Shown here in pieces: positions 1 through 64,000 of a stretch of 64,000 bases of DNA. The DNA is from Rhodospirillaceae bacterium (GTDB taxonomy: Bacteria; Pseudomonadota; Alphaproteobacteria; UBA6615): NCBI GenBank assembly GCA_002713365.1, contig PASR01000010.1, positions 13,719 to 77,718 of the forward strand. Reading direction: 5' to 3'. The stretch's first letter is position 1; every line of letters begins with the position of its first letter. A program made the translations under genes and the position numbers. The notes under the pieces are model-generated. The model made no database searches, had not been told where the DNA came from, and was given only the letters and a program-made list of their open reading frames with translations.

Positions 1-1691
1 ATAGTAAGATTTTCATCACCTGTAATTGTTATCGAGGTAACATCAGCTGCATTCAAAGTTGTAATTGTGGCTGCTGCTGTTGCCGAACCTATTGTTAGGG
101 TTTCTTCGTCGTCAACCGTTACGGTTGTGGTCGTATTACCTCTATCAGTAATTGTTAGAGAATCTGATGAACCATCCGTTTTACGAGCCAGTGTAGCCGC
201 TGTAGCCGCGATGTTATCGAGTACTAGGGTTGTTACATCACCAGAGGCATCCGATACACCACCAGAAGTGGCTCCATTATCCATCTGAATTGTGGCTATG
301 GTGTTACCCGAGAGGGCATCCATATCTTGTGTCACGCCAGCCGTTATTGTTAGTTTTTCAATCCCGGTTACGTTACCAGAGGTAATGATAGTTGCCGTAG
401 ACAGTGTATCAGTACCTTCACCACCTGCGATCGTATCCGTACTTGCAAGGTCCACTGTAATTGTATCATTACCGGCACCACCATCAACAGACACATCACT
501 ATTTGTGTGGGCTGATACATCAAGCGTATCGTTACCAGAACCACCTGTTACTGATAGATCAGTTGTAGAACCGGTATCTTGTTGACCCGTGGTAATTGTT
601 AGATTACCTGAGTTTGCTGACGCATCAATGCTCGTCAAGCTATCGGTTGTTGCGGTATCTAAATTATTAATAGTAGCAGAACCAGTACCAGCAATCGTCA
701 GGCTCGTAGCCGATGTTGCCGTAACATCAAAATCGTTGGTCGTGCCCGATAGTGTTAGGGCAACCGTTTCAATACCGGCCAGGGTTAATTCCGTAGCATT
801 TCCACCCGTTAAGCCAGCAACTGTTACAGTCGCCGTGTCGGCAGAACCTGATACGTCATTGTATGTAATGGTGTGATCTACAGCAGCATCAGAAACTGCA
901 AACGCGACCGCTGAGCTTACACCACTTACAGTAGCGGCTTGAGATGAGCCAGCCACATTTATGGTTGTAATGCCAGACGCGTTTGTTAAATTTAATGTAG
1001 AAGCGGCTGAACCAGAGTGAGTAACGTTAACAGTCTCAACGCCAGTTATGCTCAGAGGAGCCACTGAATTTTCAATAGTAGCATTCAAGGTATCGGAACC
1101 AGCACCACCAGCAATCTTATCTAGTGAACCAAGTGTCTGCGATCCAGCACTGCTAAGAGAAGCATCAATTGTATCTGCTCCATCTCCACCTGAAATGTCA
1201 TTAACACCAGTAGTAAGAGTGTATGCCCCGGCTGCTGCTGCTTCAGCTGCACCGCTGCTGCTTAGGGATGTGCCGCTAGTATCTTGGGCAGCACGTCCTT
1301 CAAATTGTCCAAATTTAACCCAATGCTCGTAAGCATTCTGGAATGAACCCGCTGTTACCGCGGAAGCCACATCGGCGTTAGCAGCCAGATATGTGGTTGA
1401 ATCAAAGGTTGCAGAAATTCCTGCCAAATCTGCCGTCGGGGCTCGCCCCTCACCTGCGCCAAATTCCATAAAGTGGGTCAAAGCATTTACGCCTGCCGCA
1501 ACAATATCTGGATTACTCTGCAAGTAATACGATGTATCAAAGCTCGCGTTAGGGTCACGCAGCTCCTTATATCCAAATAGCTCCCAGTGAGACTCTGCGC
1601 TAGTAAAAGTACCAGCAACGACTGCAGCCAGGACGTCCTGGTTCTGCGTTAAGTAATAGCTCGAATCAAATACCATTGATGTGATGGCCAT
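1..1691 (-). CDS. RTX-like type I secreted surface protein, 5' part only
   Basis: The reading frame runs from an ATG at 1691 off the left edge, so the C-terminus, where a type I secretion signal would lie, is not visible. The start is preceded by GAAGGA. Residues from about 8 to 140 hold three tandem repeats of roughly 45 residues with the pattern FDxxYYLxxNxDV...HWxxFGxxEGR, seen near the N-terminus of many type I secreted proteins. The rest is Thr/Ser/Ala/Gly-rich and nearly free of aromatic residues, with RTX-like glycine-aspartate turns such as GGSGNDTLD, GGAGNDTI and GGEGTDTL. There is no Sec signal peptide. It lies downstream of the ABC and HlyD genes on the same strand, so it is the likely substrate of that exporter. 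An adhesin or S-layer-like role is inference. Confidence 0.85.
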   Translation of the reverse strand, partial: MAITSMVFDSSYYLTQNQDVLAAVVAGTFTSAESHWELFGYKELRDPNASFDTSYYLQSNPDIVAAGVNALTHFMEFGAGEGRAPTADLAGISATFDSTTYLAANADVASAVTAGSFQNAYEHWVKFGQFEGRAAQDTSGTSLSSSGAAEAAAAGAYTLTTGVNDISGGDGADTIDASLSSAGSQTLGSLDKIAGGAGSDTLNATIENSVAPLSITGVETVNVTHSGSAASTLNLTNASGITTINVAGSSQAATVSGVSSAVAFAVSDAAVDHTITYNDVSGSADTATVTVAGLTGGNATELTLAGIETVALTLSGTTNDFDVTATSATSLTIAGTGSATINNLDTATTDSLTSIDASANSGNLTITTGQQDTGSTTDLSVTGGSGNDTLDVSAHTNSDVSVDGGAGNDTITVDLASTDTIAGGEGTDTLSTATIITSGNVTGIEKLTITAGVTQDMDALSGNTIATIQMDNGATSGGVSDASGDVTTLVLDNIAATAATLARKTDGSSDSLTITDRGNTTTTVTVDDEETLTIGSATAAATITTLNAADVTSITITGDENLT

Positions 1692-1936
1692 AAACTTTAT
1701 CCTTCAATTAGTTACATCATACGTTCTGCTTTAGCCCGAAGTGCGGTTTTCCCAACACATCAAAACTAAAGCGATTAATTCTCATATTCTTCCACAACAG
1801 TGGATTCATTTCTAGTTAAACCTGTATAGCGATTACTATACCTGATTCTCAACAGCAAGCAACAAGGTTCAAAAATTAATTAAAAACCTATTTGTGTTGC
1901 TTTTTTACAACACGTGTAATTTACAACTTTATAGTC

Positions 1937-2200
1937 TTATTCTGCGTCCCCCGCGCCAAAACGACCGATGTGATCTGCATAACTATGTAATAGGGCCGAG
2001 GCCGCCTTTCGGTCGATCATCTCTAGCAAAACTGCGCCGTAAGCATTAACCATAGCGCTAAGAACTTCATTAGTAGGCGCCTCGCTTTGAGCTTCTTTGA
2101 CTGCCTTATGCAACCCCGGAGCTATTATTTCGCGAGCCAAACGATTAACTCGTTCTCTATCTTCAGGCTCAATAACCGGTTCGTCAGCGGAAACATTCAT
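1937..2200 (-). CDS. small acidic protein in the type I secretion operon, function unknown
   Basis: This 87-residue protein lies between the HlyD gene (38 bases upstream) and the secreted substrate gene (245 bases downstream), all on the minus strand. A ribosome-binding sequence GGAG precedes the ATG. It is soluble, without signal peptide or membrane segment, charged and predicted mostly helical, beginning MNVSADEPVIEPEDRER. I do not recognise the family. Its place suggests an accessory of secretion, such as a chaperone or regulator of the substrate, but nothing in the sequence proves that. Codon use resembles the neighbours, which supports it being real. Confidence 0.65.
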   Translation of the reverse strand: MNVSADEPVIEPEDRERVNRLAREIIAPGLHKAVKEAQSEAPTNEVLSAMVNAYGAVLLEMIDRKAASALLHSYADHIGRFGAGDAE

Positions 2201-2237
2201 AATAATCTCCTGATATTATTCACAGCTTTCACAGCCC

Positions 2238-3584
2238 TTACTTTTCATTCATGCCACGAGCGAGTGAATCAGTTAAAGGTTTAAGAAGGTAAGCAAGCGC
2301 AGTGCGCTCACCAGTTTTAATTAAAACATCAGCGGGCATGCCAGCTGAAAGTGCTACATCTCCAAGTTTTGCAACCTCGCTTTCAGAAATTTCTGCGCGT
2401 ATTAAAAAATATCCAACTCCGGTTACTTGGTCGACCAAGCGATCACCGGATACCGACATTACGGTACCCATTATACTCGGCGTTAAACGCAAGTTAAGCG
2501 CAACAAGTCTTACTTCCGCTTCCTGACCAACCTGCACATTATCAATATCATTAGGAGACACCTGAGCTTCTACTATTAATTCTTTATCTTGTGGTGCTAT
2601 CTCCATTAAAAGCTGTCCGCCTCGGACCACTCCTCCAATCGTATGTACAGCTAAGTTCTGAACAATACCCGATTGTGGCGCCTTCACTTCAATCCGAGCG
2701 AGCACATCTTCAGCAACCGCGAGCCTTTGGCGAAGGTCAGAAGTAGCCGCTTGAATATCCTGATATTGCCCTACCACATCTTCACGGAATCGCTGACGTA
2801 AATTAATTATCTGGCTTTTTGCCTCACCTACACCATTTTGTGCTCTAGCAATTTGAGCGTCGTCACTACCCGCTTCGCCCCTAAGCCGCGCCATAGCACG
2901 CTCTCTAGCCAATACTTCATTACGGGGGTAATATCCCTTTTCATAAAGCTCTCTAAGACCCCCAAGCTCCAACTCAAATATCTCAAGCTGATCAAATCTG
3001 GACTTTCTTTGTAGACGATGTCCTTCAATCTGATCATTAAGCTGGCTAATGCGTTGCCTAAGTATATTAACTTGACCACTTAGTGATTCTCTTCTTGCTA
3101 AAAACTGCTGACGCTCAGATTCGATAATTTCTAGGACAGACGCTTCGTTAATCCGCGACATTAATTCCTCGGGGAAAATAATCGAGACAGACATATCCCT
3201 TTCCGCAATAAGACGAGCTTTCTGGGCCACATGAAGATCAATCTGGTTGCGAAGTCTCGACGCCGTAGCCGATACTTGAATATCATTTAACAATACCAGC
3301 AATTGACCTGCCTTTACGGTCTCTCCTTCTTCCACCAGAACCTTTTCAACTATTCCACCTTCAAAATGTTGTACTAGTTTTCTCTCACCCTTTACCTTCA
3401 AAATAGCAGCAGCAGGAACTGCGCTGGCCATCGGTGCTGTCGCTGCCCATCCCCCTATGCCGGCAAAAGCAATCAAAACCACCAGCAGACCAAATACAAA
3501 GACTGAAGAAATCTTAGAGGAAGGTCTCTCAATCTGTTCATGAGCTTCGCTCAAAACAGCGATTGATGTAGATTCATCGGCCAT
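2238..3584 (-). CDS. HlyD/PrtE-family type I secretion membrane fusion protein
   Basis: This is the periplasmic adaptor of a type I secretion system, linking the inner-membrane ABC protein to a TolC-like channel. The 448 residues are usual for the family. A single N-terminal transmembrane helix spans about residues 28-50. It is followed by a half lipoyl-like segment (QHFEGGIVEKVLVEEGETVKAG, in two halves), a long alpha-helical hairpin rich in Q, R and E at about 105-290, the second lipoyl half (APQSGIVQNL), and a beta-barrel domain ending near the C-terminus. It follows the ABC gene by about 80 bases and no outer-membrane channel gene is present in the window. Confidence 0.93.
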   Translation of the reverse strand: MADESTSIAVLSEAHEQIERPSSKISSVFVFGLLVVLIAFAGIGGWAATAPMASAVPAAAILKVKGERKLVQHFEGGIVEKVLVEEGETVKAGQLLVLLNDIQVSATASRLRNQIDLHVAQKARLIAERDMSVSIIFPEELMSRINEASVLEIIESERQQFLARRESLSGQVNILRQRISQLNDQIEGHRLQRKSRFDQLEIFELELGGLRELYEKGYYPRNEVLARERAMARLRGEAGSDDAQIARAQNGVGEAKSQIINLRQRFREDVVGQYQDIQAATSDLRQRLAVAEDVLARIEVKAPQSGIVQNLAVHTIGGVVRGGQLLMEIAPQDKELIVEAQVSPNDIDNVQVGQEAEVRLVALNLRLTPSIMGTVMSVSGDRLVDQVTGVGYFLIRAEISESEVAKLGDVALSAGMPADVLIKTGERTALAYLLKPLTDSLARGMNEK

Positions 3585-3663
3585 AACTTATAAGCCCCAT
3601 ACAAATGAAAGTATCGCCAGGACTTAATCTTGACCATGTCTCCATAATGAATATTGCCATCAG

Positions 3664-5376
3664 CTAATCCCCCGAATCAGTGGAAAGGGCTAATGGCTTA
3701 TTTGCTTGATTTAATTCAGCCAATACAGTGTCTCGCGATCCGAAGCGCAGCAACACGCCGTCTTTTAATACTGCAACATTATCAACTATAGATAATAGTG
3801 ATGCTCGATGACTTATCACAACTATTGCCTGACCAGCTTCTTTTGCCTTTTTTAGCGCTTCAGCAAGAGCATGCTCGCCTTCCGTATCAAGGTTTGCATT
3901 AGGTTCATCTAAAATCAAAACTTTGGGGTCGCCATATAATGCCCGCGCAAGTGCAATACGCTGTCTCTGCCCGCCTGATAGGGCATAACCATTTTCTCCC
4001 AATTCCGTATTATAACCATCGGGGAATTCTAATATCATTTCATGAACCCCTGCCTTCAAGGCAGCCTCAACAACAGTGGTAGAATCTGCCTGCTGAAAAC
4101 GAGATATATTATCCGCGACCGTCCCAGAAAAAAGTTCTACATCCTGGGGCATATACCCAAGATACGGACCCAATTGTTCCGGATCCCATTGAGTTATTTC
4201 AGCTCCATCGTAACGTATCGAACCGGCATGCGGCCTCCAAACACCCACCAATGCTCGTGCTAAAGAAGATTTCCCAGAGCCACTAGGCCCAATTAAACCT
4301 AGCGCCGTACCAGGAGTAACCGACAAAGATACATTCATCAACACAGGTGTTTCAGCCCCCGGGGGTACCACAATCACCTTGTCTACGGTTACTTCCCCTA
4401 TTGGCTCAGGCAGCGGCATTGGCCTTTCTTCGATAGGGTTTTGGCTCATTATTTCTGCTAAGCGTCTATAAGCATTCCTGGCAAAGATAAACGTTCGCCA
4501 CTGTCCAACCCCCATTTCAACAGGGGCTAGAGCTCGACCCATTATTATAGAACCCGCAATCATCGCACCCGGCGTAATATCGCCACGAACGGCCAAATAA
4601 GCTCCCACACCCAAAATTCCAACTTGAAGCGCCATCCTTATAAAACGTGATGTTGCCAGAAATATTCCAGCTCTGTCACTAGCACGTGTCTGAAGTACAA
4701 GTCCTTCGCTATGACGATGTCCCCAAATATTCATAACAGACGAAATCATACCAAGTGCATGAACTACTTCTGCATTTCGCAAGCTAGAGGAGGCATAGTG
4801 TGTCGCAGCCAATGATCTCCCTGAAGCTTCTCCCATCAGACTACGCGTGGAAAGATCGTTAAATAGCGCTAAAATGAAGATAACAATTGCCCCTATTAAA
4901 GACACCAGTCCAAGCCAGGGGTGCAATAAAAAACCCGCTATAATGAATAACGGTACCCAGGGCGCATCGCAAAAGGCAATTATTGCTCCACCAGAAAGAA
5001 ACTCTCTTATTGTATCTGTATCTCGTAACGCTTGTGCAGACGTATCAGCTGAACTGCCTATTGAAGCTTTAAATATTACTCTAAACACCCTTTCGTTAAG
5101 GTATTCGTCGAGTTTTAGTCCAGTACGAATAAGTATACGAGAGCGCACAAACTCTAATATTCCATAAACAACCAAACAGCCTAAAGCTATTACAGTGAGA
5201 GCAGTTAGTGTAACATAACTTTTGCTCATCAGGACGCGGTCATAGACTTGCAACATATAAAGCGGAGCTACAAGCATCAAAAGATTGATAAAAGCGCTAA
5301 AAAAAACAACGCAAAGCAAATTAGGCCTACAAGACCTCATCGCCTTCCGAAGATAAATTGACTGTTTACCCGCCAT
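3664..5376 (-). CDS. type I secretion ABC permease/ATPase, PrtD-like
   Basis: This is an inner-membrane ABC exporter that powers one-step secretion of the RTX-like protein. Residues 1-310 form the membrane domain, including the family-typical VAPLYMLQVYDRV stretch. The ATPase domain has Walker A GPSGSGKS near residue 363, the signature LSGGQRQR near 466, Walker B ILDEPNANLD with Asp near 490, and an H-loop SHR. No N-terminal C39 peptidase-like domain is present, as in PrtD rather than HlyB or bacteriocin exporters. An upstream TTG at 5385 is possible; the ATG at 5376 is preferred. It is the first gene of the operon, with adaptor and substrate downstream. Confidence 0.93.
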   Translation of the reverse strand: MAGKQSIYLRKAMRSCRPNLLCVVFFSAFINLLMLVAPLYMLQVYDRVLMSKSYVTLTALTVIALGCLVVYGILEFVRSRILIRTGLKLDEYLNERVFRVIFKASIGSSADTSAQALRDTDTIREFLSGGAIIAFCDAPWVPLFIIAGFLLHPWLGLVSLIGAIVIFILALFNDLSTRSLMGEASGRSLAATHYASSSLRNAEVVHALGMISSVMNIWGHRHSEGLVLQTRASDRAGIFLATSRFIRMALQVGILGVGAYLAVRGDITPGAMIAGSIIMGRALAPVEMGVGQWRTFIFARNAYRRLAEIMSQNPIEERPMPLPEPIGEVTVDKVIVVPPGAETPVLMNVSLSVTPGTALGLIGPSGSGKSSLARALVGVWRPHAGSIRYDGAEITQWDPEQLGPYLGYMPQDVELFSGTVADNISRFQQADSTTVVEAALKAGVHEMILEFPDGYNTELGENGYALSGGQRQRIALARALYGDPKVLILDEPNANLDTEGEHALAEALKKAKEAGQAIVVISHRASLLSIVDNVAVLKDGVLLRFGSRDTVLAELNQANKPLALSTDSGD

Positions 5377-5671
5377 TTTAACCAACCAGTATGTTCAAAC
5401 CCTGGAAACTTAGAGCGCCCTAGCACTTGGTACCCAAAAATTAATTTACAATAGATAAAGTCATTTTAAAAAAAAATAACACCTCAAATCGCCAAAAAAA
5501 TCAGCTGTCAACTTTAGCAATTAAATTTCTATAGTAAGTTTTTCAAATTTTATCAGCCGATTAATTATTTATAAAAACTCTGGAATCCTAACCAGGATAA
5601 ACATAAACAATAGAAAAATGTTGATTCGCTCAAAGTAAAAATTTTTTTTTTAAGAAAAAGATAATATTAGA

Positions 5672-6451
5672 CTAGTCCGTTAACACCACGGCTCGAGTCC
5701 ATCCTGCTGTTCCCCCACGAATTTTGCAAGGAAAGCAAGCCACAACAAAATCTTTTGATGGAATAGCTTCAAGGTTTTGCAGTTTCTCCATATGGCAGTA
5801 GGGCTGCTCAATTCCAGCATAATGACCTTCCCATATTATTGATGGATCTTTGCATTCAGCCCAACGTTTCGATGTATGAACAAACGGAGCATCCCAACCC
5901 CAAGCATCAGTTCCAGTAACTCGAACACCCTGGCCAGTAAGATACAAAGTCGCTTCGCGTCCCATTCCACAACCAGAGCTTGTATAGTTTTCACTTCCAT
6001 AGGCTGATCCGGCGTTTGTATTTACTAGTACAATATCTAACGGGGACAGCGTATAATCAATGCGCTCCAATTCATCGACTACATCTTGTTGGTTAACTAC
6101 ATATCCATCACTAAAATGTCTGAAATCCAACTTGATACCAGGACGTAAGAACCAATCTAATGGCATTTGATCAATCGAAGGCATTGGATTGCCAAATTTA
6201 TCGGTAGGGTGGTAATGAAGAGGGGCATCAACGTGGGTTCCATTATGCGTGGTCAAGGTAATAGTCTCGTAGGCAGACCCAACACCCCCTGGTAACTCAT
6301 CTGTATTAAGGCCAGGATATATATCAGTCCATCTTTCAAGATTATCGCCGTGGTTTAGCATATTGATTTTAGGCCTCATATGCGGCGGATCAACAATAGT
6401 GACGTCATCGAGAGCCATAGATATATCAATAAGGTTGCTGGGTAGCTTCAT
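5672..6451 (-). CDS. cyclase-family metal-dependent hydrolase
   Basis: The protein belongs to the cyclase/kynurenine formamidase-like family (PF04199), whose members hydrolyse cyclic amides or formamides such as isatin and N-formylkynurenine. The metal-binding motif HNGTHVDAPLHY is intact at residues 69-80, with further histidines downstream (THNG, HTSKR, GHYAG). The 259 residues are normal for the group, and AGGAAA precedes the ATG. It is divergent from the sulfatase gene across a 234-base gap containing a dyad. A role in ring or amide opening suits the surrounding catabolic genes; the substrate is unknown. The 295 bases between this gene and the ABC exporter are AT-rich and hold nothing I can name. 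Confidence 0.85.
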   Translation of the reverse strand: MKLPSNLIDISMALDDVTIVDPPHMRPKINMLNHGDNLERWTDIYPGLNTDELPGGVGSAYETITLTTHNGTHVDAPLHYHPTDKFGNPMPSIDQMPLDWFLRPGIKLDFRHFSDGYVVNQQDVVDELERIDYTLSPLDIVLVNTNAGSAYGSENYTSSGCGMGREATLYLTGQGVRVTGTDAWGWDAPFVHTSKRWAECKDPSIIWEGHYAGIEQPYCHMEKLQNLEAIPSKDFVVACFPCKIRGGTAGWTRAVVLTD

Positions 6452-6531
6452 TTTATTTTCCTATTCAAAGAACGTCAGATACAGCAAATCTGTTTACCGG
6501 ATAAAATAAATATATATTTAAATCGATCAAA

Positions 6532-6547
6532 TATTGTCTAAACAATA
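6532..6547. promoter_or_regulatory. dyad in divergent cyclase/sulfatase promoter region
   Basis: TATTGT and ACAATA form perfect 6-base arms around CTAA. The left half also begins an AATATTGT (6530) that is matched by ACAATATT at 6556-6563, so there are nested inverted half-sites. The position between divergent genes suggests an operator, but the region is very AT-rich and chance is possible. Confidence 0.3.
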
Positions 6548-6685
6548 ATAAATATACAATATTATCTATATGCGGAAATAGTTGAGTTAAAATATTCGAT
6601 TAGAGTTCGATATATAAAATTAAGCTAATTATAGAATTGTAAAAATTAAATTAAACAAACCATTATGATTGGGGTTAGACTACGC

Positions 6686-8185
6686 ATGGCCAATCCGAAG
6701 AATACCGTTATAATAATGACGGATCAGCACAGCCCTAAAATGCTAGGGTGCGCTGGACACCCTCACGTGCTCACACCAAACCTAGATTTATTAGCTGCGA
6801 ATGGCGTATATTTTTCTAGTGCCTATACACCTTCACCCCTATGTGTTCCAGCTAGAGCAGCACTAGCAACCGGCCGATATGTGCATCAGATAAACTGCTG
6901 GGACAATGCAATTGCATGGAAGGGTGAACCTGCAGGTTGGCCACAAAATTTACCTTCTGCCGGCCATTATACGGTGTCTATTGGCAAACTTCACTATCGT
7001 AGTGAAGAAGATCCTATCGGTTTTAATGAGCGAATTATACCCATGCATATCGCCGACGGTGTTGGCGAACTCCAAGGTTCAATTCGTCCTGATCTGCCCG
7101 AAAGAACTCAAGGCCGTAAGTTAGCTGAAGAAATAGGTCCTGGAGAGACCAGCTACACAGCATATGACCGGGACATCACACAAAGGGCTGTTTCCTGGAT
7201 TGCCCAGGCAGAAAAAAACCCACCTCATAATGATGACGGTGATCAGGTGCCGTGGGTGCTATACATATCTATGATCTGCCCTCATTTTCCTTTAAGTGCT
7301 CCCAAAGAGTTCTATAATTTATACGACCCAGATAAAATTGAGATCCCCAAACCAATCAACAACGAATACATCAATGCCCATCCATGGTGGCAAGCTTTTC
7401 ATAAATCAATCTTATTTGACAAATACTTTAAAGATGATTCACACAGACGCAGAGCCGTGGCCAATTATTATGGTTTGGTGAGTTTTGCGGATGACAATGT
7501 GGGAAAAATAATTAAAGCTCTTAATGATAGTGGGCTTAGTGAACAAACTCGAGTTCTTTATACCTCTGATCATGGAGATAATCTGGGTGCGAGAGGAATT
7601 TGGGGAAAGGGAACAATGCATGAGGAATCGGCCGGTATTCCAATGATTTTTAATGGACCGGACATACCAAAAGCAATAAAAATAAAAACACCTGTTAGCT
7701 TACTAGATGTTTATCCTACTTTACTTGACTGCCTTGGATTAAATGCAAACCAAGCTGAGGGTTCCTTACCAGGAACTTCATTGTTAGATATATGTAATAC
7801 TAAAAACCAATATGACAAAGATAGAGAAATACTAAGCGAATATCACGGTGCAGGCTCAACCTCTGGTACCTTTATGCTACGCAAGGGTGCTTGGAAGTAT
7901 ATTCACTACACAGGATATGCTCCAGAACTATATAATATTGAAGAAGATCCAGAAGAAATTACAAATCTATCTGACAATCCAAACTACGCGGATATACTGG
8001 CTGATCTGTCTGATTGTTTACATAAAAAGTTAAGCCCCATGACTCCAGATAGCATAGATGCCACAGCAAAAGCAGAACAAGCAGCTCATATTATAAAACA
8101 CGGGGGGCGCGATTTTATATTAGGCCAAGCGCAAATTCACGGCTCACCTGTGCCAGGTGGTAAAAGCACTAGAGTTAATGAATAA
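6686..8185 (+). CDS. sulfatase, choline-sulfatase-like family
   Basis: This enzyme hydrolyses a sulfate ester using a formylglycine made from the Cys of the CxPxR motif, here CVPAR followed by ALATGR, with Cys at residue 53 from this start. The metal ligands of the N-terminal MTDQH segment, the GKLHY stretch and the later TSDHGDNLGARG motif match choline-sulfatase-like members. I chose the ATG at 6686 because MANPKNTVIIMTDQH matches typical family starts; an ATG at 6665 adds seven residues. There is no signal peptide, so it acts in the cytoplasm unless exported otherwise. No maturase for formylglycine is present in the window. An AhpD-like gene follows after 29 bases. Confidence 0.88.
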   Translation: MANPKNTVIIMTDQHSPKMLGCAGHPHVLTPNLDLLAANGVYFSSAYTPSPLCVPARAALATGRYVHQINCWDNAIAWKGEPAGWPQNLPSAGHYTVSIGKLHYRSEEDPIGFNERIIPMHIADGVGELQGSIRPDLPERTQGRKLAEEIGPGETSYTAYDRDITQRAVSWIAQAEKNPPHNDDGDQVPWVLYISMICPHFPLSAPKEFYNLYDPDKIEIPKPINNEYINAHPWWQAFHKSILFDKYFKDDSHRRRAVANYYGLVSFADDNVGKIIKALNDSGLSEQTRVLYTSDHGDNLGARGIWGKGTMHEESAGIPMIFNGPDIPKAIKIKTPVSLLDVYPTLLDCLGLNANQAEGSLPGTSLLDICNTKNQYDKDREILSEYHGAGSTSGTFMLRKGAWKYIHYTGYAPELYNIEEDPEEITNLSDNPNYADILADLSDCLHKKLSPMTPDSIDATAKAEQAAHIIKHGGRDFILGQAQIHGSPVPGGKSTRVNE

Positions 8186-8214
8186 TAAATTTATCAAAAG
8201 CAGGAGAGCCTATT

Positions 8215-8898
8215 ATGGCAAGAATCCCTAGAATAAATCCAGAAAATGCGCCAGCCGAAATTAAAGAATTTTATGATGCGGTTACGGGCCTTATAGGTCG
8301 GGTACCTAATGCATACAGAACGCTTGCTCATGCACCCTTTCTAGCGATGCTTTTTCTACCATTTCAATCTACCAATCAACGCGAATGGCCAGGATCGCGT
8401 TTGTCGGGAAAAATGAAGGAAATGGTAGTTATAAAAACGAGTCATATAAACGGTTGTGAATATTGTTTTGCCCATAACACTGCGCTAGGCGCCGCAGCAG
8501 GAATATCACACGAACAAGTAATTTCTATGTCGTCTGATGACTACCTTAAGTCAGAACTGTTTGATGATAGAGAGAAAGCTGCAATTGAGTGGGCTGAACA
8601 CATGACAAAAAATACAGCTCGAGAAAGAGATGACGTATATAATCGCGTTAAATCTCTATTTAGTGATGCTGAAATTATCGAGCTAACACTTATTTGCGGA
8701 ATGTTTAATATGATCAATCGTCTTAATGATACTTTGGGTTTGGAAATAGAATCCCAACCAGAAGTAGATAAAATAAAAGGATCACTTTTTATTGATCCTA
8801 AAAAAATAAAAACCTACTTACACTGGTTAGCTGACAATTGGCCCGATGAATTTGATGATTTAAATAGACGTGCAAGCGAGGCCGCAGAAACAATTTAA
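8215..8898 (+). CDS. AhpD/carboxymuconolactone decarboxylase-like protein
   Basis: The 227-residue protein has the AhpD-fold motif with the catalytic pair CEYC followed by AHN (about residues 81-87), preceded by KEMVVIKTSHING. Members are thiol peroxidase-like reductases or carboxymuconolactone decarboxylases; the CxxC pair favours a redox role. AGGAG precedes the ATG, and the gene follows the sulfatase closely and is probably cotranscribed. The C-terminal 50 residues lack a recognisable motif. The substrate is unknown. Confidence 0.85.
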   Translation: MARIPRINPENAPAEIKEFYDAVTGLIGRVPNAYRTLAHAPFLAMLFLPFQSTNQREWPGSRLSGKMKEMVVIKTSHINGCEYCFAHNTALGAAAGISHEQVISMSSDDYLKSELFDDREKAAIEWAEHMTKNTARERDDVYNRVKSLFSDAEIIELTLICGMFNMINRLNDTLGLEIESQPEVDKIKGSLFIDPKKIKTYLHWLADNWPDEFDDLNRRASEAAETI

Positions 8899-8973
8899 AA
8901 AAATACCTATAGATCAACTAGTAAATTCAATTAAGGCCAGCTATAACTCTCTGCTGATAATTCTTTTTGTTAT

Positions 8974-8991
8974 CGGACATATATCTGTCCG
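8974..8991. promoter_or_regulatory. inverted repeat upstream of radD-like gene
   Basis: CGGACA and TGTCCG form perfect 6-base arms around a 6-base centre, ending 22 bases before the helicase start codon. The GC content of the arms is high for this region. It may be an operator or a short hairpin in the mRNA leader; it has no following T-tract, so it is not a terminator. Confidence 0.35.
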
Positions 8992-9013
8992 TATATAGTT
9001 ACGAGTCCCCCGC

Positions 9014-10846
9014 ATGGATCTAAGAAATTGGCAACAAAAAATAATCGATACCTTTCCATTGATTATTAAGCAGCACCGAAGGTTTATTTTGAAAGCTCCA
9101 ACAGGAGCCGGAAAGACCGTTTTAGCTAGTGAAATAATTGAAAAATTTTATAAAGGTAAAAAAATAATCGTACTTTGCCACAGACTGGTGTTATTGGAAC
9201 AGCTTGAAAAAGCCCTTAGCAAAAAACATAAAGTCAGAAAACTAGCTGTTTCCGAGACCGGTTCAGCTTTCAAAAATTATGATATATTGCTTTCAACCAA
9301 TATAAGAGCAAAAGATGTATTAACCGATGCTGTCCCTAAAGCGGACCTCATAATAATAGATGAAGCACATAGGGTTTCACCAAATGGAAGGGGTTATAAA
9401 AGAATAATAAGTGATTTTGATAAACGTGGAAAGGACGAGGCTAGGTTTATGGGACTCACTGCTTCGCCAGAGCGACGCACAGGTGATCAGCGTGATCAAC
9501 TCAGTTTAGCATTCGAAACAATCATAGATTGCGCAAATATTGAGGACCTTATTGATGAAGGTGTTCTCGTAAAGCCTATTTATCGGTCGCATTTCGTACA
9601 TGATTTGGTACTGAGCGACCTTGATATCAGTTCGGGTGATTTTCCCGTAGCAAAATTATCTCCAGCCATTATAAAATCATCAATGATAGACTACGCTCTA
9701 TGGAGCTATGGTGAAGAAAGAGTCAAGCTTAAAACCAAACCTATATCTGCGTGGTTTTGCGCAGATATATCCGTAGCAGAAGCAACTTTGGAAAATATTC
9801 GCAGCCTTGGTATTGAGGCAGCCATCGTTACAGCCAAAACTCCTATTAATGAGAGAATGAAACTATTAGCACTCCATGAATCCGGAGAAATAGAAGCAAT
9901 GGTCTCAGTTGGTGTTCTGGCCGAAGGTTGGGACAATCCATATTGTAATATTATTGTTCACCTTCGCCCTACGCTCTCTAAAGTTTTATGGGGTCAGTCG
10001 GTGGGACGGGGATTACGGTCAGCTCCCGGAAAAGAAACCTGCGTTATCATCGACGTAAGTTCTAACTGGAGTACGTTTGGACCGGTTGAAAAACTTGAAT
10101 GGAGCCTTTGGAGTCATAGGCGTTCATATATGCAATTTATGAACAGGTTTAATTGGATAGGAAAACAACAAGAAGACGAAGGTGCTGATACTGTGTATCT
10201 GCTCTGTAAAAACGAACTTCCTAACAAGCTAAGATGTTCTAATATCTATAAAAAAGATACTTATGAAGACGATACTTGTCCAATCTGTGGTTCTTATGCA
10301 GCTGTAGATATCTATAAAGATCAAAAGCTAGACCATGGATTAAATGAACATGGTTTACATAAATTATTTTTTGATCGCGTGCCTAAAGTTTTTGAAGAGA
10401 TGGATCTATCAATATGGCAGAGTCTCGGTAATACGGCATGGAAAAACTCGAACGAAAAAGAACAGATTTTTCTAGCTTTTTGTATGGCATTCCAAGAGGT
10501 TTCGGGGGACCCTACTCAAACGGAGAGCGACTACTGGGATGTCGCCTTAGCTGCAGAAGCAAGTATCCGAACCTACTTAGTAAAAAAGAGCATTCAAATT
10601 GTAAAACAACATGACTTTAACCTTTCTTATCTTGCTGATGGAATGCTTGTAGGTAAAGAGATACGGACACTCCAAGCACATTATGGCATCTCACTCTGTG
10701 GGACAGTTTTTTCTACACATTCATTAGATGAAAATGAACGTAAGTATCAAAAGGCCATTAGAATAGCTGAAAGACTTGCAGTAATTGGCTGTTCAGCGTC
10801 CGATAACTTGCCTTACTTTAAAGCAGCTGACCATTTGCCTAGATAG
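9014..10846 (+). CDS. RadD-like superfamily 2 helicase
   Basis: This SF2 DEAH-box ATPase resembles RadD (YejH), a factor in double-strand break repair. Motif I APTGAGKT lies at residues 28-35, motif II DEAH at 116-119, motif III LTAS near 153, and motif VI QSVGRGLR near 330. After the helicase core, four cysteines (LLCKN, RCSN, CPICG; about residues 396-432) form a probable zinc finger as in RadD. The 610 residues are close to the family length. The C-terminal 170 residues are helical and unassigned. It is flanked by its own upstream gap and is convergent with the CNNM-type gene, and appears unrelated to the catabolic genes nearby. Confidence 0.82.
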   Translation: MDLRNWQQKIIDTFPLIIKQHRRFILKAPTGAGKTVLASEIIEKFYKGKKIIVLCHRLVLLEQLEKALSKKHKVRKLAVSETGSAFKNYDILLSTNIRAKDVLTDAVPKADLIIIDEAHRVSPNGRGYKRIISDFDKRGKDEARFMGLTASPERRTGDQRDQLSLAFETIIDCANIEDLIDEGVLVKPIYRSHFVHDLVLSDLDISSGDFPVAKLSPAIIKSSMIDYALWSYGEERVKLKTKPISAWFCADISVAEATLENIRSLGIEAAIVTAKTPINERMKLLALHESGEIEAMVSVGVLAEGWDNPYCNIIVHLRPTLSKVLWGQSVGRGLRSAPGKETCVIIDVSSNWSTFGPVEKLEWSLWSHRRSYMQFMNRFNWIGKQQEDEGADTVYLLCKNELPNKLRCSNIYKKDTYEDDTCPICGSYAAVDIYKDQKLDHGLNEHGLHKLFFDRVPKVFEEMDLSIWQSLGNTAWKNSNEKEQIFLAFCMAFQEVSGDPTQTESDYWDVALAAEASIRTYLVKKSIQIVKQHDFNLSYLADGMLVGKEIRTLQAHYGISLCGTVFSTHSLDENERKYQKAIRIAERLAVIGCSASDNLPYFKAADHLPR

Positions 10847-10969
10847 AGCAAATAAAATTATTAGCCGTTTCGCGATAGTCGAAGTAACCTTAATAGCATA
10901 AATAAATTGGTTACGTATTACCGACAGCACTTAGTTAATTTTAAAAAAATAAATAATAAGCGAGTTATT

Positions 10970-12331
10970 TTATGTCTCATTAATTATGCTTTCAGGCTCT
11001 CCATCACCTTCACCGACTACAGATTCAGTTTCCGTCTTATCAATCCTTACACGTTCTGCTCTGCGCCCCTTCAAACTTTCAACCATAAATCGATATCCTT
11101 GATCCTCTACGGTGTCACCTTCCTCAGGAATTCGTCGTAATTTTCTCATCAGCAAACCAGAAACCGTGTGGGCCTTATACGAATCAGGAATGGAAAAATC
11201 AGTTAAGCGTTCTACATCCGCCAGTGATGCCAAACCATGCGCCATCCAATGATCGCCTTCTTCGGTAACAGGAAACACCTGCTCCGTCACATCAGTTTCA
11301 TCAGCGATCTCACCCACAATTTCTTCTAATAAATCCTCTAGAGTTACGATACCGACGAATGAACCATATTCATCAATAATACAGGCCATGTGCGCTCTCT
11401 CCTGACGCATTTGATCGAATAATCTTGATACCTTTTGAGTTTCAGGAACAATCAAAGGTTCACGTAAATAGCTACTTAGGTCCTTCCATGGTTCTTGTTC
11501 TCCCTCAAGTAAAGCCCTCGTCAAATCTACCATCAAAACAACACCCAGTAGATCTTCGTTTTGTCCTTCAACCAGAGGGTAACGAGAATGACCTTTTTCT
11601 CGCATGACTTGCAGATTAGTCTTAACAGGAGCATCCGCTCGCAAGACATCCGATTCGATCCTAGGAATCATAACGCTGGCAACTGACCGCTCATCAAACT
11701 CAAATACATTTTGAATCATCTCTGCCGTATCACTTTGCATTTTTCCATGTTCGGTTGACACATCTACCAGTGTCCGGATTTCATCATCAGATAGAATCTC
11801 CATATGTCCTTCCTCGGATATACCCATAAGGACTAAAATTGCCCTAGAGGCCTTATTCAGGACCCAGGTAAGTGGAAAAAACAGCCAATAAGAAAACTGT
11901 AATGGATAAGCAATTAATAATGATACTGGTTCGGCTTTGCGAATTGCCCAAGTCTTAGGAACCTGTTCACCTATAACAATATGAAACGAGGAAAACGTCA
12001 AAAAACCTATAAGGAAAGAAATCGAATGAAGTGTTTCATCACTTAAACCCATTGGGGCTAATAAGGGTTCAAGTAATGCAGCTACTGTTGGTTCACCAAC
12101 CCAACCCAAACCCAGAGAAGCCATCGTTATTCCTAACTGACAGTTAGCTAGATAGCCGTCTATGTGTTTTATCATGTGAAGACTAATCTTAGCTGCACCA
12201 CCTCTAGTTTCCGCTAAATTTTCAATACGAAAACCTTTGGCTTTTACAAGCGCAAACTCAGCTGCAACATAAAATCCGTTCGCTACAAGCAGCAAAAAAG
12301 CTACAAATAAATTAGCCCCCGCACTTTCCAT
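10970..12331 (-). CDS. CNNM/CorC-type membrane protein with CBS pair
   Basis: The protein has a DUF21/CNNM transmembrane domain at about residues 1-190 with three to four helices, and a CBS domain pair at about 205-330 (MIPRIESDV, SRYPLVEG, IIDEYGSFVGIVTLEDLLEE). It ends with a CorC_HlyC domain at about 345-430. Such proteins act in magnesium or cobalt efflux or homeostasis; older annotations call them hemolysin-like (TlyC). The 453 residues are normal. The last 20 residues are acidic. It appears monocistronic, between convergent and divergent neighbours; the 283-base gap on its right is AT-rich and has only weak AT-only repeats. Confidence 0.88.
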   Translation of the reverse strand: MESAGANLFVAFLLLVANGFYVAAEFALVKAKGFRIENLAETRGGAAKISLHMIKHIDGYLANCQLGITMASLGLGWVGEPTVAALLEPLLAPMGLSDETLHSISFLIGFLTFSSFHIVIGEQVPKTWAIRKAEPVSLLIAYPLQFSYWLFFPLTWVLNKASRAILVLMGISEEGHMEILSDDEIRTLVDVSTEHGKMQSDTAEMIQNVFEFDERSVASVMIPRIESDVLRADAPVKTNLQVMREKGHSRYPLVEGQNEDLLGVVLMVDLTRALLEGEQEPWKDLSSYLREPLIVPETQKVSRLFDQMRQERAHMACIIDEYGSFVGIVTLEDLLEEIVGEIADETDVTEQVFPVTEEGDHWMAHGLASLADVERLTDFSIPDSYKAHTVSGLLMRKLRRIPEEGDTVEDQGYRFMVESLKGRRAERVRIDKTETESVVGEGDGEPESIINET

Positions 12332-12614
12332 AATTTTTTATAATCCTCATATAATTAATATTCATAAGCATGCAAAAGCTTTACCCATGAAGCAAGCTTT
12401 ACGTAAAATAAAATATTGAACTAAATAGAAATTAGACCTTACCTTATAACTACATTATAAAATTTTAATGGCTATAATTTTATATAACCTCTTGTTGAAA
12501 AAGTAATATACACTAGGTCTTTATTAGTTTTAATAGGTTTTTATCATTTAAATAAATTAAAATAAGCAGTCAATTTGTCATTTGAACATAATAAACAAAT
12601 TCCGGAGAAAATCC

Positions 12615-13883
12615 ATGAGCGTAAAAGCATCTGATAAAACAAAGGTTACTCCACCGGCAGTCATGTTTAGCCACTTTGGAATTAATTGTGATAATGCAGA
12701 TAAACTAGAGGATTTCTATACAAGAGTTCTTGGCTTTTGCGTGAGCGATCATGGACTTTTTCGTGATGATACTGATCGAATAATATTCATGACACGTAGG
12801 CCGCGAGAACACCATCAATTTGTGCTAGCAGCTGGGCGACCTGCAAAATATGATTCTACCGTCGGTGAAACAGGTTTCACGGCTAATAGCCTTAATGATT
12901 TACGTTACGCCGAAAAAATTCTTAGAGCTGAAGATGAAGCTAACGATATCATTTGTGTCGATCATGGCATTTCATGGACACTTTATTTTCGTGACCCCGA
13001 GGGAAACAGATGTTCTATATCAGTAGAAACTGAACATTATGTGCCACAACCGGCCATCTGGCCCCTCGACCTAAAAGATACAGACCAAGAAATCATTCTT
13101 CAAAATAAAGAGCGTTGCCAATCAACAATAGGCTACATGACCAAATCTAATTGGTCCTTAGAGAAGAAAAAAATATACTCCAAAGAAAACCGTTTAACTA
13201 ACGAAGGTCCTGAGACCGGAAATGCCAATCCTGATTTTGAGCGCCCTAGTTCTAACCGTAAACTTTTACACTCAGTCAAAAACAACATGAAACCGCCTTT
13301 GATAGCGCAATCACATTGCGGCTTTAAGGTTAAGGATATGGATATGATGATTGAGTTCTATGATACAATCTTAGGATATGCCGTTACAGATCGTGGGATA
13401 ATGCCTGAGATGGGGGATGAACCAAAATGCGAATACGCCTATCTCAGCCGCGATCCTTATGAACATCATCAACTAATCCTAATCTCAGGTAGAGACATGA
13501 ATGCGCCCACCAGCGTTAATCAACTGAGTCTACGTATACTATCGCTTGATGAACTGCGTCGAATGGAGAATGAACTAGAATGTCATCCAGCCGTAGGAAA
13601 GCTCAGAAATACATGCCACGGAAACTCTTTTTCAATTTATTTTCCTGATCCAGAAGGTAATATTGTTGAGTTGGCGGTTGAATCAGTTTGGTACGTGCCA
13701 GCTCCACATGGTGCACCCCTAGATTTATCATGGAGCAATCAAAAGCTTCTGGATTGGGCCGAGGATCATTGTCACAATACAGATGGGTTTATGATGAGAG
13801 CTGACTGGAAGATTCAGGCTAGGAAAGAGCTTATTGCTAATGGACATCTTGAAGCAGAAACTACCTCTAATAACATTAGCTAG
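12615..13883 (+). CDS. tandem VOC-domain protein (extradiol dioxygenase-like fold)
   Basis: Two vicinal-oxygen-chelate domains lie in one chain. The first (about residues 14-140) has SHFGINC, EHHQFVLA and DPEGNRCSISVE; the second (about 230-375) has SHCGFKV, EHHQLILI and DPEGNIVELAVE. Each retains the His/His/Glu pattern of metal ligands. Each domain ends with a similar tail (HYVPQP or WYVPAP followed by LDL), so the gene arose by internal duplication. GGAG sits 7 bases before the ATG at 12615; an ATG at 12582 lacks a ribosome site. It precedes the FMN oxidase by 35 bases and is probably cotranscribed. A ring-cleaving or related metal-dependent activity is likely; the substrate is unknown. 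Confidence 0.85.
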   Translation: MSVKASDKTKVTPPAVMFSHFGINCDNADKLEDFYTRVLGFCVSDHGLFRDDTDRIIFMTRRPREHHQFVLAAGRPAKYDSTVGETGFTANSLNDLRYAEKILRAEDEANDIICVDHGISWTLYFRDPEGNRCSISVETEHYVPQPAIWPLDLKDTDQEIILQNKERCQSTIGYMTKSNWSLEKKKIYSKENRLTNEGPETGNANPDFERPSSNRKLLHSVKNNMKPPLIAQSHCGFKVKDMDMMIEFYDTILGYAVTDRGIMPEMGDEPKCEYAYLSRDPYEHHQLILISGRDMNAPTSVNQLSLRILSLDELRRMENELECHPAVGKLRNTCHGNSFSIYFPDPEGNIVELAVESVWYVPAPHGAPLDLSWSNQKLLDWAEDHCHNTDGFMMRADWKIQARKELIANGHLEAETTSNNIS

Positions 13884-13918
13884 CAAAATTTTAACTCTAT
13901 TATCAACAGGTATTTTAT

Positions 13919-15075
13919 ATGAACGTTAAACAAGCAATTAACATAGATGATCTATATAAAATAGCTAAAAAAAGAATACCAAAAGTTGCATTCGATTTTA
14001 TAGAAGGCGGTGTAGAATCTGAAACTGCCTTATCTCGAAACATTAATTCATTTCAACGTTATGGGTTACTCCCCCGATATCTTGTTGACGTATCAAAAAT
14101 TGACCAATCAACAACATTATTTGGCAAAAAATGGAACGGCCCTTTTGGTTTCGCTCCAACTGGAACTGCTGGCCTTTTTCGAAGGGGCGCTGACTTGATG
14201 TTAGCTGCGGCTGCATCAAAGCTAATATTCCCTATATAATGTCTGGAGCGTGTAATGATACCATAGAAAATGCTGCCCGTATCAGCAGAGAAACAACCTG
14301 GTATCAGGTTTATGCCGCCAATAATAAATCAATCACTGAGGATATGATCCGGCGCTGCACAAACGCAGGGTTAGGGGCTTTAGTTGTAACCGTTGATGTG
14401 CCAATTCGTCCAAAACGCGAGAGAAATACTCGCAACAGGTATTCCCATGATCTACGTAAATTAACAGCCGAACGAGTTATCGACGCGCTTTGTCATCCTA
14501 GATGGACTTATGAATATCTCATTAATAGAGGGGCGCCCAGCCTTGAAAATTGGGCACCTTATGCTCCCCAAGAATCAAACTCACATGAAATTCTTGATTT
14601 TTTTAACACCCAAACACCGGCTAAAAGCCAGACTTGGCAAGAATTAGAGACCTACAGACGTCTATGGGATGGTCCATTAATTGTAAAAGGAATACTGCAT
14701 CCAGAAGATGCTATACAAGCTACCAATATTGGAGTAGACGGCATAATTGTATCAAATCACGGCGGCCGTCAACTAGATAGAGCTCCATCAAGTATAGATG
14801 CATTTCCCGCAATAAGTGCTGCAGTTGGCGACAAGACTACGCTAATGCTAGATAGCGGAATAAGAAGAGGCGCAGATATAATTATAGGACTTTGTTTAGG
14901 AGCAGCGTTTGTATTTGTTGGTCGAGCAGCCGTTTATGGCGTAGTAGCCGGTGGCGAGGAAGGGGCAGCACAAACGATAAATATTTTATCACAACAACTT
15001 GACGCTAATCTAGGTCAAATGGGTGTTACAGCAATCAATCAATTAGGACCACACTGCCTAACAGAATTAAAATAA
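13919..15075 (+). pseudogene. FMN-dependent 2-hydroxyacid oxidase/dehydrogenase, frameshifted
   Basis: Two frames together make one protein of the L-lactate/mandelate dehydrogenase and glycolate oxidase family. The N-terminal part, 13919-14239, ends at a TAA; the C-terminal part continues in the next frame through 15075. Around 14216-14221 the run AAA would need one more A to restore an uninterrupted family sequence (SKANIPYIMSG), giving about 385 residues. Conserved residues lie in the second part: WYQVY, TVDVP, VVK-like IVKGIL, and SNHGGRQLD with the catalytic His and Arg. A homopolymer loss means either a real inactivation or a sequencing error. Its paralogue lies at 54168-55400. Confidence 0.85.
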
Positions 15076-15118
15076 AATTCTAAACGCCTAGCTATAAACT
15101 TAAAGAATTTCCGATTCC

Positions 15119-16789
15119 CTAGGGTTTCCATGCGTCCGGCGTTATACTTTCTATATCCGCTTTAACATCAATAACTGATGGCCTACCGCTCTCAAGCGCT
15201 TGCTCCAGAGCACCTGAGAATTCACTAGGATGGTTAACCGTCAATCCTAAACCACCAAATGATTTTGCCATCGCAGAGAAGTCATATTCTGGGAAAATCC
15301 AGAGATCGTCAGACCCTTGCGAACGTCCTCCATAAATTGACTCGTTTATACCTTTTTCTTGGTTCAAAGAATGGTTGTTGTTTACAACCGTAACGGTATT
15401 AATTCCACACCTCACCGCAGTTTCTATTTCCGTAAGATGATACCACATCGCTCCATCACCAGCAAAGCAAATGACTGGACGATCAGGAGCAGCACATTTG
15501 GCGCCCATAGCAGCCGGCAGTGCCCAACCAAGAGAACCCGCGCAACGGATATAGCTTTGTCCGGGGTGCTTTAAATCTATCATGCTTCCAGTCCAAACAC
15601 CTGAATGGCCAGTATCTGAAACTAGAATTGAATCACTAGGGAGTAGTTCCGTTAATTCCCTACATAGCCTTTCCGTGCGGACTGGAGAACTATCAGATAA
15701 CATCAAAGGCTCAACTTCTGCGCGCCAACCGGACACCAGTTCTTGAACCCGTTTAACCCAACTGTCTCTTTCAGTATTACTTTCACTGAGCTCAAGTATT
15801 TTATTAATAGAAGCTTTTGCATCGCCTTGAATGGCCGCTAGTACTGGGTAATTACGACCAAGTTCACGTGGGTCAATATCAATTTGAACCGTACGAGCAT
15901 TAGGGGACGGCACAGTCCATTCATTAGTTACCATACCTCCGGCACTGCTTCCGATATATATAACTAGATCAGCCTCTGATACAGCGCGGTTCGCACTCCA
16001 TCTGGAGTATAATCCAACTACGCCTACACATAACGGATGATAATCAGGTATAGTACCTTTTCCATTCAGAGATGTTGCAACTGGAATAGAGAGTTTTTCT
16101 GCTAAAGCAACCAGCTCTGCTCCTGCTTTACTATGAGCGACCCCGCCCCCAGCAACTATTATTGGCTTTTTAGCTTTATTAATAATTTTTAAAAAGTTAG
16201 CAATACTATCCGAATCAGGCTGAGGCCGAAATGGAGGAATGTTTTTAAATTGTTCCTCAACTATAACCTCTAAATCACCTTCAACATCTAAGACATCCTG
16301 TCCAATTATACCGTCAAAGTCGAGATGCACTGGACCGGGAGCACCGCTTACGCTTTCACGAAATGCCTGACGAAGTGCGTGGGGCAGTTCATCAACCTTA
16401 GTAATTGCATTACTATATTTAGTGACAGCATCGAACGGACCACGATGATCTACTTCTTGATATGAGTGGCGTTGTTGATGTGCTTGGGCACGCCTACCTG
16501 TCATGGCAATAACTGGTGATCCAGCTAAAAATGAATCCTGAAGGCCAGCTGCGAGATTTGCCGCTCCTACTGATTGCGCCATACAAACACCAGCTCTTCC
16601 AGCTATACGTGCATAACCGTCGGCCATATATGCAGCAGGCTTTTCTCCATGAACCATTACGCGTTTTATGCCAAGCTCGTCTAATTCTTTAAGAGCAAGA
16701 ATTCCGAATACAGGCATAAAAAAAACGTGAGTTGTCCCATATCCTTTTAAAGTTTCAGCAACGAAACGTGCACCTGTCATCTTAGTCAA
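15119..16789 (-). CDS. thiamine diphosphate-dependent enzyme, acetolactate synthase-like
   Basis: This ThDP enzyme has the three family domains: an N-terminal domain with the catalytic Glu in HGEKPAAYMADGYAR, a middle domain (IIVAGGGVAHS onward), and a C-terminal cofactor domain with GDGAMWYHLTE leading to NN (VVNNNHS). Family members include acetolactate synthase, benzoylformate decarboxylase and oxalyl-CoA decarboxylase, and I cannot choose by sequence alone. GGGGAG sits 6 bases before a TTG at 16789, giving 556 residues; an ATG at 16816 would add nine residues without a ribosome site. It is convergent with the FMN 2-hydroxyacid oxidase, which would match an oxidase-decarboxylase pair as in mandelate breakdown. 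Two NAD-dependent dehydrogenases lie upstream on the same strand. Confidence 0.88.
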   Translation of the reverse strand: MTKMTGARFVAETLKGYGTTHVFFMPVFGILALKELDELGIKRVMVHGEKPAAYMADGYARIAGRAGVCMAQSVGAANLAAGLQDSFLAGSPVIAMTGRRAQAHQQRHSYQEVDHRGPFDAVTKYSNAITKVDELPHALRQAFRESVSGAPGPVHLDFDGIIGQDVLDVEGDLEVIVEEQFKNIPPFRPQPDSDSIANFLKIINKAKKPIIVAGGGVAHSKAGAELVALAEKLSIPVATSLNGKGTIPDYHPLCVGVVGLYSRWSANRAVSEADLVIYIGSSAGGMVTNEWTVPSPNARTVQIDIDPRELGRNYPVLAAIQGDAKASINKILELSESNTERDSWVKRVQELVSGWRAEVEPLMLSDSSPVRTERLCRELTELLPSDSILVSDTGHSGVWTGSMIDLKHPGQSYIRCAGSLGWALPAAMGAKCAAPDRPVICFAGDGAMWYHLTEIETAVRCGINTVTVVNNNHSLNQEKGINESIYGGRSQGSDDLWIFPEYDFSAMAKSFGGLGLTVNHPSEFSGALEQALESGRPSVIDVKADIESITPDAWKP

Positions 16790-16906
16790 ATTCTTCTCCC
16801 CTATTTTACGAAGCATGCTTTTAACATTAAAATAAGCATTTCTAGTTCTAATTTATTATTAACTATATACTATATAGCTTTCCATAAAATGTCTCAAATT
16901 TATAAC

Positions 16907-17977
16907 CTAATCATGACCTTCTCTTATCGGGCCAAACAAACTTTCGTAACGTCTTTTAAACAATGGCCAGGCTTCTGGATTAATAAGTCGGCTTGGTCGT
17001 TTGCCATTTAATACACCAACTAGTTGTTCTGCTGCCCAACTTCCAAGTCTTTCTCTCGCCCTATAAGTTAAACCTGCTGTATGAGGACTAGCAATAACGT
17101 TTTCTAGGCAAAGCAATGAATTATCAGACTTAGGTGGTTCAGGATCCCATACATCCAGTCCTGCTGCTTTTATATCACCCTTAATAAGAGCTTGATACAA
17201 AGCGTCTTCATCATGAATACCGCCGCGAGCTGTAGATATAAAATAAGCACTCTGCTTCATTTTTTTAAATGCCATTGGACCAAATAGACCATTAGTTTCA
17301 TCAGTACGCGGACAATGTACAGAAACATAATCAGCCTGTTCTAATAATTCATTAAATTCTACTTTTATGGCTCCATATGACTGTATTTTATTATTATCTA
17401 GATATGGATCGTAGGCTAAAACTTTCATATCTAACGCAGCAATACACATCTTTGCTAAAGTGCTGCCAGTGTTTCCTATGCCAATAATACCTAGGGTTTT
17501 ACCAGCAACTTCATCCCCTATAAAACTTTCGCGATCAATATTATCCCCTTTGCGCATAATACGATCAGTTTCAACTATACGTTTGGATGATGACAAAATA
17601 AGACCAAGTGCATGCTCAGCGACTGCCTCTCGATTGGCTCCTGACTGATTAACTACGAGCACGCCCGCGCGGCTGCAAGCGTCAACATCAACAGTATCAA
17701 AACCCGCTCCACTGGTAGACACAACTAAGAGGTTAGGGCTTTTTTTTAATAAACCTTCATTAGCCCAGTATTTTTCAGGGATTGCTGCTCTTGTCGAGTC
17801 AATCTGATAAGCATGGGCTACAGACATGATGGCAGTAACATCCACCTCAGGGCTTTCATTTTTAAATTTATATAATTCTATATCCGGGTGGCCATGCATA
17901 TATTTTAGATAAGCAGGATGTGAAACACGATTAAAATAATATACGGTCTTTGAGGAATTTAAAACAGAATCAGTCAT
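16907..17977 (-). CDS. D-isomer-specific 2-hydroxyacid dehydrogenase
   Basis: This NAD-dependent dehydrogenase of the D-2-hydroxyacid/phosphoglycerate family has a Rossmann GIIGIGNTGS motif near residue 165. The catalytic Arg lies in TARGGIHDE, the Glu in DPEPP and the His in SPHTAG. The 356 residues are somewhat longer than minimal family members because of an extended N-terminus. It would interconvert a 2-oxoacid and a D-2-hydroxyacid. It starts 14 bases after the preceding dehydrogenase gene and probably shares its transcript. Phosphoglycerate, hydroxypyruvate or other 2-oxoacids could be the substrate. Confidence 0.88.
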   Translation of the reverse strand: MTDSVLNSSKTVYYFNRVSHPAYLKYMHGHPDIELYKFKNESPEVDVTAIMSVAHAYQIDSTRAAIPEKYWANEGLLKKSPNLLVVSTSGAGFDTVDVDACSRAGVLVVNQSGANREAVAEHALGLILSSSKRIVETDRIMRKGDNIDRESFIGDEVAGKTLGIIGIGNTGSTLAKMCIAALDMKVLAYDPYLDNNKIQSYGAIKVEFNELLEQADYVSVHCPRTDETNGLFGPMAFKKMKQSAYFISTARGGIHDEDALYQALIKGDIKAAGLDVWDPEPPKSDNSLLCLENVIASPHTAGLTYRARERLGSWAAEQLVGVLNGKRPSRLINPEAWPLFKRRYESLFGPIREGHD

Positions 17978-17991
17978 TAATTTACTTTCAC

Positions 17992-18915
17992 CTACTCAGG
18001 CTTTACCAAAGACACATCATCTATTCCCGGTCTTTCACTTAAACCAGCCATGCCCCTCAAAACTTCGTAAAAAGCTACTGTATCTTTCTCGCCGTAGCCT
18101 TTTTCATAAGTTGCTTGCACAATTTGTGACCAAATATTAGTCATCAACATAGGTGATCCGAGAAGCTGTCCCTGTTCTAACATTAAACGAGAATCCTTAA
18201 GAGATACTTTTATTTGTCCTTCTTTGGAATAATCACCTTTAATCATTTTCGGACCTTTATCAATCATAGTTTTAGAACTGCAAGCTCCATCTTGAAGTAC
18301 CTTAAGCAGGTTATTAGGTTCTAACCCTGCTTTTTCTCCTAGAACCATACCCTCGGCCAAAGCAAGTCGGTTTCCCGCCAGAATGAGGTTTATAACTAAT
18401 TTAGTGCGAGCACCTGAGCCAGCAGGTCCCATAAAATAAGCAGCTCTGCTAAATCCTGAAAAATAATCCTTACACGCCTCAAAATCTTCTTGATTACCGC
18501 CAGCTATAACAACAAGGTCTCCTTCCTGAGCCATGGTACTAGTTCCGCTTACACAAGAATCCATATATCTAATGCCATGTTCTGCTAAGTCAGAAAAAAG
18601 AGATTCAGAATCTTCTGGACGGGCAGTAGTGGTATCACAAACATAAAGCCCTTGGGCAGCACCCTCAATAATTCCGTTAGAACTCAGAAATACTTCGCGT
18701 GCAATGTTACTTGTGGGTAGAGAAGCTATCAAACAATCTACATCCTTTGCTGCAGCCGCTGGAGTGTCGACCGGATGACCGCCTTGCTGTCTAAGCTGAT
18801 CTGCACGCTTAGGGTCAACGTCAAATCCCTGTATAAAAAATTGAGATTTACTTAAATTATGAATAAAGGCCTGCCCCATTAGCCCCATACCAACAATGCC
18901 TACACGTTTTACCAT
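17992..18915 (-). CDS. 3-hydroxyisobutyrate dehydrogenase-family oxidoreductase
   Basis: The beta-hydroxyacid dehydrogenase family is shown by the N-terminal Rossmann motif GIVGMGLMGQAF, the substrate-binding DSCVSGTSTMAQEG segment, and the catalytic Lys segment GSGARTKLVINL. I chose the ATG at 18915 because GGAAG precedes it and the next residues begin the Rossmann strand; a longer frame from 19020 overlaps the FAH gene. The protein is then 307 residues, normal for the family. It lies between the FAH and D-2-hydroxyacid dehydrogenase genes on the same strand, a likely operon handling a branched or hydroxylated acid. Confidence 0.88.
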   Translation of the reverse strand: MVKRVGIVGMGLMGQAFIHNLSKSQFFIQGFDVDPKRADQLRQQGGHPVDTPAAAAKDVDCLIASLPTSNIAREVFLSSNGIIEGAAQGLYVCDTTTARPEDSESLFSDLAEHGIRYMDSCVSGTSTMAQEGDLVVIAGGNQEDFEACKDYFSGFSRAAYFMGPAGSGARTKLVINLILAGNRLALAEGMVLGEKAGLEPNNLLKVLQDGACSSKTMIDKGPKMIKGDYSKEGQIKVSLKDSRLMLEQGQLLGSPMLMTNIWSQIVQATYEKGYGEKDTVAFYEVLRGMAGLSERPGIDDVSLVKPE

Positions 18916-18982
18916 GTTTTTACTTCCTTTTTTAGTTTGCCAATTAGCTAAAGTTCTATCATTTAGTAATAAGTCTATCTGC

Positions 18983-19879
18983 CTAGATAATTTTATTCTC
19001 GATAGTGCCAATGGGGTCAATGCTCACCTTGACTAGATCACCGGACTTCAAAAAGACAGGCGGTTGAAAACCAATGCCAACTCCCACTGGAGTGCCCGTA
19101 AGAATAATATCTCCCGGCAAAAGAGTAATGTTTTCAGAAATTGTTGCTACCAAGGTTGGGACATCAAATATTAAATCTTTTACGAGTGCGTCCTGACGTA
19201 ACTCGCCGTTTACCCAAGTCTGAAGATGCATATCATTAACATCACCAGCTTCATCAGAGGTTAATAGATAAGGACCCATGGGACAGTAGCCATCTATTCC
19301 CTTGCCAATAGTCCATTGCTTGTGTTGATGTTGAAGAGTGCGGGCAGTTACATCATTGGAAACTGTATATCCATAAACATGGTTTAAAGCTTCGCTTTTG
19401 GAAATTCCTCTACCGCCAGGGCCAATTATGACCGCAAGCTCACCTTCATAGTCCGTAGTATTTGTTTTATCTAGATGAGCTGGAACTGGATCGAAAGGAC
19501 CAGTTACAGACGTCGTTGCTTTCGTGAAGATAATTGGGTGATCAGGCACAGCTTTACTACCTGACGTAGCATCAAAACCAGAATCATGAAACTCCTTAGC
19601 ATGCTCATGATAATTCCGCCCAACTGCAAAGGGATCTCTTACTGGTGGCCAAATAGGCGCATTTAATGTCACTTTATCAATTGGAATTTGATTGTCTTGA
19701 TCAGCTTTTTCTAGAGTTTTTTTAACCTCATTAAGTCCATCTACACCTAAGACAATTAAGGAGCTCATATTTTTGGGTAGATGGGGCGCAATTGAAGAAA
19801 GGTCAGTTAATAAATTTTCTAAAGGATCAAGAACTCCTATGCGCACTTGACCCTCATAGGAAAAAGTAGCGAGACGCAT
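18983..19879 (-). CDS. fumarylacetoacetate hydrolase family protein (first of three)
   Basis: The 298-residue protein has the FAH C-terminal fold: AVGRNYHEHAKEF near residue 86, the metal-binding DYEGELAVIIG near 140, TVSNDVTAR near 168, and the late LLPGDIILTGTPVGVG. Such enzymes cleave carbon-carbon bonds of beta-diketo acids, decarboxylate 2-oxo acids, or hydrate dienoates. It heads a minus-strand run followed by two dehydrogenases and is divergent from a Gfo/Idh gene. AAAGG lies just before the ATG. The exact substrate is not evident. Confidence 0.88.
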   Translation of the reverse strand: MRLATFSYEGQVRIGVLDPLENLLTDLSSIAPHLPKNMSSLIVLGVDGLNEVKKTLEKADQDNQIPIDKVTLNAPIWPPVRDPFAVGRNYHEHAKEFHDSGFDATSGSKAVPDHPIIFTKATTSVTGPFDPVPAHLDKTNTTDYEGELAVIIGPGGRGISKSEALNHVYGYTVSNDVTARTLQHQHKQWTIGKGIDGYCPMGPYLLTSDEAGDVNDMHLQTWVNGELRQDALVKDLIFDVPTLVATISENITLLPGDIILTGTPVGVGIGFQPPVFLKSGDLVKVSIDPIGTIENKII

Positions 19880-20035
19880 GACTATACCTTTCTTTTAAGG
19901 AAAACAGGATATTAAATATACATAATTACTCTTACTAATCGACTTACTATATTGTCTCAAAGGTTAGCAAGAGCAAGCCATAATCAGTAAGGTTGAAAAA
20001 ATAACAATCTAAAAGTGCACACAGGCAAACAAAAT

Positions 20036-20045
20036 TGTTATAACA
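20036..20045. promoter_or_regulatory. short palindrome in FAH/Gfo divergent region
   Basis: TGTTATAACA is a perfect 10-base palindrome, and a matching half-site ATAACAAT occurs about 30 bases upstream. It lies in the 208-base gap between divergent genes, which otherwise shows nothing but AT-rich sequence. It may be an operator; the short length makes chance likely. Confidence 0.2.
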
Positions 20046-20087
20046 GGAAAAATAAAAAATTTAATTATATCTAATAGGATAAATAAA

Positions 20088-21230
20088 ATGTCAGAAAAAA
20101 AAGAACTAGGCCTTGCTGTAATTGGCTGCGGTGTAGTTGGTCGTATAAGAGCAACATTAGCCAAAGACTTTCCAGGAATAGGCTGGATTGGCCTATCAGA
20201 TATGAATGAAACAGTAGGTAAGAAACTTAAAGACGATATAAATGCTGACTTTTACACAAATGATTTTCGAGAATTAATTACACGCCCTGAAGTGGATGCA
20301 GTAATCATAGCCACCTCAACCTGGGCACATGTTGAACCTACACTTATTGCAATAGAACAAGGTCATAAGTTATTCATTGAAAAGCCATTGGCAACCGATG
20401 CACGTCAATCTCTGGAAATTCTATCCGCAATTGAAGAAGCAAACATTGACGCAGTAGTTGGTTATACCCAACGTTTTCGTCGTCGGTTTTTAGTGGTTAA
20501 GGAACGCATTCAAACAGGCCAAATAGGAGAGTTTAACTGCGCTGTTGTTAGGGCATTCATGAACCGTATGGCGCCCACTGGAGAAACCAGATTAACCCAG
20601 GACCGAAGATTTCTTACACCCATGGTAGTATCTGGAACTCATAGCCTTGATATGTGCTTTTGGCTTATGGGAGAGGCTGCCAAACCAGTTTCTATCTATG
20701 CCCGCTCAAGGGATGTAATAATGAAAGATCTTGGCACCAAAGATGCAACTTTTGGTCTTTTCACTATGGAAAATGGAGCCATGTTCTCTATGAATATTTG
20801 CTGGGCACTGCCAAAAGAATGGCCCGGCGCAGTGTATGGACTAGAGATTGGTATAGTAGGTACAGAAGGAGTTATAGATATAGAAGACACCCACCGAGAT
20901 GTCATTCTTGCAACTGAAAACCCTCAAGGACCAGCTTATGTTCCCTTCGGACAAACAAAGGGACTAACAGAAGTAGAAAGAAATGTAGATTTTCTAACTA
21001 GTTTTCCACCAGGTGATATTTTTGACGGAGAGCTATGGGGACCTATGAGAGAAGAAACTAATTCATGGTTTAGTAGAATTTATTCTGGAAAATCAACACC
21101 TCATGCCACAGCAGCTGAAGCGCACCGAAACCTGATGATGACGATGGCGATGGACCTATCTGCAAAAAGAGGTCTTGAGGTTAAACTGCCAATAGGACCA
21201 GATGAACTTATGTCTGGTCTTGAAGAATAA
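20088..21230 (+). CDS. Gfo/Idh/MocA family oxidoreductase (first of three)
   Basis: The N-terminal Rossmann domain has AVIGCGVVGRIRA, and the conserved family motif is EKPLATDARQS near residue 100, with the Lys that is usual in this family. The C-terminal domain includes GGTH-like VSGTHSLDMCFWLMGE. The 380 residues are normal. Members use NAD(P) to oxidise or reduce sugars, inositols and related compounds. It is followed by an amidase gene after 28 bases. Its C-terminal pattern (ETNSWF...PHATAAEAHRNLMMTMAMDLSAKRG, in parts) is shared with the two other Gfo/Idh proteins at 48995 and 51750, so they are a local paralogue family. Confidence 0.9.
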   Translation: MSEKKELGLAVIGCGVVGRIRATLAKDFPGIGWIGLSDMNETVGKKLKDDINADFYTNDFRELITRPEVDAVIIATSTWAHVEPTLIAIEQGHKLFIEKPLATDARQSLEILSAIEEANIDAVVGYTQRFRRRFLVVKERIQTGQIGEFNCAVVRAFMNRMAPTGETRLTQDRRFLTPMVVSGTHSLDMCFWLMGEAAKPVSIYARSRDVIMKDLGTKDATFGLFTMENGAMFSMNICWALPKEWPGAVYGLEIGIVGTEGVIDIEDTHRDVILATENPQGPAYVPFGQTKGLTEVERNVDFLTSFPPGDIFDGELWGPMREETNSWFSRIYSGKSTPHATAAEAHRNLMMTMAMDLSAKRGLEVKLPIGPDELMSGLEE

Positions 21231-21258
21231 AACCCATAATAAGAAGAAATTAATTCAT

Positions 21259-22566
21259 ATGGATGACCCGGAAAACATAAATCCAACCGGTTCAAATATG
21301 TTGAGTGCAAGTAAAGCACGCGTTGAACTAGACAGTGGAGAAATTTCATCGGAAAAACTAGTGCGGGATTGCCTTGATCGTATAAAAACCAGAGACGTAG
21401 ATATCGACGCTTGGGTTTATTTAGACCCCGAATTAGCTCTCGAACAAGCAAAAACAAAAGATAAAGAGACACCCAAAGGACTATTACATGGCATTCCTAT
21501 TGGTATTAAAGACATTTACGACACTTATGATATGCCAACCGGTTACGGCACTGAAATTCATAAAAACCATCAACCGGATTCTGATTCAAACTGGGTAAAA
21601 ACTCTGAGGGAGGCGGGAGCTGTTATTATAGGAAAAACGCGCACTACTGAGTTTGCTAACCCCTATCCAACTATTACACGCAATCCGCACGATTTAGAAC
21701 GAAGCCCAGGAGTGTCATCAAGTGGGTCTGCAGCTGCAGTTGCCGATTTTATGGTTCCTCTCGCCACCGGTTCACAAACTGGCGGTTCTGTTATTAAGCC
21801 CGCCGCGTTTTGTGGTATATACGGATATAAACCTAGCTTTGATGGATTTCCAACAGGTGGAGTTCGACATAGCAAACCATCAATAGATACCCCAGGTTTT
21901 TTTACTCGGTGCCTAGAAGATGTGGCCCTAATGCGAGCAGCATCTTTAAATACCCCAATTAATTCTCTCGAACTCAAAAATAAAGATGAGTTACGAGTAG
22001 GTATATGTAAAACAGAATTTTGGTCTGAGGCTTTGCCAGAAACAGCTAGTATGATCGCAGAGGTATCAGAAATATTATCATCCAAATGTGCAAAAGTAGA
22101 AGAAGTTGATTTACCAATAGAAGTTTCGATTGCAATGAAAGAATTCAGAACCATAGTTGCTACAGAAGACGCTAAATCTTTTTCTCAAGAATCAAAGGAC
22201 CATTTACAAGAGCTTAACCCGTGGACACAAAAAGTATATAATGAAGCAAAAAGTTACACTAATCAGCAGTATGAAAATGCAAAGGTCTTAGCCGCAAGAG
22301 GACGCACGGCGATAGATAAGGTCTTCAATTACTATGATGTACTTATCACACCGAGCGCTCGTGGCGAGGCAACAAAAGATCTTATGGCTGTTGAAACATC
22401 ATATTTCAACAGCATATGGACATTAATGTACCTGCCTTGTCTTACACTTCCCATATTTAAATCACCATCTGGTCTACCTTTGGGGATACAACTTGTCTGT
22501 CGTCGTGATTGTGATGATTTACTTTTAGCCATCGGACGCTCTATTGAACAAAAAATTAAACAATAG
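21259..22566 (+). CDS. amidase signature-family hydrolase (first of three)
   Basis: The amidase triad is visible: Lys in GIPIGIKDIYD, the cis-Ser in SPGVSSSGSAAAV, and the nucleophilic Ser in GSQTGGSVIKPA. The start at 21259 gives 435 residues; a longer frame from 21202 overlaps the Gfo/Idh gene. The protein is a clear close paralogue of the amidase at 46587, sharing SPG.SSSGSAAAVADFM and GYKP stretches. It would hydrolyse a linear amide in the cytoplasm. Pairing with a Gfo/Idh dehydrogenase suggests a substrate carrying both a hydroxylated or sugar part and an amide. Confidence 0.9.
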   Translation: MDDPENINPTGSNMLSASKARVELDSGEISSEKLVRDCLDRIKTRDVDIDAWVYLDPELALEQAKTKDKETPKGLLHGIPIGIKDIYDTYDMPTGYGTEIHKNHQPDSDSNWVKTLREAGAVIIGKTRTTEFANPYPTITRNPHDLERSPGVSSSGSAAAVADFMVPLATGSQTGGSVIKPAAFCGIYGYKPSFDGFPTGGVRHSKPSIDTPGFFTRCLEDVALMRAASLNTPINSLELKNKDELRVGICKTEFWSEALPETASMIAEVSEILSSKCAKVEEVDLPIEVSIAMKEFRTIVATEDAKSFSQESKDHLQELNPWTQKVYNEAKSYTNQQYENAKVLAARGRTAIDKVFNYYDVLITPSARGEATKDLMAVETSYFNSIWTLMYLPCLTLPIFKSPSGLPLGIQLVCRRDCDDLLLAIGRSIEQKIKQ

Positions 22567-22595
22567 TATTTTTCTAATCTAAATTTTCTATCTAT

Positions 22596-23822
22596 TTATA
22601 TATCTTTTTTCTGTCTCAACTGGCGCCAACCCAAACCAATCAGAAGTAGAGGTATTAAACCTTCCGCTGCAACTATTCGCATAGCCATAGAACCGCCATA
22701 CAACTCTCCCATAAGTCCCATATTAGCAAACCCTATTAAGCCAGTACCAATACAAATAACCAATACACCGAAGAGACGACCACGCATTTCTGGCGGAGCA
22801 ATTGTATAGATAAGTGTACTCTGCATAGTAGAAAAACCAGCAGCCATTAGACCCACAAGGAATAAAGCTATACCCATGGGCAAAGTTGACACCATCCACC
22901 CCGCAGTAAACGCAAATAATAAATAGCCCAGCATACCAAAGTAATAAAGACGACGAAAACTTAACCTAATTATTCCCATTGCTATTATAAGCGAGCCAAG
23001 AAAAGCACCCGCACCCTCTAGAGCGGCCAAGACACCAATCCACCCGGCACTAATCTCTAGTACATCTCGACCAACAACAGGAATCATGGAAATAAAAGGA
23101 AATCCCCATACATTGAATACTATCGTTACTAGGAGAATTCGTAAAATATCGCGATTACCAAATATAAAACTAAATACTTCTTTAAAATCCCTTAGAATTC
23201 TCGATTCCGCTTGCTTGGAATCAATAGCCTCTTTGGGAATGAAAAGACCTAACAATAATAAAATACAAAAAGCATACATTATTGCACTTAATGCAAAAGC
23301 ACCACTTGGCCCCAACCATTGATATAATATTCCACCAAATAACGGCCCCATCATACGTGTTGCATTATTCGTCGCACTATCGAGGCTCATGGCTGGAACA
23401 ATACGTTTTATTCCAGCTATATCTCCAAGCATCCTTCTCCGCAGAGGCATGTCTGTAGTCCATACCACTCCAGATACAAAACTGGAAAACGCTACAACCC
23501 AGTAATTGTCATTACCAACCAAGAAAACCAAAAATACCGAAAATGATATTATCATGGCAGTCGTCATGGTGATGATTAGCAATTTTCTTGGAGATGCTCG
23601 ATCTGCTAAAGTACCAACAACCGATCCAAGAACAGCTAAAGGTAGCATCCGTAAAATTACCAAAAGAGCAACTAGAAAAGGAGAACCAGTAGTATCATAT
23701 GTATATACCCCAACTACAAGCATCTCTAACCAACGGGCAATACCGCTAAAAACACCAACCATCCATACTCTTAAATATGTCTGTTCTGATAATAAACCCT
23801 TTAGAATATGGGTGGATATCAT
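22596..23822 (-). CDS. MFS transporter, EntS-like subgroup
   Basis: The 408 residues form about twelve hydrophobic helices, with the MFS loop motif GTLADRASPRKLL between helices 2 and 3 and a charged central loop near residues 195-210. Its closest kind is the group of export-type MFS proteins related to enterobactin exporters. AAAGG precedes the ATG. It lies downstream of the gamma-glutamyltransferase gene on the same strand, across a 167-base gap with a hairpin. It is convergent with the amidase. Substrate and direction of transport are not shown by the sequence. Confidence 0.85.
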   Translation of the reverse strand: MISTHILKGLLSEQTYLRVWMVGVFSGIARWLEMLVVGVYTYDTTGSPFLVALLVILRMLPLAVLGSVVGTLADRASPRKLLIITMTTAMIISFSVFLVFLVGNDNYWVVAFSSFVSGVVWTTDMPLRRRMLGDIAGIKRIVPAMSLDSATNNATRMMGPLFGGILYQWLGPSGAFALSAIMYAFCILLLLGLFIPKEAIDSKQAESRILRDFKEVFSFIFGNRDILRILLVTIVFNVWGFPFISMIPVVGRDVLEISAGWIGVLAALEGAGAFLGSLIIAMGIIRLSFRRLYYFGMLGYLLFAFTAGWMVSTLPMGIALFLVGLMAAGFSTMQSTLIYTIAPPEMRGRLFGVLVICIGTGLIGFANMGLMGELYGGSMAMRIVAAEGLIPLLLIGLGWRQLRQKKDI

Positions 23823-23841
23823 TCTTTAAAAACCTTTAATG

Positions 23842-23874
23842 AGCTACTGGTTCAGAAACCACCTCACGGTAGCT
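23842..23874 (-). promoter_or_regulatory. structured leader upstream of MFS gene
   Basis: AGCTAC and GTAGCT form perfect outer arms, and directly inside them TGGTT pairs with AACCA, leaving a 7-base bulge on one side. It lies 20 bases upstream of the MFS start codon, so it would fold in the mRNA leader. There is no T-tract, so it is not an ordinary terminator. Confidence 0.35.
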
Positions 23875-23989
23875 TAAATATGAACCTGCCAATGCCGTAG
23901 CAATCTACACTACATATACTATGGATAATAATTATATTTTGATCAGCAATATAACGATTTTTGTTTAGGTGATGTCCGTTCTAACTTAA

Positions 23990-25576
23990 CTAATAACCCA
24001 AAGCACAACCATCTTTCCTTGGATCAGATCCACCAATAAGAACACCACGATCCCAATCAATAAAAATAGCCTGGCCTCCTCCATGAGGAACAGGTGCGGG
24101 AATAACGTCATGACCGAGAAGTTCTAATTGTGTATATACATCTTCCGAAATACCACCCTCTACCTCTACTTTGTTATTTTGATAAAACAATCTGGGGTGA
24201 TCTAATGCCTGCTGAACATCTAAACCATAGTCTAATACATTGGTGAGCAAATGCGTATGGCCAAAGGGTTGGTATTGTCCTCCCATAACGCCAAATGGCA
24301 TCACAGCACGATTATTCTTTAACAGCATGCCTGGTAGAATAGTGTGAACGGGGCGTTTACCAGGACCAATATTATTTCCGCTTTCTTTATTAATAGTGAA
24401 TAAACTGCCCCGATCATGAAACATCACCCCTGTCTTCTCACATAGTAAACCACTTCCAAAAGGCCGAAAAAGTGAGTTAATGAAACTCACTGCATTAGCG
24501 TCGCGATCAACTACTGTTAGATAAACTGTATCTGCTTGTGCCGACAACATCTCCGAAACAGAATGCGGCATTGTTTTATCATTATGAATCAACTGACGTT
24601 TTTTATCTGCATAATCTTTATCTAAATAGGTATTTAATTTTTTTATAGATTGATCATTGGATTTAAAATACGAATCTCTTTGCGCAAAGCCTATGCGCCC
24701 AGACTCAATTTCTAAATGGTATCTTTCAATTCCGTTTGGGTCTAAACCAGCTAAATTATACCCTTCTAAAATATTAAGCATTATAAGCGCTATAAATCCC
24801 TGCCCATTTGGAGGGCATTCCATTACCTGGTGATCTCTATAAGTGGTAGAAATAGGATTGCAGTATAATCCCTCGGCGCGAGCAAAATCATCAATAGTAT
24901 GTAATCCGCCCAATTTATTCAGGCTACGTGTCATCTCTTCAGCTATATGTCCTTTATAGAATCCATCTGATCCTTTTTTGGCTATTTCGCGCAATGTCAT
25001 CGCTAACTGAGGCTGACTAAAAATATCACCAACCTTATAAGGACGCCCATTATTCAAGAATAATCTTTTGGTTGAATCTTTTGACTTTAATTTATTCTCG
25101 AAGCGAGCCCAATCATATGCCACACGAGGTTGGATTGGATAACCAATGTCTGCCAACTCAATAGCTGTTTCTAGAATTGCACCCAATTCTTTAGTTCCAT
25201 GATCCTCCACCAAACGAGACCAAGCCTCAACTGCTCCAGGAATTGTTACGGCATGAGGACTATCAGACACAATTTCCTTAATACCATTATCTAAATACCA
25301 TTCAATATTTGCTCCCGCACAAGCACGACCCGAGCCATTATAGCAAACAACATTGCCGCCAGCTGGGGCAAAGATAACAAAACAGTCACCTCCAATACCG
25401 GTCATGTGTGGTTCAACAACTGAGTGAACTGCAATTGCAGCAATAGCTGCATCAACCGCATTTCCTCCAGAACGAAGCATATCGATAGCCGCAAGAGTAG
25501 CTCTAGGATGTGAAGTAGCTGCCATACCATTGGCGCCATATGCCGCTGATCGACCAGGTATTTCAAAATTTCGCAT
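23990..25576 (-). CDS. gamma-glutamyltransferase family protein, cytosolic type
   Basis: This Ntn-hydrolase of the gamma-glutamyltranspeptidase family is 528 residues long. The predicted catalytic Thr, exposed by autoprocessing, is in DTVYLTVVDRDANAV (about residue 348). Family motifs GGNAVDAAIA near residue 35, GIGGDCF near 62, and GSDPRKDG at the C-terminus are present. There is no signal peptide, unlike periplasmic GGT, so it probably acts in the cytoplasm. Members of this subgroup hydrolyse or transfer gamma-glutamyl or related acyl groups. It is divergent from an FAH gene. Confidence 0.88.
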   Translation of the reverse strand: MRNFEIPGRSAAYGANGMAATSHPRATLAAIDMLRSGGNAVDAAIAAIAVHSVVEPHMTGIGGDCFVIFAPAGGNVVCYNGSGRACAGANIEWYLDNGIKEIVSDSPHAVTIPGAVEAWSRLVEDHGTKELGAILETAIELADIGYPIQPRVAYDWARFENKLKSKDSTKRLFLNNGRPYKVGDIFSQPQLAMTLREIAKKGSDGFYKGHIAEEMTRSLNKLGGLHTIDDFARAEGLYCNPISTTYRDHQVMECPPNGQGFIALIMLNILEGYNLAGLDPNGIERYHLEIESGRIGFAQRDSYFKSNDQSIKKLNTYLDKDYADKKRQLIHNDKTMPHSVSEMLSAQADTVYLTVVDRDANAVSFINSLFRPFGSGLLCEKTGVMFHDRGSLFTINKESGNNIGPGKRPVHTILPGMLLKNNRAVMPFGVMGGQYQPFGHTHLLTNVLDYGLDVQQALDHPRLFYQNNKVEVEGGISEDVYTQLELLGHDVIPAPVPHGGGQAIFIDWDRGVLIGGSDPRKDGCALGY

Positions 25577-25686
25577 AATACTTTACTCAACTGTTTTTTC
25601 TTAATAAGAATTAGTTATATAAAATTTTAGATTGAAACTATGGTTAGAAGAATATTATTAACTTAAGTTTAATAGAGCGAGGCCAC

Positions 25687-26469
25687 ATGTCGAACTGGGT
25701 ACGATTTGATTCCAATAAAGAAGTTGGCTTCGGAAAAATGGATGGTCAAGAAATAGAAGTTTTCGAAGGTGATATGTTCGCCGCGCCATCCAGTACAGGT
25801 AACAAAATTAATTTATCAGATATAAAGTTACATACCCCTTGCGTCCCAAGTAAATTTATAGCCCTTTGGAACAATTCCGTCTCTATAGCGCAAAAACAAA
25901 ACCTTAGCCAACCAGAATACCCACTTTACTTTATAAAACCTCAAAATACATACCTAGCGTCAGGCGGCGTTATATATAAACCAAATACATATGATGGAAG
26001 AGTGTTTTTTGAAGCTGAAATAGGTATTGTAATAGGAAAAACATGCAAAGAAGTTAATATAAAAGATGCAGAAAATGCAATTTTTGGTTACACCTGCGTT
26101 AACGACATAACAGCCACACAAGTTATTGACGCCGACACGAGCTTTCCGCAATGGTCAAGAGCGAAGGGATTTGATACATTTGGTGCGTTTGGACCCTGCA
26201 TTTCAACTGAATGTAACATTGCAGATGCCTCAATACGTGCGGAACTAAATAGCCGCGAAAGGCAAAATTATTCAGTCTCTGATTTATTTCTTCAACCAAT
26301 AGAAATTGTAAGTCTGCTATCCCAGTCCATGACACTATACCCAGGTGATTTAATAGCCTGCGGCACTGGTCCCGGAGCTTTACCGATGAAACCAGGGTCA
26401 TCTATTGATATTATAATTGATGGCGTTGGTACATTGTCGAATACCTACCAAGAATTAGGTATAGGTTAG
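25687..26469 (+). CDS. fumarylacetoacetate hydrolase family protein (second of three)
   Basis: The 260-residue FAH-fold protein has the metal-binding segment FFEAEIGIVIGKTC near residue 100, GYTCVNDITATQV near 134, and LYPGDLIACGTGPGA near the C-terminus. It is divergent enough from the other two FAH proteins that it is not a recent copy. GAGG precedes the ATG. It is followed by a convergent DMT transporter. The substrate is unknown; the family includes hydratases and decarboxylases of 2-oxo acids. Confidence 0.86.
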   Translation: MSNWVRFDSNKEVGFGKMDGQEIEVFEGDMFAAPSSTGNKINLSDIKLHTPCVPSKFIALWNNSVSIAQKQNLSQPEYPLYFIKPQNTYLASGGVIYKPNTYDGRVFFEAEIGIVIGKTCKEVNIKDAENAIFGYTCVNDITATQVIDADTSFPQWSRAKGFDTFGAFGPCISTECNIADASIRAELNSRERQNYSVSDLFLQPIEIVSLLSQSMTLYPGDLIACGTGPGALPMKPGSSIDIIIDGVGTLSNTYQELGIG

Positions 26470-26497
26470 TTTATCTATTTTATTGTTGAAGATAATA

Positions 26498-27382
26498 CTA
26501 TCTAGCACGGCTTTTTTTACCTTCATCATATAAAATGTAAAGACCACTTCCAACAACTAACGGCGTTCCAAGCAGCACCCAAGCACTCGGTATTTCTTTC
26601 CATAATATATAGCCTAAAATTACTGCCCAAATAAGGTTTAGATAACGGTAAGGCGCAATAATACTTGCTTCTGCATAACGATAACCCTCAATTATAAAAT
26701 AATGTCCAAGTCCAAAAAATGTTCCAGCTAAAATAGCTATGCCAATATCATTAAAAGTCATAGGTTTCCATCCAAATGGAAAGGTTGCCAAACCTATTAA
26801 GGTGAGCGCTAGAGTAGAATAAAACAAAATAGCAGATGATTTTTCGCTTGTACTTATTTTACGCGTTACAATGTCTCGAAAAGCAGCAACTAAAGCAGCA
26901 CAAATTGGAAAAAATGCAGCAATCTGGAAGGTTTGTGCACCTGGCCGCACAATTATCAACATACCTGCAAACCCTATCAAAACAGCTAGCCACCGTTGTA
27001 AACCAACTCTTTCCCCTAACAATGGTCCTGCAAGCAAAGCAATAAATAGTGGCCCAACAAATAATATAGCAATTACTTCGTTAAGCGGTAATTTAGAAAG
27101 TGAAGTAACCACCAAAAAAGTTGAGCCAACCGCCAAGAAGGACCTTAAGCTCATATTAGGTAGACTTACAATCCGCAAATCTTGGATTCTATTACACCGC
27201 CATAAGATCACGCCTATAGCTATCGTTACAAAGAGCGCTCGAACAAATAAAATTTCACCTATAGGTAATGACGTGGTCAACCACTTCGTTGCTGCGTCAC
27301 TCATAGTTAGAGTGGCACCTCCCAATATCATACTAAAAATACCTCGGATTGTATTTGAACCCGAGGTTGCTGCGGATGCCAT
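26498..27382 (-). CDS. DMT/EamA-family transporter
   Basis: The 294-residue protein contains two EamA repeats with about ten hydrophobic helices, typical of drug/metabolite transporters. The repeat marker is the internal homology between the first half (LNEVIAILFVGPLFIALL) and second half (ASIIAPYRYLNLIWAVILG). It is on the same strand as and downstream of the third FAH gene. The cargo is not evident; members move small metabolites such as amino acids and nucleosides. Confidence 0.85.
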   Translation of the reverse strand: MASAATSGSNTIRGIFSMILGGATLTMSDAATKWLTTSLPIGEILFVRALFVTIAIGVILWRCNRIQDLRIVSLPNMSLRSFLAVGSTFLVVTSLSKLPLNEVIAILFVGPLFIALLAGPLLGERVGLQRWLAVLIGFAGMLIIVRPGAQTFQIAAFFPICAALVAAFRDIVTRKISTSEKSSAILFYSTLALTLIGLATFPFGWKPMTFNDIGIAILAGTFFGLGHYFIIEGYRYAEASIIAPYRYLNLIWAVILGYILWKEIPSAWVLLGTPLVVGSGLYILYDEGKKSRAR

Positions 27383-27473
27383 GCACTAACGCCTTTTTAA
27401 AGGTTATATTTATAAGCTAAAGTTTTGCTCCCAGAGATTTGCCTTAAGTTAGGTTTAAGAAATCGCATTCAGT

Positions 27474-28409
27474 TTAACTTTCAGGCGCGTACTTTCCGGT
27501 CAATTGTGGCGTAAAACGTCCTTCGAGACCTTTTTCCGTATGCTCGGAACGCGTATCTCTAGACCAAGTACGCTCTAGCTCATCACGAATATTAATTTTT
27601 AAACGCCCCATTCCTTCAATTTCTAATTCTATCACATCTCCATCTTGAAAAGCATTTAGACCACGATGGTTAGTGCCACTAGCTATTATATCACCAGGTT
27701 CAAGGTCATGTATTGAACTTAGCCATTCTACGAGTCGAGGGATTTTATGAGCCATATCATTAGTATTAAAATTTTGTTTTAATACTCCATTAACCCACAA
27801 CTTCACCGCAAGGTTCTGTGGATCTTCAATTTCATCAGCTGTTACGAGATATGGCCCTATAGGGGCAAAAGTATCACGCGACTTAGCTTGAAAAAACACA
27901 TTACTATCAGGCGGTAAACCTCTTGCCGATCCATCAATAAAATTTACATAACCAAAAATATAATCCATTGATTCCGCTGCACTGACATGAGAAGCACGTT
28001 TTCCAATTACTAGACCAAGCTCAGCCTCACCTTCAAATATAGCTGCGGGAATATCGGTAAGCAACATACTGTCACCATGACCGATTACAGTGTTAGAAGC
28101 TTTATGAAATGCATTTATTGGCGCTGGTGCAGGAAGTGTACCATCTTCCATATAATTAACCGCCATACAATCTATATTGCCAGGCTTAGGTAGAGGAGGT
28201 CGAATGCGAACTTCTGCAATAGGTATGCCGGAGCCTGCTTCTGCAGCCTCTTCTAGTTTACCTCGGTAGTCATCAAAACGCTCAATTAGCCCATTAATCA
28301 GATCATGAGGACCGACATGCGGAATATCTTGGACCTGAGAAGTAACATCGACCACCTCATTACCTCGCAGAACGCCCAGCTTAAAATCATCAAAATACAA
28401 TAGCTTCAT
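27474..28409 (-). CDS. fumarylacetoacetate hydrolase family protein (third of three)
   Basis: This FAH-fold protein has FEGEAELGLVIGK near residue 118, GYVNFIDGSARGL near 145 and LEPGDIIASGTNHRG near 245. AAGGAG lies 7 bases before the ATG at 28409, giving 311 residues; an upstream ATG at 28451 adds 14 residues with no ribosome site. It precedes the DMT transporter, about 90 bases downstream on the same strand. The N-terminal part is longer than in the second FAH protein, consistent with an N-terminal FAH domain. Confidence 0.87.
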   Translation of the reverse strand: MKLLYFDDFKLGVLRGNEVVDVTSQVQDIPHVGPHDLINGLIERFDDYRGKLEEAAEAGSGIPIAEVRIRPPLPKPGNIDCMAVNYMEDGTLPAPAPINAFHKASNTVIGHGDSMLLTDIPAAIFEGEAELGLVIGKRASHVSAAESMDYIFGYVNFIDGSARGLPPDSNVFFQAKSRDTFAPIGPYLVTADEIEDPQNLAVKLWVNGVLKQNFNTNDMAHKIPRLVEWLSSIHDLEPGDIIASGTNHRGLNAFQDGDVIELEIEGMGRLKINIRDELERTWSRDTRSEHTEKGLEGRFTPQLTGKYAPES

Positions 28410-28584
28410 TTTAATCTCCTTGTCAGGTAACGATAAATTATTAGGGCGCAAACCTCAGAACCATAATATTTAAGACCCCTTATTACTTATATAATTACAT
28501 GTTTCCAAGTTATAAATATTTTTAGAATGAAAAACTTAACAAAAATATTTTGCTAGTAAACGGTATTGTTTTTTATTCCTATAA

Positions 28585-28614
28585 TTGACAATCTTGAGAA
28601 GCTCAAAATTATAT
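28585..28614 (+). promoter_or_regulatory. predicted promoter of GST gene with dyad in spacer
   Basis: TTGACA at 28585-28590 and TTATAT at 28609-28614, 18 bases apart, match the sigma-70 consensus well. The spacer carries TTGAG-AAG-CTCAA, a dyad with 5-base arms at 28594-28606, placed where a repressor could block polymerase. The GST start codon follows about 31 bases after the -10. Confidence 0.4.
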
Positions 28615-28645
28615 ATACTTAAAAACATACAGAAAGAATCTTCTC

Positions 28646-29374
28646 TTGGTATACAAACTTTTTTATTGGCCCTCCATCCAAGGACGAGGAGAATTTATAC
28701 GTCTTGCCATGGAAGAAGCTGACGTAAAATACACAGATGTGGCTCGAAAACCTGCAAGTAAAGGTGGTGGTGTTAAATCAATACTTAATCTAATTAATGA
28801 TAAAGAAACTGCTTACCCAGTTTACGCACCTCCAATTCTTATTATTGGAAAAAAAATAATATCTCAAACACCAAATATTTTAATGTTTCTTGGCGCACGT
28901 CATAAATTAGCACCTAAGAACGAAGATGGCCGTATGTGGGTACATCAACTACAGCTAGTTATTAGTGATTTTCTGGTTGAGGTCCATGACGCGCATCACC
29001 CTTTAGCAAAAAGCTTGTATTATGCAGAACAAAAGAAGGAGGCACGCCGCCGTTCTTTTGATTTCACTTCATCTCGTTTACCAAAGTTTCTAAACTACAT
29101 GGAACTAGTTATTAAAAGAAATCCGTCCGGGCCATATAACCTTGTTGGTGCGCGTATTAGTTACGCAGATCTATCACTATTTCAAATTATTGAAGGTTTA
29201 CGCTACGCATTCCCAAGTGCAATGCAAAAAATAGAGTCCGATTATCCCCGCACAATCAGTCTTAGTGCACGCATATCAAAAAGACCTCGTATTAGAAGAT
29301 ACTTGGAGTCGCCAAACCGGATACCATTTAACGAGCATGGTATCTTTCGTTATTATAAGGAGCTAGACAATTAA
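28646..29374 (+). CDS. glutathione S-transferase family protein
   Basis: The 242-residue protein has the GST N-terminal thioredoxin-like fold (KLFYWPSIQGRGEFIRLAMEEA) and the C-terminal helical domain with the usual LSxRIxxRPRIRxYL-type end. The start codon is TTG at 28646, with a weak ribosome site; no ATG fits the conserved N-terminus. Members conjugate glutathione to electrophiles or isomerise or reduce substrates. Its stop codon overlaps the stop of the convergent monooxygenase gene by four bases. The role is probably detoxification of an intermediate of the adjacent pathway, but this is inference. Confidence 0.85.
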   Translation: MVYKLFYWPSIQGRGEFIRLAMEEADVKYTDVARKPASKGGGVKSILNLINDKETAYPVYAPPILIIGKKIISQTPNILMFLGARHKLAPKNEDGRMWVHQLQLVISDFLVEVHDAHHPLAKSLYYAEQKKEARRRSFDFTSSRLPKFLNYMELVIKRNPSGPYNLVGARISYADLSLFQIIEGLRYAFPSAMQKIESDYPRTISLSARISKRPRIRRYLESPNRIPFNEHGIFRYYKELDN

Positions 29375-30993
29375 TTAAGTGCAAAGCCATCATAGCCATC
29401 TTCAACAACTTGCCTACACTTTTCAGCATAAGCTGGGACCCCTCCTATATAAGGCATATAAACCCTTGGTTTTCCTGGTACATTTGCACCGACATACCAT
29501 GAGTTACATGTAGATCTGAGTGACATTCCAGCAACTTCGCTCACATGGGCTACCCAGAGCTTTTCTGCCTCTGATTCAGCTTCAATTCTTCTAAACCCCT
29601 GCCCTCTCATATAGCCTATACAATCAGTTATCCAGTTAACATGCTGCTCGATAGCTGGCAGCATGTTAGATATAACTGATGGACTTCCAGGGCCCGTGAT
29701 AATAAACATATTAGGAAATCCAGCTAAAGCTAGTCCTAAATAAGCCTGCGGTCCATCCGTCCATTTTTCTTTTAGAGACATTCCATTACGACCAGAAATA
29801 TCAATTTTTAAGAGGGCTCCTGTCATAGCATCAAAACCTGTAGCAGAAATAATAATATCTACTTCATAGGTTTCTCCATTAACAGAAAGACCACTCTCTG
29901 TGAAAAAATCAATTGGATTAGTGCTTATGTCGACTAAGTCAACATTCCCTTTATTGTAGGTAGCAAAGTAACCTGTATCAACGCAAAGGCGTTTACATCC
30001 AATAATATTTTTAGGCACCAGTAATTCAGCAACCTGCGGATCATTAACTATTGAACGAATCTTATTACGGACGAAATCTGCCACAGATTTATTAGCCTCT
30101 GCATCAAACATTGTATCTGCGTAGGCAGCTAAAAACTGTAAACCTCCGTCCGCCCACCTAGACTCATACTCGCGTTCACGCTCCTCTTTTGAAACAGCCA
30201 TAGCCGAAGTTTCGCCAACATCAAAAAAATTACCAGTAGGAGTTAATTTAGCCTGCGCTCGAAAGGCAGAATATTCTGCCTTAATATCCTTAACCACTTG
30301 AGGATCTAATGGTCTGTTATGAGCAGGTACAGCATAATTTGCTGTACGCTGAAATATAGTCAGTTGCTTAGCTTGTTTGGCAATTACCGGTATTGATTGT
30401 ATAGCAGAAGATCCAGTACCAATAACCGCAACCCTTTTACCACCAAAATTAACTCCTTCATGTGGCCAATTTCCTGTATGATAGATTTCTCCTTTAAAAT
30501 CATCCTGGCCTGCAAAGGTGGGTTTATTAGCTGCGGAGAGACAGCCTGTGGCCATTATACAGTAGCTTGCTAAAAACGTATCATCAGCTGTTTTAACAGC
30601 CCAAATGCTTTTATCTTCGTCAAAGGTAGCTGATATAACTCGCGTGTTAAATTTTATATCCCGACGTAAATCAAACCTCTCTGCAACATGGTCTACGTAG
30701 CGAAGAATTTCAGGTTGCGTAGCATAGCGTTCAGTCCATTCCCATTCCTGCTGCAATTCTTCTGAGAACTGGTAGGAATATTGCATGCTTTCAACATCAC
30801 ATCGTGCGCCCGGATAGCGATTCCAATACCACGTTCCTCCCACATCACTACCTGCCTCCACGACTAATACAGAAAGCCCCATATTTCTTAGCCGATATAG
30901 CATATACATGCCTGCAAACCCGGCCCCAACAATAACGGCATCAAACTCGTTTATTGCTTCAGTTTTATTTTCTTTATTGTTATTATTACTCAT
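29371..30993 (-). CDS. flavin-containing monooxygenase, Baeyer-Villiger type
   Basis: The protein has the FAD-binding GAGFAGMYML motif near residue 22, an NADPH-binding GTGSSAIQ motif near 195, and the type I Baeyer-Villiger fingerprint FKGEIYHTGNWP near 170. It has 540 residues, as in cyclohexanone or phenylacetone-type monooxygenases. It inserts an oxygen next to a ketone carbonyl, giving an ester or lactone, using NADPH and O2. It is last in a five-gene minus-strand group with an MDR protein, an alpha/beta hydrolase that could open the ester, and two MBL-fold proteins. The actual substrate is unknown. Confidence 0.9.
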   Translation of the reverse strand: MSNNNNKENKTEAINEFDAVIVGAGFAGMYMLYRLRNMGLSVLVVEAGSDVGGTWYWNRYPGARCDVESMQYSYQFSEELQQEWEWTERYATQPEILRYVDHVAERFDLRRDIKFNTRVISATFDEDKSIWAVKTADDTFLASYCIMATGCLSAANKPTFAGQDDFKGEIYHTGNWPHEGVNFGGKRVAVIGTGSSAIQSIPVIAKQAKQLTIFQRTANYAVPAHNRPLDPQVVKDIKAEYSAFRAQAKLTPTGNFFDVGETSAMAVSKEEREREYESRWADGGLQFLAAYADTMFDAEANKSVADFVRNKIRSIVNDPQVAELLVPKNIIGCKRLCVDTGYFATYNKGNVDLVDISTNPIDFFTESGLSVNGETYEVDIIISATGFDAMTGALLKIDISGRNGMSLKEKWTDGPQAYLGLALAGFPNMFIITGPGSPSVISNMLPAIEQHVNWITDCIGYMRGQGFRRIEAESEAEKLWVAHVSEVAGMSLRSTCNSWYVGANVPGKPRVYMPYIGGVPAYAEKCRQVVEDGYDGFALN

Positions 30994-31036
30994 GTGATTC
31001 TACATTATTGATTAACTTATTTATTTTAATATTAAT

Positions 31037-32044
31037 TTAATCTTCAGCCTGAGGAGTAAAAAGAATTTTACCATTACGTCCTTCACGCATAGCGTGTATT
31101 ACAGCATCTTTAGCTTTTGTAAGTGGATATGTTGCTTCGACTTCAGCATGAAGAATACCTTCAACGACAAGGTCCCTTAAGAGGGAATACATTTGTTGCC
31201 TCTCAGCAAGCGAACTTTTCTCACTGAGCCATTTATGTAACCAAAACCCAGTTAGCGTAATTTCTCTAAAAACAATATCACTTGGGGGGATCTGACAAGG
31301 TAAACCAGATAGCAGTCCATAATTAACTAATGTACCTTTATCCGCAAGGCAGGCCGCAATGCGAGCAGTCGCATCGCCTGCTACAGCATCTATACCAAGG
31401 TTTATCTGAGCATTTCCTGTTGCCTCCGCAACTCTATCTGCCAAGTCAGGTCCATCAACTATGACCAAATCGGCGCCACAACCAGAGAGAATTTCTTCTG
31501 TTCCCTCTCTACGAACTACACAGACTGTTCTCCATCCGAAGTGATTTGCCAGTTGAACCAAGTACTGGCCAGTAGATGAATTTGCGGCATTTTGAATAAC
31601 CCAGTCACCTGGTTGCAACCTAACATATTGTGTTAACATTAGATAAGCAGTCGGCGGATTGGCAAGTAACATTGATAATTGCAGTGGATCACCATCAGGT
31701 GGAAAAGTAATGTTCACATCTGATGCATTTACTGATGAAAACTGGCGCCAACCACCGCTACCATGAGGCAGTAACAACTGATCTCCAATAGCAAACCGAG
31801 TTACGTCTGGCCCCACCTCAACAACAGTTGCCAATGCGTCATTACCCGGTATAGCAGGCAGGTCTGGATGTTCTCCGTATGCTCCAGATAACTTCAGAAT
31901 ATGTGATGGAGCTATAGGTGCAGCCTCTATTCTGCACAAAATGTTTCCACTAACGGGATCGGGCTCGTTTATATCAACCAGCTCAACAACTTCTGCAGGA
32001 TTTCCAGTACGAGAGAACTGAACAGCTTTGCCACGTTTTGCCAT
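31037..32044 (-). CDS. MDR-superfamily reductase, MECR/enoyl-thioester-reductase-like
   Basis: The medium-chain dehydrogenase/reductase fold is shown by the GroES-like N-terminal domain and the Rossmann domain. The segment QNAANSSTGQYLVQLA and later GFWLHKW resemble mitochondrial-type 2-enoyl thioester reductases. No structural-zinc cysteine cluster is seen, as in zinc-free members. The 335 residues are normal. It sits 34 bases after the alpha/beta hydrolase gene in the monooxygenase operon. It might reduce a double bond or a carbonyl in the substrate, so the label 'enoyl reductase' is likely but not certain. Confidence 0.85.
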   Translation of the reverse strand: MAKRGKAVQFSRTGNPAEVVELVDINEPDPVSGNILCRIEAAPIAPSHILKLSGAYGEHPDLPAIPGNDALATVVEVGPDVTRFAIGDQLLLPHGSGGWRQFSSVNASDVNITFPPDGDPLQLSMLLANPPTAYLMLTQYVRLQPGDWVIQNAANSSTGQYLVQLANHFGWRTVCVVRREGTEEILSGCGADLVIVDGPDLADRVAEATGNAQINLGIDAVAGDATARIAACLADKGTLVNYGLLSGLPCQIPPSDIVFREITLTGFWLHKWLSEKSSLAERQQMYSLLRDLVVEGILHAEVEATYPLTKAKDAVIHAMREGRNGKILFTPQAED

Positions 32045-32078
32045 GGGATGAAAGACCTTGTTGTAGTTAAATTTATAC

Positions 32079-32918
32079 TTATCCTGAATGCTTAGACATA
32101 AATTCGGTAAAAACCTCTGTTATCTCTGGTTCGTGCGGGCTCCATTCTTCAAAAGGAACTAATGGGAGATCTTGATCCTCGATTGGTAATTTATGTAATT
32201 CACTGCCAGGTATCATTTCATGAACAATACGTCCAGCAGCAGAATCGTGCACTTTGTCATTACCAGGAATTATTATTACTGGCATATTCATTGAGTTAAG
32301 CTCAGACTCGCTTACGCCAAAAACAGGCAAATCTTTTCCAGCTACAAACTGGTCATGCCAGTGAGTCATAGCCTCAATAAATTTCTCTGGACGCATATTT
32401 TTTAACAAATCACCCGTCATGGGATTAGCTTCAATACGTTCGGCATATTGCGGATCCTTGCAAATAGCTTCCATACCTCCATCTTCAGCCATACGTATAA
32501 ACTGGTTATAATAACTTTCTGGCAAACGTTCGGCAGCGAATGCCCCACCTGTGACCCTAAATAATAATAAACCACTAGTAACTTCAGGGTAACGCAAACC
32601 AAATAAAATAGCTGTACGAGCACCCGACGACGATCCACCAATAAAAGCAGGCAGAGCGTTTAGTTGCTTCAGAAGCTCATATAAGTCGTCTGCCCAAGTG
32701 ACTTCTTCGACGTCTTTACCTTCGAATGATGTATCCGATGAGCCCGTATTTCTCCGATCATGCATTAATACCCTAAATCCTTTGGCAGCTATTTTTTGAG
32801 CTAGCGGAACAAACTCTGCATAACCCCGTCTACCGCCAGTGATTAATGTGGTCCAAGGACCTTCATCTCCAACCACCTCATAATTTATGTTAAGCCCATT
32901 GACCCTTATGATAGGCAT
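32079..32918 (-). CDS. alpha/beta hydrolase (monooxygenase operon)
   Basis: This is an alpha/beta hydrolase of 279 residues with a nucleophile elbow GGSSSGAR near residue 92. The oxyanion region GGRRGYAEF lies near 28, and an acidic residue near the C-terminus is likely the catalytic acid. Its position between an MDR reductase and two MBL-fold genes, next to a Baeyer-Villiger monooxygenase, suggests it hydrolyses the ester or lactone product. It is preceded by GGAGAGG close to its ATG. Confidence 0.86.
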   Translation of the reverse strand: MPIIRVNGLNINYEVVGDEGPWTTLITGGRRGYAEFVPLAQKIAAKGFRVLMHDRRNTGSSDTSFEGKDVEEVTWADDLYELLKQLNALPAFIGGSSSGARTAILFGLRYPEVTSGLLLFRVTGGAFAAERLPESYYNQFIRMAEDGGMEAICKDPQYAERIEANPMTGDLLKNMRPEKFIEAMTHWHDQFVAGKDLPVFGVSESELNSMNMPVIIIPGNDKVHDSAAGRIVHEMIPGSELHKLPIEDQDLPLVPFEEWSPHEPEITEVFTEFMSKHSG

Positions 32919-32965
32919 TTACCTCTCCTTCTAATAGTTTAGCCCCATCGAAATCTAGAATCTTC

Positions 32966-33793
32966 TTAAGCGGATAGTTTCTCTCTCTCAGAAGACACAA
33001 TAGCTTCTTGAGAAAATACTAAATCTCTGCCCGCCAGCAGACCTTCCATAGCTAATGGAACTGTTTTTTCTAGATCAAGTACCGGAAGTCCATGTGTTGG
33101 AGCTATTATAGATACATCGAGTTCTACTAGTAATGACTTTAAGCGCTCTACATAAACATTCATATCAGCAAACATTGTCCAATATAGAGCACGTTCTGCG
33201 AAAACGGCTGAAACATCTATCAAATCAAGGGATTTTGCTTCCTCGGCAATTTGTCCACAGTGTCCATCCCAATGATAATGACTGTAAGCAAAACCATCAC
33301 CGGGAAATAATACCCTGTGATTTGTATCAAAACCCCATAAACTAGTGCGTAAATCTCTTATAACAGGTTCAGCAGCCAAAAACTTTCGATCTCCAAGATC
33401 AATAAAATCCCCTACTTCCATTGGTCTTAGGCGTTCAGCATATTCTGGAAAAGCAAGATGGTAATCACTAATATCACCGTGTATCGTTAGATCAGAATAT
33501 TTACGTATAAGCCGACCCAAACCTCCTGAATGGGGGGTTTCTTGATGCGTTATAAATAAATATTTTAGAGGTGGAGCATTACTGTTTGATAAAACATCAG
33601 ACATTTGTTTCTCTATAAGAGGAAAGTCTTTTGGATGCCCAGTTTCAACTAACAAAGAAGCCTCAGAACCCACAATAAGATAAGCTGCATTGTAAGAATG
33701 GTATATTTTTCCACGAAATGGCTGCTCTAAGCAGTCGCCCAACCAGAAAACACCGGGTGCTATTTCTCTCGGTAATAAACTTTGATTACCCAT
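32966..33793 (-). CDS. MBL-fold protein with flavodiiron-like (ODP) motif
   Basis: The metallo-beta-lactamase fold is clear from LLVETGHP and the motif ITHQETPHSGG. The ODP family of oxygen-binding diiron proteins normally has HxExDH; here HQETPH keeps His, Glu and His but has Pro where the Asp should be. A further IHGD, the FPGDGF aspartate and IAPTHG histidine follow. No flavodoxin domain is attached. The start at 33793 has GAGAGA upstream; 33811 would overlap the preceding gene. It lies only 4 bases after the other MBL-fold gene. An oxygen-linked role next to a monooxygenase is inference. Confidence 0.8.
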   Translation of the reverse strand: MGNQSLLPREIAPGVFWLGDCLEQPFRGKIYHSYNAAYLIVGSEASLLVETGHPKDFPLIEKQMSDVLSNSNAPPLKYLFITHQETPHSGGLGRLIRKYSDLTIHGDISDYHLAFPEYAERLRPMEVGDFIDLGDRKFLAAEPVIRDLRTSLWGFDTNHRVLFPGDGFAYSHYHWDGHCGQIAEEAKSLDLIDVSAVFAERALYWTMFADMNVYVERLKSLLVELDVSIIAPTHGLPVLDLEKTVPLAMEGLLAGRDLVFSQEAIVSSEREKLSA

Positions 33794-33797
33794 AATT

Positions 33798-34673
33798 CTA
33801 TCTCTCCACACCGCGCACTACATATTCAGAACCAGTTTGTGATTTATCTAAGCTTAATAGGGCGTCATTGAGCAGAGAAAACTGCCGTTCTACCAAATCC
33901 CGTCCTTGCAATATTGCACCGTAAGCCGGAGCAATAGTTTCTATTTCATAACGTTCAAACACATCCATCACCTCTTGTCGCAGTCCATCTATATTTGCCC
34001 CCGCAAGCCACCAGTACCGAGTATTCAGTAGAAAGGATTTAACACTTTCAACGCTAGAATTATCATCATTTGCGGTCAATATCCATGGACCTTCAGGTTT
34101 ATCACTCCAAAAATGTGTAAACATATCGGACGTAAATAAAGTCCGGGTAACGCCATCATATATCCAACTTGTATTAATTAACCTAATAGGTGCGTTGAAA
34201 GCGTCAACTAACCTTAAACCACTATTACCAACTTCAATTTTTCCCTTTGGATCCAATAATGCCGTTTTCAAGTTTAATGGCTCCGCGTTATCACCATCTC
34301 TATTATCCCAATTAAAATCCAACCAACAATCAATATCTGGAATAGGAGCATAACAAGCAATTACATTGAACATTTCTGCTATAGGCATTGCATTGCACAC
34401 CGACATAAATTCGTTAATACGCATTGGAAAAACATGAAGCGGTAGATCGATATCAATGATTGATTTAATTTGGCTTAATAAAGACCCTTCATGGGCCGTA
34501 TAACCAGTATCTAGAAGTAATGCACCATCATCTTGTTTTAAGAGATAACATATAGAAGGAGTATATCCTCGGGCACTTTTAGGGTACTGACTTATGCGTC
34601 CATTAAGTTCAAACACATTTTGAAGAGCAAAAAGCTTATTATCGGCTAATGAGAAAACACTATTATAATGCAT
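33798..34673 (-). CDS. MBL-fold protein lacking the usual metal ligands
   Basis: The N-terminus has ICYLLKQDDGALLLDTGYTA, a metallo-beta-lactamase-like strand and turn, and later TLFTSDMFTHFW, which resembles the conserved aspartate region. The HxHxDH cluster is absent, and the usual C-terminal His motif is IAPAYG, with Tyr instead of His. It probably does not bind two metals as classical members do. It begins the five-gene operon. Function unknown; it may be a paired subunit or a degenerate paralogue of the following gene. Confidence 0.72.
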   Translation of the reverse strand: MHYNSVFSLADNKLFALQNVFELNGRISQYPKSARGYTPSICYLLKQDDGALLLDTGYTAHEGSLLSQIKSIIDIDLPLHVFPMRINEFMSVCNAMPIAEMFNVIACYAPIPDIDCWLDFNWDNRDGDNAEPLNLKTALLDPKGKIEVGNSGLRLVDAFNAPIRLINTSWIYDGVTRTLFTSDMFTHFWSDKPEGPWILTANDDNSSVESVKSFLLNTRYWWLAGANIDGLRQEVMDVFERYEIETIAPAYGAILQGRDLVERQFSLLNDALLSLDKSQTGSEYVVRGVER

Positions 34674-34737
34674 AGGTTAACATAATCCGACTTAGAGGCT
34701 TTGTTGATTTAATATCAATTCTAAAGTTTTTTTATAC

Positions 34738-34749
34738 AGTGATATCACT
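34738..34749. promoter_or_regulatory. palindrome in MBL/DLH divergent region
   Basis: AGTGATATCACT is a perfect 12-base palindrome between the divergent MBL-fold and dienelactone hydrolase genes. A second dyad, TTGAT-TTAAT-ATCAA, lies at 34704-34718. They are candidate operators for a regulator that is not encoded in the window. Confidence 0.3.
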
Positions 34750-34908
34750 TTGGAAATACTTTATATAATTACGCTTTATAAACTGGATTGCTCACTAGTT
34801 GTAATAATACATTTATGCTAATTCAATTACTAATATAAGAGTAGATTATTTACTGTTATAGCTCATATATTTTGATTTGATAGACCGCTAAAAAGTAAGG
34901 TTTGATAG

Positions 34909-35649
34909 ATGATTGAAGAAACCATTGATATATTAACTGAAGATGGTCAAATGGAGACTTTTATTTCCCGACCCGAAAGGAACGGTCCCCATACAGCAAT
35001 ATTTTTATTAATGGATGCTCCAGGTATTCGTGAAGAACTGCGCGACATGGCCAGACGTTTAGCCACTACAGGGTACTACGTTCTAATGCCAAACCTGTAT
35101 TATCGTTCGGGGAAAAATACAATATTTGGACCAGATGTACTAACTGAAGGTAGTCAGGACTATACCGCTATGCGATCTATACGAACCAAGATGACTATAC
35201 CGCCTGTTATGAAAGACATAGCAGCTATGCTTCAGTTCATAGAAAACAATGATGAGGTAAAAAAAGGTCGTGTTGGCTGTCATGGATATTGTATGAGTGG
35301 ACCATATGCGTTAGCAGCAGCAGCCCGGTATCCAGACAAAATTTCTGCTGCAGCTTCTTTTTACGGCACATGGATTGTTAGTGACGCAGAAGAAAGTCCT
35401 CACCTTAACTTTCAAAAGGTTAAAGGAGAATTATATATATCATGTGCCGAACACGATGACTTAGCTCCACCCGAAATGGTTAAAGAGCTTAAGGTTTTAT
35501 TCAACAGTTCAGGTGTCGAAGGAGAGCTTGAAGTTCACCCAGATGTTCACCACGGCTTCGCTTTTCCTTTGAGGTGGTGTTACGATAAAGACGCGGCTGA
35601 ACGCCATTGGGAGCGTTTATTCGCACTTTATAAAAGAATGGAGAATTAA
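34909..35649 (+). CDS. dienelactone hydrolase family protein
   Basis: This alpha/beta hydrolase of the dienelactone hydrolase family has the nucleophile motif GCHGYCMSGPYA, with Cys as in true dienelactone hydrolases, and the catalytic His in DVHHGFAF. The 246 residues are normal. AAGG precedes the ATG. It heads a plus-strand run with an acyl-CoA dehydrogenase and a CoA transferase. It could open an unsaturated lactone before CoA activation; the substrate is unknown. Confidence 0.88.
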   Translation: MIEETIDILTEDGQMETFISRPERNGPHTAIFLLMDAPGIREELRDMARRLATTGYYVLMPNLYYRSGKNTIFGPDVLTEGSQDYTAMRSIRTKMTIPPVMKDIAAMLQFIENNDEVKKGRVGCHGYCMSGPYALAAAARYPDKISAAASFYGTWIVSDAEESPHLNFQKVKGELYISCAEHDDLAPPEMVKELKVLFNSSGVEGELEVHPDVHHGFAFPLRWCYDKDAAERHWERLFALYKRMEN

Positions 35650-35663
35650 GTATTTATATTTTC

Positions 35664-35681
35664 ACTTAGACGTTACTAAGT
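35664..35681 (+). other. intergenic hairpin between DLH and acyl-CoA dehydrogenase genes
   Basis: ACTTAG and CTAAGT form perfect 6-base arms around a 6-base loop in the 63-base gap. No T-tract follows, so it is not a convincing terminator; it could be a processing or pausing site in a shared transcript. Confidence 0.3.
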
Positions 35682-35712
35682 TGATACAACCGGCATTTGA
35701 GGTATTACTGTT

Positions 35713-36870
35713 ATGGCCTATACGCCAATAAGATTTACTGAAGAAGAACGTATTTTCCAAAACCAAATGAGACGATTTGCAGATAGCGAAGTAGCTCCCA
35801 TTGCGAATGAAATAGATTTAAACGATCGCTTTCCTCAAGAACTCATAGAAAAGTTTGGTGAGTTGGGATTGATACAATGGAGTGTACCGGAAGCATATGG
35901 TGGACCAGAAGGTTCATTAACTATGCTATGTATTGCAAGAGAAGAAATTGCCCGTCATTCTTTATCCCTTTCTGTTATGGCTGGGGAAAACGGTAATGGG
36001 TTGGCGCTACCTTTGGTTTTTGCAGGATCTGAAACCCAAAAAAATACATATTTTCCTTTGCTTGCAAAAGGAAAAACACTAGTAGCTTTTGCCCTATCTG
36101 AACCGGAAGCTGGTTCAGATGCAGCTTCCCTTAAATCGAGAGCCGTACAAGATGGAAATGAATGGGAAATTAGCGGAAACAAAATTTACGTGACCTGTGG
36201 TCCCGTTGCAGATTATGTTTTGGTTTTTGCCCGCACCAATGAAAAACCAGGCGCTAAGGGAATATCGGCATTTATTGTAGACACCAAGCTTAAAGGCGTG
36301 GTCCGCAGCACCAATAATAAGAAGATGGGTTATAACGGAGCAACACCCAACTGCGATTTCTTTTTTGATAGAGTGAAAGTTCCATCAGGAGCCATGATTG
36401 GTAAAAATGGTGAAGGCTTTACAATTGCTATGAAGTGCATGGAGTTTAACCGACCAGCAATGGCAGCATCTGCAATAGGCATTGCCCAGGGCGCCCTAGA
36501 GTTATCAATTGCCTATAGTAAAGAGCGCGAACAGTTCGGAAAACCAATATCAGAATTTCAGGGTTTACAGTTTATGATGGCCGATATGGCCATGCAAATA
36601 GAGACAACTAGAGCTTTACTTTATGAAGTGGCAGCACGCTATGATAGTCATGAGATGGAAAGTTACGGGTCATTAACCGCAACATTAAAATGTATGGCTA
36701 GTGACGTGGCCATGAAGGTAACCACAGATGCGGTACAAATTCTAGGTGGAGCCGGCTACATGCAAGAACATTCAGTAGAACGATTTATGCGCGATGCCAA
36801 AGTAACTCAAATCTTTGAAGGTACTAATCAAATCCAACGTATGTTAGTAGCCAGAGACTTACTTAAATGA
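35713..36870 (+). CDS. acyl-CoA dehydrogenase
   Basis: The protein of 385 residues has all the family marks: the FAD-contact segment ALSEPEAGSDA near residue 127, the R-EQFGKPI motif near 275, and the C-terminal VTQIFEGTNQIQR with the catalytic Glu near residue 370. It oxidises an acyl-CoA to an enoyl-CoA, passing electrons to ETF. GAGG precedes the ATG. Its last four bases overlap the CoA transferase start (ATGA), so the two are translationally coupled. It likely acts on the CoA ester made by that transferase. Confidence 0.93.
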   Translation: MAYTPIRFTEEERIFQNQMRRFADSEVAPIANEIDLNDRFPQELIEKFGELGLIQWSVPEAYGGPEGSLTMLCIAREEIARHSLSLSVMAGENGNGLALPLVFAGSETQKNTYFPLLAKGKTLVAFALSEPEAGSDAASLKSRAVQDGNEWEISGNKIYVTCGPVADYVLVFARTNEKPGAKGISAFIVDTKLKGVVRSTNNKKMGYNGATPNCDFFFDRVKVPSGAMIGKNGEGFTIAMKCMEFNRPAMAASAIGIAQGALELSIAYSKEREQFGKPISEFQGLQFMMADMAMQIETTRALLYEVAARYDSHEMESYGSLTATLKCMASDVAMKVTTDAVQILGGAGYMQEHSVERFMRDAKVTQIFEGTNQIQRMLVARDLLK

Positions 36871-38051
36871 AAATAGAAAATGTTAAACCAGGACCGTTGA
36901 AAGGCATTCGAGTGCTGGACTTCACCACCATGATGGCTGGGCCATACTGTACCCGCCAATTAGCTGACATGGGGGCTGAGGTTATCAAAATTGAAAGAAT
37001 TGAGGGAGAACAAAACCGCCACGCAGTCCCGGTTCGTGGCGGCAACAGCGCAGTTTATGGTCATTTAAATGTAGGAAAACACTCAATAGCGATTGACCTG
37101 AAAACCAAGGATGGTAGTGCAATCGCCTTAGACCTCGCTCGCCATTGCGACGTAGTTGTAGAAAACTCAAGACCCGGTGTGATGGCCAGGTTGGGGCTTG
37201 ACTGTGCAGCAATAAGAGAAGTTCGGTCTGATATAATTTACTGCTCCATTTCTGGCTTTGGCCAAACAGGTCCCTCAGCCTTGAATGCTGCATTTGCTCC
37301 CGTTGTACAAGCTGCATCAGGCTATGAAATAGAAAACATGAAACAACAGCCAGAATTGACAAAGCCTGGCCATGTCGGGGTATTCTTTGCGGATGTCATG
37401 GCCGGCGTACAAGCTTTTGGAGCAATTAGCGCCGCTTTGTTTTCTCGAACACAAAGTGGTCAGGGACAATATATTGATGTATCCCTATTAGAGAGCATGA
37501 TCTGGCTTATGGTTTATGAACTTCAGATTTCTCAAAATCCTGTCGACTCACCTCGCGGTCTGTACCAACCAGTGCGTGCTGCTGATGGTTTTATAATGGT
37601 AGCGCCGGGAAATCAGCCAACCTTTGAAGCGATGGCAAATGCAATGGGGCACCAGGAGTGGATTAAAGACCCGAGATTTAATGATCACTCAAGCCGAAGT
37701 CGAAATTACTCCGAAATGATCGGTTTGATTGAATCCTGGACTATAACTAGGAACGCGTCCGTCTGCGAAGAAATTTTACTAAAAGGAAAAGTTCCATGCG
37801 CACGCTACCGCGAGGTGTCAGAGATATTTGATGACCCACAAATAATTCACCGCGCAGCTTTTACCAAAGCAACAGATCCATCGGGAGAAATAAAAGTGCC
37901 CAACCAGCCCTTCACATTTGACAATAGTAATACGCAAGCCAGGGACTGGGTCGATCCCTTAGGAAAATCAGCACCCCAAGTATTGAAAAACCTGCTGAAT
38001 ATGGATGATGACAAAATTAAAATACTCAGAGAAAATAAAATCCTTTTATAA
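36867..38051 (+). CDS. class III CoA transferase (CaiB/BaiF family)
   Basis: The 394-residue protein has family-typical segments: GIRVLDFTTMMAGPYCTRQLADMGAEVIK (in parts) at the N-terminus, ENSRPGVMARLGL near residue 95, and the catalytic Asp in FFADVMAG near residue 172. It transfers CoA between a donor thioester and an organic acid. Coupled by ATGA to the acyl-CoA dehydrogenase, it probably activates that enzyme's substrate acid. Confidence 0.92.
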   Translation: MKIENVKPGPLKGIRVLDFTTMMAGPYCTRQLADMGAEVIKIERIEGEQNRHAVPVRGGNSAVYGHLNVGKHSIAIDLKTKDGSAIALDLARHCDVVVENSRPGVMARLGLDCAAIREVRSDIIYCSISGFGQTGPSALNAAFAPVVQAASGYEIENMKQQPELTKPGHVGVFFADVMAGVQAFGAISAALFSRTQSGQGQYIDVSLLESMIWLMVYELQISQNPVDSPRGLYQPVRAADGFIMVAPGNQPTFEAMANAMGHQEWIKDPRFNDHSSRSRNYSEMIGLIESWTITRNASVCEEILLKGKVPCARYREVSEIFDDPQIIHRAAFTKATDPSGEIKVPNQPFTFDNSNTQARDWVDPLGKSAPQVLKNLLNMDDDKIKILRENKILL

Positions 38052-38114
38052 ATTCTTATCTGTCTTAGATTTATAATTTAGTTAAATCTGTCTTTTGCTA
38101 ACACAGCTTTTTAA

Positions 38115-39359
38115 TTAGCGACCAGCAGCGGCTTCAGCAGCTCTTTTACTATAAACGAGGTCAGACGGATCAGGTTTCATAAGATAGTTGCCTGCTTTTA
38201 ATGCCAATACATCGTTGGTGCCGTCTGAATGTAAAAAACTCTGAGCATCTCGAATTAGTTTTTCTAATGGATTTTTACGCATATAGCCCGCGGCAGCCCA
38301 AAGTTCGAGAGCCTGCTGACAAACATGAACCGCTACCTCAGAAGCAAATACTTTGCAAAGACTAGCGTGCATAGGGTCCTGGTCTGGTCTTCCCGCCGAC
38401 CAGGCTGACTGCATGATATAAGCGCGCGCAGCTGTAATCTGCATGGCCATTCTAGCTAAACGCGTGCGTTGTATTTGATGGTTAATTATAGGACCTCCAG
38501 CTTGTTCACGTTCAAATGCATATTGAACTGACAAGTCATAAGCACGCTGTGCCACCCCCAGCACTGTAGCGCCTGCCTGAATGTTAGAACCATAACCAAG
38601 TAAAAATTCAGTACCAATCTGGGCCGCATTACCTACTTCACCAACTCTATCTGAATCGGGTACTTCAACATTTGTAAATTGCAGTGTTCCATTTTGAACA
38701 CAGCGTTGTCCAAGTTTATCCCAAACCTCTGTTACCTCAAAACCCGGCGCATCAGCTGAAACCATAAAAGACGTCAGACTTGTTCGTAAAGGTCCGTCAG
38801 GATCGTTACGGGTCCGCACCATATAATATTTAGCTAACCCACCATTTGATATATAACGCTTGGTGCCATTAAGCACCCAAACATCACCTTTTTTTTCTGC
38901 CCGCATCTGCATACCCTTACCCGGTTCTTGATACGGAAGTATGTTTTCGCTTCCTGCGGTAGGCTCTGTTGAACAAATACCCATAAGGCAAGTGTCATCT
39001 TCAACAATCAAGGGCAACCAACGTTTGCGTTGTGCGTCATTAGCAACTCTGCAAACAGCTGTAAGAATTTTCCATGTTTGATCAAAGGCGACCGCCATGC
39101 CCAAATCACCATAAGCAAGCTGTTCACCAATCATGGCAGCAGTTTCGACATTAGCCCCTTCGCCGCCAAATTCTTTTGGAATAGTTAGTGTTCGTAATCC
39201 AAGACGAGAGCCCTCGCGCACTACATTCCAGTCAAAAGACTTAGCTGGATCTGGTTCACGATCAGCTTTCTCTGCAGAAGGAATCATAACTTCTATAGCA
39301 AATTTTTTGGCGATAGAACGAAGTTCTTCTTGACGTGGCGTTAGCAAAAAATCAACCAT
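38115..39359 (-). CDS. acyl-CoA dehydrogenase family protein with altered catalytic site
   Basis: The overall acyl-CoA dehydrogenase fold is clear: GEQLAYGDLGM, CSTEPTAGSEN and YAFEREQAGGPI. At the position of the usual catalytic Glu, in the stretch equivalent to EGTNQIQR, it reads HSDGTNDVL, with Asp instead. That could shift chain-length preference, slow the reaction, or mean a different catalytic base elsewhere, as in isovaleryl-CoA dehydrogenase. The 414 residues are slightly longer than average. It is convergent with the CoA transferase and has a long inverted repeat upstream. Confidence 0.87.
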   Translation of the reverse strand: MVDFLLTPRQEELRSIAKKFAIEVMIPSAEKADREPDPAKSFDWNVVREGSRLGLRTLTIPKEFGGEGANVETAAMIGEQLAYGDLGMAVAFDQTWKILTAVCRVANDAQRKRWLPLIVEDDTCLMGICSTEPTAGSENILPYQEPGKGMQMRAEKKGDVWVLNGTKRYISNGGLAKYYMVRTRNDPDGPLRTSLTSFMVSADAPGFEVTEVWDKLGQRCVQNGTLQFTNVEVPDSDRVGEVGNAAQIGTEFLLGYGSNIQAGATVLGVAQRAYDLSVQYAFEREQAGGPIINHQIQRTRLARMAMQITAARAYIMQSAWSAGRPDQDPMHASLCKVFASEVAVHVCQQALELWAAAGYMRKNPLEKLIRDAQSFLHSDGTNDVLALKAGNYLMKPDPSDLVYSKRAAEAAAGR

Positions 39360-39390
39360 TGGTTACCCCATTTTTTTATTTAATTAATTA

Positions 39391-39431
39391 CTACTTTTAC
39401 TAAATACCATATCTGGTATTAATAAAAGTAG
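39391..39431. repeat. 41-base interrupted inverted repeat upstream of acyl-CoA dehydrogenase
   Basis: Outer arms CTACTTTTA and TAAAAGTAG (9 of 9 match) enclose inner arms AATACCA and TGGTATT (7 of 7 match) around TATC; a 3-against-2 mismatch separates them. It lies 31 bases upstream of the acyl-CoA dehydrogenase start, in a divergent gap with the TPR transferase. Divergent flanking starts argue against a terminator; an operator or leader hairpin is likelier. Confidence 0.5.
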
Positions 39432-39568
39432 CGAATAGAAGTAAGCTTAGAAATAATAATAAATTTATATTATATCGCTACATTTTTTATTATTCATTTT
39501 CAAATAATTCATTTGTTATTAAAATAACCTATTCGTATATAAATTCTTAGTTTTACTAGAGACATATT

Positions 39569-41647
39569 TTGACTAAAAAAAAACAAACCTTATCTGTAAA
39601 ACAAGCGCTCGACATTGCCGCTAATCACCATAATGCTAATCGCCTAGCTGAAGCCGAGAATATATATAGAAAAGTATTAGAGAAAACTCCCAACCAAGAA
39701 GTTGCCTTGCACCATCTAGGATTGATTCTGCATCAAAAAGGTGAAAGTAAACGAGGCATTACGCTTATTGAAAAAGCACTATCTATTAAACCTGACTACG
39801 AGTACGCCTTAAATAATATTGGCAAAATTTACCTAGATTTAGGTAATTGGGATATAGCTGCCATAAACTTTAAAAAAGCAATAAATTATAAACCTGATTT
39901 TGACATAGCTCATAATAATTATGCTAACGCAATGTTATTTAAGGGTAGAATTAATGAGGCAATTACTGCCTACCAAAAAACACTTTCCGTAAATCCTAAA
40001 TATGCCGAAGCAGCATTTAACCTTGGTTCCGCCTATAAAGCATTGGGAAATATACAAAAAGCAATTTCTAGTTATGAGAGAGCAATCGCTATAAATCCAA
40101 AATATGCTGAGGCATATAATAATCTGGGCAATATTTTTTCTGACATTTATGAATATGATGCGGCGCAAAATAACCTTAATGAGGCTATAAGGTTAAAGAG
40201 CGATTTTGCTTATGCACATAATAACTTAGGAAACGTTTACAAAGACCTCAATAGATTTTCGGAAGCAATGGAGTGTTTTAATAAATCAATAAATATAAAT
40301 AAAAACTTTGCGGAAGCCTATAACAACTTGGGTAATGTTCTTAAAGATTTAGGAAAATACAATGAAGCCATTGAATACTATAATAAAGCCATAAAAATTA
40401 GAGCTGGTTATACAGAGGCTAGAAGCAATATTCTTTTTGTCCTTAATTTTTTGTCAGTTGAATCGCAAAAAATAGTTACTGAGGCCAAAAATTATGGAGA
40501 ATTAGTAAAAAGCCTGACCAAGGGTACTAGAGAATGGAAAAAACCATTAAAGTCCCCCTCTGAACTAAAAATAGGATTTGTTTCTGGAGACCTTAATAAT
40601 CATCCTGTTGGCCATTTTATTGAAAATTTAATTGTAACCATAGCTAAAAATGAGAACAGCAAGCTAAAGTTAATTGCGTATTATAATCAGCTGTATAAAG
40701 ATAACGTGACTGAAAGAATTAAAAAGTCATTTTATAAATGGCATTCCGTTTATAATCTTTCTGATCAAGAACTTGCGGCACTAATCCGTAAAGATGAGAT
40801 TAATATCCTTATTGATCTCTCAGGTCATTCAGCGAAAAACAGACTTCCTGTCTTTGCATGGAAACCTGCACCTATACAAGCAAGTTGGCTCGGGTATTTT
40901 GCTACCACCGGCGTAAATGAAATAGATTATTTTATAGCTGACAAGTGGACAGCACCTAAATCTGAAGAACAGCATTTCACAGAAAAAATATGGCGGCTCC
41001 CAGAAACATACTGGTGCTTTACCCAGCCGGCAGAAAATACATCTATTGTTGCACTCCCGGCTCTTAAAAATAAGTTCATTACCTTCGGCTGTTTTAATGA
41101 TTTGTCCAAAATAAATAGTTCAATTATATCATTGTGGTCACGCATTATGCATGAGGTACCAAACAGCAAATTGTTTTTAAAAAATAAACAGGCATCAGAT
41201 CTCAAAATTCGTAAAAACACCTTATCCAGCTTTTCCAAACACGGAATTTGTACTGACAGAATAATAATGGAAGGTTACACACCAAGAGCAGAATATCTAG
41301 AATCTTATAACCGTGTTGATATTGCTCTTGACCCATTCCCGTACCCAGGAGGGACGACTACGATTGAAGGTCTATGGATGGGTGTGCCAATAATTACAAA
41401 AAAGGGTAATAGATTTTTATCACATGCCGGAGAAACAATAGCTAATAATGCTGGTTTACAAAACTGGATAGCAAAATCTGATGATGACTATGTTGAAAAA
41501 GCAATTATAAACTCTTCCGATTTTGATCGGCTTAATAAATTAAGACTCAATTTGCGTTCTCAAGTCATCAGTTCCCCACTATTTGATTCAAAACGGTTTT
41601 CTCAGGTTTTTGAGGAGGCAGTATGGGGTATGTGGAGTAAATGGTAA
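39569..41647 (+). CDS. TPR-repeat soluble O-GlcNAc transferase (SPINDLY family)
   Basis: The N-terminal 285 residues hold about eight TPR units, several nearly identical in pattern (AYNNLGNVLKDLGKYNEAIE). From about residue 335 comes the OGT-like catalytic domain (GT41): GFVSGDLNNHPVGHF, PIQASWLGYFATTG, and DPFPYPGGTTTIEGLW followed by LSHAGETIANNAG. It would add N-acetylglucosamine or a similar sugar to Ser/Thr of proteins in the cytosol. The start appears to be TTG at 39569; no ATG precedes the conserved region. No partner gene is adjacent. Low GC and Lys/Asn-rich composition match the window. Confidence 0.9.
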   Translation: MTKKKQTLSVKQALDIAANHHNANRLAEAENIYRKVLEKTPNQEVALHHLGLILHQKGESKRGITLIEKALSIKPDYEYALNNIGKIYLDLGNWDIAAINFKKAINYKPDFDIAHNNYANAMLFKGRINEAITAYQKTLSVNPKYAEAAFNLGSAYKALGNIQKAISSYERAIAINPKYAEAYNNLGNIFSDIYEYDAAQNNLNEAIRLKSDFAYAHNNLGNVYKDLNRFSEAMECFNKSININKNFAEAYNNLGNVLKDLGKYNEAIEYYNKAIKIRAGYTEARSNILFVLNFLSVESQKIVTEAKNYGELVKSLTKGTREWKKPLKSPSELKIGFVSGDLNNHPVGHFIENLIVTIAKNENSKLKLIAYYNQLYKDNVTERIKKSFYKWHSVYNLSDQELAALIRKDEINILIDLSGHSAKNRLPVFAWKPAPIQASWLGYFATTGVNEIDYFIADKWTAPKSEEQHFTEKIWRLPETYWCFTQPAENTSIVALPALKNKFITFGCFNDLSKINSSIISLWSRIMHEVPNSKLFLKNKQASDLKIRKNTLSSFSKHGICTDRIIMEGYTPRAEYLESYNRVDIALDPFPYPGGTTTIEGLWMGVPIITKKGNRFLSHAGETIANNAGLQNWIAKSDDDYVEKAIINSSDFDRLNKLRLNLRSQVISSPLFDSKRFSQVFEEAVWGMWSKW

Positions 41648-41707
41648 TAAACAATATTAATTCACTATTAGCCTATGACAGAATTACCATTACGTTTAAC
41701 AGCAACA

Positions 41708-41724
41708 TTCGACTTCCGGTCGAA
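41708..41724. repeat. inverted repeat at edge of GC-rich block
   Basis: TTCGAC and GTCGAA form perfect 6-base arms around TTCCG, just downstream of the ridA stop. Neither strand shows a T-tract after the hairpin, so it is not a standard terminator. It marks the point where sequence changes from AT-rich to GC-rich. Confidence 0.35.
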
Positions 41725-41729
41725 AAAAG

Positions 41730-42137
41730 TCAGGCGCCGATTACGGCTGTGACATCAATTTCGACAAGCGCGCCTTCGAGCAGCAAGGCATCGACACCCA
41801 CACACGTGCTCGTGGCGGACTGATTGTCGCCGTAGAAATCCATCATCGCCTTCATGATGATCGGGCGCTGTGCAGGGGTCAGACCAACAATAAAAACACG
41901 CTGGCGTACGATGTCTGCGGGCGTCGCCCCGACAAGTTCGAGTGACTGCCGGATCGTGTCATAGACGTAAGCCATCTGTGCACCCAGATCGCCGGGTCCA
42001 ACCAGTTCACCATCAATCGTTCCGGCAACCAGACCCGACAGGTAAACCGTCTTGCCGCCTTTGCTAGTGATCAGATTGGTGAAGTGAGGTTTGTTCCAAA
42101 GGAACTCTGGACGAAGGCGTTCGATTGTTACGGTCAT
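41730..42137 (-). CDS. RidA (YjgF/YER057c/UK114) family protein, foreign composition
   Basis: The 135-residue protein has the RidA fold with TVYLSGLVAG near residue 31, QSLELVGATPADIVRQRVF near 64, and the CVGVDALLLEGALVEIDV ending with the conserved Glu. RidA proteins deaminate reactive enamine/imine intermediates; RutC is a relative in pyrimidine breakdown. The gene is clearly GC-richer, with C/G third positions, than every neighbour, which indicates recent acquisition. It follows the alpha/beta hydrolase gene by a 225-base gap, in which I see nothing but AT-rich sequence. It may act on an unstable enamine from the amide pathway upstream. Confidence 0.9.
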   Translation of the reverse strand: MTVTIERLRPEFLWNKPHFTNLITSKGGKTVYLSGLVAGTIDGELVGPGDLGAQMAYVYDTIRQSLELVGATPADIVRQRVFIVGLTPAQRPIIMKAMMDFYGDNQSATSTCVGVDALLLEGALVEIDVTAVIGA

Positions 42138-42362
42138 GGGTTTCTCCGAAATCTTTTTTTATGATGCGTAGTATGAGCAATCGTTTCAATTATATCATAA
42201 ACTGTTGAAAACATTAGTAAGTATCAACATACAGTGGATAGACTGTTATATTCACATTCTTTAGAGCCAACTAAGATCCTAATTATTTGGCCTGTCTGTG
42301 CTTTGCCTAAATTAGATAATATAAATTATATAATATTTGATGTTTTAAAATAGTTAGTATTC

Positions 42363-43160
42363 TTAAGAGTTTTGTTCTAACCAATTCTCGATGGCAGTTA
42401 AGGCCTTCAAGCTCTCTTCCATTAGAAAAAAATGGCTCGATTTCTCAAATACAGTTAGTTCAACATCCGGTAGAGCATCAACCATCCATTTTTGTGCCGT
42501 CATAGAACAAATAGGATCAAATTTACCAGCCATCACAAGCGTTGGGGTTTTTATACTTCCCAGTTCATCTATCACATTATGTTCTAAGCATGTAGTTGCC
42601 AGATGATCATAAGATATCATATCACGACTTTCATCACTAATAAGCATCGTAATATTTTTTATTAAATCTGGATTTTCATTAAAAAATTCAGGGGCAACAA
42701 ACAAATTCACAGCGTGAGGAGCCCACTCAGACCAGCTTTTTCTCCAGCTAAGAAGCTGCTGCATGTTCTTAATTATTTGACTGCCAAGAGGGTCAAGTCT
42801 TGCGAAAGAAGCGGCCATAGCCATTGATTGAATACTATCTTGAGACCTTAATGCCATTTGTTGAGCAATAGCACCACCCATAGACCTTCCAACAACATGG
42901 GCTTTTTTAATACTAAGTTTATCCATTAACCCAAGTGTCGCATCAGCAAGATCTGCACTACTTACTGGGTTTTGCACCTTAGAACTTTTACCTGATCCAG
43001 GGTTATCAAACGCAATAACACGGTATTTATTTTTCAAAGCAGCTATTTGAGGAAACCAGGCAGTATGATCACCTGCCAAGCCATGAATTAAAATAATAGG
43101 GAACCCTTCACCCTCTTCCACATAATTAATATCAAAACGACCGGTATTTACTATAGGCAT
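42363..43160 (-). CDS. alpha/beta hydrolase (amide cassette)
   Basis: This 265-residue alpha/beta hydrolase has HGLAGDHTAWFPQ near residue 25, a nucleophile elbow GRSMGGA near 93, an acid in AGKFDPIC near 210, and a His in KSSHFF near 240. RutD and NicD, hydrolases of pyrimidine and nicotinate breakdown, share this fold and context. It lies 49 bases after the isochorismatase-fold gene on the same strand. The name of the substrate cannot be read from the sequence. Confidence 0.88.
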   Translation of the reverse strand: MPIVNTGRFDINYVEEGEGFPIILIHGLAGDHTAWFPQIAALKNKYRVIAFDNPGSGKSSKVQNPVSSADLADATLGLMDKLSIKKAHVVGRSMGGAIAQQMALRSQDSIQSMAMAASFARLDPLGSQIIKNMQQLLSWRKSWSEWAPHAVNLFVAPEFFNENPDLIKNITMLISDESRDMISYDHLATTCLEHNVIDELGSIKTPTLVMAGKFDPICSMTAQKWMVDALPDVELTVFEKSSHFFLMEESLKALTAIENWLEQNS

Positions 43161-43209
43161 ATGGTTTTCCTCCCCATCTAAACTAACTCGCTCATGAAAC
43201 TTACAAAAT

Positions 43210-43959
43210 TTACTGGATTACATTATGATGTCGGTGTTCGTAATCAATAACTTTCTGCTTTGCTTCGTCATTAGTAAGGACCCAACCCAAACAGCGAGCA
43301 ACATTCTCCAATGCGAATTGATGCAAATCCAGGCCATACATTGACGATACACAATCCGACAGTAAAACCACTTTATATCCGTAATTAAATGCATCAAAAG
43401 CAGCATTCTGACAACACGTGTTGGTATTAATACCCATAATTAATAATGTATCTATTCCATTCCGTTTAAGTGACCATTCAAGCTCAGTACCAATAAAACA
43501 TGATAATGTTTTTTTATTAGTTAGAAGATAGTCCTCTGGCTGTCTATCAAGTTCAGGCATTACTTCTGTTTGAACTGAACCTTCAATATTATGCAACAGA
43601 CCTTGCTCTTGTGCCTCTGTAGGAACCGTATTCTCTGAAAAAGTGACTCCACCAACCGCATGACGTGGGTTTAAAGAATCTGCCATCTCATGTTCACGCA
43701 TAGTTAAAACAACGTGATAGACCTTCATCTCATGTAGACGTGCAAATTTTAAAAAATCGCTTGCACCATCAAGGACACGGGTGGCCTCCTCAGGAAGCGC
43801 CGGCATAGTTGCATTTACCATATCTAAATGCCCGCGATGCATGTCTACGGTCAATATAGCTGTTTTTTTTGGATCAAACTCTAGAGCTTCCTTCATCGTC
43901 GCAAGACCTATTGAATGATCTTCAACATGTACATCGCGTTTTTTCCCAAGTTCACTCAT
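43210..43959 (-). CDS. isochorismatase-fold cysteine hydrolase
   Basis: The family triad is present: Asp in LTVDMHRGHL near residue 39, Lys in LLTNKKTL, and the nucleophilic Cys in GINTNTCCQNAAFDAF near residue 188. The 249 residues are at the long end, with an N-terminal extension. Isochorismatase-fold amidohydrolases include RutB and NicF, which cleave ureidoacrylate and maleamate. It begins 20 bases after the amidase gene and precedes an alpha/beta hydrolase and RidA, a gene set reminiscent of N-heterocycle catabolism. Confidence 0.9.
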   Translation of the reverse strand: MSELGKKRDVHVEDHSIGLATMKEALEFDPKKTAILTVDMHRGHLDMVNATMPALPEEATRVLDGASDFLKFARLHEMKVYHVVLTMREHEMADSLNPRHAVGGVTFSENTVPTEAQEQGLLHNIEGSVQTEVMPELDRQPEDYLLTNKKTLSCFIGTELEWSLKRNGIDTLLIMGINTNTCCQNAAFDAFNYGYKVVLLSDCVSSMYGLDLHQFALENVARCLGWVLTNDEAKQKVIDYEHRHHNVIQ

Positions 43960-43979
43960 ATTATTCTCCCTAATTTATT

Positions 43980-45332
43980 TTATTTCTGTAAGAAATTATT
44001 AACCCATGCTGCTTTCGAAAACAGTGATGCATCCTCATTATGAAAATCAATCAACTGTAGACCAAGAGGCATATCATTGGCTACTAATAACGGTAGAGTT
44101 AAAGATGGTGCTCCCATGCATGTTGCAGGGGAACAATTAACTGGATGACCCAGGTTTTCTAAACCAACTGGAGCCACCTCTGGAGCTGTTAAACCCACGA
44201 TGCCATCAAATTCATTACTTAACCCTAAAAAATGCTCTTTCAGTCTAGATTTAAATTCTAGAGCTTTGTGGTAGTCTGATAAAGTAACTTCATGTGCACG
44301 CGAAAGAAGATTAGAAATGCGGGGATGATGAGTATATCCGGCTGCCTCATATTCGAAAAAAGGCCAACGCATTTCAAAAGCAGCGATTTCAGCAATGCAC
44401 CACTCAACACGAGAAAAATAGTCCTCTAAGAGTTGTAGACTTGGTAAGGAAGAAGGCTCAACAATCTCAACACCTGCGCTTTCTAATCGTTCAAGAGCGG
44501 TCTCAAAGCTACTTTTGACATCAGCATTTGAAATTTCCCATCCAGGTGTATACATGCGGATAAGTTTTACTGGCTTATTTGCGGCTGGCAACTTATCAGG
44601 ACCCACTATTCCATGAGAACCCGGAACGGGCCCGGCTTCGTGTGATAAAAAACGCAAAACAGCCCAAGCATCAGCAAGAGATGATGCATGAGCCCCAACA
44701 TGTTCTCCTGATGGGGAAAAAGGATGAATACCTGCCTGTCTAATTGCTCCGTAGGTTGGTTTAACTCCAACCTGTCCACAATAACTTGCCGGTCGCATCA
44801 CTGATGACATGAGTTGTGTACCAATGGCTACAGGTATCATTCCAGCTCCTACTGATGCAGCTGAACCACTTGAAGAGGTTCCAGGTGTCCTGTCAGAATC
44901 AAAAGGATTAGTTGTTGCCATTACATTACCGTAGGCAAATTCAGTCGTAGCGGTCTTCCCAACTATTACGGCTCCACCTCTTCTTAATGCAGCCGAAACT
45001 GGAGCATCTCGTCCACTTTGGTGGCCTTTATAGATTGGACTTCCACATTGGGTCGGCATATCTTTTGTTTCAATAATATCTTTAATACCTATTGGAAGAC
45101 CATCAATAGGGGAGATAGGTTTGCCTTCTGCATACCTCTTACTAGAAGCATCAGCGGAAGAACGCGCTCCATCAAGATTAAGATCAACAAAAGCCCGCAC
45201 TTCATTATCGCGAGCTTGTATTACTGATATATATCGCTCAAGTAATTCACGCGGTGAATCTTCACCAGTTAGAAAAGAAGGTATCTGATTAACAAAGCTG
45301 GGGGATAGACTCGTTGATGGATTGTAAGACAT
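43980..45332 (-). CDS. amidase signature-family hydrolase (second of three)
   Basis: The catalytic Lys is in GLPIGIKDIIET, cis-Ser in TPGTSSSGSAASV, and the nucleophile Ser in GTQLMSSVMRPA. The protein has 450 residues and differs more from the other two amidases than they do from each other. It is the first gene of the minus-strand run leading to the isochorismatase-fold, alpha/beta hydrolase and RidA genes. It would release ammonia or an amine from an amide in the cytoplasm. The gap to its divergent neighbour is 146 bases. Confidence 0.9.
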   Translation of the reverse strand: MSYNPSTSLSPSFVNQIPSFLTGEDSPRELLERYISVIQARDNEVRAFVDLNLDGARSSADASSKRYAEGKPISPIDGLPIGIKDIIETKDMPTQCGSPIYKGHQSGRDAPVSAALRRGGAVIVGKTATTEFAYGNVMATTNPFDSDRTPGTSSSGSAASVGAGMIPVAIGTQLMSSVMRPASYCGQVGVKPTYGAIRQAGIHPFSPSGEHVGAHASSLADAWAVLRFLSHEAGPVPGSHGIVGPDKLPAANKPVKLIRMYTPGWEISNADVKSSFETALERLESAGVEIVEPSSLPSLQLLEDYFSRVEWCIAEIAAFEMRWPFFEYEAAGYTHHPRISNLLSRAHEVTLSDYHKALEFKSRLKEHFLGLSNEFDGIVGLTAPEVAPVGLENLGHPVNCSPATCMGAPSLTLPLLVANDMPLGLQLIDFHNEDASLFSKAAWVNNFLQK

Positions 45333-45478
45333 AAATTCACCATTCTATATTTTATTATTTACGCTAAGATGCTCTTCAAAAAAATAATATAAATTAAAAC
45401 TTGGTCAAATATTGCTCTAATAAGATAGGATCTAAATAATAACTAAAACTTTTTTCTAATGTTAGGAGGATTATCAAA

Positions 45479-46573
45479 ATGTCCAGAACTGAATCTGTCT
45501 CTTCTGAGTTCCCCATAGATAAAAATGCTCAGCGGATACCATATAATCAATTAAAAGATTATATGAGTCGAGTTTTTTTAGCTGTAGGGCTTCCAAAGAA
45601 TGATGCGGAAGAGCTGGCCATAGCTATGGCCGATGGAGATTTATTAGGTAAAGATAGTCATGGTTGTATCCGCGTTCCTATGTACGTAGCTCGTATAAAA
45701 GGAGGGGCAATCAACAAAACACCTAATATCCGAATAGAAAAGCAAACACCAGCAATGGCTATAGTTAATGGCGATAATGCAATGGGACACCTAGTAGCTA
45801 GATACTCAATGAATCTAGCAATGGACATTGCATCAAAAAGTGGAATTGCTTGGATTGGCTTACAGCACTCTAATCATGCTGGTGCAGCAGCCGTCTATGC
45901 ATCTATGGCATTAAAACGAGACCAAATTGGTATAATTGCTTGCGTAGGCAGCGCCAATCACGCAGCGCCATATGGAGGTAGTGATATTTTGGTGGGAACT
46001 AACCCAATAGCTGTCGCTATTCCAGCTCTTAAAGAACCTTCAGTAGTAATTGATATGGCAACTACCAATTCTTCCCTAGGAAAAATAATGGTTAAAGCAA
46101 TGCATGGCGAAGCAATGCCAGAAGGCTGGGTGATGGATGCTGCTGGTAAACCAATAACTGACTCCGCACTAGCCGATGAGGGTATCCTAACTCACATTGG
46201 AGGTGCTAAGGGTTTTGGTTTATCAATGGTAATAGGGTTTTTAGCAGGAACCTTGAATGGCGCAGCTTTTGGATCCGATGTAGTCCATATTGGCGAAGAC
46301 CCAAAAAGCGAAACAAATACAGGACAATTCATAATGGCGATAGATATCGCTCATTTTATGGACACGGAGCTATTCAAAGCTAATGTAGATCGTATTTCAA
46401 AAGAAATGACCGGTTCAGCTATGCTTCCTGGAGTTGATGAAATCCGTATGCCCGGAACTAATAGTTGGCGCGTTTATCAAGACCGCATGTCCAATGGCAT
46501 ACCAATTACGGCTCCACTATTAAAAAAACTTAATGAAACCGCTCATGAAGTCGGCGTACCTGCACTAATATAA
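45479..46573 (+). CDS. Ldh-family (malate/L-sulfolactate-type) dehydrogenase
   Basis: The protein belongs to the NAD(P)-dependent Ldh/AllD/ComC family: SHGCIRVPMYV near residue 60, LQHSNHAGAAAVYASMA near 128 with the catalytic His, GTNPIAVAIPA near 178, and GAKGFGLSMVIGFLAG near 240. The 364 residues are normal. Family members oxidise 2-hydroxyacids such as ureidoglycolate, malate or sulfolactate. AGGAGG is close to the ATG. It precedes an amidase by 13 bases, so the two probably form one operon. Confidence 0.9.
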   Translation: MSRTESVSSEFPIDKNAQRIPYNQLKDYMSRVFLAVGLPKNDAEELAIAMADGDLLGKDSHGCIRVPMYVARIKGGAINKTPNIRIEKQTPAMAIVNGDNAMGHLVARYSMNLAMDIASKSGIAWIGLQHSNHAGAAAVYASMALKRDQIGIIACVGSANHAAPYGGSDILVGTNPIAVAIPALKEPSVVIDMATTNSSLGKIMVKAMHGEAMPEGWVMDAAGKPITDSALADEGILTHIGGAKGFGLSMVIGFLAGTLNGAAFGSDVVHIGEDPKSETNTGQFIMAIDIAHFMDTELFKANVDRISKEMTGSAMLPGVDEIRMPGTNSWRVYQDRMSNGIPITAPLLKKLNETAHEVGVPALI

Positions 46574-46586
46574 ACAAAGGATGGGT

Positions 46587-47891
46587 ATGAAAAAAAAACT
46601 TAACCAGTTATCAGTAAAGGAAGTAGCAAATAAAATTTCTAGCGGTGAGACCACCTCTGTTAAAGTGGTTGAATCATGCTTAGAAAGAATTAGTGAACGC
46701 GAGAAAGAAATAAATGCTTGGGCTTATATAGATCCCAAACTAGCACTAGAAAATGCTCTTAAAACTGATAAAAAAAACCCGAAAGGACTTCTTCATGGGG
46801 TGCCTTTCGGGGTTAAAGATATTATTGATACTTGTGATATGCCCACCGAAATGGGATCGAAAATATACAAAGGAAGAAGACCCACGGCAGACGCATCTTG
46901 CGTCGCCTTAATAAAGGCCGCAGGAGCAACTATTCTTGGAAAAACTGTTACGACAGAATTTGCTGGAAGTTTTCCAGGCTCCACACGTAATCCGCGTAAT
47001 AAAGATCATAGTCCAGGAGGATCTTCTAGCGGCTCAGCCGCGGCTGTAGCTGACTTTATGACACCTGCTGCTTTTGGCACCCAGACTGGTAGTTCAATTC
47101 TGCGACCATCCTCCTACTGCGGAATCATTGGATACAAACCCACTTTTGGAACGTATAATATCGCCGGCATAAAAGCTGCCTCACAAAGTCTGGATACTTT
47201 AGGTCTTCATGTTCGCAGTTTAGATGACATTCAAATTATAACAGCAGTATTGGTCAACCGAAAACATACAGAGATCAAAACCTTAGAGTCTGCGCCAAAA
47301 ATAGGTATTTGTAGGACTCCTATATGGAACATTACGTTAGAGGAAACACGTAATTCATTAGAAGATTCTGCATCTCGCTTATCAGAAGCTGGGGCTAAGA
47401 TACAAGACATAATTACACCAGATTCTTTTGAGGGATTGGAAGAAGCACGTATTAAAATTAATTGCTATGAACGCAGTCGACATATGATCTATGAGTGGAC
47501 TGAATTTAAACACTTATTAAGTGAAACATTTCAGGAAGTAATTAATACCGGCATTAATATGAATTATAGCGATTATATTAAAGCAATCATTCAAACAGAG
47601 AAGTGCCGACAAGATTTAGATAAGACCTTTGATGAAGTTGATGTTCTGATTGCGCCTTGCGTGGATGGCGAAGCTCCCATAGGGATAGCATACGCAGGAA
47701 ACCCACGGTTACCAGGTCTTTGGACCGCTGTTAGATTACCAAGTATTAACCTACCAACACACATTGGTCCAAATGGCTTACCAGTAAGTATACAAGTTAT
47801 TGGTGGTTACCGTGCAGACGATAAATTGTTATCTATCTCCAAATGGATAATAGAAAAACTTGGCTCACCAACACTTAATGAAATTGGCTAA
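46587..47891 (+). CDS. amidase signature-family hydrolase (third of three)
   Basis: The catalytic Lys lies in GVPFGVKDIIDT, the cis-Ser in SPGGSSSGSAAAV and the nucleophile in GTQTGSSILRPS. It is a close paralogue of the amidase at 21259. I chose the ATG at 46587, with AAAGG at a better spacing than for 46581. It has 434 residues and follows the Ldh-family gene directly. It is likely to hydrolyse an amide whose hydroxyacid part is oxidised by the preceding enzyme. Confidence 0.9.
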   Translation: MKKKLNQLSVKEVANKISSGETTSVKVVESCLERISEREKEINAWAYIDPKLALENALKTDKKNPKGLLHGVPFGVKDIIDTCDMPTEMGSKIYKGRRPTADASCVALIKAAGATILGKTVTTEFAGSFPGSTRNPRNKDHSPGGSSSGSAAAVADFMTPAAFGTQTGSSILRPSSYCGIIGYKPTFGTYNIAGIKAASQSLDTLGLHVRSLDDIQIITAVLVNRKHTEIKTLESAPKIGICRTPIWNITLEETRNSLEDSASRLSEAGAKIQDIITPDSFEGLEEARIKINCYERSRHMIYEWTEFKHLLSETFQEVINTGINMNYSDYIKAIIQTEKCRQDLDKTFDEVDVLIAPCVDGEAPIGIAYAGNPRLPGLWTAVRLPSINLPTHIGPNGLPVSIQVIGGYRADDKLLSISKWIIEKLGSPTLNEIG

Positions 47892-47977
47892 CCAACTAAG
47901 CTTTCTTTTTAAAAAAAATTAAACATGATATAGTTTATAGGCCATAATATTATTCTATCGTTTCTTGTTTTAATCAC

Positions 47978-48895
47978 TCACAGCATTTTAAACATTTCAT
48001 CCCCGAAAATATTACGGGCCTCTTCTTTTAGCTGGTACACACTATCAACAAATTTAGCGTGTTGTTCTGCATCAAGTTCTATAATCTCACAACCTTCACC
48101 TTCAATTTCACGTCGCGCCACTTCTTCTTCTTCAATGGCCAAACCACGCTGAAACTCTATAGATTCTGGAATAATATCTTCTAGTCCAGAACGTAATTCT
48201 TCGGGCCATTCTTCAATGCTATTGCGATGAGCCCATAACCCTCTCGACAGATAAAAATGACCACTCAGAGTATGATAGCGATGATATTTATGAACTTTAT
48301 ATGTGATGGTATTAGCTAGAGGATTTTCTTGAGCGTCCAAAGTGCCTGCTTTAACCATATCTATAGCCTCCGTCAGATCCATTTGAATTGGATTAGCTCC
48401 CAAAAGTTCAAATGTACGAGAATGAATATCGCTAGATAACATTCTAATTTTCATATCAACTAGATCATCGGGCTTCGTAACTGGACGCAATCGGTTTGAA
48501 ATATGACGGAAACCATTCTCAAAAAACCCTAGTACTTTAAAGTTATATTGACTCTCTATACAGCTCATAAGATGCCTCCCCAGCTGGCCATCAAAGGCGG
48601 CGCGAGCAGTAGCTATATCAGGAAAAAGAAATGGTTGATCAACAAAACCTAGTTCTGGAACCCTCTTAGTTAGATAACTTGTAGATTGATATGAAATTGT
48701 TAGAACACCGCATTCAGTCAGCCACATTATATCACTAGAGAGATAACCAAAATCCATAATGTTCCATATATATTTTATATCAACCAGATCACTAAATTCT
48801 TTTTCTAATCTATCGCCAATAAATTTTAGTGCCCGGCTGTGTGTAGTTGTTGGTGGCCCATAGCCACCCAGCCGAATTTGTATTACTTCAGTCAT
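47978..48895 (-). CDS. TRAP-type (DctP) substrate-binding protein without signal peptide
   Basis: The mature DctP-like fold is evident: IRLGGYGPPTTTHSRALKF at the N-terminus, FVDQPFLFPD near residue 88, VTKPDDLVDMKIRM near 143, with the family Arg, and LDAQENPLANTI near 188. The frame begins at once with the mature domain. Neither the GTG at 48904 nor the upstream frame gives a signal peptide or hydrophobic leader with a start codon. No DctQ or DctM gene is nearby. AAGG lies before the ATG at 48895. It may be a cytosolic binding protein or the product of a lost leader. Confidence 0.8.
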   Translation of the reverse strand: MTEVIQIRLGGYGPPTTTHSRALKFIGDRLEKEFSDLVDIKYIWNIMDFGYLSSDIMWLTECGVLTISYQSTSYLTKRVPELGFVDQPFLFPDIATARAAFDGQLGRHLMSCIESQYNFKVLGFFENGFRHISNRLRPVTKPDDLVDMKIRMLSSDIHSRTFELLGANPIQMDLTEAIDMVKAGTLDAQENPLANTITYKVHKYHRYHTLSGHFYLSRGLWAHRNSIEEWPEELRSGLEDIIPESIEFQRGLAIEEEEVARREIEGEGCEIIELDAEQHAKFVDSVYQLKEEARNIFGDEMFKML

Positions 48896-48994
48896 ATTTA
48901 ACACCTTAATTAGTAAATTATAAAAGTAGCGATCTAAAATTATAGATATGATAGTCTTTTATTCTACGTCGTCATACTGTGCAGGAGGTAAAAA

Positions 48995-50065
48995 ATGCAA
49001 AGAGAACATCTAGGGGTTGCAGTCATCGGTTGTGGACGCATAGGTACTTTGCGAGCGAGCTTAGCTTCACGATACCCAGGAGTGAACTTCCTCGCGGTGT
49101 CTGACAAAGATAAACATCGCGCCGATATCTTATCACAGCGCACCGGCGCTAACCTTAGCACAGATAACAACCTAGAGGCGATAAATCATCCAAACGTTAA
49201 TACCGTTATTGTTTCAACACCAGAACATGACCATAGAGACGCAATTGTACAGGCGCTCGAAGCTGGAAAGCCCGTTCTTATTGAGAAACCAATTGCACTT
49301 ACTCTAGAAGACGCCGATGCCATTATTGAAACAGCTCAAAATACAGGCACTGAATTTCGCGTTGGGTATTCACGTCGTCATGAAAGACGATGGATGCTAG
49401 CTAAAGAACAACTATTACAAGGTCGTTTAGGAGAAGTATTAGGTATTCAATCTCGGGTCTATAACTCAAGAGCTCAAATGCTACAGATACTCGAGCGGTC
49501 TCCAAAAGCTACACCAGTTTTAGACGTACTCACCTATTATGTTGATATGGCTTGCTGGTATCTTGAAGGCATTCGCCCGGTAGAAGTCATTGCGCGTTCT
49601 CATGGCAAAGTATTTTCTAATATGGGCTACGATGTTGATGATATTACTTGGGCAATCATAACCTTTGAAAACGGCGCTATTGTTAATCTGGGGATTTGTT
49701 ATGCGCTACCAGCAAAATACCCATCGGTTGGACAAAGCTCGCGCTTTGAAGTTTTAGGTGATGAAGGCGTAATCCTGCTTGATGCAGATAATAAAGATAG
49801 CCTATTATATACTGACAACGGAGCACCACATACCTACGTACCCGACCATAATATCAATCTTATGTTTATGCAGACAACATCGGCAGCTGATTTTGCTGTA
49901 GGTGATTTTTGGGGTGCCTTGGCGAATGAATCACGTTCCTGGTTTGACCATCTCATTACCGGAAATGAAATCCCTCATGCCACTCCTACTGAAGCACGTC
50001 TTACACTTGAGGTTACACTAGCTATAGAAGAATCAGCTAAAACCGGACAACCTGTTTCCCTCTAA
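48995..50065 (+). CDS. Gfo/Idh/MocA family oxidoreductase (second of three)
   Basis: The 356-residue protein has AVIGCGRIGTLRASL at the N-terminus and IEKPIALTLEDAD near residue 95. AGGAGG precedes the ATG. It has the same C-terminal pattern as the copies at 20088 and 51750 (NESRSWF...PHATPTEARLTLEV, in parts). It is divergent from the TRAP-like gene and is followed by a GMC oxidoreductase after 43 bases. Substrates of the family include sugars, inositols and sugar acids. Confidence 0.9.
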   Translation: MQREHLGVAVIGCGRIGTLRASLASRYPGVNFLAVSDKDKHRADILSQRTGANLSTDNNLEAINHPNVNTVIVSTPEHDHRDAIVQALEAGKPVLIEKPIALTLEDADAIIETAQNTGTEFRVGYSRRHERRWMLAKEQLLQGRLGEVLGIQSRVYNSRAQMLQILERSPKATPVLDVLTYYVDMACWYLEGIRPVEVIARSHGKVFSNMGYDVDDITWAIITFENGAIVNLGICYALPAKYPSVGQSSRFEVLGDEGVILLDADNKDSLLYTDNGAPHTYVPDHNINLMFMQTTSAADFAVGDFWGALANESRSWFDHLITGNEIPHATPTEARLTLEVTLAIEESAKTGQPVSL

Positions 50066-50108
50066 GATAATTAACAATTTAAAAAATTTCTATTAGGAGT
50101 TACCTCCA

Positions 50109-51716
50109 CTGAAAAAGAATATCAATAAATTTAGTTATATTATTGTTGGAGCAGGCAGTGCCGGTTGTGTCCTAGCTAATCGGCTGTCCTCCTCTAAGCA
50201 CAATCGTGTGTTACTGCTAGAGGCCGGTGGAGACGATAATAGTCCCTGGATTCATATTCCTCTGGGTTATGGAAAACATTTTACGAATCCCAAAGTAAAT
50301 TGGCTTTATAAAAATGAACCTGACTCGGAAACAGCATATAGAAAAATTGCGCAACCTCGTGGAAAAGTAATCGGAGGTTCTAGCTCAATTAATGGCCTAG
50401 TATATATTCGTGGCCAGCGAGAGGATTATGATCATTGGCGCCAATTAGGAAATGTAGGTTGGAGCTATCAAGATGTACTTCCATATTTTCGTAAATCAGA
50501 AGATCAGCAAAATGGTGCAGATGAATACCATGGAGTTGGTGGACCTTTAGCGGTCTCAAATCCAAGCGATCCCCACCCTTTATGTGAAGCATTTATTGAG
50601 GCAGCAGTGCAATCAGGATATCCACGTACTAAGGATTTTAATGGGTTAAATCATGAGGGTTTTGGATATTTGCAGTTAACCACCCGTAATGGGCGTCGAT
50701 CAAGCACATCAACTGGTTATTTAAAGGGCGCAAAGAAACGAAAAAATTTATTTGTAATCAAGAATGCTCATGCCACCCGTATTTTATTTGAAGGGTCTAA
50801 AGCATTGGGCATAGAGTACCTACACAATGGAAAAAAACACCTAGCCAAAGCAAATCATGAAGTGATTTTATCGAGTGGAGCTATAAATACCCCACAAATA
50901 ATGATGCTCTCTGGTTTAGGGGAATCCACAGAACTAAAAAAACACGGGATAGAAGTAGTAGCCAATATCCCGGAAGTTGGATGTAATTTACAAGATCATT
51001 ATAATGGAAGATTAATGTATCGAAGTAATGAACCCTTTACTCTAAATGACATACTAAATAGTAGATTACTGAGTGTTTACGAAGGATTGCGTTATATCTT
51101 CAAACGCAAAGGATTCCTAACTATGGGAGCATCATATGCTGCAGGTTTTTTTCGTACGGACCCAGCATTAGCTTCACCTGACATTCAAGCCGGTTTAGCT
51201 TTGTTTAGTACAGATAAAGTAGGAGAGGGCCTTCACCCATTTTCTGGTTTTTCCGTAATAGTAAGGCTTTTACGTCCAGAAAGCAGAGGAAATGTTTTTC
51301 TCAAAGGAAATAACCCACTAGACGCTCCAGCGATACACCCAAATTTTCTTCACAGCAAAAATGATCAAGACAACCTAGTAGCTGGTTTTAAGGCCATGCG
51401 TGAAGTCTTAAAATCACCAGCAATAAACAAATTTATTCAAAGTGAATATGCACCCGGGGAATCAACAGCAAGTGATTCAGAACTTTTAGAGTTTTTAAGA
51501 CAAAAAGGAGGTACAAGTTTTCATCCGGTGGGAACCTGTCGCATGGGCATCGACAATAAAGCAGTTGTTGATTCCCGACTTCGTGTAAATGGCATTAAAA
51601 ACTTGCGTGTTGTCGATGCCTCAATTATGCCAACTATTGTATCTGGAAATACTAACGCTCCAACTATTATGATAGCTGAAAAAGCTTCTGATATGATTTT
51701 AGAAGACTTAAAATAA
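50109..51716 (+). CDS. GMC-family FAD oxidoreductase with apparent CTG start
   Basis: The family FAD motif GAGSAGCVLANRL (from residue 14), HxxxP-like FHPVGTCRMG near residue 470, and NTNAPTIMIAEKA at the C-terminus identify a choline-dehydrogenase-like enzyme. The frame is open from a stop at 50094 through the FAD motif, but has no ATG, GTG or TTG until GTG 50208, which would remove the FAD motif. CTG at 50109, 9 bases after AGGAG, is the best start and gives 535 residues. It lies between two Gfo/Idh genes, so the three may oxidise related alcohols or sugars. Confidence 0.87.
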   Translation: MKKNINKFSYIIVGAGSAGCVLANRLSSSKHNRVLLLEAGGDDNSPWIHIPLGYGKHFTNPKVNWLYKNEPDSETAYRKIAQPRGKVIGGSSSINGLVYIRGQREDYDHWRQLGNVGWSYQDVLPYFRKSEDQQNGADEYHGVGGPLAVSNPSDPHPLCEAFIEAAVQSGYPRTKDFNGLNHEGFGYLQLTTRNGRRSSTSTGYLKGAKKRKNLFVIKNAHATRILFEGSKALGIEYLHNGKKHLAKANHEVILSSGAINTPQIMMLSGLGESTELKKHGIEVVANIPEVGCNLQDHYNGRLMYRSNEPFTLNDILNSRLLSVYEGLRYIFKRKGFLTMGASYAAGFFRTDPALASPDIQAGLALFSTDKVGEGLHPFSGFSVIVRLLRPESRGNVFLKGNNPLDAPAIHPNFLHSKNDQDNLVAGFKAMREVLKSPAINKFIQSEYAPGESTASDSELLEFLRQKGGTSFHPVGTCRMGIDNKAVVDSRLRVNGIKNLRVVDASIMPTIVSGNTNAPTIMIAEKASDMILEDLK

Positions 51717-51749
51717 TTAAGCTAATACAGTCGGCTTGTGGAGGTTATA

Positions 51750-52781
51750 GTGTCGTATAAAAGAATTAATGTTGCAGTCATTGGTGCTGGTTGGGTTGGT
51801 GGAATTCGTATAAATGCCTGTGCTAGCTCTCCATTAGTTAATGAATTACATATCGCAGAAATAAACCCAGATAGAACAAAAAAAATTGCTGATAACTGTA
51901 ATGCAACTAGTTTTACTACTAATTGGAAAAACTTGATTGATAATGAATCTATCGATGCAATTATAATAGCCTCTACTCCAGAATCGGAGCGCTTTCCAAT
52001 AGTACGAGCTGCACTAAAAGCCAAGAAACACGTAATGATTGAAAAGCCTATAGCTCCAACATTAAGGGAAGCCGATGAAGCAATAAAACTTATAGAAGTT
52101 AATAACCTTAAATTTACGATAGGGTATACAAGGCGGTTTGATCCCAAATACGCCTTCATCAATAAAAGCTTAAAATCTGGTAAATTAGGTCAACCTGTCA
52201 CTTGCCTTATAAGCCGTAATATAACTCGTGAAATAGGAAATAAAATAAAAAGTCGTAGTAAAATGTCACCTGCTGCTATGGGTGGTACACATTCAATTGA
52301 CTTTCTTCTTTGGTGTTTACAGCCGCGTCTTCCGGTAAAGGTTTATTCCCAACAAGCAGGAAAACTATTTAATAAAATTAGTGAAACCCCCGACCATCAA
52401 TGGATAATAGTTACGATGGATGACGGAACGACAATAACCGCCGGATCTGGTTGGGTTTTGCCTTTGGGCCACCCACAGTATTCACAAAGCTGGATTGAAG
52501 TGATTGGGACCGAAGGATCACTTACAGTCGATGACACTCATAGAGAAGTGAGTATAAATACGACAAAACATGGAATTCGTTACCCTTTATCCTCTATGCC
52601 TGGTGAACAAGTAGATCACGTATTTGCCGGAGCCATGGTAGATGAAACACTTCATTTTCTTGATGCCGTAGCCAATGACAACCCTGTATTAGCAACAGCT
52701 CAAGAAGCACGACTAGTGATGGAAGTTACTATAGCGGCAGATCTATCCGCAAAAAGAGGAGAAGCTATTTATCTAAATTAG
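51750..52781 (+). CDS. Gfo/Idh/MocA family oxidoreductase (third of three)
   Basis: The Rossmann motif AVIGAGWVGGIRIN, EKPIAPTLREADEA near residue 95 and the late EARLVMEVTIAADLSAKRGE identify the family. GGAGG lies 5 bases before the GTG at 51750, giving 343 residues; GTG 51738 is also possible but lies before the ribosome site. It follows the GMC gene by 33 bases. It resembles the other two Gfo/Idh enzymes of the window at both ends, though the middle differs. Confidence 0.9.
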   Translation: MSYKRINVAVIGAGWVGGIRINACASSPLVNELHIAEINPDRTKKIADNCNATSFTTNWKNLIDNESIDAIIIASTPESERFPIVRAALKAKKHVMIEKPIAPTLREADEAIKLIEVNNLKFTIGYTRRFDPKYAFINKSLKSGKLGQPVTCLISRNITREIGNKIKSRSKMSPAAMGGTHSIDFLLWCLQPRLPVKVYSQQAGKLFNKISETPDHQWIIVTMDDGTTITAGSGWVLPLGHPQYSQSWIEVIGTEGSLTVDDTHREVSINTTKHGIRYPLSSMPGEQVDHVFAGAMVDETLHFLDAVANDNPVLATAQEARLVMEVTIAADLSAKRGEAIYLN

Positions 52782-52800
52782 TTATTTATATCCCTTCTTA

Positions 52801-54009
52801 TTACCCATGATTATAATCAGAGATAGTAGTACCGTCTTCAACATAGACTGATCGATTATAATCAATAGGACGACCCTCAATAAGGCTTGTATACAACCAA
52901 TCTGCTATACCCGGATAAATTTCTCCTGCAACCTCGCCCATAGGATGAAACACACCCTCATATAGCCAAAGCTCAGTTGGTCCTGACAAATTTTCTCTAA
53001 AAGTTTTAATATCCTCCGGCGGACATAACTCATCCATGTCTCCAGCAACCAGCAAATGAGGAACTTTCAAACGTTTCGCAATATCTGGTAGATATTCCAT
53101 TCGTTTTATAAAATCATCAAATTCACTTTCAATTTCATATCCGGCCATGTACATAAAAATACGTTTAAAGTTTGGTTGCGCATGTTCAAATATCATTTCA
53201 AAACTGCCAACATTGGCCATTTGACCACATACCGCTTTAATTCTTGTATCATTTGCTGCGACCTGAACACCCCATCGCGAACCCATACTAAGACCTAGTA
53301 ATCCTATCCGACTCTCATCAACCTCGGGTTGACTTACTAACCAATCGAGCACAGCTGAAGCTGCCTTAGGATAATTATCTTCTGTTTGCCAAACACCATT
53401 TGCATTGCACTCGCCCTGACCTGGGCCATCCATCGAACATATATTCATTCCTCTAATGGTATAATCATTATTATATGGATTGGGGACGTCTTCTTTTACT
53501 TGGTCCATTCCAGGTAAAAAAAGCACTGTAGGTTTTGGTCCTTCTCCCGGCGCTTTATGTAAAATACAGTGAGTAGTCTGGTTTGGGAGAAATTCCACAG
53601 ATTTCTTCTGCATTGAGCCCTCAGAAAACTCTATAACCTTATCAAAACATCTATATAGTCCCGCAAACCATCTAATCTTATGCTCATTGCCATGTATAGG
53701 CACCATATGTTGAGCTCGACCATAACATATAGCAGCACGATGATAGAGTTGTCTTGCTGTCACATGACGTTTATTTTTTTCCGCAGATATAGCCATTTTC
53801 TCCAGTACTTCAGCGCGTTTTGCCCAAGCCTTAGGAAAAGATCTTCGCCCACTTACTTTACTATAAACTGCTTCTAAATCCTGCATCTTATAACCACGCT
53901 CCAGGCGAGCGCCCATAATCCCAGGATGCAAAACGTCCTCATTATCTGATAGCATTAGAAAATTATCAAAAATCCATCCCTGGTCAGCGCGAAGTTGTGG
54001 CTTTGCCAT
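52801..54009 (-). CDS. alpha/beta hydrolase with N-terminal helical domain
   Basis: The protein of 402 residues has an alpha/beta hydrolase core with nucleophile elbow GLSMGSRWG near residue 238, an acid in AGDMDELCPPED near 330, and a His in GVFHPMGEV near 365. About 130 residues of helical sequence precede it, as in 2,6-dihydropseudooxynicotine hydrolase and related C-C or ester hydrolases. AGGAG precedes the ATG at 54009; an upstream start at 54060 is not supported. It is divergent from the FMN oxidase. Confidence 0.83.
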   Translation of the reverse strand: MAKPQLRADQGWIFDNFLMLSDNEDVLHPGIMGARLERGYKMQDLEAVYSKVSGRRSFPKAWAKRAEVLEKMAISAEKNKRHVTARQLYHRAAICYGRAQHMVPIHGNEHKIRWFAGLYRCFDKVIEFSEGSMQKKSVEFLPNQTTHCILHKAPGEGPKPTVLFLPGMDQVKEDVPNPYNNDYTIRGMNICSMDGPGQGECNANGVWQTEDNYPKAASAVLDWLVSQPEVDESRIGLLGLSMGSRWGVQVAANDTRIKAVCGQMANVGSFEMIFEHAQPNFKRIFMYMAGYEIESEFDDFIKRMEYLPDIAKRLKVPHLLVAGDMDELCPPEDIKTFRENLSGPTELWLYEGVFHPMGEVAGEIYPGIADWLYTSLIEGRPIDYNRSVYVEDGTTISDYNHG

Positions 54010-54033
54010 AATTATTAATCTCCTATTTATTAT

Positions 54034-54049
54034 TATCCATCCTTGGATA
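54034..54049. promoter_or_regulatory. dyad in hydrolase/FMN oxidase divergent region
   Basis: TATCCA and TGGATA form perfect 6-base arms around TCCT, 24 bases upstream of the hydrolase start codon. The arm-4-arm layout is like the dyads at 6532 and 39403. It may be an operator. Confidence 0.3.
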
Positions 54050-54167
54050 GGCAACGACATAAAATTTAATTATAAAAATATAAATTAATCGCATTATTAC
54101 TACTAAAAACAAAATTATTTTTAAAAACCTAAAACTAATAGTATAAAAGTATTTTGTGGAGATGGGT

Positions 54168-55400
54168 ATGAATAAAATTGTTAAAAACTCAGACGCTCAG
54201 CTATTGTATAAATCTCCACCTAATAAGTTAGAATTAAAATATCCTACTATTGCGGATCTGCGCAGAAGGGCTCGAAGGAGAGTTCCACGATTCGCTTTTG
54301 ACTATGTAGATGGGGCGGCCGGAGCGAATGAGACTGGTATGCATAGAAATGCAGCAGCCCTAGATGCAATTGAAGTAGTGCCCCGTTATGGAGTAGAAAA
54401 CTTCAAAGCCGATATGGAAGTTGATCTATTTGGTCGTCGGTTCTCAGCTCCTATAGCCGTAGCCCCAATGGGCATACCCGGAATGGTTTGGCCTGGTGGA
54501 GAAGAAGCTTTCGCTAAAGCAGCTCAAGAAGCTAGAATGCCATTTACGCTTGGAAGCTCATCTGCAGCAACTATTGAAAGAATTACTGAATTAGCCCCTG
54601 ACTGCACCTGGTTTCAACTTTACCGCATGCCCAATAATGACCTTGCTATTAATTTTGACCTTGTAAAACGAGCAGAATTAGCGGGTGTCCATGCATTAAT
54701 ACTAACTCTCGACGTTCCTGCACGAACTAAACGTCCCAGAGAACTGCGTAACCGGCTTATTATACCTTATCGCCCAGGTTTACGAACGGTTGTAGACGTC
54801 CTTCCGCATCCTGCGTGGTTACTTGCTTTATCTAAAAATGGTATAAACGCATTTGCAAACTATCGTAAATATGCAGGAAATAATCTACCTAATAGAGAAG
54901 TGGTAAAATTTGCACGTAAACAATCTGGAGGGACGTTCACCTGGGGTGAAGTAGAAAAATTTAGGGATAAATGGAAAGGTCCTCTCGTAGTAAAGGGTAT
55001 TTTACATCCTCAAGATGCTAATCGAGCCAGTAAAATAGGTGTTGACGGTATAATAGTCTCTAATCACGGTGGACGACAATTGGAAAGTGCTCCCGCAAGC
55101 ATTGATGTATTACCGGAAATTGTCTCTAGCGTTGGTAATAATACAACCATTTTATTTGACAGTGGTATTCGTAGTGGAGAAGACGTCATTCGCGCGCTAG
55201 CTTTAGGAGCAAAATCCACGTTGTCTGGTCGTTGCTTTATGTATGGATTAGCAGCTTTAGGGTCTAAAGGGCCAAAATACGTAATCGATTATTTCTTTGA
55301 GGAAATATCGGAGTCTATGCGCCAAGTAGGAGCAAAAAGTTGCGCCGAGCTTACTAGCCTAGTAACCAGACATACTGGAGCATATCTTTTTAAGGACTAA
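54168..55400 (+). CDS. FMN-dependent 2-hydroxyacid oxidase/dehydrogenase, intact copy
   Basis: The 410-residue protein belongs to the lactate/mandelate dehydrogenase and glycolate oxidase family. It has PRFAFDYVDGAAG near residue 40, WFQLYRMP near 150, TLDVPARTKR near 175, VVKGILHPQDA near 275, and SNHGGRQLESAP near 303 with the catalytic His and Arg. GGAG sits 6 bases before the ATG at 54168; GTG 54156 and ATG 54162 are less likely. It is a paralogue of the frameshifted gene at 13919 and lacks that lesion. The 189-base gap that follows holds a hairpin. Confidence 0.9.
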   Translation: MNKIVKNSDAQLLYKSPPNKLELKYPTIADLRRRARRRVPRFAFDYVDGAAGANETGMHRNAAALDAIEVVPRYGVENFKADMEVDLFGRRFSAPIAVAPMGIPGMVWPGGEEAFAKAAQEARMPFTLGSSSAATIERITELAPDCTWFQLYRMPNNDLAINFDLVKRAELAGVHALILTLDVPARTKRPRELRNRLIIPYRPGLRTVVDVLPHPAWLLALSKNGINAFANYRKYAGNNLPNREVVKFARKQSGGTFTWGEVEKFRDKWKGPLVVKGILHPQDANRASKIGVDGIIVSNHGGRQLESAPASIDVLPEIVSSVGNNTTILFDSGIRSGEDVIRALALGAKSTLSGRCFMYGLAALGSKGPKYVIDYFFEEISESMRQVGAKSCAELTSLVTRHTGAYLFKD

Positions 55401-55537
55401 TCTATTGTTAAAATATAACATACGAAATTTACATTCACTATGACCTCCCTCACGCTAGCGCAAATATTAGACTATACTATAAATAAAAATTAATGTTCAA
55501 AATTAAAATAACACTTTCTGAATAATATTCGTATTCA

Positions 55538-55569
55538 TTACCGATAAGGCTCCGGTAACTAAATTTTTT
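55538..55569 (+). terminator. terminator-like hairpin in leader of ABC exporter operon
   Basis: TTACCG and CGGTAA form a 6-base stem with a 9-base loop, and a run of six T begins 6 bases after the stem. It lies only 20 bases before the start of the ABC exporter gene, so it may end the upstream FMN oxidase transcript or act as an attenuator of the exporter. The stem is short, so the call is tentative. Confidence 0.4.
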
Positions 55570-55589
55570 GCTTAAAACTGGATTATTTA

Positions 55590-57434
55590 TTGACCCAAGA
55601 CCCCAATATTGACAGTAAGATAGGTAACGACGCCCAAATATTATGGCGTATAGTTATGTTATGTATGCGATACCCCGGACGCGTAATAATAGCCGTGGGT
55701 GCTACCATAATTGCCTCGTTATTTCAGCTCGCAGTTCCACAACTAATTGGTAGTGCAGTAGATGGTGCTTTAGGTCTAATAGAGGATAATAATACAGTCG
55801 GCTATTCTGCAAATATGGCTTTATTTAAAACCGCTGCATTATTATTGGGAGTTTCAATATTAAGAGGCCTATTCACTCTCATCCATAATTACACCGGAGA
55901 AGCAGTTGGCCATATGATGGCATATGATCTCAGATTGTCATTTTATAATAAGTTGCAAAACTTAAGTTTTTCTTTCCATGACAAGGTACATACTGGAGAA
56001 TTAATTACCCGAGGAATGCTTGATCTAGAAGGAGTTCGTATGTTTGTGAGTACCGGTCTAGTCAGATTGGTTTTACTAACAGTGCTTATAGGCGTCGGTT
56101 CATATCTTCTACTTTCTACAGATCTTCTGCTGGGTGCACTTAGCCTCAGCTTTGTTCCATTCGTTGCATATCGTTCAGCTGTAGCGCGTTTAAAGCTCAG
56201 GTCTTTATGGCTAGCCCTACAAGAACGCATGAGTATCATCGGAAGAATAATGGACGAAAACTTAACTGGAATTAGGGTGGTAAGAGCATTCGGTGCAGAA
56301 AATTATGAACTAGAGAAGTATAAGACTGCAGCAGATGCTGCAAAAGAGTTAGCTGACCAGCGTATTAAAACAAGAGTCTCTTCAACTACAATTATGACAT
56401 TTGCTTATTTTATAGCCATGGGGCTTGTCCTTTGGTTTGGTGGGTTAAGGGTTTTGGAGGGGCAATTAACTGTTGGAGACTTAACTGAATTTCTTGCGTT
56501 TATGACTATTCTTCAATTACCCGTTCGTCAGCTGGGTCTCTTAGTAAATTCTTTTGCTAGAGCATCCAGTACCGGACGCCGTTTATTTGCTGTACTAGAT
56601 ATGAAACCAAACATATCTGATAAGAAAGGGGCTAAACCTCTTAAAATAACAAACGCTCATGTTGCTTACAAAAATGTCTCATTTCAATATAACGAGAAAG
56701 ACCAGTTACCAGCTTTACATAATATTTCTTTCGAGTTACGCAAAGGGTGCTCATTAGGTATTGTTGGCCCTCCAGGAAGCGGTAAATCGACAATTGCTCA
56801 TCTACTTACAAGATTTTATGATGTAACCGAGGGTAAAATTACAATAGACGGACAGGATTTACGCGATGTCACACTAGATACTCTGCGACGTCATGTATTA
56901 ACTGTACCTCAAGACCCATTCCTATTCACGACGTCTTTAGAAAATAATATTGCTTACGGTGATCCCTGGGCAAAGGATGAACAAATCACCGATGCAGCTT
57001 TTATAGCAAAAATAGATAATTTTATATTTGGTTTACCCGAGAGTTATAAGACATTAGTTGGCGAACGCGGAGTATCTCTATCAGGAGGACAAAAACAGCG
57101 GATATCAATCGCTCGGACCATTATGCTTAACCCATCAGTTATGATTCTAGACGATTCTACCGCTGCAATTGATGCAGCCACGGAACAAGAGATAAGACAA
57201 CTCTTAAAAACCCCTATGCAAACATGCGCAACAATATTTATTTCTCATAGACTGAGCACTCTACTCCACTCTGATGAGATCATATTTATTGATAATGGAC
57301 GTATAGTAGAACGCGGAACCCACGAAAGCTTAATTGCTGAGAACGGGCGTTATGCTGAGCTTCATAAACTTCAAAACCTTTCTACCAAGAATTCAGAACA
57401 TATTGCCACTAAAACAAAGGAAGTAAAGCTGTGA
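55590..57434 (+). CDS. ABC exporter half-transporter A (degenerate-site subunit)
   Basis: This is the first subunit of a heterodimeric ABC exporter. Residues 20-320 form six membrane helices. The ATPase domain has Walker A GPPGSGKST near 397, signature LSGGQKQR near 500, and Walker B MILDDSTAAID near 520. The usual catalytic Glu after the Walker B Asp is Asp here, as in BmrC/TM287. It starts at TTG 55590 and has 614 residues. It overlaps the second subunit by four bases (GTGA). It exports lipids, drugs or other amphiphiles; the cargo is not shown. Confidence 0.92.
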   Translation: MTQDPNIDSKIGNDAQILWRIVMLCMRYPGRVIIAVGATIIASLFQLAVPQLIGSAVDGALGLIEDNNTVGYSANMALFKTAALLLGVSILRGLFTLIHNYTGEAVGHMMAYDLRLSFYNKLQNLSFSFHDKVHTGELITRGMLDLEGVRMFVSTGLVRLVLLTVLIGVGSYLLLSTDLLLGALSLSFVPFVAYRSAVARLKLRSLWLALQERMSIIGRIMDENLTGIRVVRAFGAENYELEKYKTAADAAKELADQRIKTRVSSTTIMTFAYFIAMGLVLWFGGLRVLEGQLTVGDLTEFLAFMTILQLPVRQLGLLVNSFARASSTGRRLFAVLDMKPNISDKKGAKPLKITNAHVAYKNVSFQYNEKDQLPALHNISFELRKGCSLGIVGPPGSGKSTIAHLLTRFYDVTEGKITIDGQDLRDVTLDTLRRHVLTVPQDPFLFTTSLENNIAYGDPWAKDEQITDAAFIAKIDNFIFGLPESYKTLVGERGVSLSGGQKQRISIARTIMLNPSVMILDDSTAAIDAATEQEIRQLLKTPMQTCATIFISHRLSTLLHSDEIIFIDNGRIVERGTHESLIAENGRYAELHKLQNLSTKNSEHIATKTKEVKL

Positions 57435-59284
57435 ACCGCCGCTCTGATAAACACAGCAATCAGAAGAGAAACCGCCGACCCCCCCGGGCTTATGTAGGGT
57501 CACAATCTAGCCAAGAAGAAGATATGTTTGGAGCATTGTTTGATGGCGGGGTTGTAGGCAGATTTATGACTTACGTTTACCCTTATCGAAAAAACATTTG
57601 GATAGCTCTTGTAGCAGTTCTGATTGTTACTGCGGCGCAACTGCTAATCCCACTTATAATCCGGCATGGAATTGATAATGTAATACTTGCCGAGGACGGA
57701 AATGCAACAGACTTGTTTCTGGTAATTCTATTTTTTGCTTTGGTTATTACAATAAATTACTTTGCAAATTTAGTACAAGATCGACTTATTGGAATAACAG
57801 GCGAACACGTTATTTTTGACTTAAGACGTGCTATGTACTGTCACCTACAAAGTGTCTCACTCTCTTTCATGGATAAAACAGAGACTGGCCGTCTAATGTC
57901 AAGACTAACAGGCGATGTTAATTCACTACAAGAATTTCTAGAAAACTCTGTTACTGCATTTGGTGATTTAGTTCTATTATTTGGAATTGTAGTTATAATG
58001 CTGACCTTAGATTTTGGGCTTGGTATACTTACCCTTTCAGCTGTACCAACATTATTTTTAGTTCGTATGTTTTGGCTTCCACGCGCCCGAGTAGCTTTTC
58101 GCCTTGCGAGAGAGACAAATTCAAGTGCAAATGGAGCATTAGCCGAAGGTATTCGAGCGGTTCAAACAGTCCAGAGTATGCGGCGCGAAACAGTTAATCA
58201 TGACCTCTATGATGACAAGGTTCGCGACAATTTATATGCGCATCTAAAGTCAGCTCGAATGGCCCAAGTGATGGTTCCTATAGTCGACACACTTACGGGA
58301 GCAGCTATGGGTATAGTTATCTTACTTGGAGGCATGCAAGTTATAAATGGCACCCTAGATGTAGGGGTAATGGTTGCTTTTCTATTCTATGTACAACGCT
58401 TCTTTGATCCCATTAGATCTTTAACTATTCAATATAGTGTAATGCAAAGAGCGATGGCATCTGGAAAAAGAATTTTTGAAGTACTCGATGTACCCTTAGC
58501 TATTAACTACGATCCTAACGCTATTAACCCTGAGACAATTCAGGGATCAGTAGAGTTTAGGGAAGTTACATTTAGCTATATAGAAAATCAGCCAGTTTTG
58601 GATAAAGTTAGCTTTACCGTTTCCCCAGGGGAAACTATAGCACTAGTTGGCAAAACAGGGTCTGGAAAAACCAGTATTACTTCATTACTCAACCGATTCT
58701 ATGAGGTTGATGATGGTACAATTTTGATCGATGGGATAGACGTCAGAAACTACTCAAAACAATCGCTTGGACGTAATATAGCTATGGTATTACAAGATCC
58801 TTTCCTATTTACCGGCACTATTTTTGATAATATTCGCTATCGAACAACAAACGCAACACAAAAAGATATAGAAAAGGCTGCCCAACTAGTAGGTGCTCAT
58901 AATTTTATTAGTCAACTTCCTAACGGCTACAATACTTTACTCGAAGAGCAGGGTCGCAATTTATCTCTTGGCCAACGTCAGCTTCTTAGCTTTGCAAGGG
59001 CTTTAGTTGCCGATGCAAAAATTCTCGTGCTGGATGAAGCAACAGCCAATATCGATAGTCACACCGAAAGAGAAATTCAACTTGCATTAAAACGATTACT
59101 TCACGGTCGGACAGGAATTGTAATCGCGCATCGCCTCGCTACAATACGCGGCGCTGATAGAATAATTGTACTAAATAACGGTAAGGTTATAGAAAATGGA
59201 TCCCATTCTGATTTAATTGCTAAGAAGGGTCTGTATGAAAGTCTGTATGCCTTAAATCACTCATCATTCGACGATTTATATTAG
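57431..59284 (+). CDS. ABC exporter half-transporter B
   Basis: This is the second subunit, 617 residues, with an N-terminal basic, Arg/Asn-rich tail of about 40 residues before the membrane domain. Walker A GKTGSGKTS near 413 and Walker B VLDEATANID near 538, with the normal catalytic Glu, are intact. The signature is LSLGQRQL, altered from LSGGQ. Together with the LDD of subunit A, this puts both changes into the same composite ATP site, as known in BmrCD and TM287/288 heterodimers. The GTG start at 57431 has AAGGAAG upstream. Confidence 0.92.
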   Translation: MNRRSDKHSNQKRNRRPPRAYVGSQSSQEEDMFGALFDGGVVGRFMTYVYPYRKNIWIALVAVLIVTAAQLLIPLIIRHGIDNVILAEDGNATDLFLVILFFALVITINYFANLVQDRLIGITGEHVIFDLRRAMYCHLQSVSLSFMDKTETGRLMSRLTGDVNSLQEFLENSVTAFGDLVLLFGIVVIMLTLDFGLGILTLSAVPTLFLVRMFWLPRARVAFRLARETNSSANGALAEGIRAVQTVQSMRRETVNHDLYDDKVRDNLYAHLKSARMAQVMVPIVDTLTGAAMGIVILLGGMQVINGTLDVGVMVAFLFYVQRFFDPIRSLTIQYSVMQRAMASGKRIFEVLDVPLAINYDPNAINPETIQGSVEFREVTFSYIENQPVLDKVSFTVSPGETIALVGKTGSGKTSITSLLNRFYEVDDGTILIDGIDVRNYSKQSLGRNIAMVLQDPFLFTGTIFDNIRYRTTNATQKDIEKAAQLVGAHNFISQLPNGYNTLLEEQGRNLSLGQRQLLSFARALVADAKILVLDEATANIDSHTEREIQLALKRLLHGRTGIVIAHRLATIRGADRIIVLNNGKVIENGSHSDLIAKKGLYESLYALNHSSFDDLY

Positions 59285-59317
59285 ATAGTATTTTATTTAT
59301 ATATTTATTAATACTCA

Positions 59318-60124
59318 CTAATCAGTATTATAATCTATTTTTTTACCTCCCCAGTTACGACCAGGTATGTGCATCATTTTACTCTCGGCAAGCCCGCCAT
59401 CAGCCCTTAATGTTGCAGCGTTTACATAGCTAGATCTATCTGACAATAAAAAAACACAAGCCTCCGCTATTTCTTCGGGTTTTCCCACTCTCCCCATAGG
59501 AACAACAGCTGCGCGTCCAGCAGCTATTTCTTCGTCCGAAAACATAGATTCAGTCATCGGTGTTCTTACTTGTCCCGGTACCACAGTGTTAGCTCTCACT
59601 CCTCTATCACCCCATTCCACCCCAAATAAATTTCCCATCATTAAAGTACCTGCCTTAGCTATAGAATAAGCACCTGCACCATTGTAAGGTTGCACTCCTC
59701 CAACCGATGATAGAAATACGATCGACCCATTACCATTCTCTAACATTAATTTTCCAGCAGCTTGTGCACATAAAAAGTATCCCTTAAGACCAATATTAAT
59801 AACCATATCCCAGTCTTCTAATTCAAGATCTTCCAACTTTGCAGGCCTTAGCTTAATTGCGCCACAGACAATACCATCAATAGTTCCAAACCTAGCAACG
59901 GTATCCTTAACCATTCTTTTTGCGTCAGCCACTAAAGATGTATCCATTTCAATGACAAGTGAATCCTGACCTCTAGCTTTTACAAGTTCAGCAGTTTCTT
60001 CTGCTCCTTGGCGATCAATATCAGCTATGGCTATATCAGCCCCCTCTTCGGCCGCTAATACTGCAGTGGCTCTTCCAATGCCGCTAGCCGCACCTGTTAT
60101 AATAATTTTTTTCCCCTTAAGCAT
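59318..60124 (-). CDS. short-chain dehydrogenase/reductase
   Basis: The 268-residue SDR has TGAASGIGRA near residue 11 and the catalytic YSIAK near 155. The NNAG motif usual in the family reads CGAI here. A C-terminal extension ending in KMMHIPGRNWGGKKIDYNTD is longer than common. It likely uses NAD(H) or NADP(H) to convert a secondary alcohol. It is convergent with the ABC exporter and about 140 bases downstream of the PLP enzyme gene. Confidence 0.88.
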   Translation of the reverse strand: MLKGKKIIITGAASGIGRATAVLAAEEGADIAIADIDRQGAEETAELVKARGQDSLVIEMDTSLVADAKRMVKDTVARFGTIDGIVCGAIKLRPAKLEDLELEDWDMVINIGLKGYFLCAQAAGKLMLENGNGSIVFLSSVGGVQPYNGAGAYSIAKAGTLMMGNLFGVEWGDRGVRANTVVPGQVRTPMTESMFSDEEIAAGRAAVVPMGRVGKPEEIAEACVFLLSDRSSYVNAATLRADGGLAESKMMHIPGRNWGGKKIDYNTD

Positions 60125-60266
60125 AATTATAATTCCTATTGTTTATTTCACCTAAAATTATTTAAATGATCACTTGAATTTAAAGTTAACTGCAAAATTA
60201 ACGGTATTATTCATAATACATACGAGAGATAAAAATTAGGTATAACCAGAATTTTTAAAATAAATA

Positions 60267-61523
60267 CTAACTAGATAAAAATTCTGCATAATTAATTGAC
60301 TTTGTGAGATCAATAAAATTCTTAACCTCCGGCATTTCATACTTTAACGCAGTACCGCAATTAAATAGAACTACTTGGTCATTATTACCAACACGTCCTT
60401 CAAAAACTGCACGCCTCAATGCAGCAAATGTAGTGGCACCTTCTGGGCCCATTAAAAAACCGTCTCTATTAGAAACCTCTATTTGCGCTGATACTATTTC
60501 TTCGTCCGGAGCAGATATAGCATAACCGTCACTTTCTCTTAATGCTCTAAGTACTAGGAAATCACCAAGAGCTACAGGAACTCTTATCCCACTAGCTATA
60601 GTTTTTGCCGAAGACCAAGGTTGTGCTCTATCGGCTCCTTCATTCCAAGCTTTGACAATTGGAGCACAGCCACTAGCCTGTACACAAACCATTTTTGGTT
60701 TCCTACTATCGAGCCAACCAATATCCATAAGTTCACTAAACGCCTTCCACATACCGATTAGTCCCGTACCACCGCCAGTTGGATAAAATATAGCATCCGG
60801 TAACCTCCAACCTAATTGTTCCGCTAACTCTAAGCCCATAGTTTTTTTACCTTCAATACGATAAGGTTCTTTTAACGTAGAAGTATCAAACCAGTTCATT
60901 TGACTTTTTCCATCTGCAACAATCTTACCGCAATCATTTATAAGACCGTTCACCTTCCATACCTTAGCTCCTTGCAAGGAAATTTCGCGCACATTAACGT
61001 CAGGTGTGTCTTCTGGACAAAAAACAAAGGACTCAATTCCACATCGGGTAGCATATGCAGCAAGAGCTGCGCCAGCATTTCCATTCGTTGGAATTGCCAT
61101 ACGCGATACACCTAATTCTTTAGCCATACTTACAGCTAAACTCAAACCCCTAGCCTTAAAAGACCCAGTTGGTAATCGGCTTTCATCTTTAACTAATATC
61201 TGACCCACCCCTAGTTCCCGAGCGCAGTTTGATAAAGATATTAGAGGTGTAGTTGGCTCACCTAATGAAACAATATTAGACGTATTACGTAGGGGAAGAA
61301 ACTCGCGATAACGCCACATACCATTTGGACGATTTTTTAATGCTGACTTAGTAAGTTTTAATTTAATATTATTTAAATCATAACGAACCAATAGAGGTTT
61401 TCCTACCTCAGATAGTCCATGCAAAAAGTCGGCAGGATAATGTTCCCCAGTTTCTGAACATTCTAAATGAGAAGTGAATGTGGGTCTATCAGTTGATAGA
61501 TTACTATTTACCTGCTTTCTCAA
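60267..61523 (-). CDS. threonine synthase-like PLP-dependent enzyme
   Basis: The fold type II PLP enzyme has the lysine in RLPTGSFKARGL near residue 124, PTNGNAGAALAAYA near 150 for phosphate binding, and FYPTGGGTGLIGMWKA near 248. The sequence is close to threonine synthases, but members of this group also act as dehydratases or ammonia lyases. The TTG at 61523 overlaps the stop of the amidohydrolase gene (TTGA), giving 418 residues; TTG at 61547 would add eight. The N-terminus has a CSETGEHYP region in place of the usual zinc-ribbon-like start. A homoserine source is not visible nearby, so threonine synthesis is not assured. Confidence 0.85.
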   Translation of the reverse strand: MRKQVNSNLSTDRPTFTSHLECSETGEHYPADFLHGLSEVGKPLLVRYDLNNIKLKLTKSALKNRPNGMWRYREFLPLRNTSNIVSLGEPTTPLISLSNCARELGVGQILVKDESRLPTGSFKARGLSLAVSMAKELGVSRMAIPTNGNAGAALAAYATRCGIESFVFCPEDTPDVNVREISLQGAKVWKVNGLINDCGKIVADGKSQMNWFDTSTLKEPYRIEGKKTMGLELAEQLGWRLPDAIFYPTGGGTGLIGMWKAFSELMDIGWLDSRKPKMVCVQASGCAPIVKAWNEGADRAQPWSSAKTIASGIRVPVALGDFLVLRALRESDGYAISAPDEEIVSAQIEVSNRDGFLMGPEGATTFAALRRAVFEGRVGNNDQVVLFNCGTALKYEMPEVKNFIDLTKSINYAEFLSS

Positions 61524-62338
61524 ACCTTTAGATCCCAGCCAATCCAATCACATAATGCACGACCCATTACTAAATCTAGGTCATCACCTGATAGCCAGGT
61601 TAGTTCTTCAGTAAACATAGTTACACATTCCTTGTAGGAACATGGCATACGACTTAGGTCTGTTCCCCAAAAACAACGATTCGGACCAAATGAGTCAAAC
61701 AAACGCTGAATATTATCATGAATGTTTTTATACGGATATTTATCAGATGAGTTACTTGGAGCACCGGAGAGCTTAACTGCTATATTTGGATATTTAGCCA
61801 GCCGCACTAATTCAGTCAGGGTCTCAAATGCCTCATCATCTTTTAAGAAGGGTGACACGCCCATATGATCAATTAATATGCGCAAACCAGGATGTCTTTC
61901 GGCCACTTCACCGACTGTTGGTAGAAAAGAATGAGCCAAAAGGCCAACGGGCAAACCCTTTTCTTCAGCTAACTGGTATAGCCAATTCATAGTACCGTCG
62001 GTAGGCCAATTTTTCCTTTCAGGCTGCATAAATATGTATCTAAGCCCCAGCATACCTGTCTCTTTTAATCTTTCGTCAAGTAACTCTCTGCTCTCCTTTG
62101 GAGTATCCGGCGGAACCCAACCAAGGACTGCAAATTTATCAGGATGCGCTGCAGAGGCCGCTAGAGCCAACTCATTTCCTCCAGGTACTGCACCTGGTGG
62201 ATGGAGAAGAACAGCATCAACCCCTGCCGTCTCCATTTCCTGTAGTAAATCATCTTTTGAGTAGGTCTCTACCTGTCGATGTATTGGTGGGAGCATAATA
62301 TTTTCCCAAATATGAACCTGTGAATCGACAACCAACAT
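61520..62338 (-). CDS. amidohydrolase family protein (PDC-lactonase-like TIM barrel)
   Basis: The 272-residue TIM-barrel hydrolase has the N-terminal VVDSQVHIWE motif, in which D-x-H/Q-x-H-x-W is typical of 2-pyrone-4,6-dicarboxylate lactonase-like amidohydrolases. It also has the IDHMGVS and FWGTDLSRMP segments with a His and an Asp expected at the active site. It hydrolyses a lactone or decarboxylates an acid. It overlaps the start of the PLP enzyme gene, so the two are translationally coupled. It lies just upstream on the same strand, with a 217-base AT-rich gap to the right in which I see nothing else. Confidence 0.87.
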   Translation of the reverse strand: MLVVDSQVHIWENIMLPPIHRQVETYSKDDLLQEMETAGVDAVLLHPPGAVPGGNELALAASAAHPDKFAVLGWVPPDTPKESRELLDERLKETGMLGLRYIFMQPERKNWPTDGTMNWLYQLAEEKGLPVGLLAHSFLPTVGEVAERHPGLRILIDHMGVSPFLKDDEAFETLTELVRLAKYPNIAVKLSGAPSNSSDKYPYKNIHDNIQRLFDSFGPNRCFWGTDLSRMPCSYKECVTMFTEELTWLSGDDLDLVMGRALCDWIGWDLKV

Positions 62339-62594
62339 CTCATTTCTCCCTAATTTAGTTATATTAATTAGTATATAAACGAAATTATATATTCACTGTA
62401 ATTATAGCACCTAAAATAAACTATGACTCTAATACTGCTGGCATTAAAACTCGCTTCATGTCAAACCCTTATATATTTGTAAGATTATCACTATAAACCA
62501 CCTCATGTTTAGATTCTTTTTTTATTTATAACATTATAATTGTGTAACCAACTCTTTGATAAACTCATCAAAACCAGATAATACAAAGCAACAA

Positions 62595-63872
62595 ATGCGT
62601 CACGGTATGCGTGTTTTTCAAAACCGTGATTTCCGATACTTTTGGGGAACCCGCGTTCTCGGGTTTCTAGCTATCGAAATGATGGTAACTACAGTAGGAT
62701 GGCAAGTATATCGAATAACCGGACGTGAACTTGACTTAGGTCTTGTAGGGCTAGCCCAATTTGCACCCTTTGCCATACTTTTTTTAGTATCGGGCGTTGT
62801 TGCCGACAGATTACCCCGTATGTATATTATTCGTGCCTGCATAGCAGTACAAACGATATGTGCTTTTGGTTTGTTTTTGCTGACTATTACAGGTGACGAT
62901 CACTTTATATATATACTTTTATTACTGCTTGTATTTGGGACCTCACGAGCCTTTCAAGGACCAGCCCAGCAAGCGATTTTACCTAACTTAGTTTCAAAAT
63001 CAGACTTGCCGAATGCTATAGCTTGGTCTGCATCTGGTTTTCAAATGGCTAGAGTAATCGGGCCGACTATATCTGGTATTCTTATTGTAATAGGAGTTCA
63101 ATTTAATCAAGATGAGACATGGGTATATAGTGTAGTATTTTTATTATTTTTACTGGCCTCTTGGATGGCTTGGAATGTTCGTGCATCCTCCCAAATTGTC
63201 AGCCGTGACCCTATAACTCTAGCTAACTTATTCGCAGGTCTTAAGTTTATTAAGTCTAGGAAAGTGATATTAGGCGCAATTTCGTTAGATTTATTTGCAG
63301 TCTTATTTGGAGGAGCTCTTGCACTACTTCCGGTATATGCAAAAGATATTTTAAATGTTGGTGCAGAAGGTTTTGGTCTTCTGAGGAGCGCCTTCACATT
63401 AGGAGCATTATTTGGTGCACTCTATTTAACCCAAAGACCTATTAGATACCGTGCAGGTCTAAAACTATTAATAGCGGTAGCCGGTTTTGGAACAGGAGCT
63501 ATTGTTTTTGGTTTATCCAATATTTTTTGGTTATCTCTATTTGCTCTTCTAGTAATGGGTCTATGTGACTCAGTAAGCGTATTTGTTCGTCAAAATATGG
63601 TACAAATAATTACACCGGACAGTATGCGTGGACGCGTCAGCGCAGTATCATCAGTCTTTACTGGCGCTTCTAACGAATTAGGGGAGTTTGAATCGGGGAT
63701 TACTGCACATTGGTGGGGAACTGTGCCAGCCGTGGTATTTGGTGGAGCAGTAACAGTGTTAGTTGCTTTAAGTTTTGCTTACATATTCCCGCAGTTACGC
63801 CAGGTTAACAGTTTGGATTCTGATGATCTAGTTCGCAAGTATCGTGATCCCCCAGCAGTTTCTAATAACTAA
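62595..63872 (+). CDS. MFS transporter, EntS-like subgroup (second)
   Basis: About twelve hydrophobic helices and the loop motif GVVADRLPRMYII identify an MFS transporter of the same export-like subgroup as the one at 22596. A plausible start is ATG 62595; TTG 62556 is possible and adds 13 residues, but neither has a good ribosome site. The protein of about 425 residues ends in a charged tail. A 3-hydroxyisobutyrate-type dehydrogenase follows. Substrate unknown. Confidence 0.84.
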   Translation: MRHGMRVFQNRDFRYFWGTRVLGFLAIEMMVTTVGWQVYRITGRELDLGLVGLAQFAPFAILFLVSGVVADRLPRMYIIRACIAVQTICAFGLFLLTITGDDHFIYILLLLLVFGTSRAFQGPAQQAILPNLVSKSDLPNAIAWSASGFQMARVIGPTISGILIVIGVQFNQDETWVYSVVFLLFLLASWMAWNVRASSQIVSRDPITLANLFAGLKFIKSRKVILGAISLDLFAVLFGGALALLPVYAKDILNVGAEGFGLLRSAFTLGALFGALYLTQRPIRYRAGLKLLIAVAGFGTGAIVFGLSNIFWLSLFALLVMGLCDSVSVFVRQNMVQIITPDSMRGRVSAVSSVFTGASNELGEFESGITAHWWGTVPAVVFGGAVTVLVALSFAYIFPQLRQVNSLDSDDLVRKYRDPPAVSNN

Positions 63873-63935
63873 AATGCGTGTTAGGAATAATTTCCAAGCC
63901 TTTATGTTTAAATAATACCCCAAAGGATAAATAAA

Positions 63936-64000
63936 ATGAGTATTACAGTTGGTGTAGTCGGTCTCGGAGCTATGGGCTCCGCAATTGCCATCAGATTATG
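63936..64000 (+). CDS. 3-hydroxyisobutyrate dehydrogenase-family protein, 5' end only
   Basis: Only 21 codons are inside the window. They read MSITVGVVGLGAMGSAIAI and include the Rossmann GLGAMG motif that starts NAD(P)-dependent beta-hydroxyacid dehydrogenases. AAAGGA lies 9 bases before the ATG. It resembles the N-terminus of the enzyme at 17992. The rest lies beyond the right edge. Confidence 0.7.
   Translation, partial: MSITVGVVGLGAMGSAIAIRL

Follow-up and report, generated by a model that had tools for sequence, protein, structure and literature searches.

Initiation at CTG is rare in bacteria but already known. The account of the FIB plasmids in PMC11983097 describes a rep gene that starts at CTG, as proven by N-terminal analysis and mutation, while most FIB records put the start at a GTG 14 codons downstream; the same source gives CTG as the annotated start in 20 of nearly 85,000 genes of model genomes. 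Reconstructed switches from AUG to CUG are given as very rare, 2 in 61,358, in PMC5622118, and PMC11497404 offers weak pairing at the first position as a possible reason why CUG is uncommon. In Caulobacter dnaA, a CUG with a Shine-Dalgarno sequence (SD) is described as unused in vivo (PMC8443254). At the corresponding rate of 0.024%, and with about 2,400 genes per genome assumed, approximately 0.6 CTG-started genes would be expected per genome, so that a single case is unsurprising.

Here we describe a GMC oxidoreductase gene that probably adds one more instance. Like rep of the FIB replicon of E. coli plasmids, it has a CTG with a good ribosome-binding site and a downstream GTG of the kind often recorded as the start; rep, as described, is a plasmid replication gene with an experimentally proven CTG, whereas the present gene is a chromosomal enzyme gene whose CTG start is predicted from the sequence (PMC11983097). 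It also resembles Caulobacter dnaA in having an in-frame CUG with an SD upstream. The dnaA gene, however, has an AUG downstream of that codon, according to PMC8443254, whereas the GMC gene has no canonical start before its conserved domain. If confirmed, the case would extend the few CTG starts known in bacteria by a chromosomal gene of metabolism.

Proposed start codon of the GMC oxidoreductase gene

The gene lies in the window (the whole 64-kb stretch of DNA that was analyzed), which is part of contig C8; the genome consists of 19 contigs with 2,519,209 bases in total. Coordinates of the features discussed are collected in Table 1.

Table 1. Features of the GMC oxidoreductase locus (positions in the window)
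Feature	Position	Strand	Details
Gfo/Idh/MocA-family oxidoreductase gene	48995..50065	+	immediately 5′ of the GMC gene
In-frame TAG closing the frame upstream	50094..50096	+	
Shine-Dalgarno sequence AGGAG	50095..50099	+	spacing 9 to CTG
Possible hairpin GGAG-TTAC-CTCC	50096..50107	+	-4.7 kcal/mol; arm absent from two relatives
GMC oxidoreductase gene	50109..51716	+	535 codons; proposed start CTG 50109-50111; stop TAA 51714-51716
GAGSAG, FAD-binding loop (GxGxxG)	50148..50165	+	residues 14-19 counted from CTG; upstream of the first canonical start
GTG	50208..50210	+	earliest in-frame ATG/GTG/TTG; product of 502 residues without the FAD-binding loop
Second Gfo/Idh/MocA-family gene	51750..52781	+	immediately 3′ of the GMC gene; GTG start preceded by GGAGG

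Analysis of the start region confirmed two statements of the initial annotation, namely that the frame is closed by a stop at 50094 and that the FAD-binding segment is in frame ahead of the first ATG, GTG or TTG. The segment contains the sequence GAGSAG, the FAD-binding GxGxxG loop. ATG is absent from positions 50066-50207 in every frame, and the triplets of the ATG/GTG/TTG set found there (at 50143, 50146, 50158, 50165 and 50167) are all out of frame. The gene thus has no ATG, GTG or TTG usable for its conserved domain. This is also an annotation issue: the mechanically made list of open reading frames begins the gene at GTG 50208 and loses GAGSAG, and a gene finder limited to the three canonical codons would begin the enzyme at the same place.

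Seven in-frame codons between 50097 and 50207 differ from ATG by at most one base. Only CTG 50109 has an SD, as had been claimed: the match comprises five bases, while the six other near-cognate codons are without a match. Matches of at least five bases were found at 96 of the 1856 CTGs on both strands of the window. They were also found at 16 of the 39 window genes with a canonical start chosen by a script, a few of these automatically picked starts being doubtful (at 46569, for example, a GTG at codon 33 was taken despite ATG 46581). A search of the genome for the exact pattern of the 16S rRNA tail gave no match, and the SD is called here from its motif, the anti-SD being putative.

How exceptional the gene is in its surroundings was seen from a survey of 41 window ORFs of at least 200 codons that have a match of at least 55% identity in the stretches retrieved from two genomes of the same genus. 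Two of them were left by the script with no canonical start, the GMC gene and the ORF at 54147. The latter has GTG 54156 available in frame, so that the GMC gene is the sole real case among the 41.

The initial annotation had read CTG as the apparent start, and this reading was supported: no other candidate combines an SD and an uncut FAD-binding segment with agreement with the start position of relatives. We consider it likely that the gene is an intact and ordinary one whose translation starts at CTG 50109. AGGAG would pair with the 16S rRNA tail and so bring the CUG into the P site of the ribosome, and the initiator fMet-tRNA would read it there despite the mismatch in the first position. 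We infer that the protein would begin with Met-Lys-Lys-Asn and that its yield would be lower than from an AUG.

Start positions in homologues

Comparison with the start regions of homologues gave the same location. The 116 loci examined yielded 115 matches, seven of them duplicates, and so 108 distinct loci, many of which come from related species and are not independent. In 104 of the 108 a canonical start is found 6-18 codons before GxGxxG, most commonly at a distance of 10 codons (37 loci); CTG 50109 is located 13 codons before the motif, a distance shared by 11 of the 104 homologues, whose starts span 7-18 codons. Four loci are without a canonical start in this range: the GMC gene itself, L070, L082 and a paralogue from the same genome (L005, contig C11, position 2395), in which the likely start codon reads ATN.

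The genus search covered three genomes, the own one and those of two relatives, with proteins approximately 70% identical. The two orthologues (69.7% and 67.6% identity) both start with ATG one codon downstream of the CTG position, behind TTAGGA; this sequence is 12 bases before their ATG, and TTAGGAG is 10 bases before CTG in the gene under study. The use of ATG by both orthologues counts against CTG, as does the distribution of starts among the 104 homologues, which by the script's order of preference are 93 ATG, 9 GTG and 2 TTG. The rarity of AUG-to-CUG switches and the unused CUG of Caulobacter dnaA are further points against it.

These data could be explained by an assembly or consensus error, with ATG being present at 50109 in the true sequence or in most of the population and C being wrong. 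CTG and ATG are one base apart, and the assembly is not free of ambiguous positions: contig C8 includes 15 N, and the likely start codon of the paralogue reads ATN. The 15 N, however, are found at 9956-13718 and 87480-89498 of the contig, outside the window, which has none, and no other gene among the 41 examined in the window lacks a start. We regard an error as unlikely, although at a distance of a single base it remains a serious doubt.

Product and integrity of the gene

Profile searches identified both GMC domains in the protein, the N-terminal FAD-binding domain (PF00732, 187.2 bits, cut-off 23) and the C-terminal GMC domain (PF05199, 136.5 bits, cut-off 24.6). The score with NF002550, a choline dehydrogenase-like family, was 610.9 bits against a cut-off of 605, and the protein is like GMC oxidoreductases of this type in both domains, in the FAD motif and in the His/Asn pair. 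We also considered choline dehydrogenase BetA (TIGR01810). The protein scored 522.4 bits, below the equivalog cut-off of 732.1, and the assignment of choline as the substrate is therefore unsupported. The best solved relative by sequence is 8b7s_A (415 bits). His472 and Asn516, the pair of the GMC active site, are kept in all six aligned proteins. Among named genomes, the closest relatives of this protein come from Alphaproteobacteria, including ALOHA and MarineAlpha12 MAGs, and the host is likely a marine alphaproteobacterium, judging by these sequences.

The GMC gene is flanked by two Gfo/Idh/MocA-family genes (Table 1), and this order is common to all three genomes of the genus. A GMC paralogue, 61% identical, is located approximately 21 kb downstream, beyond the window (G000:C8:85007-86590, minus strand). 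Both same-genus genomes have a second GMC gene as well, approximately 16 kb away and encoded on the other strand, with an identity of about 59%.

A second possibility is that CTG is a recent start-loss allele, derived from an ancestral ATG, and that little or none of the enzyme is produced today. The relatives begin with ATG, and expression from CTG is predicted from the sequence only. The state of the gene speaks against this: its frame has no internal stops, the catalytic residues are retained and the SD is intact. Changes unique to the own copy and to the relative numbered 40/57, 38/66, 37/54, 39/61, 43/48 and 46/58 in six comparisons, the former being fewer in all six, so that the own copy is not changing faster than its relatives; the test is a rough one, its outgroups not being clearly outside the three genus genomes (own-L038 68.8%, own-G001 69.7%). 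The counts argue against an old pseudogene, but a very recent loss of the start would escape such tests of integrity. On balance, we find start loss unlikely.

Predicted pairing in the leader

The initial annotation had also noted that GGAG can pair with CTCC just before the CTG and that this could modulate initiation. The first part holds, since the hairpin is predicted (Table 1); the second is a prediction. GGAG followed after 3-8 bases by CTCC is present twice on the plus strand of the window, and 200 mononucleotide shuffles gave 2.2 on average, which is the frequency of chance. The fold of the 80-base leader is unremarkable (z = -1.26; 22 of 200 shuffled leaders fold as well). Within a 100-base fold the SD is predicted to be 12% unpaired, the second lowest value among 25 window genes; this speaks for a regulatory hairpin, and the mostly paired state counts against the use of CTG. 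The SD sequences of the two relatives are predicted to be 18% and 24% unpaired with different pairing partners, the CTCC arm being missing there. A paired SD may therefore be a frequent feature of such leaders, as far as the folding models indicate, and the GGAG-TTAC-CTCC hairpin is not conserved.

With the arms at chance frequency, an unremarkable leader fold and other partners in the two relatives, we discarded the idea that a regulatory hairpin is the central feature of the locus. It is improbable that CTG together with a hairpin hiding the SD forms a selected throttle on the oxidoreductase, gained in this species after the split from the ATG-starting relatives.

Initiation at another in-frame codon (AAG 50115, ATC 50121, ATT 50139 or 50142, or GTG 50208) is very improbable, even though ATT is a known rare start codon (infC), as the near-cognates are all without an SD match, the two ATTs stand directly before the FAD-binding loop and the GTG removes it.

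Other observations on contig C8

Contig C8 was compared, ORF by ORF, with stretches of the two same-genus genomes, and 18 ORFs were then viewed singly, many flagged ones that were short or overlapped long ORFs of the opposite strand having been set aside. A lineage habit of CTG starts was rejected: among these 18, besides the GMC gene, homology ahead of the first canonical start was due to alignment overrun, a distant match of 40% or an in-frame TGA. A second CTG start on contig C8 may exist among the flagged ORFs that were set aside. At 55578 the own sequence has CTG where both same-genus relatives have TTG; TTG 55590, which follows, is common to all three, and the CTG is therefore not needed there; either codon may start the gene.

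Two genes with an in-frame TGA were found on contig C8 beyond the window. One is a DsbA-family gene approximately 6 kb past the window end (L121:3696-4331, minus strand; PF01323, 122.8 bits), in which the TGA opens a CPWC-like motif (DYV-U-PWCY). The other is a carboxymuconolactone-decarboxylase-like frame with HCSY-U-GNV (L121:9531-9929, minus strand), which is truncated where the contig ends and itself gave no Pfam match; its relative in the same-genus genome G002, which carries two copies of such a gene, matches carboxymuconolactone decarboxylase (PF02627, 31.2 bits, cut-off 23). The TGA of both frames is also found in both same-genus genomes. AhpD and DsbA are mentioned in part of the literature on prokaryotic selenoproteomes. 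SelB (475.2 bits, cut-off 242.25) and tRNA-Sec (67.8 bits, cut-off 47) were detected in the genome, and both genes probably encode selenoproteins.
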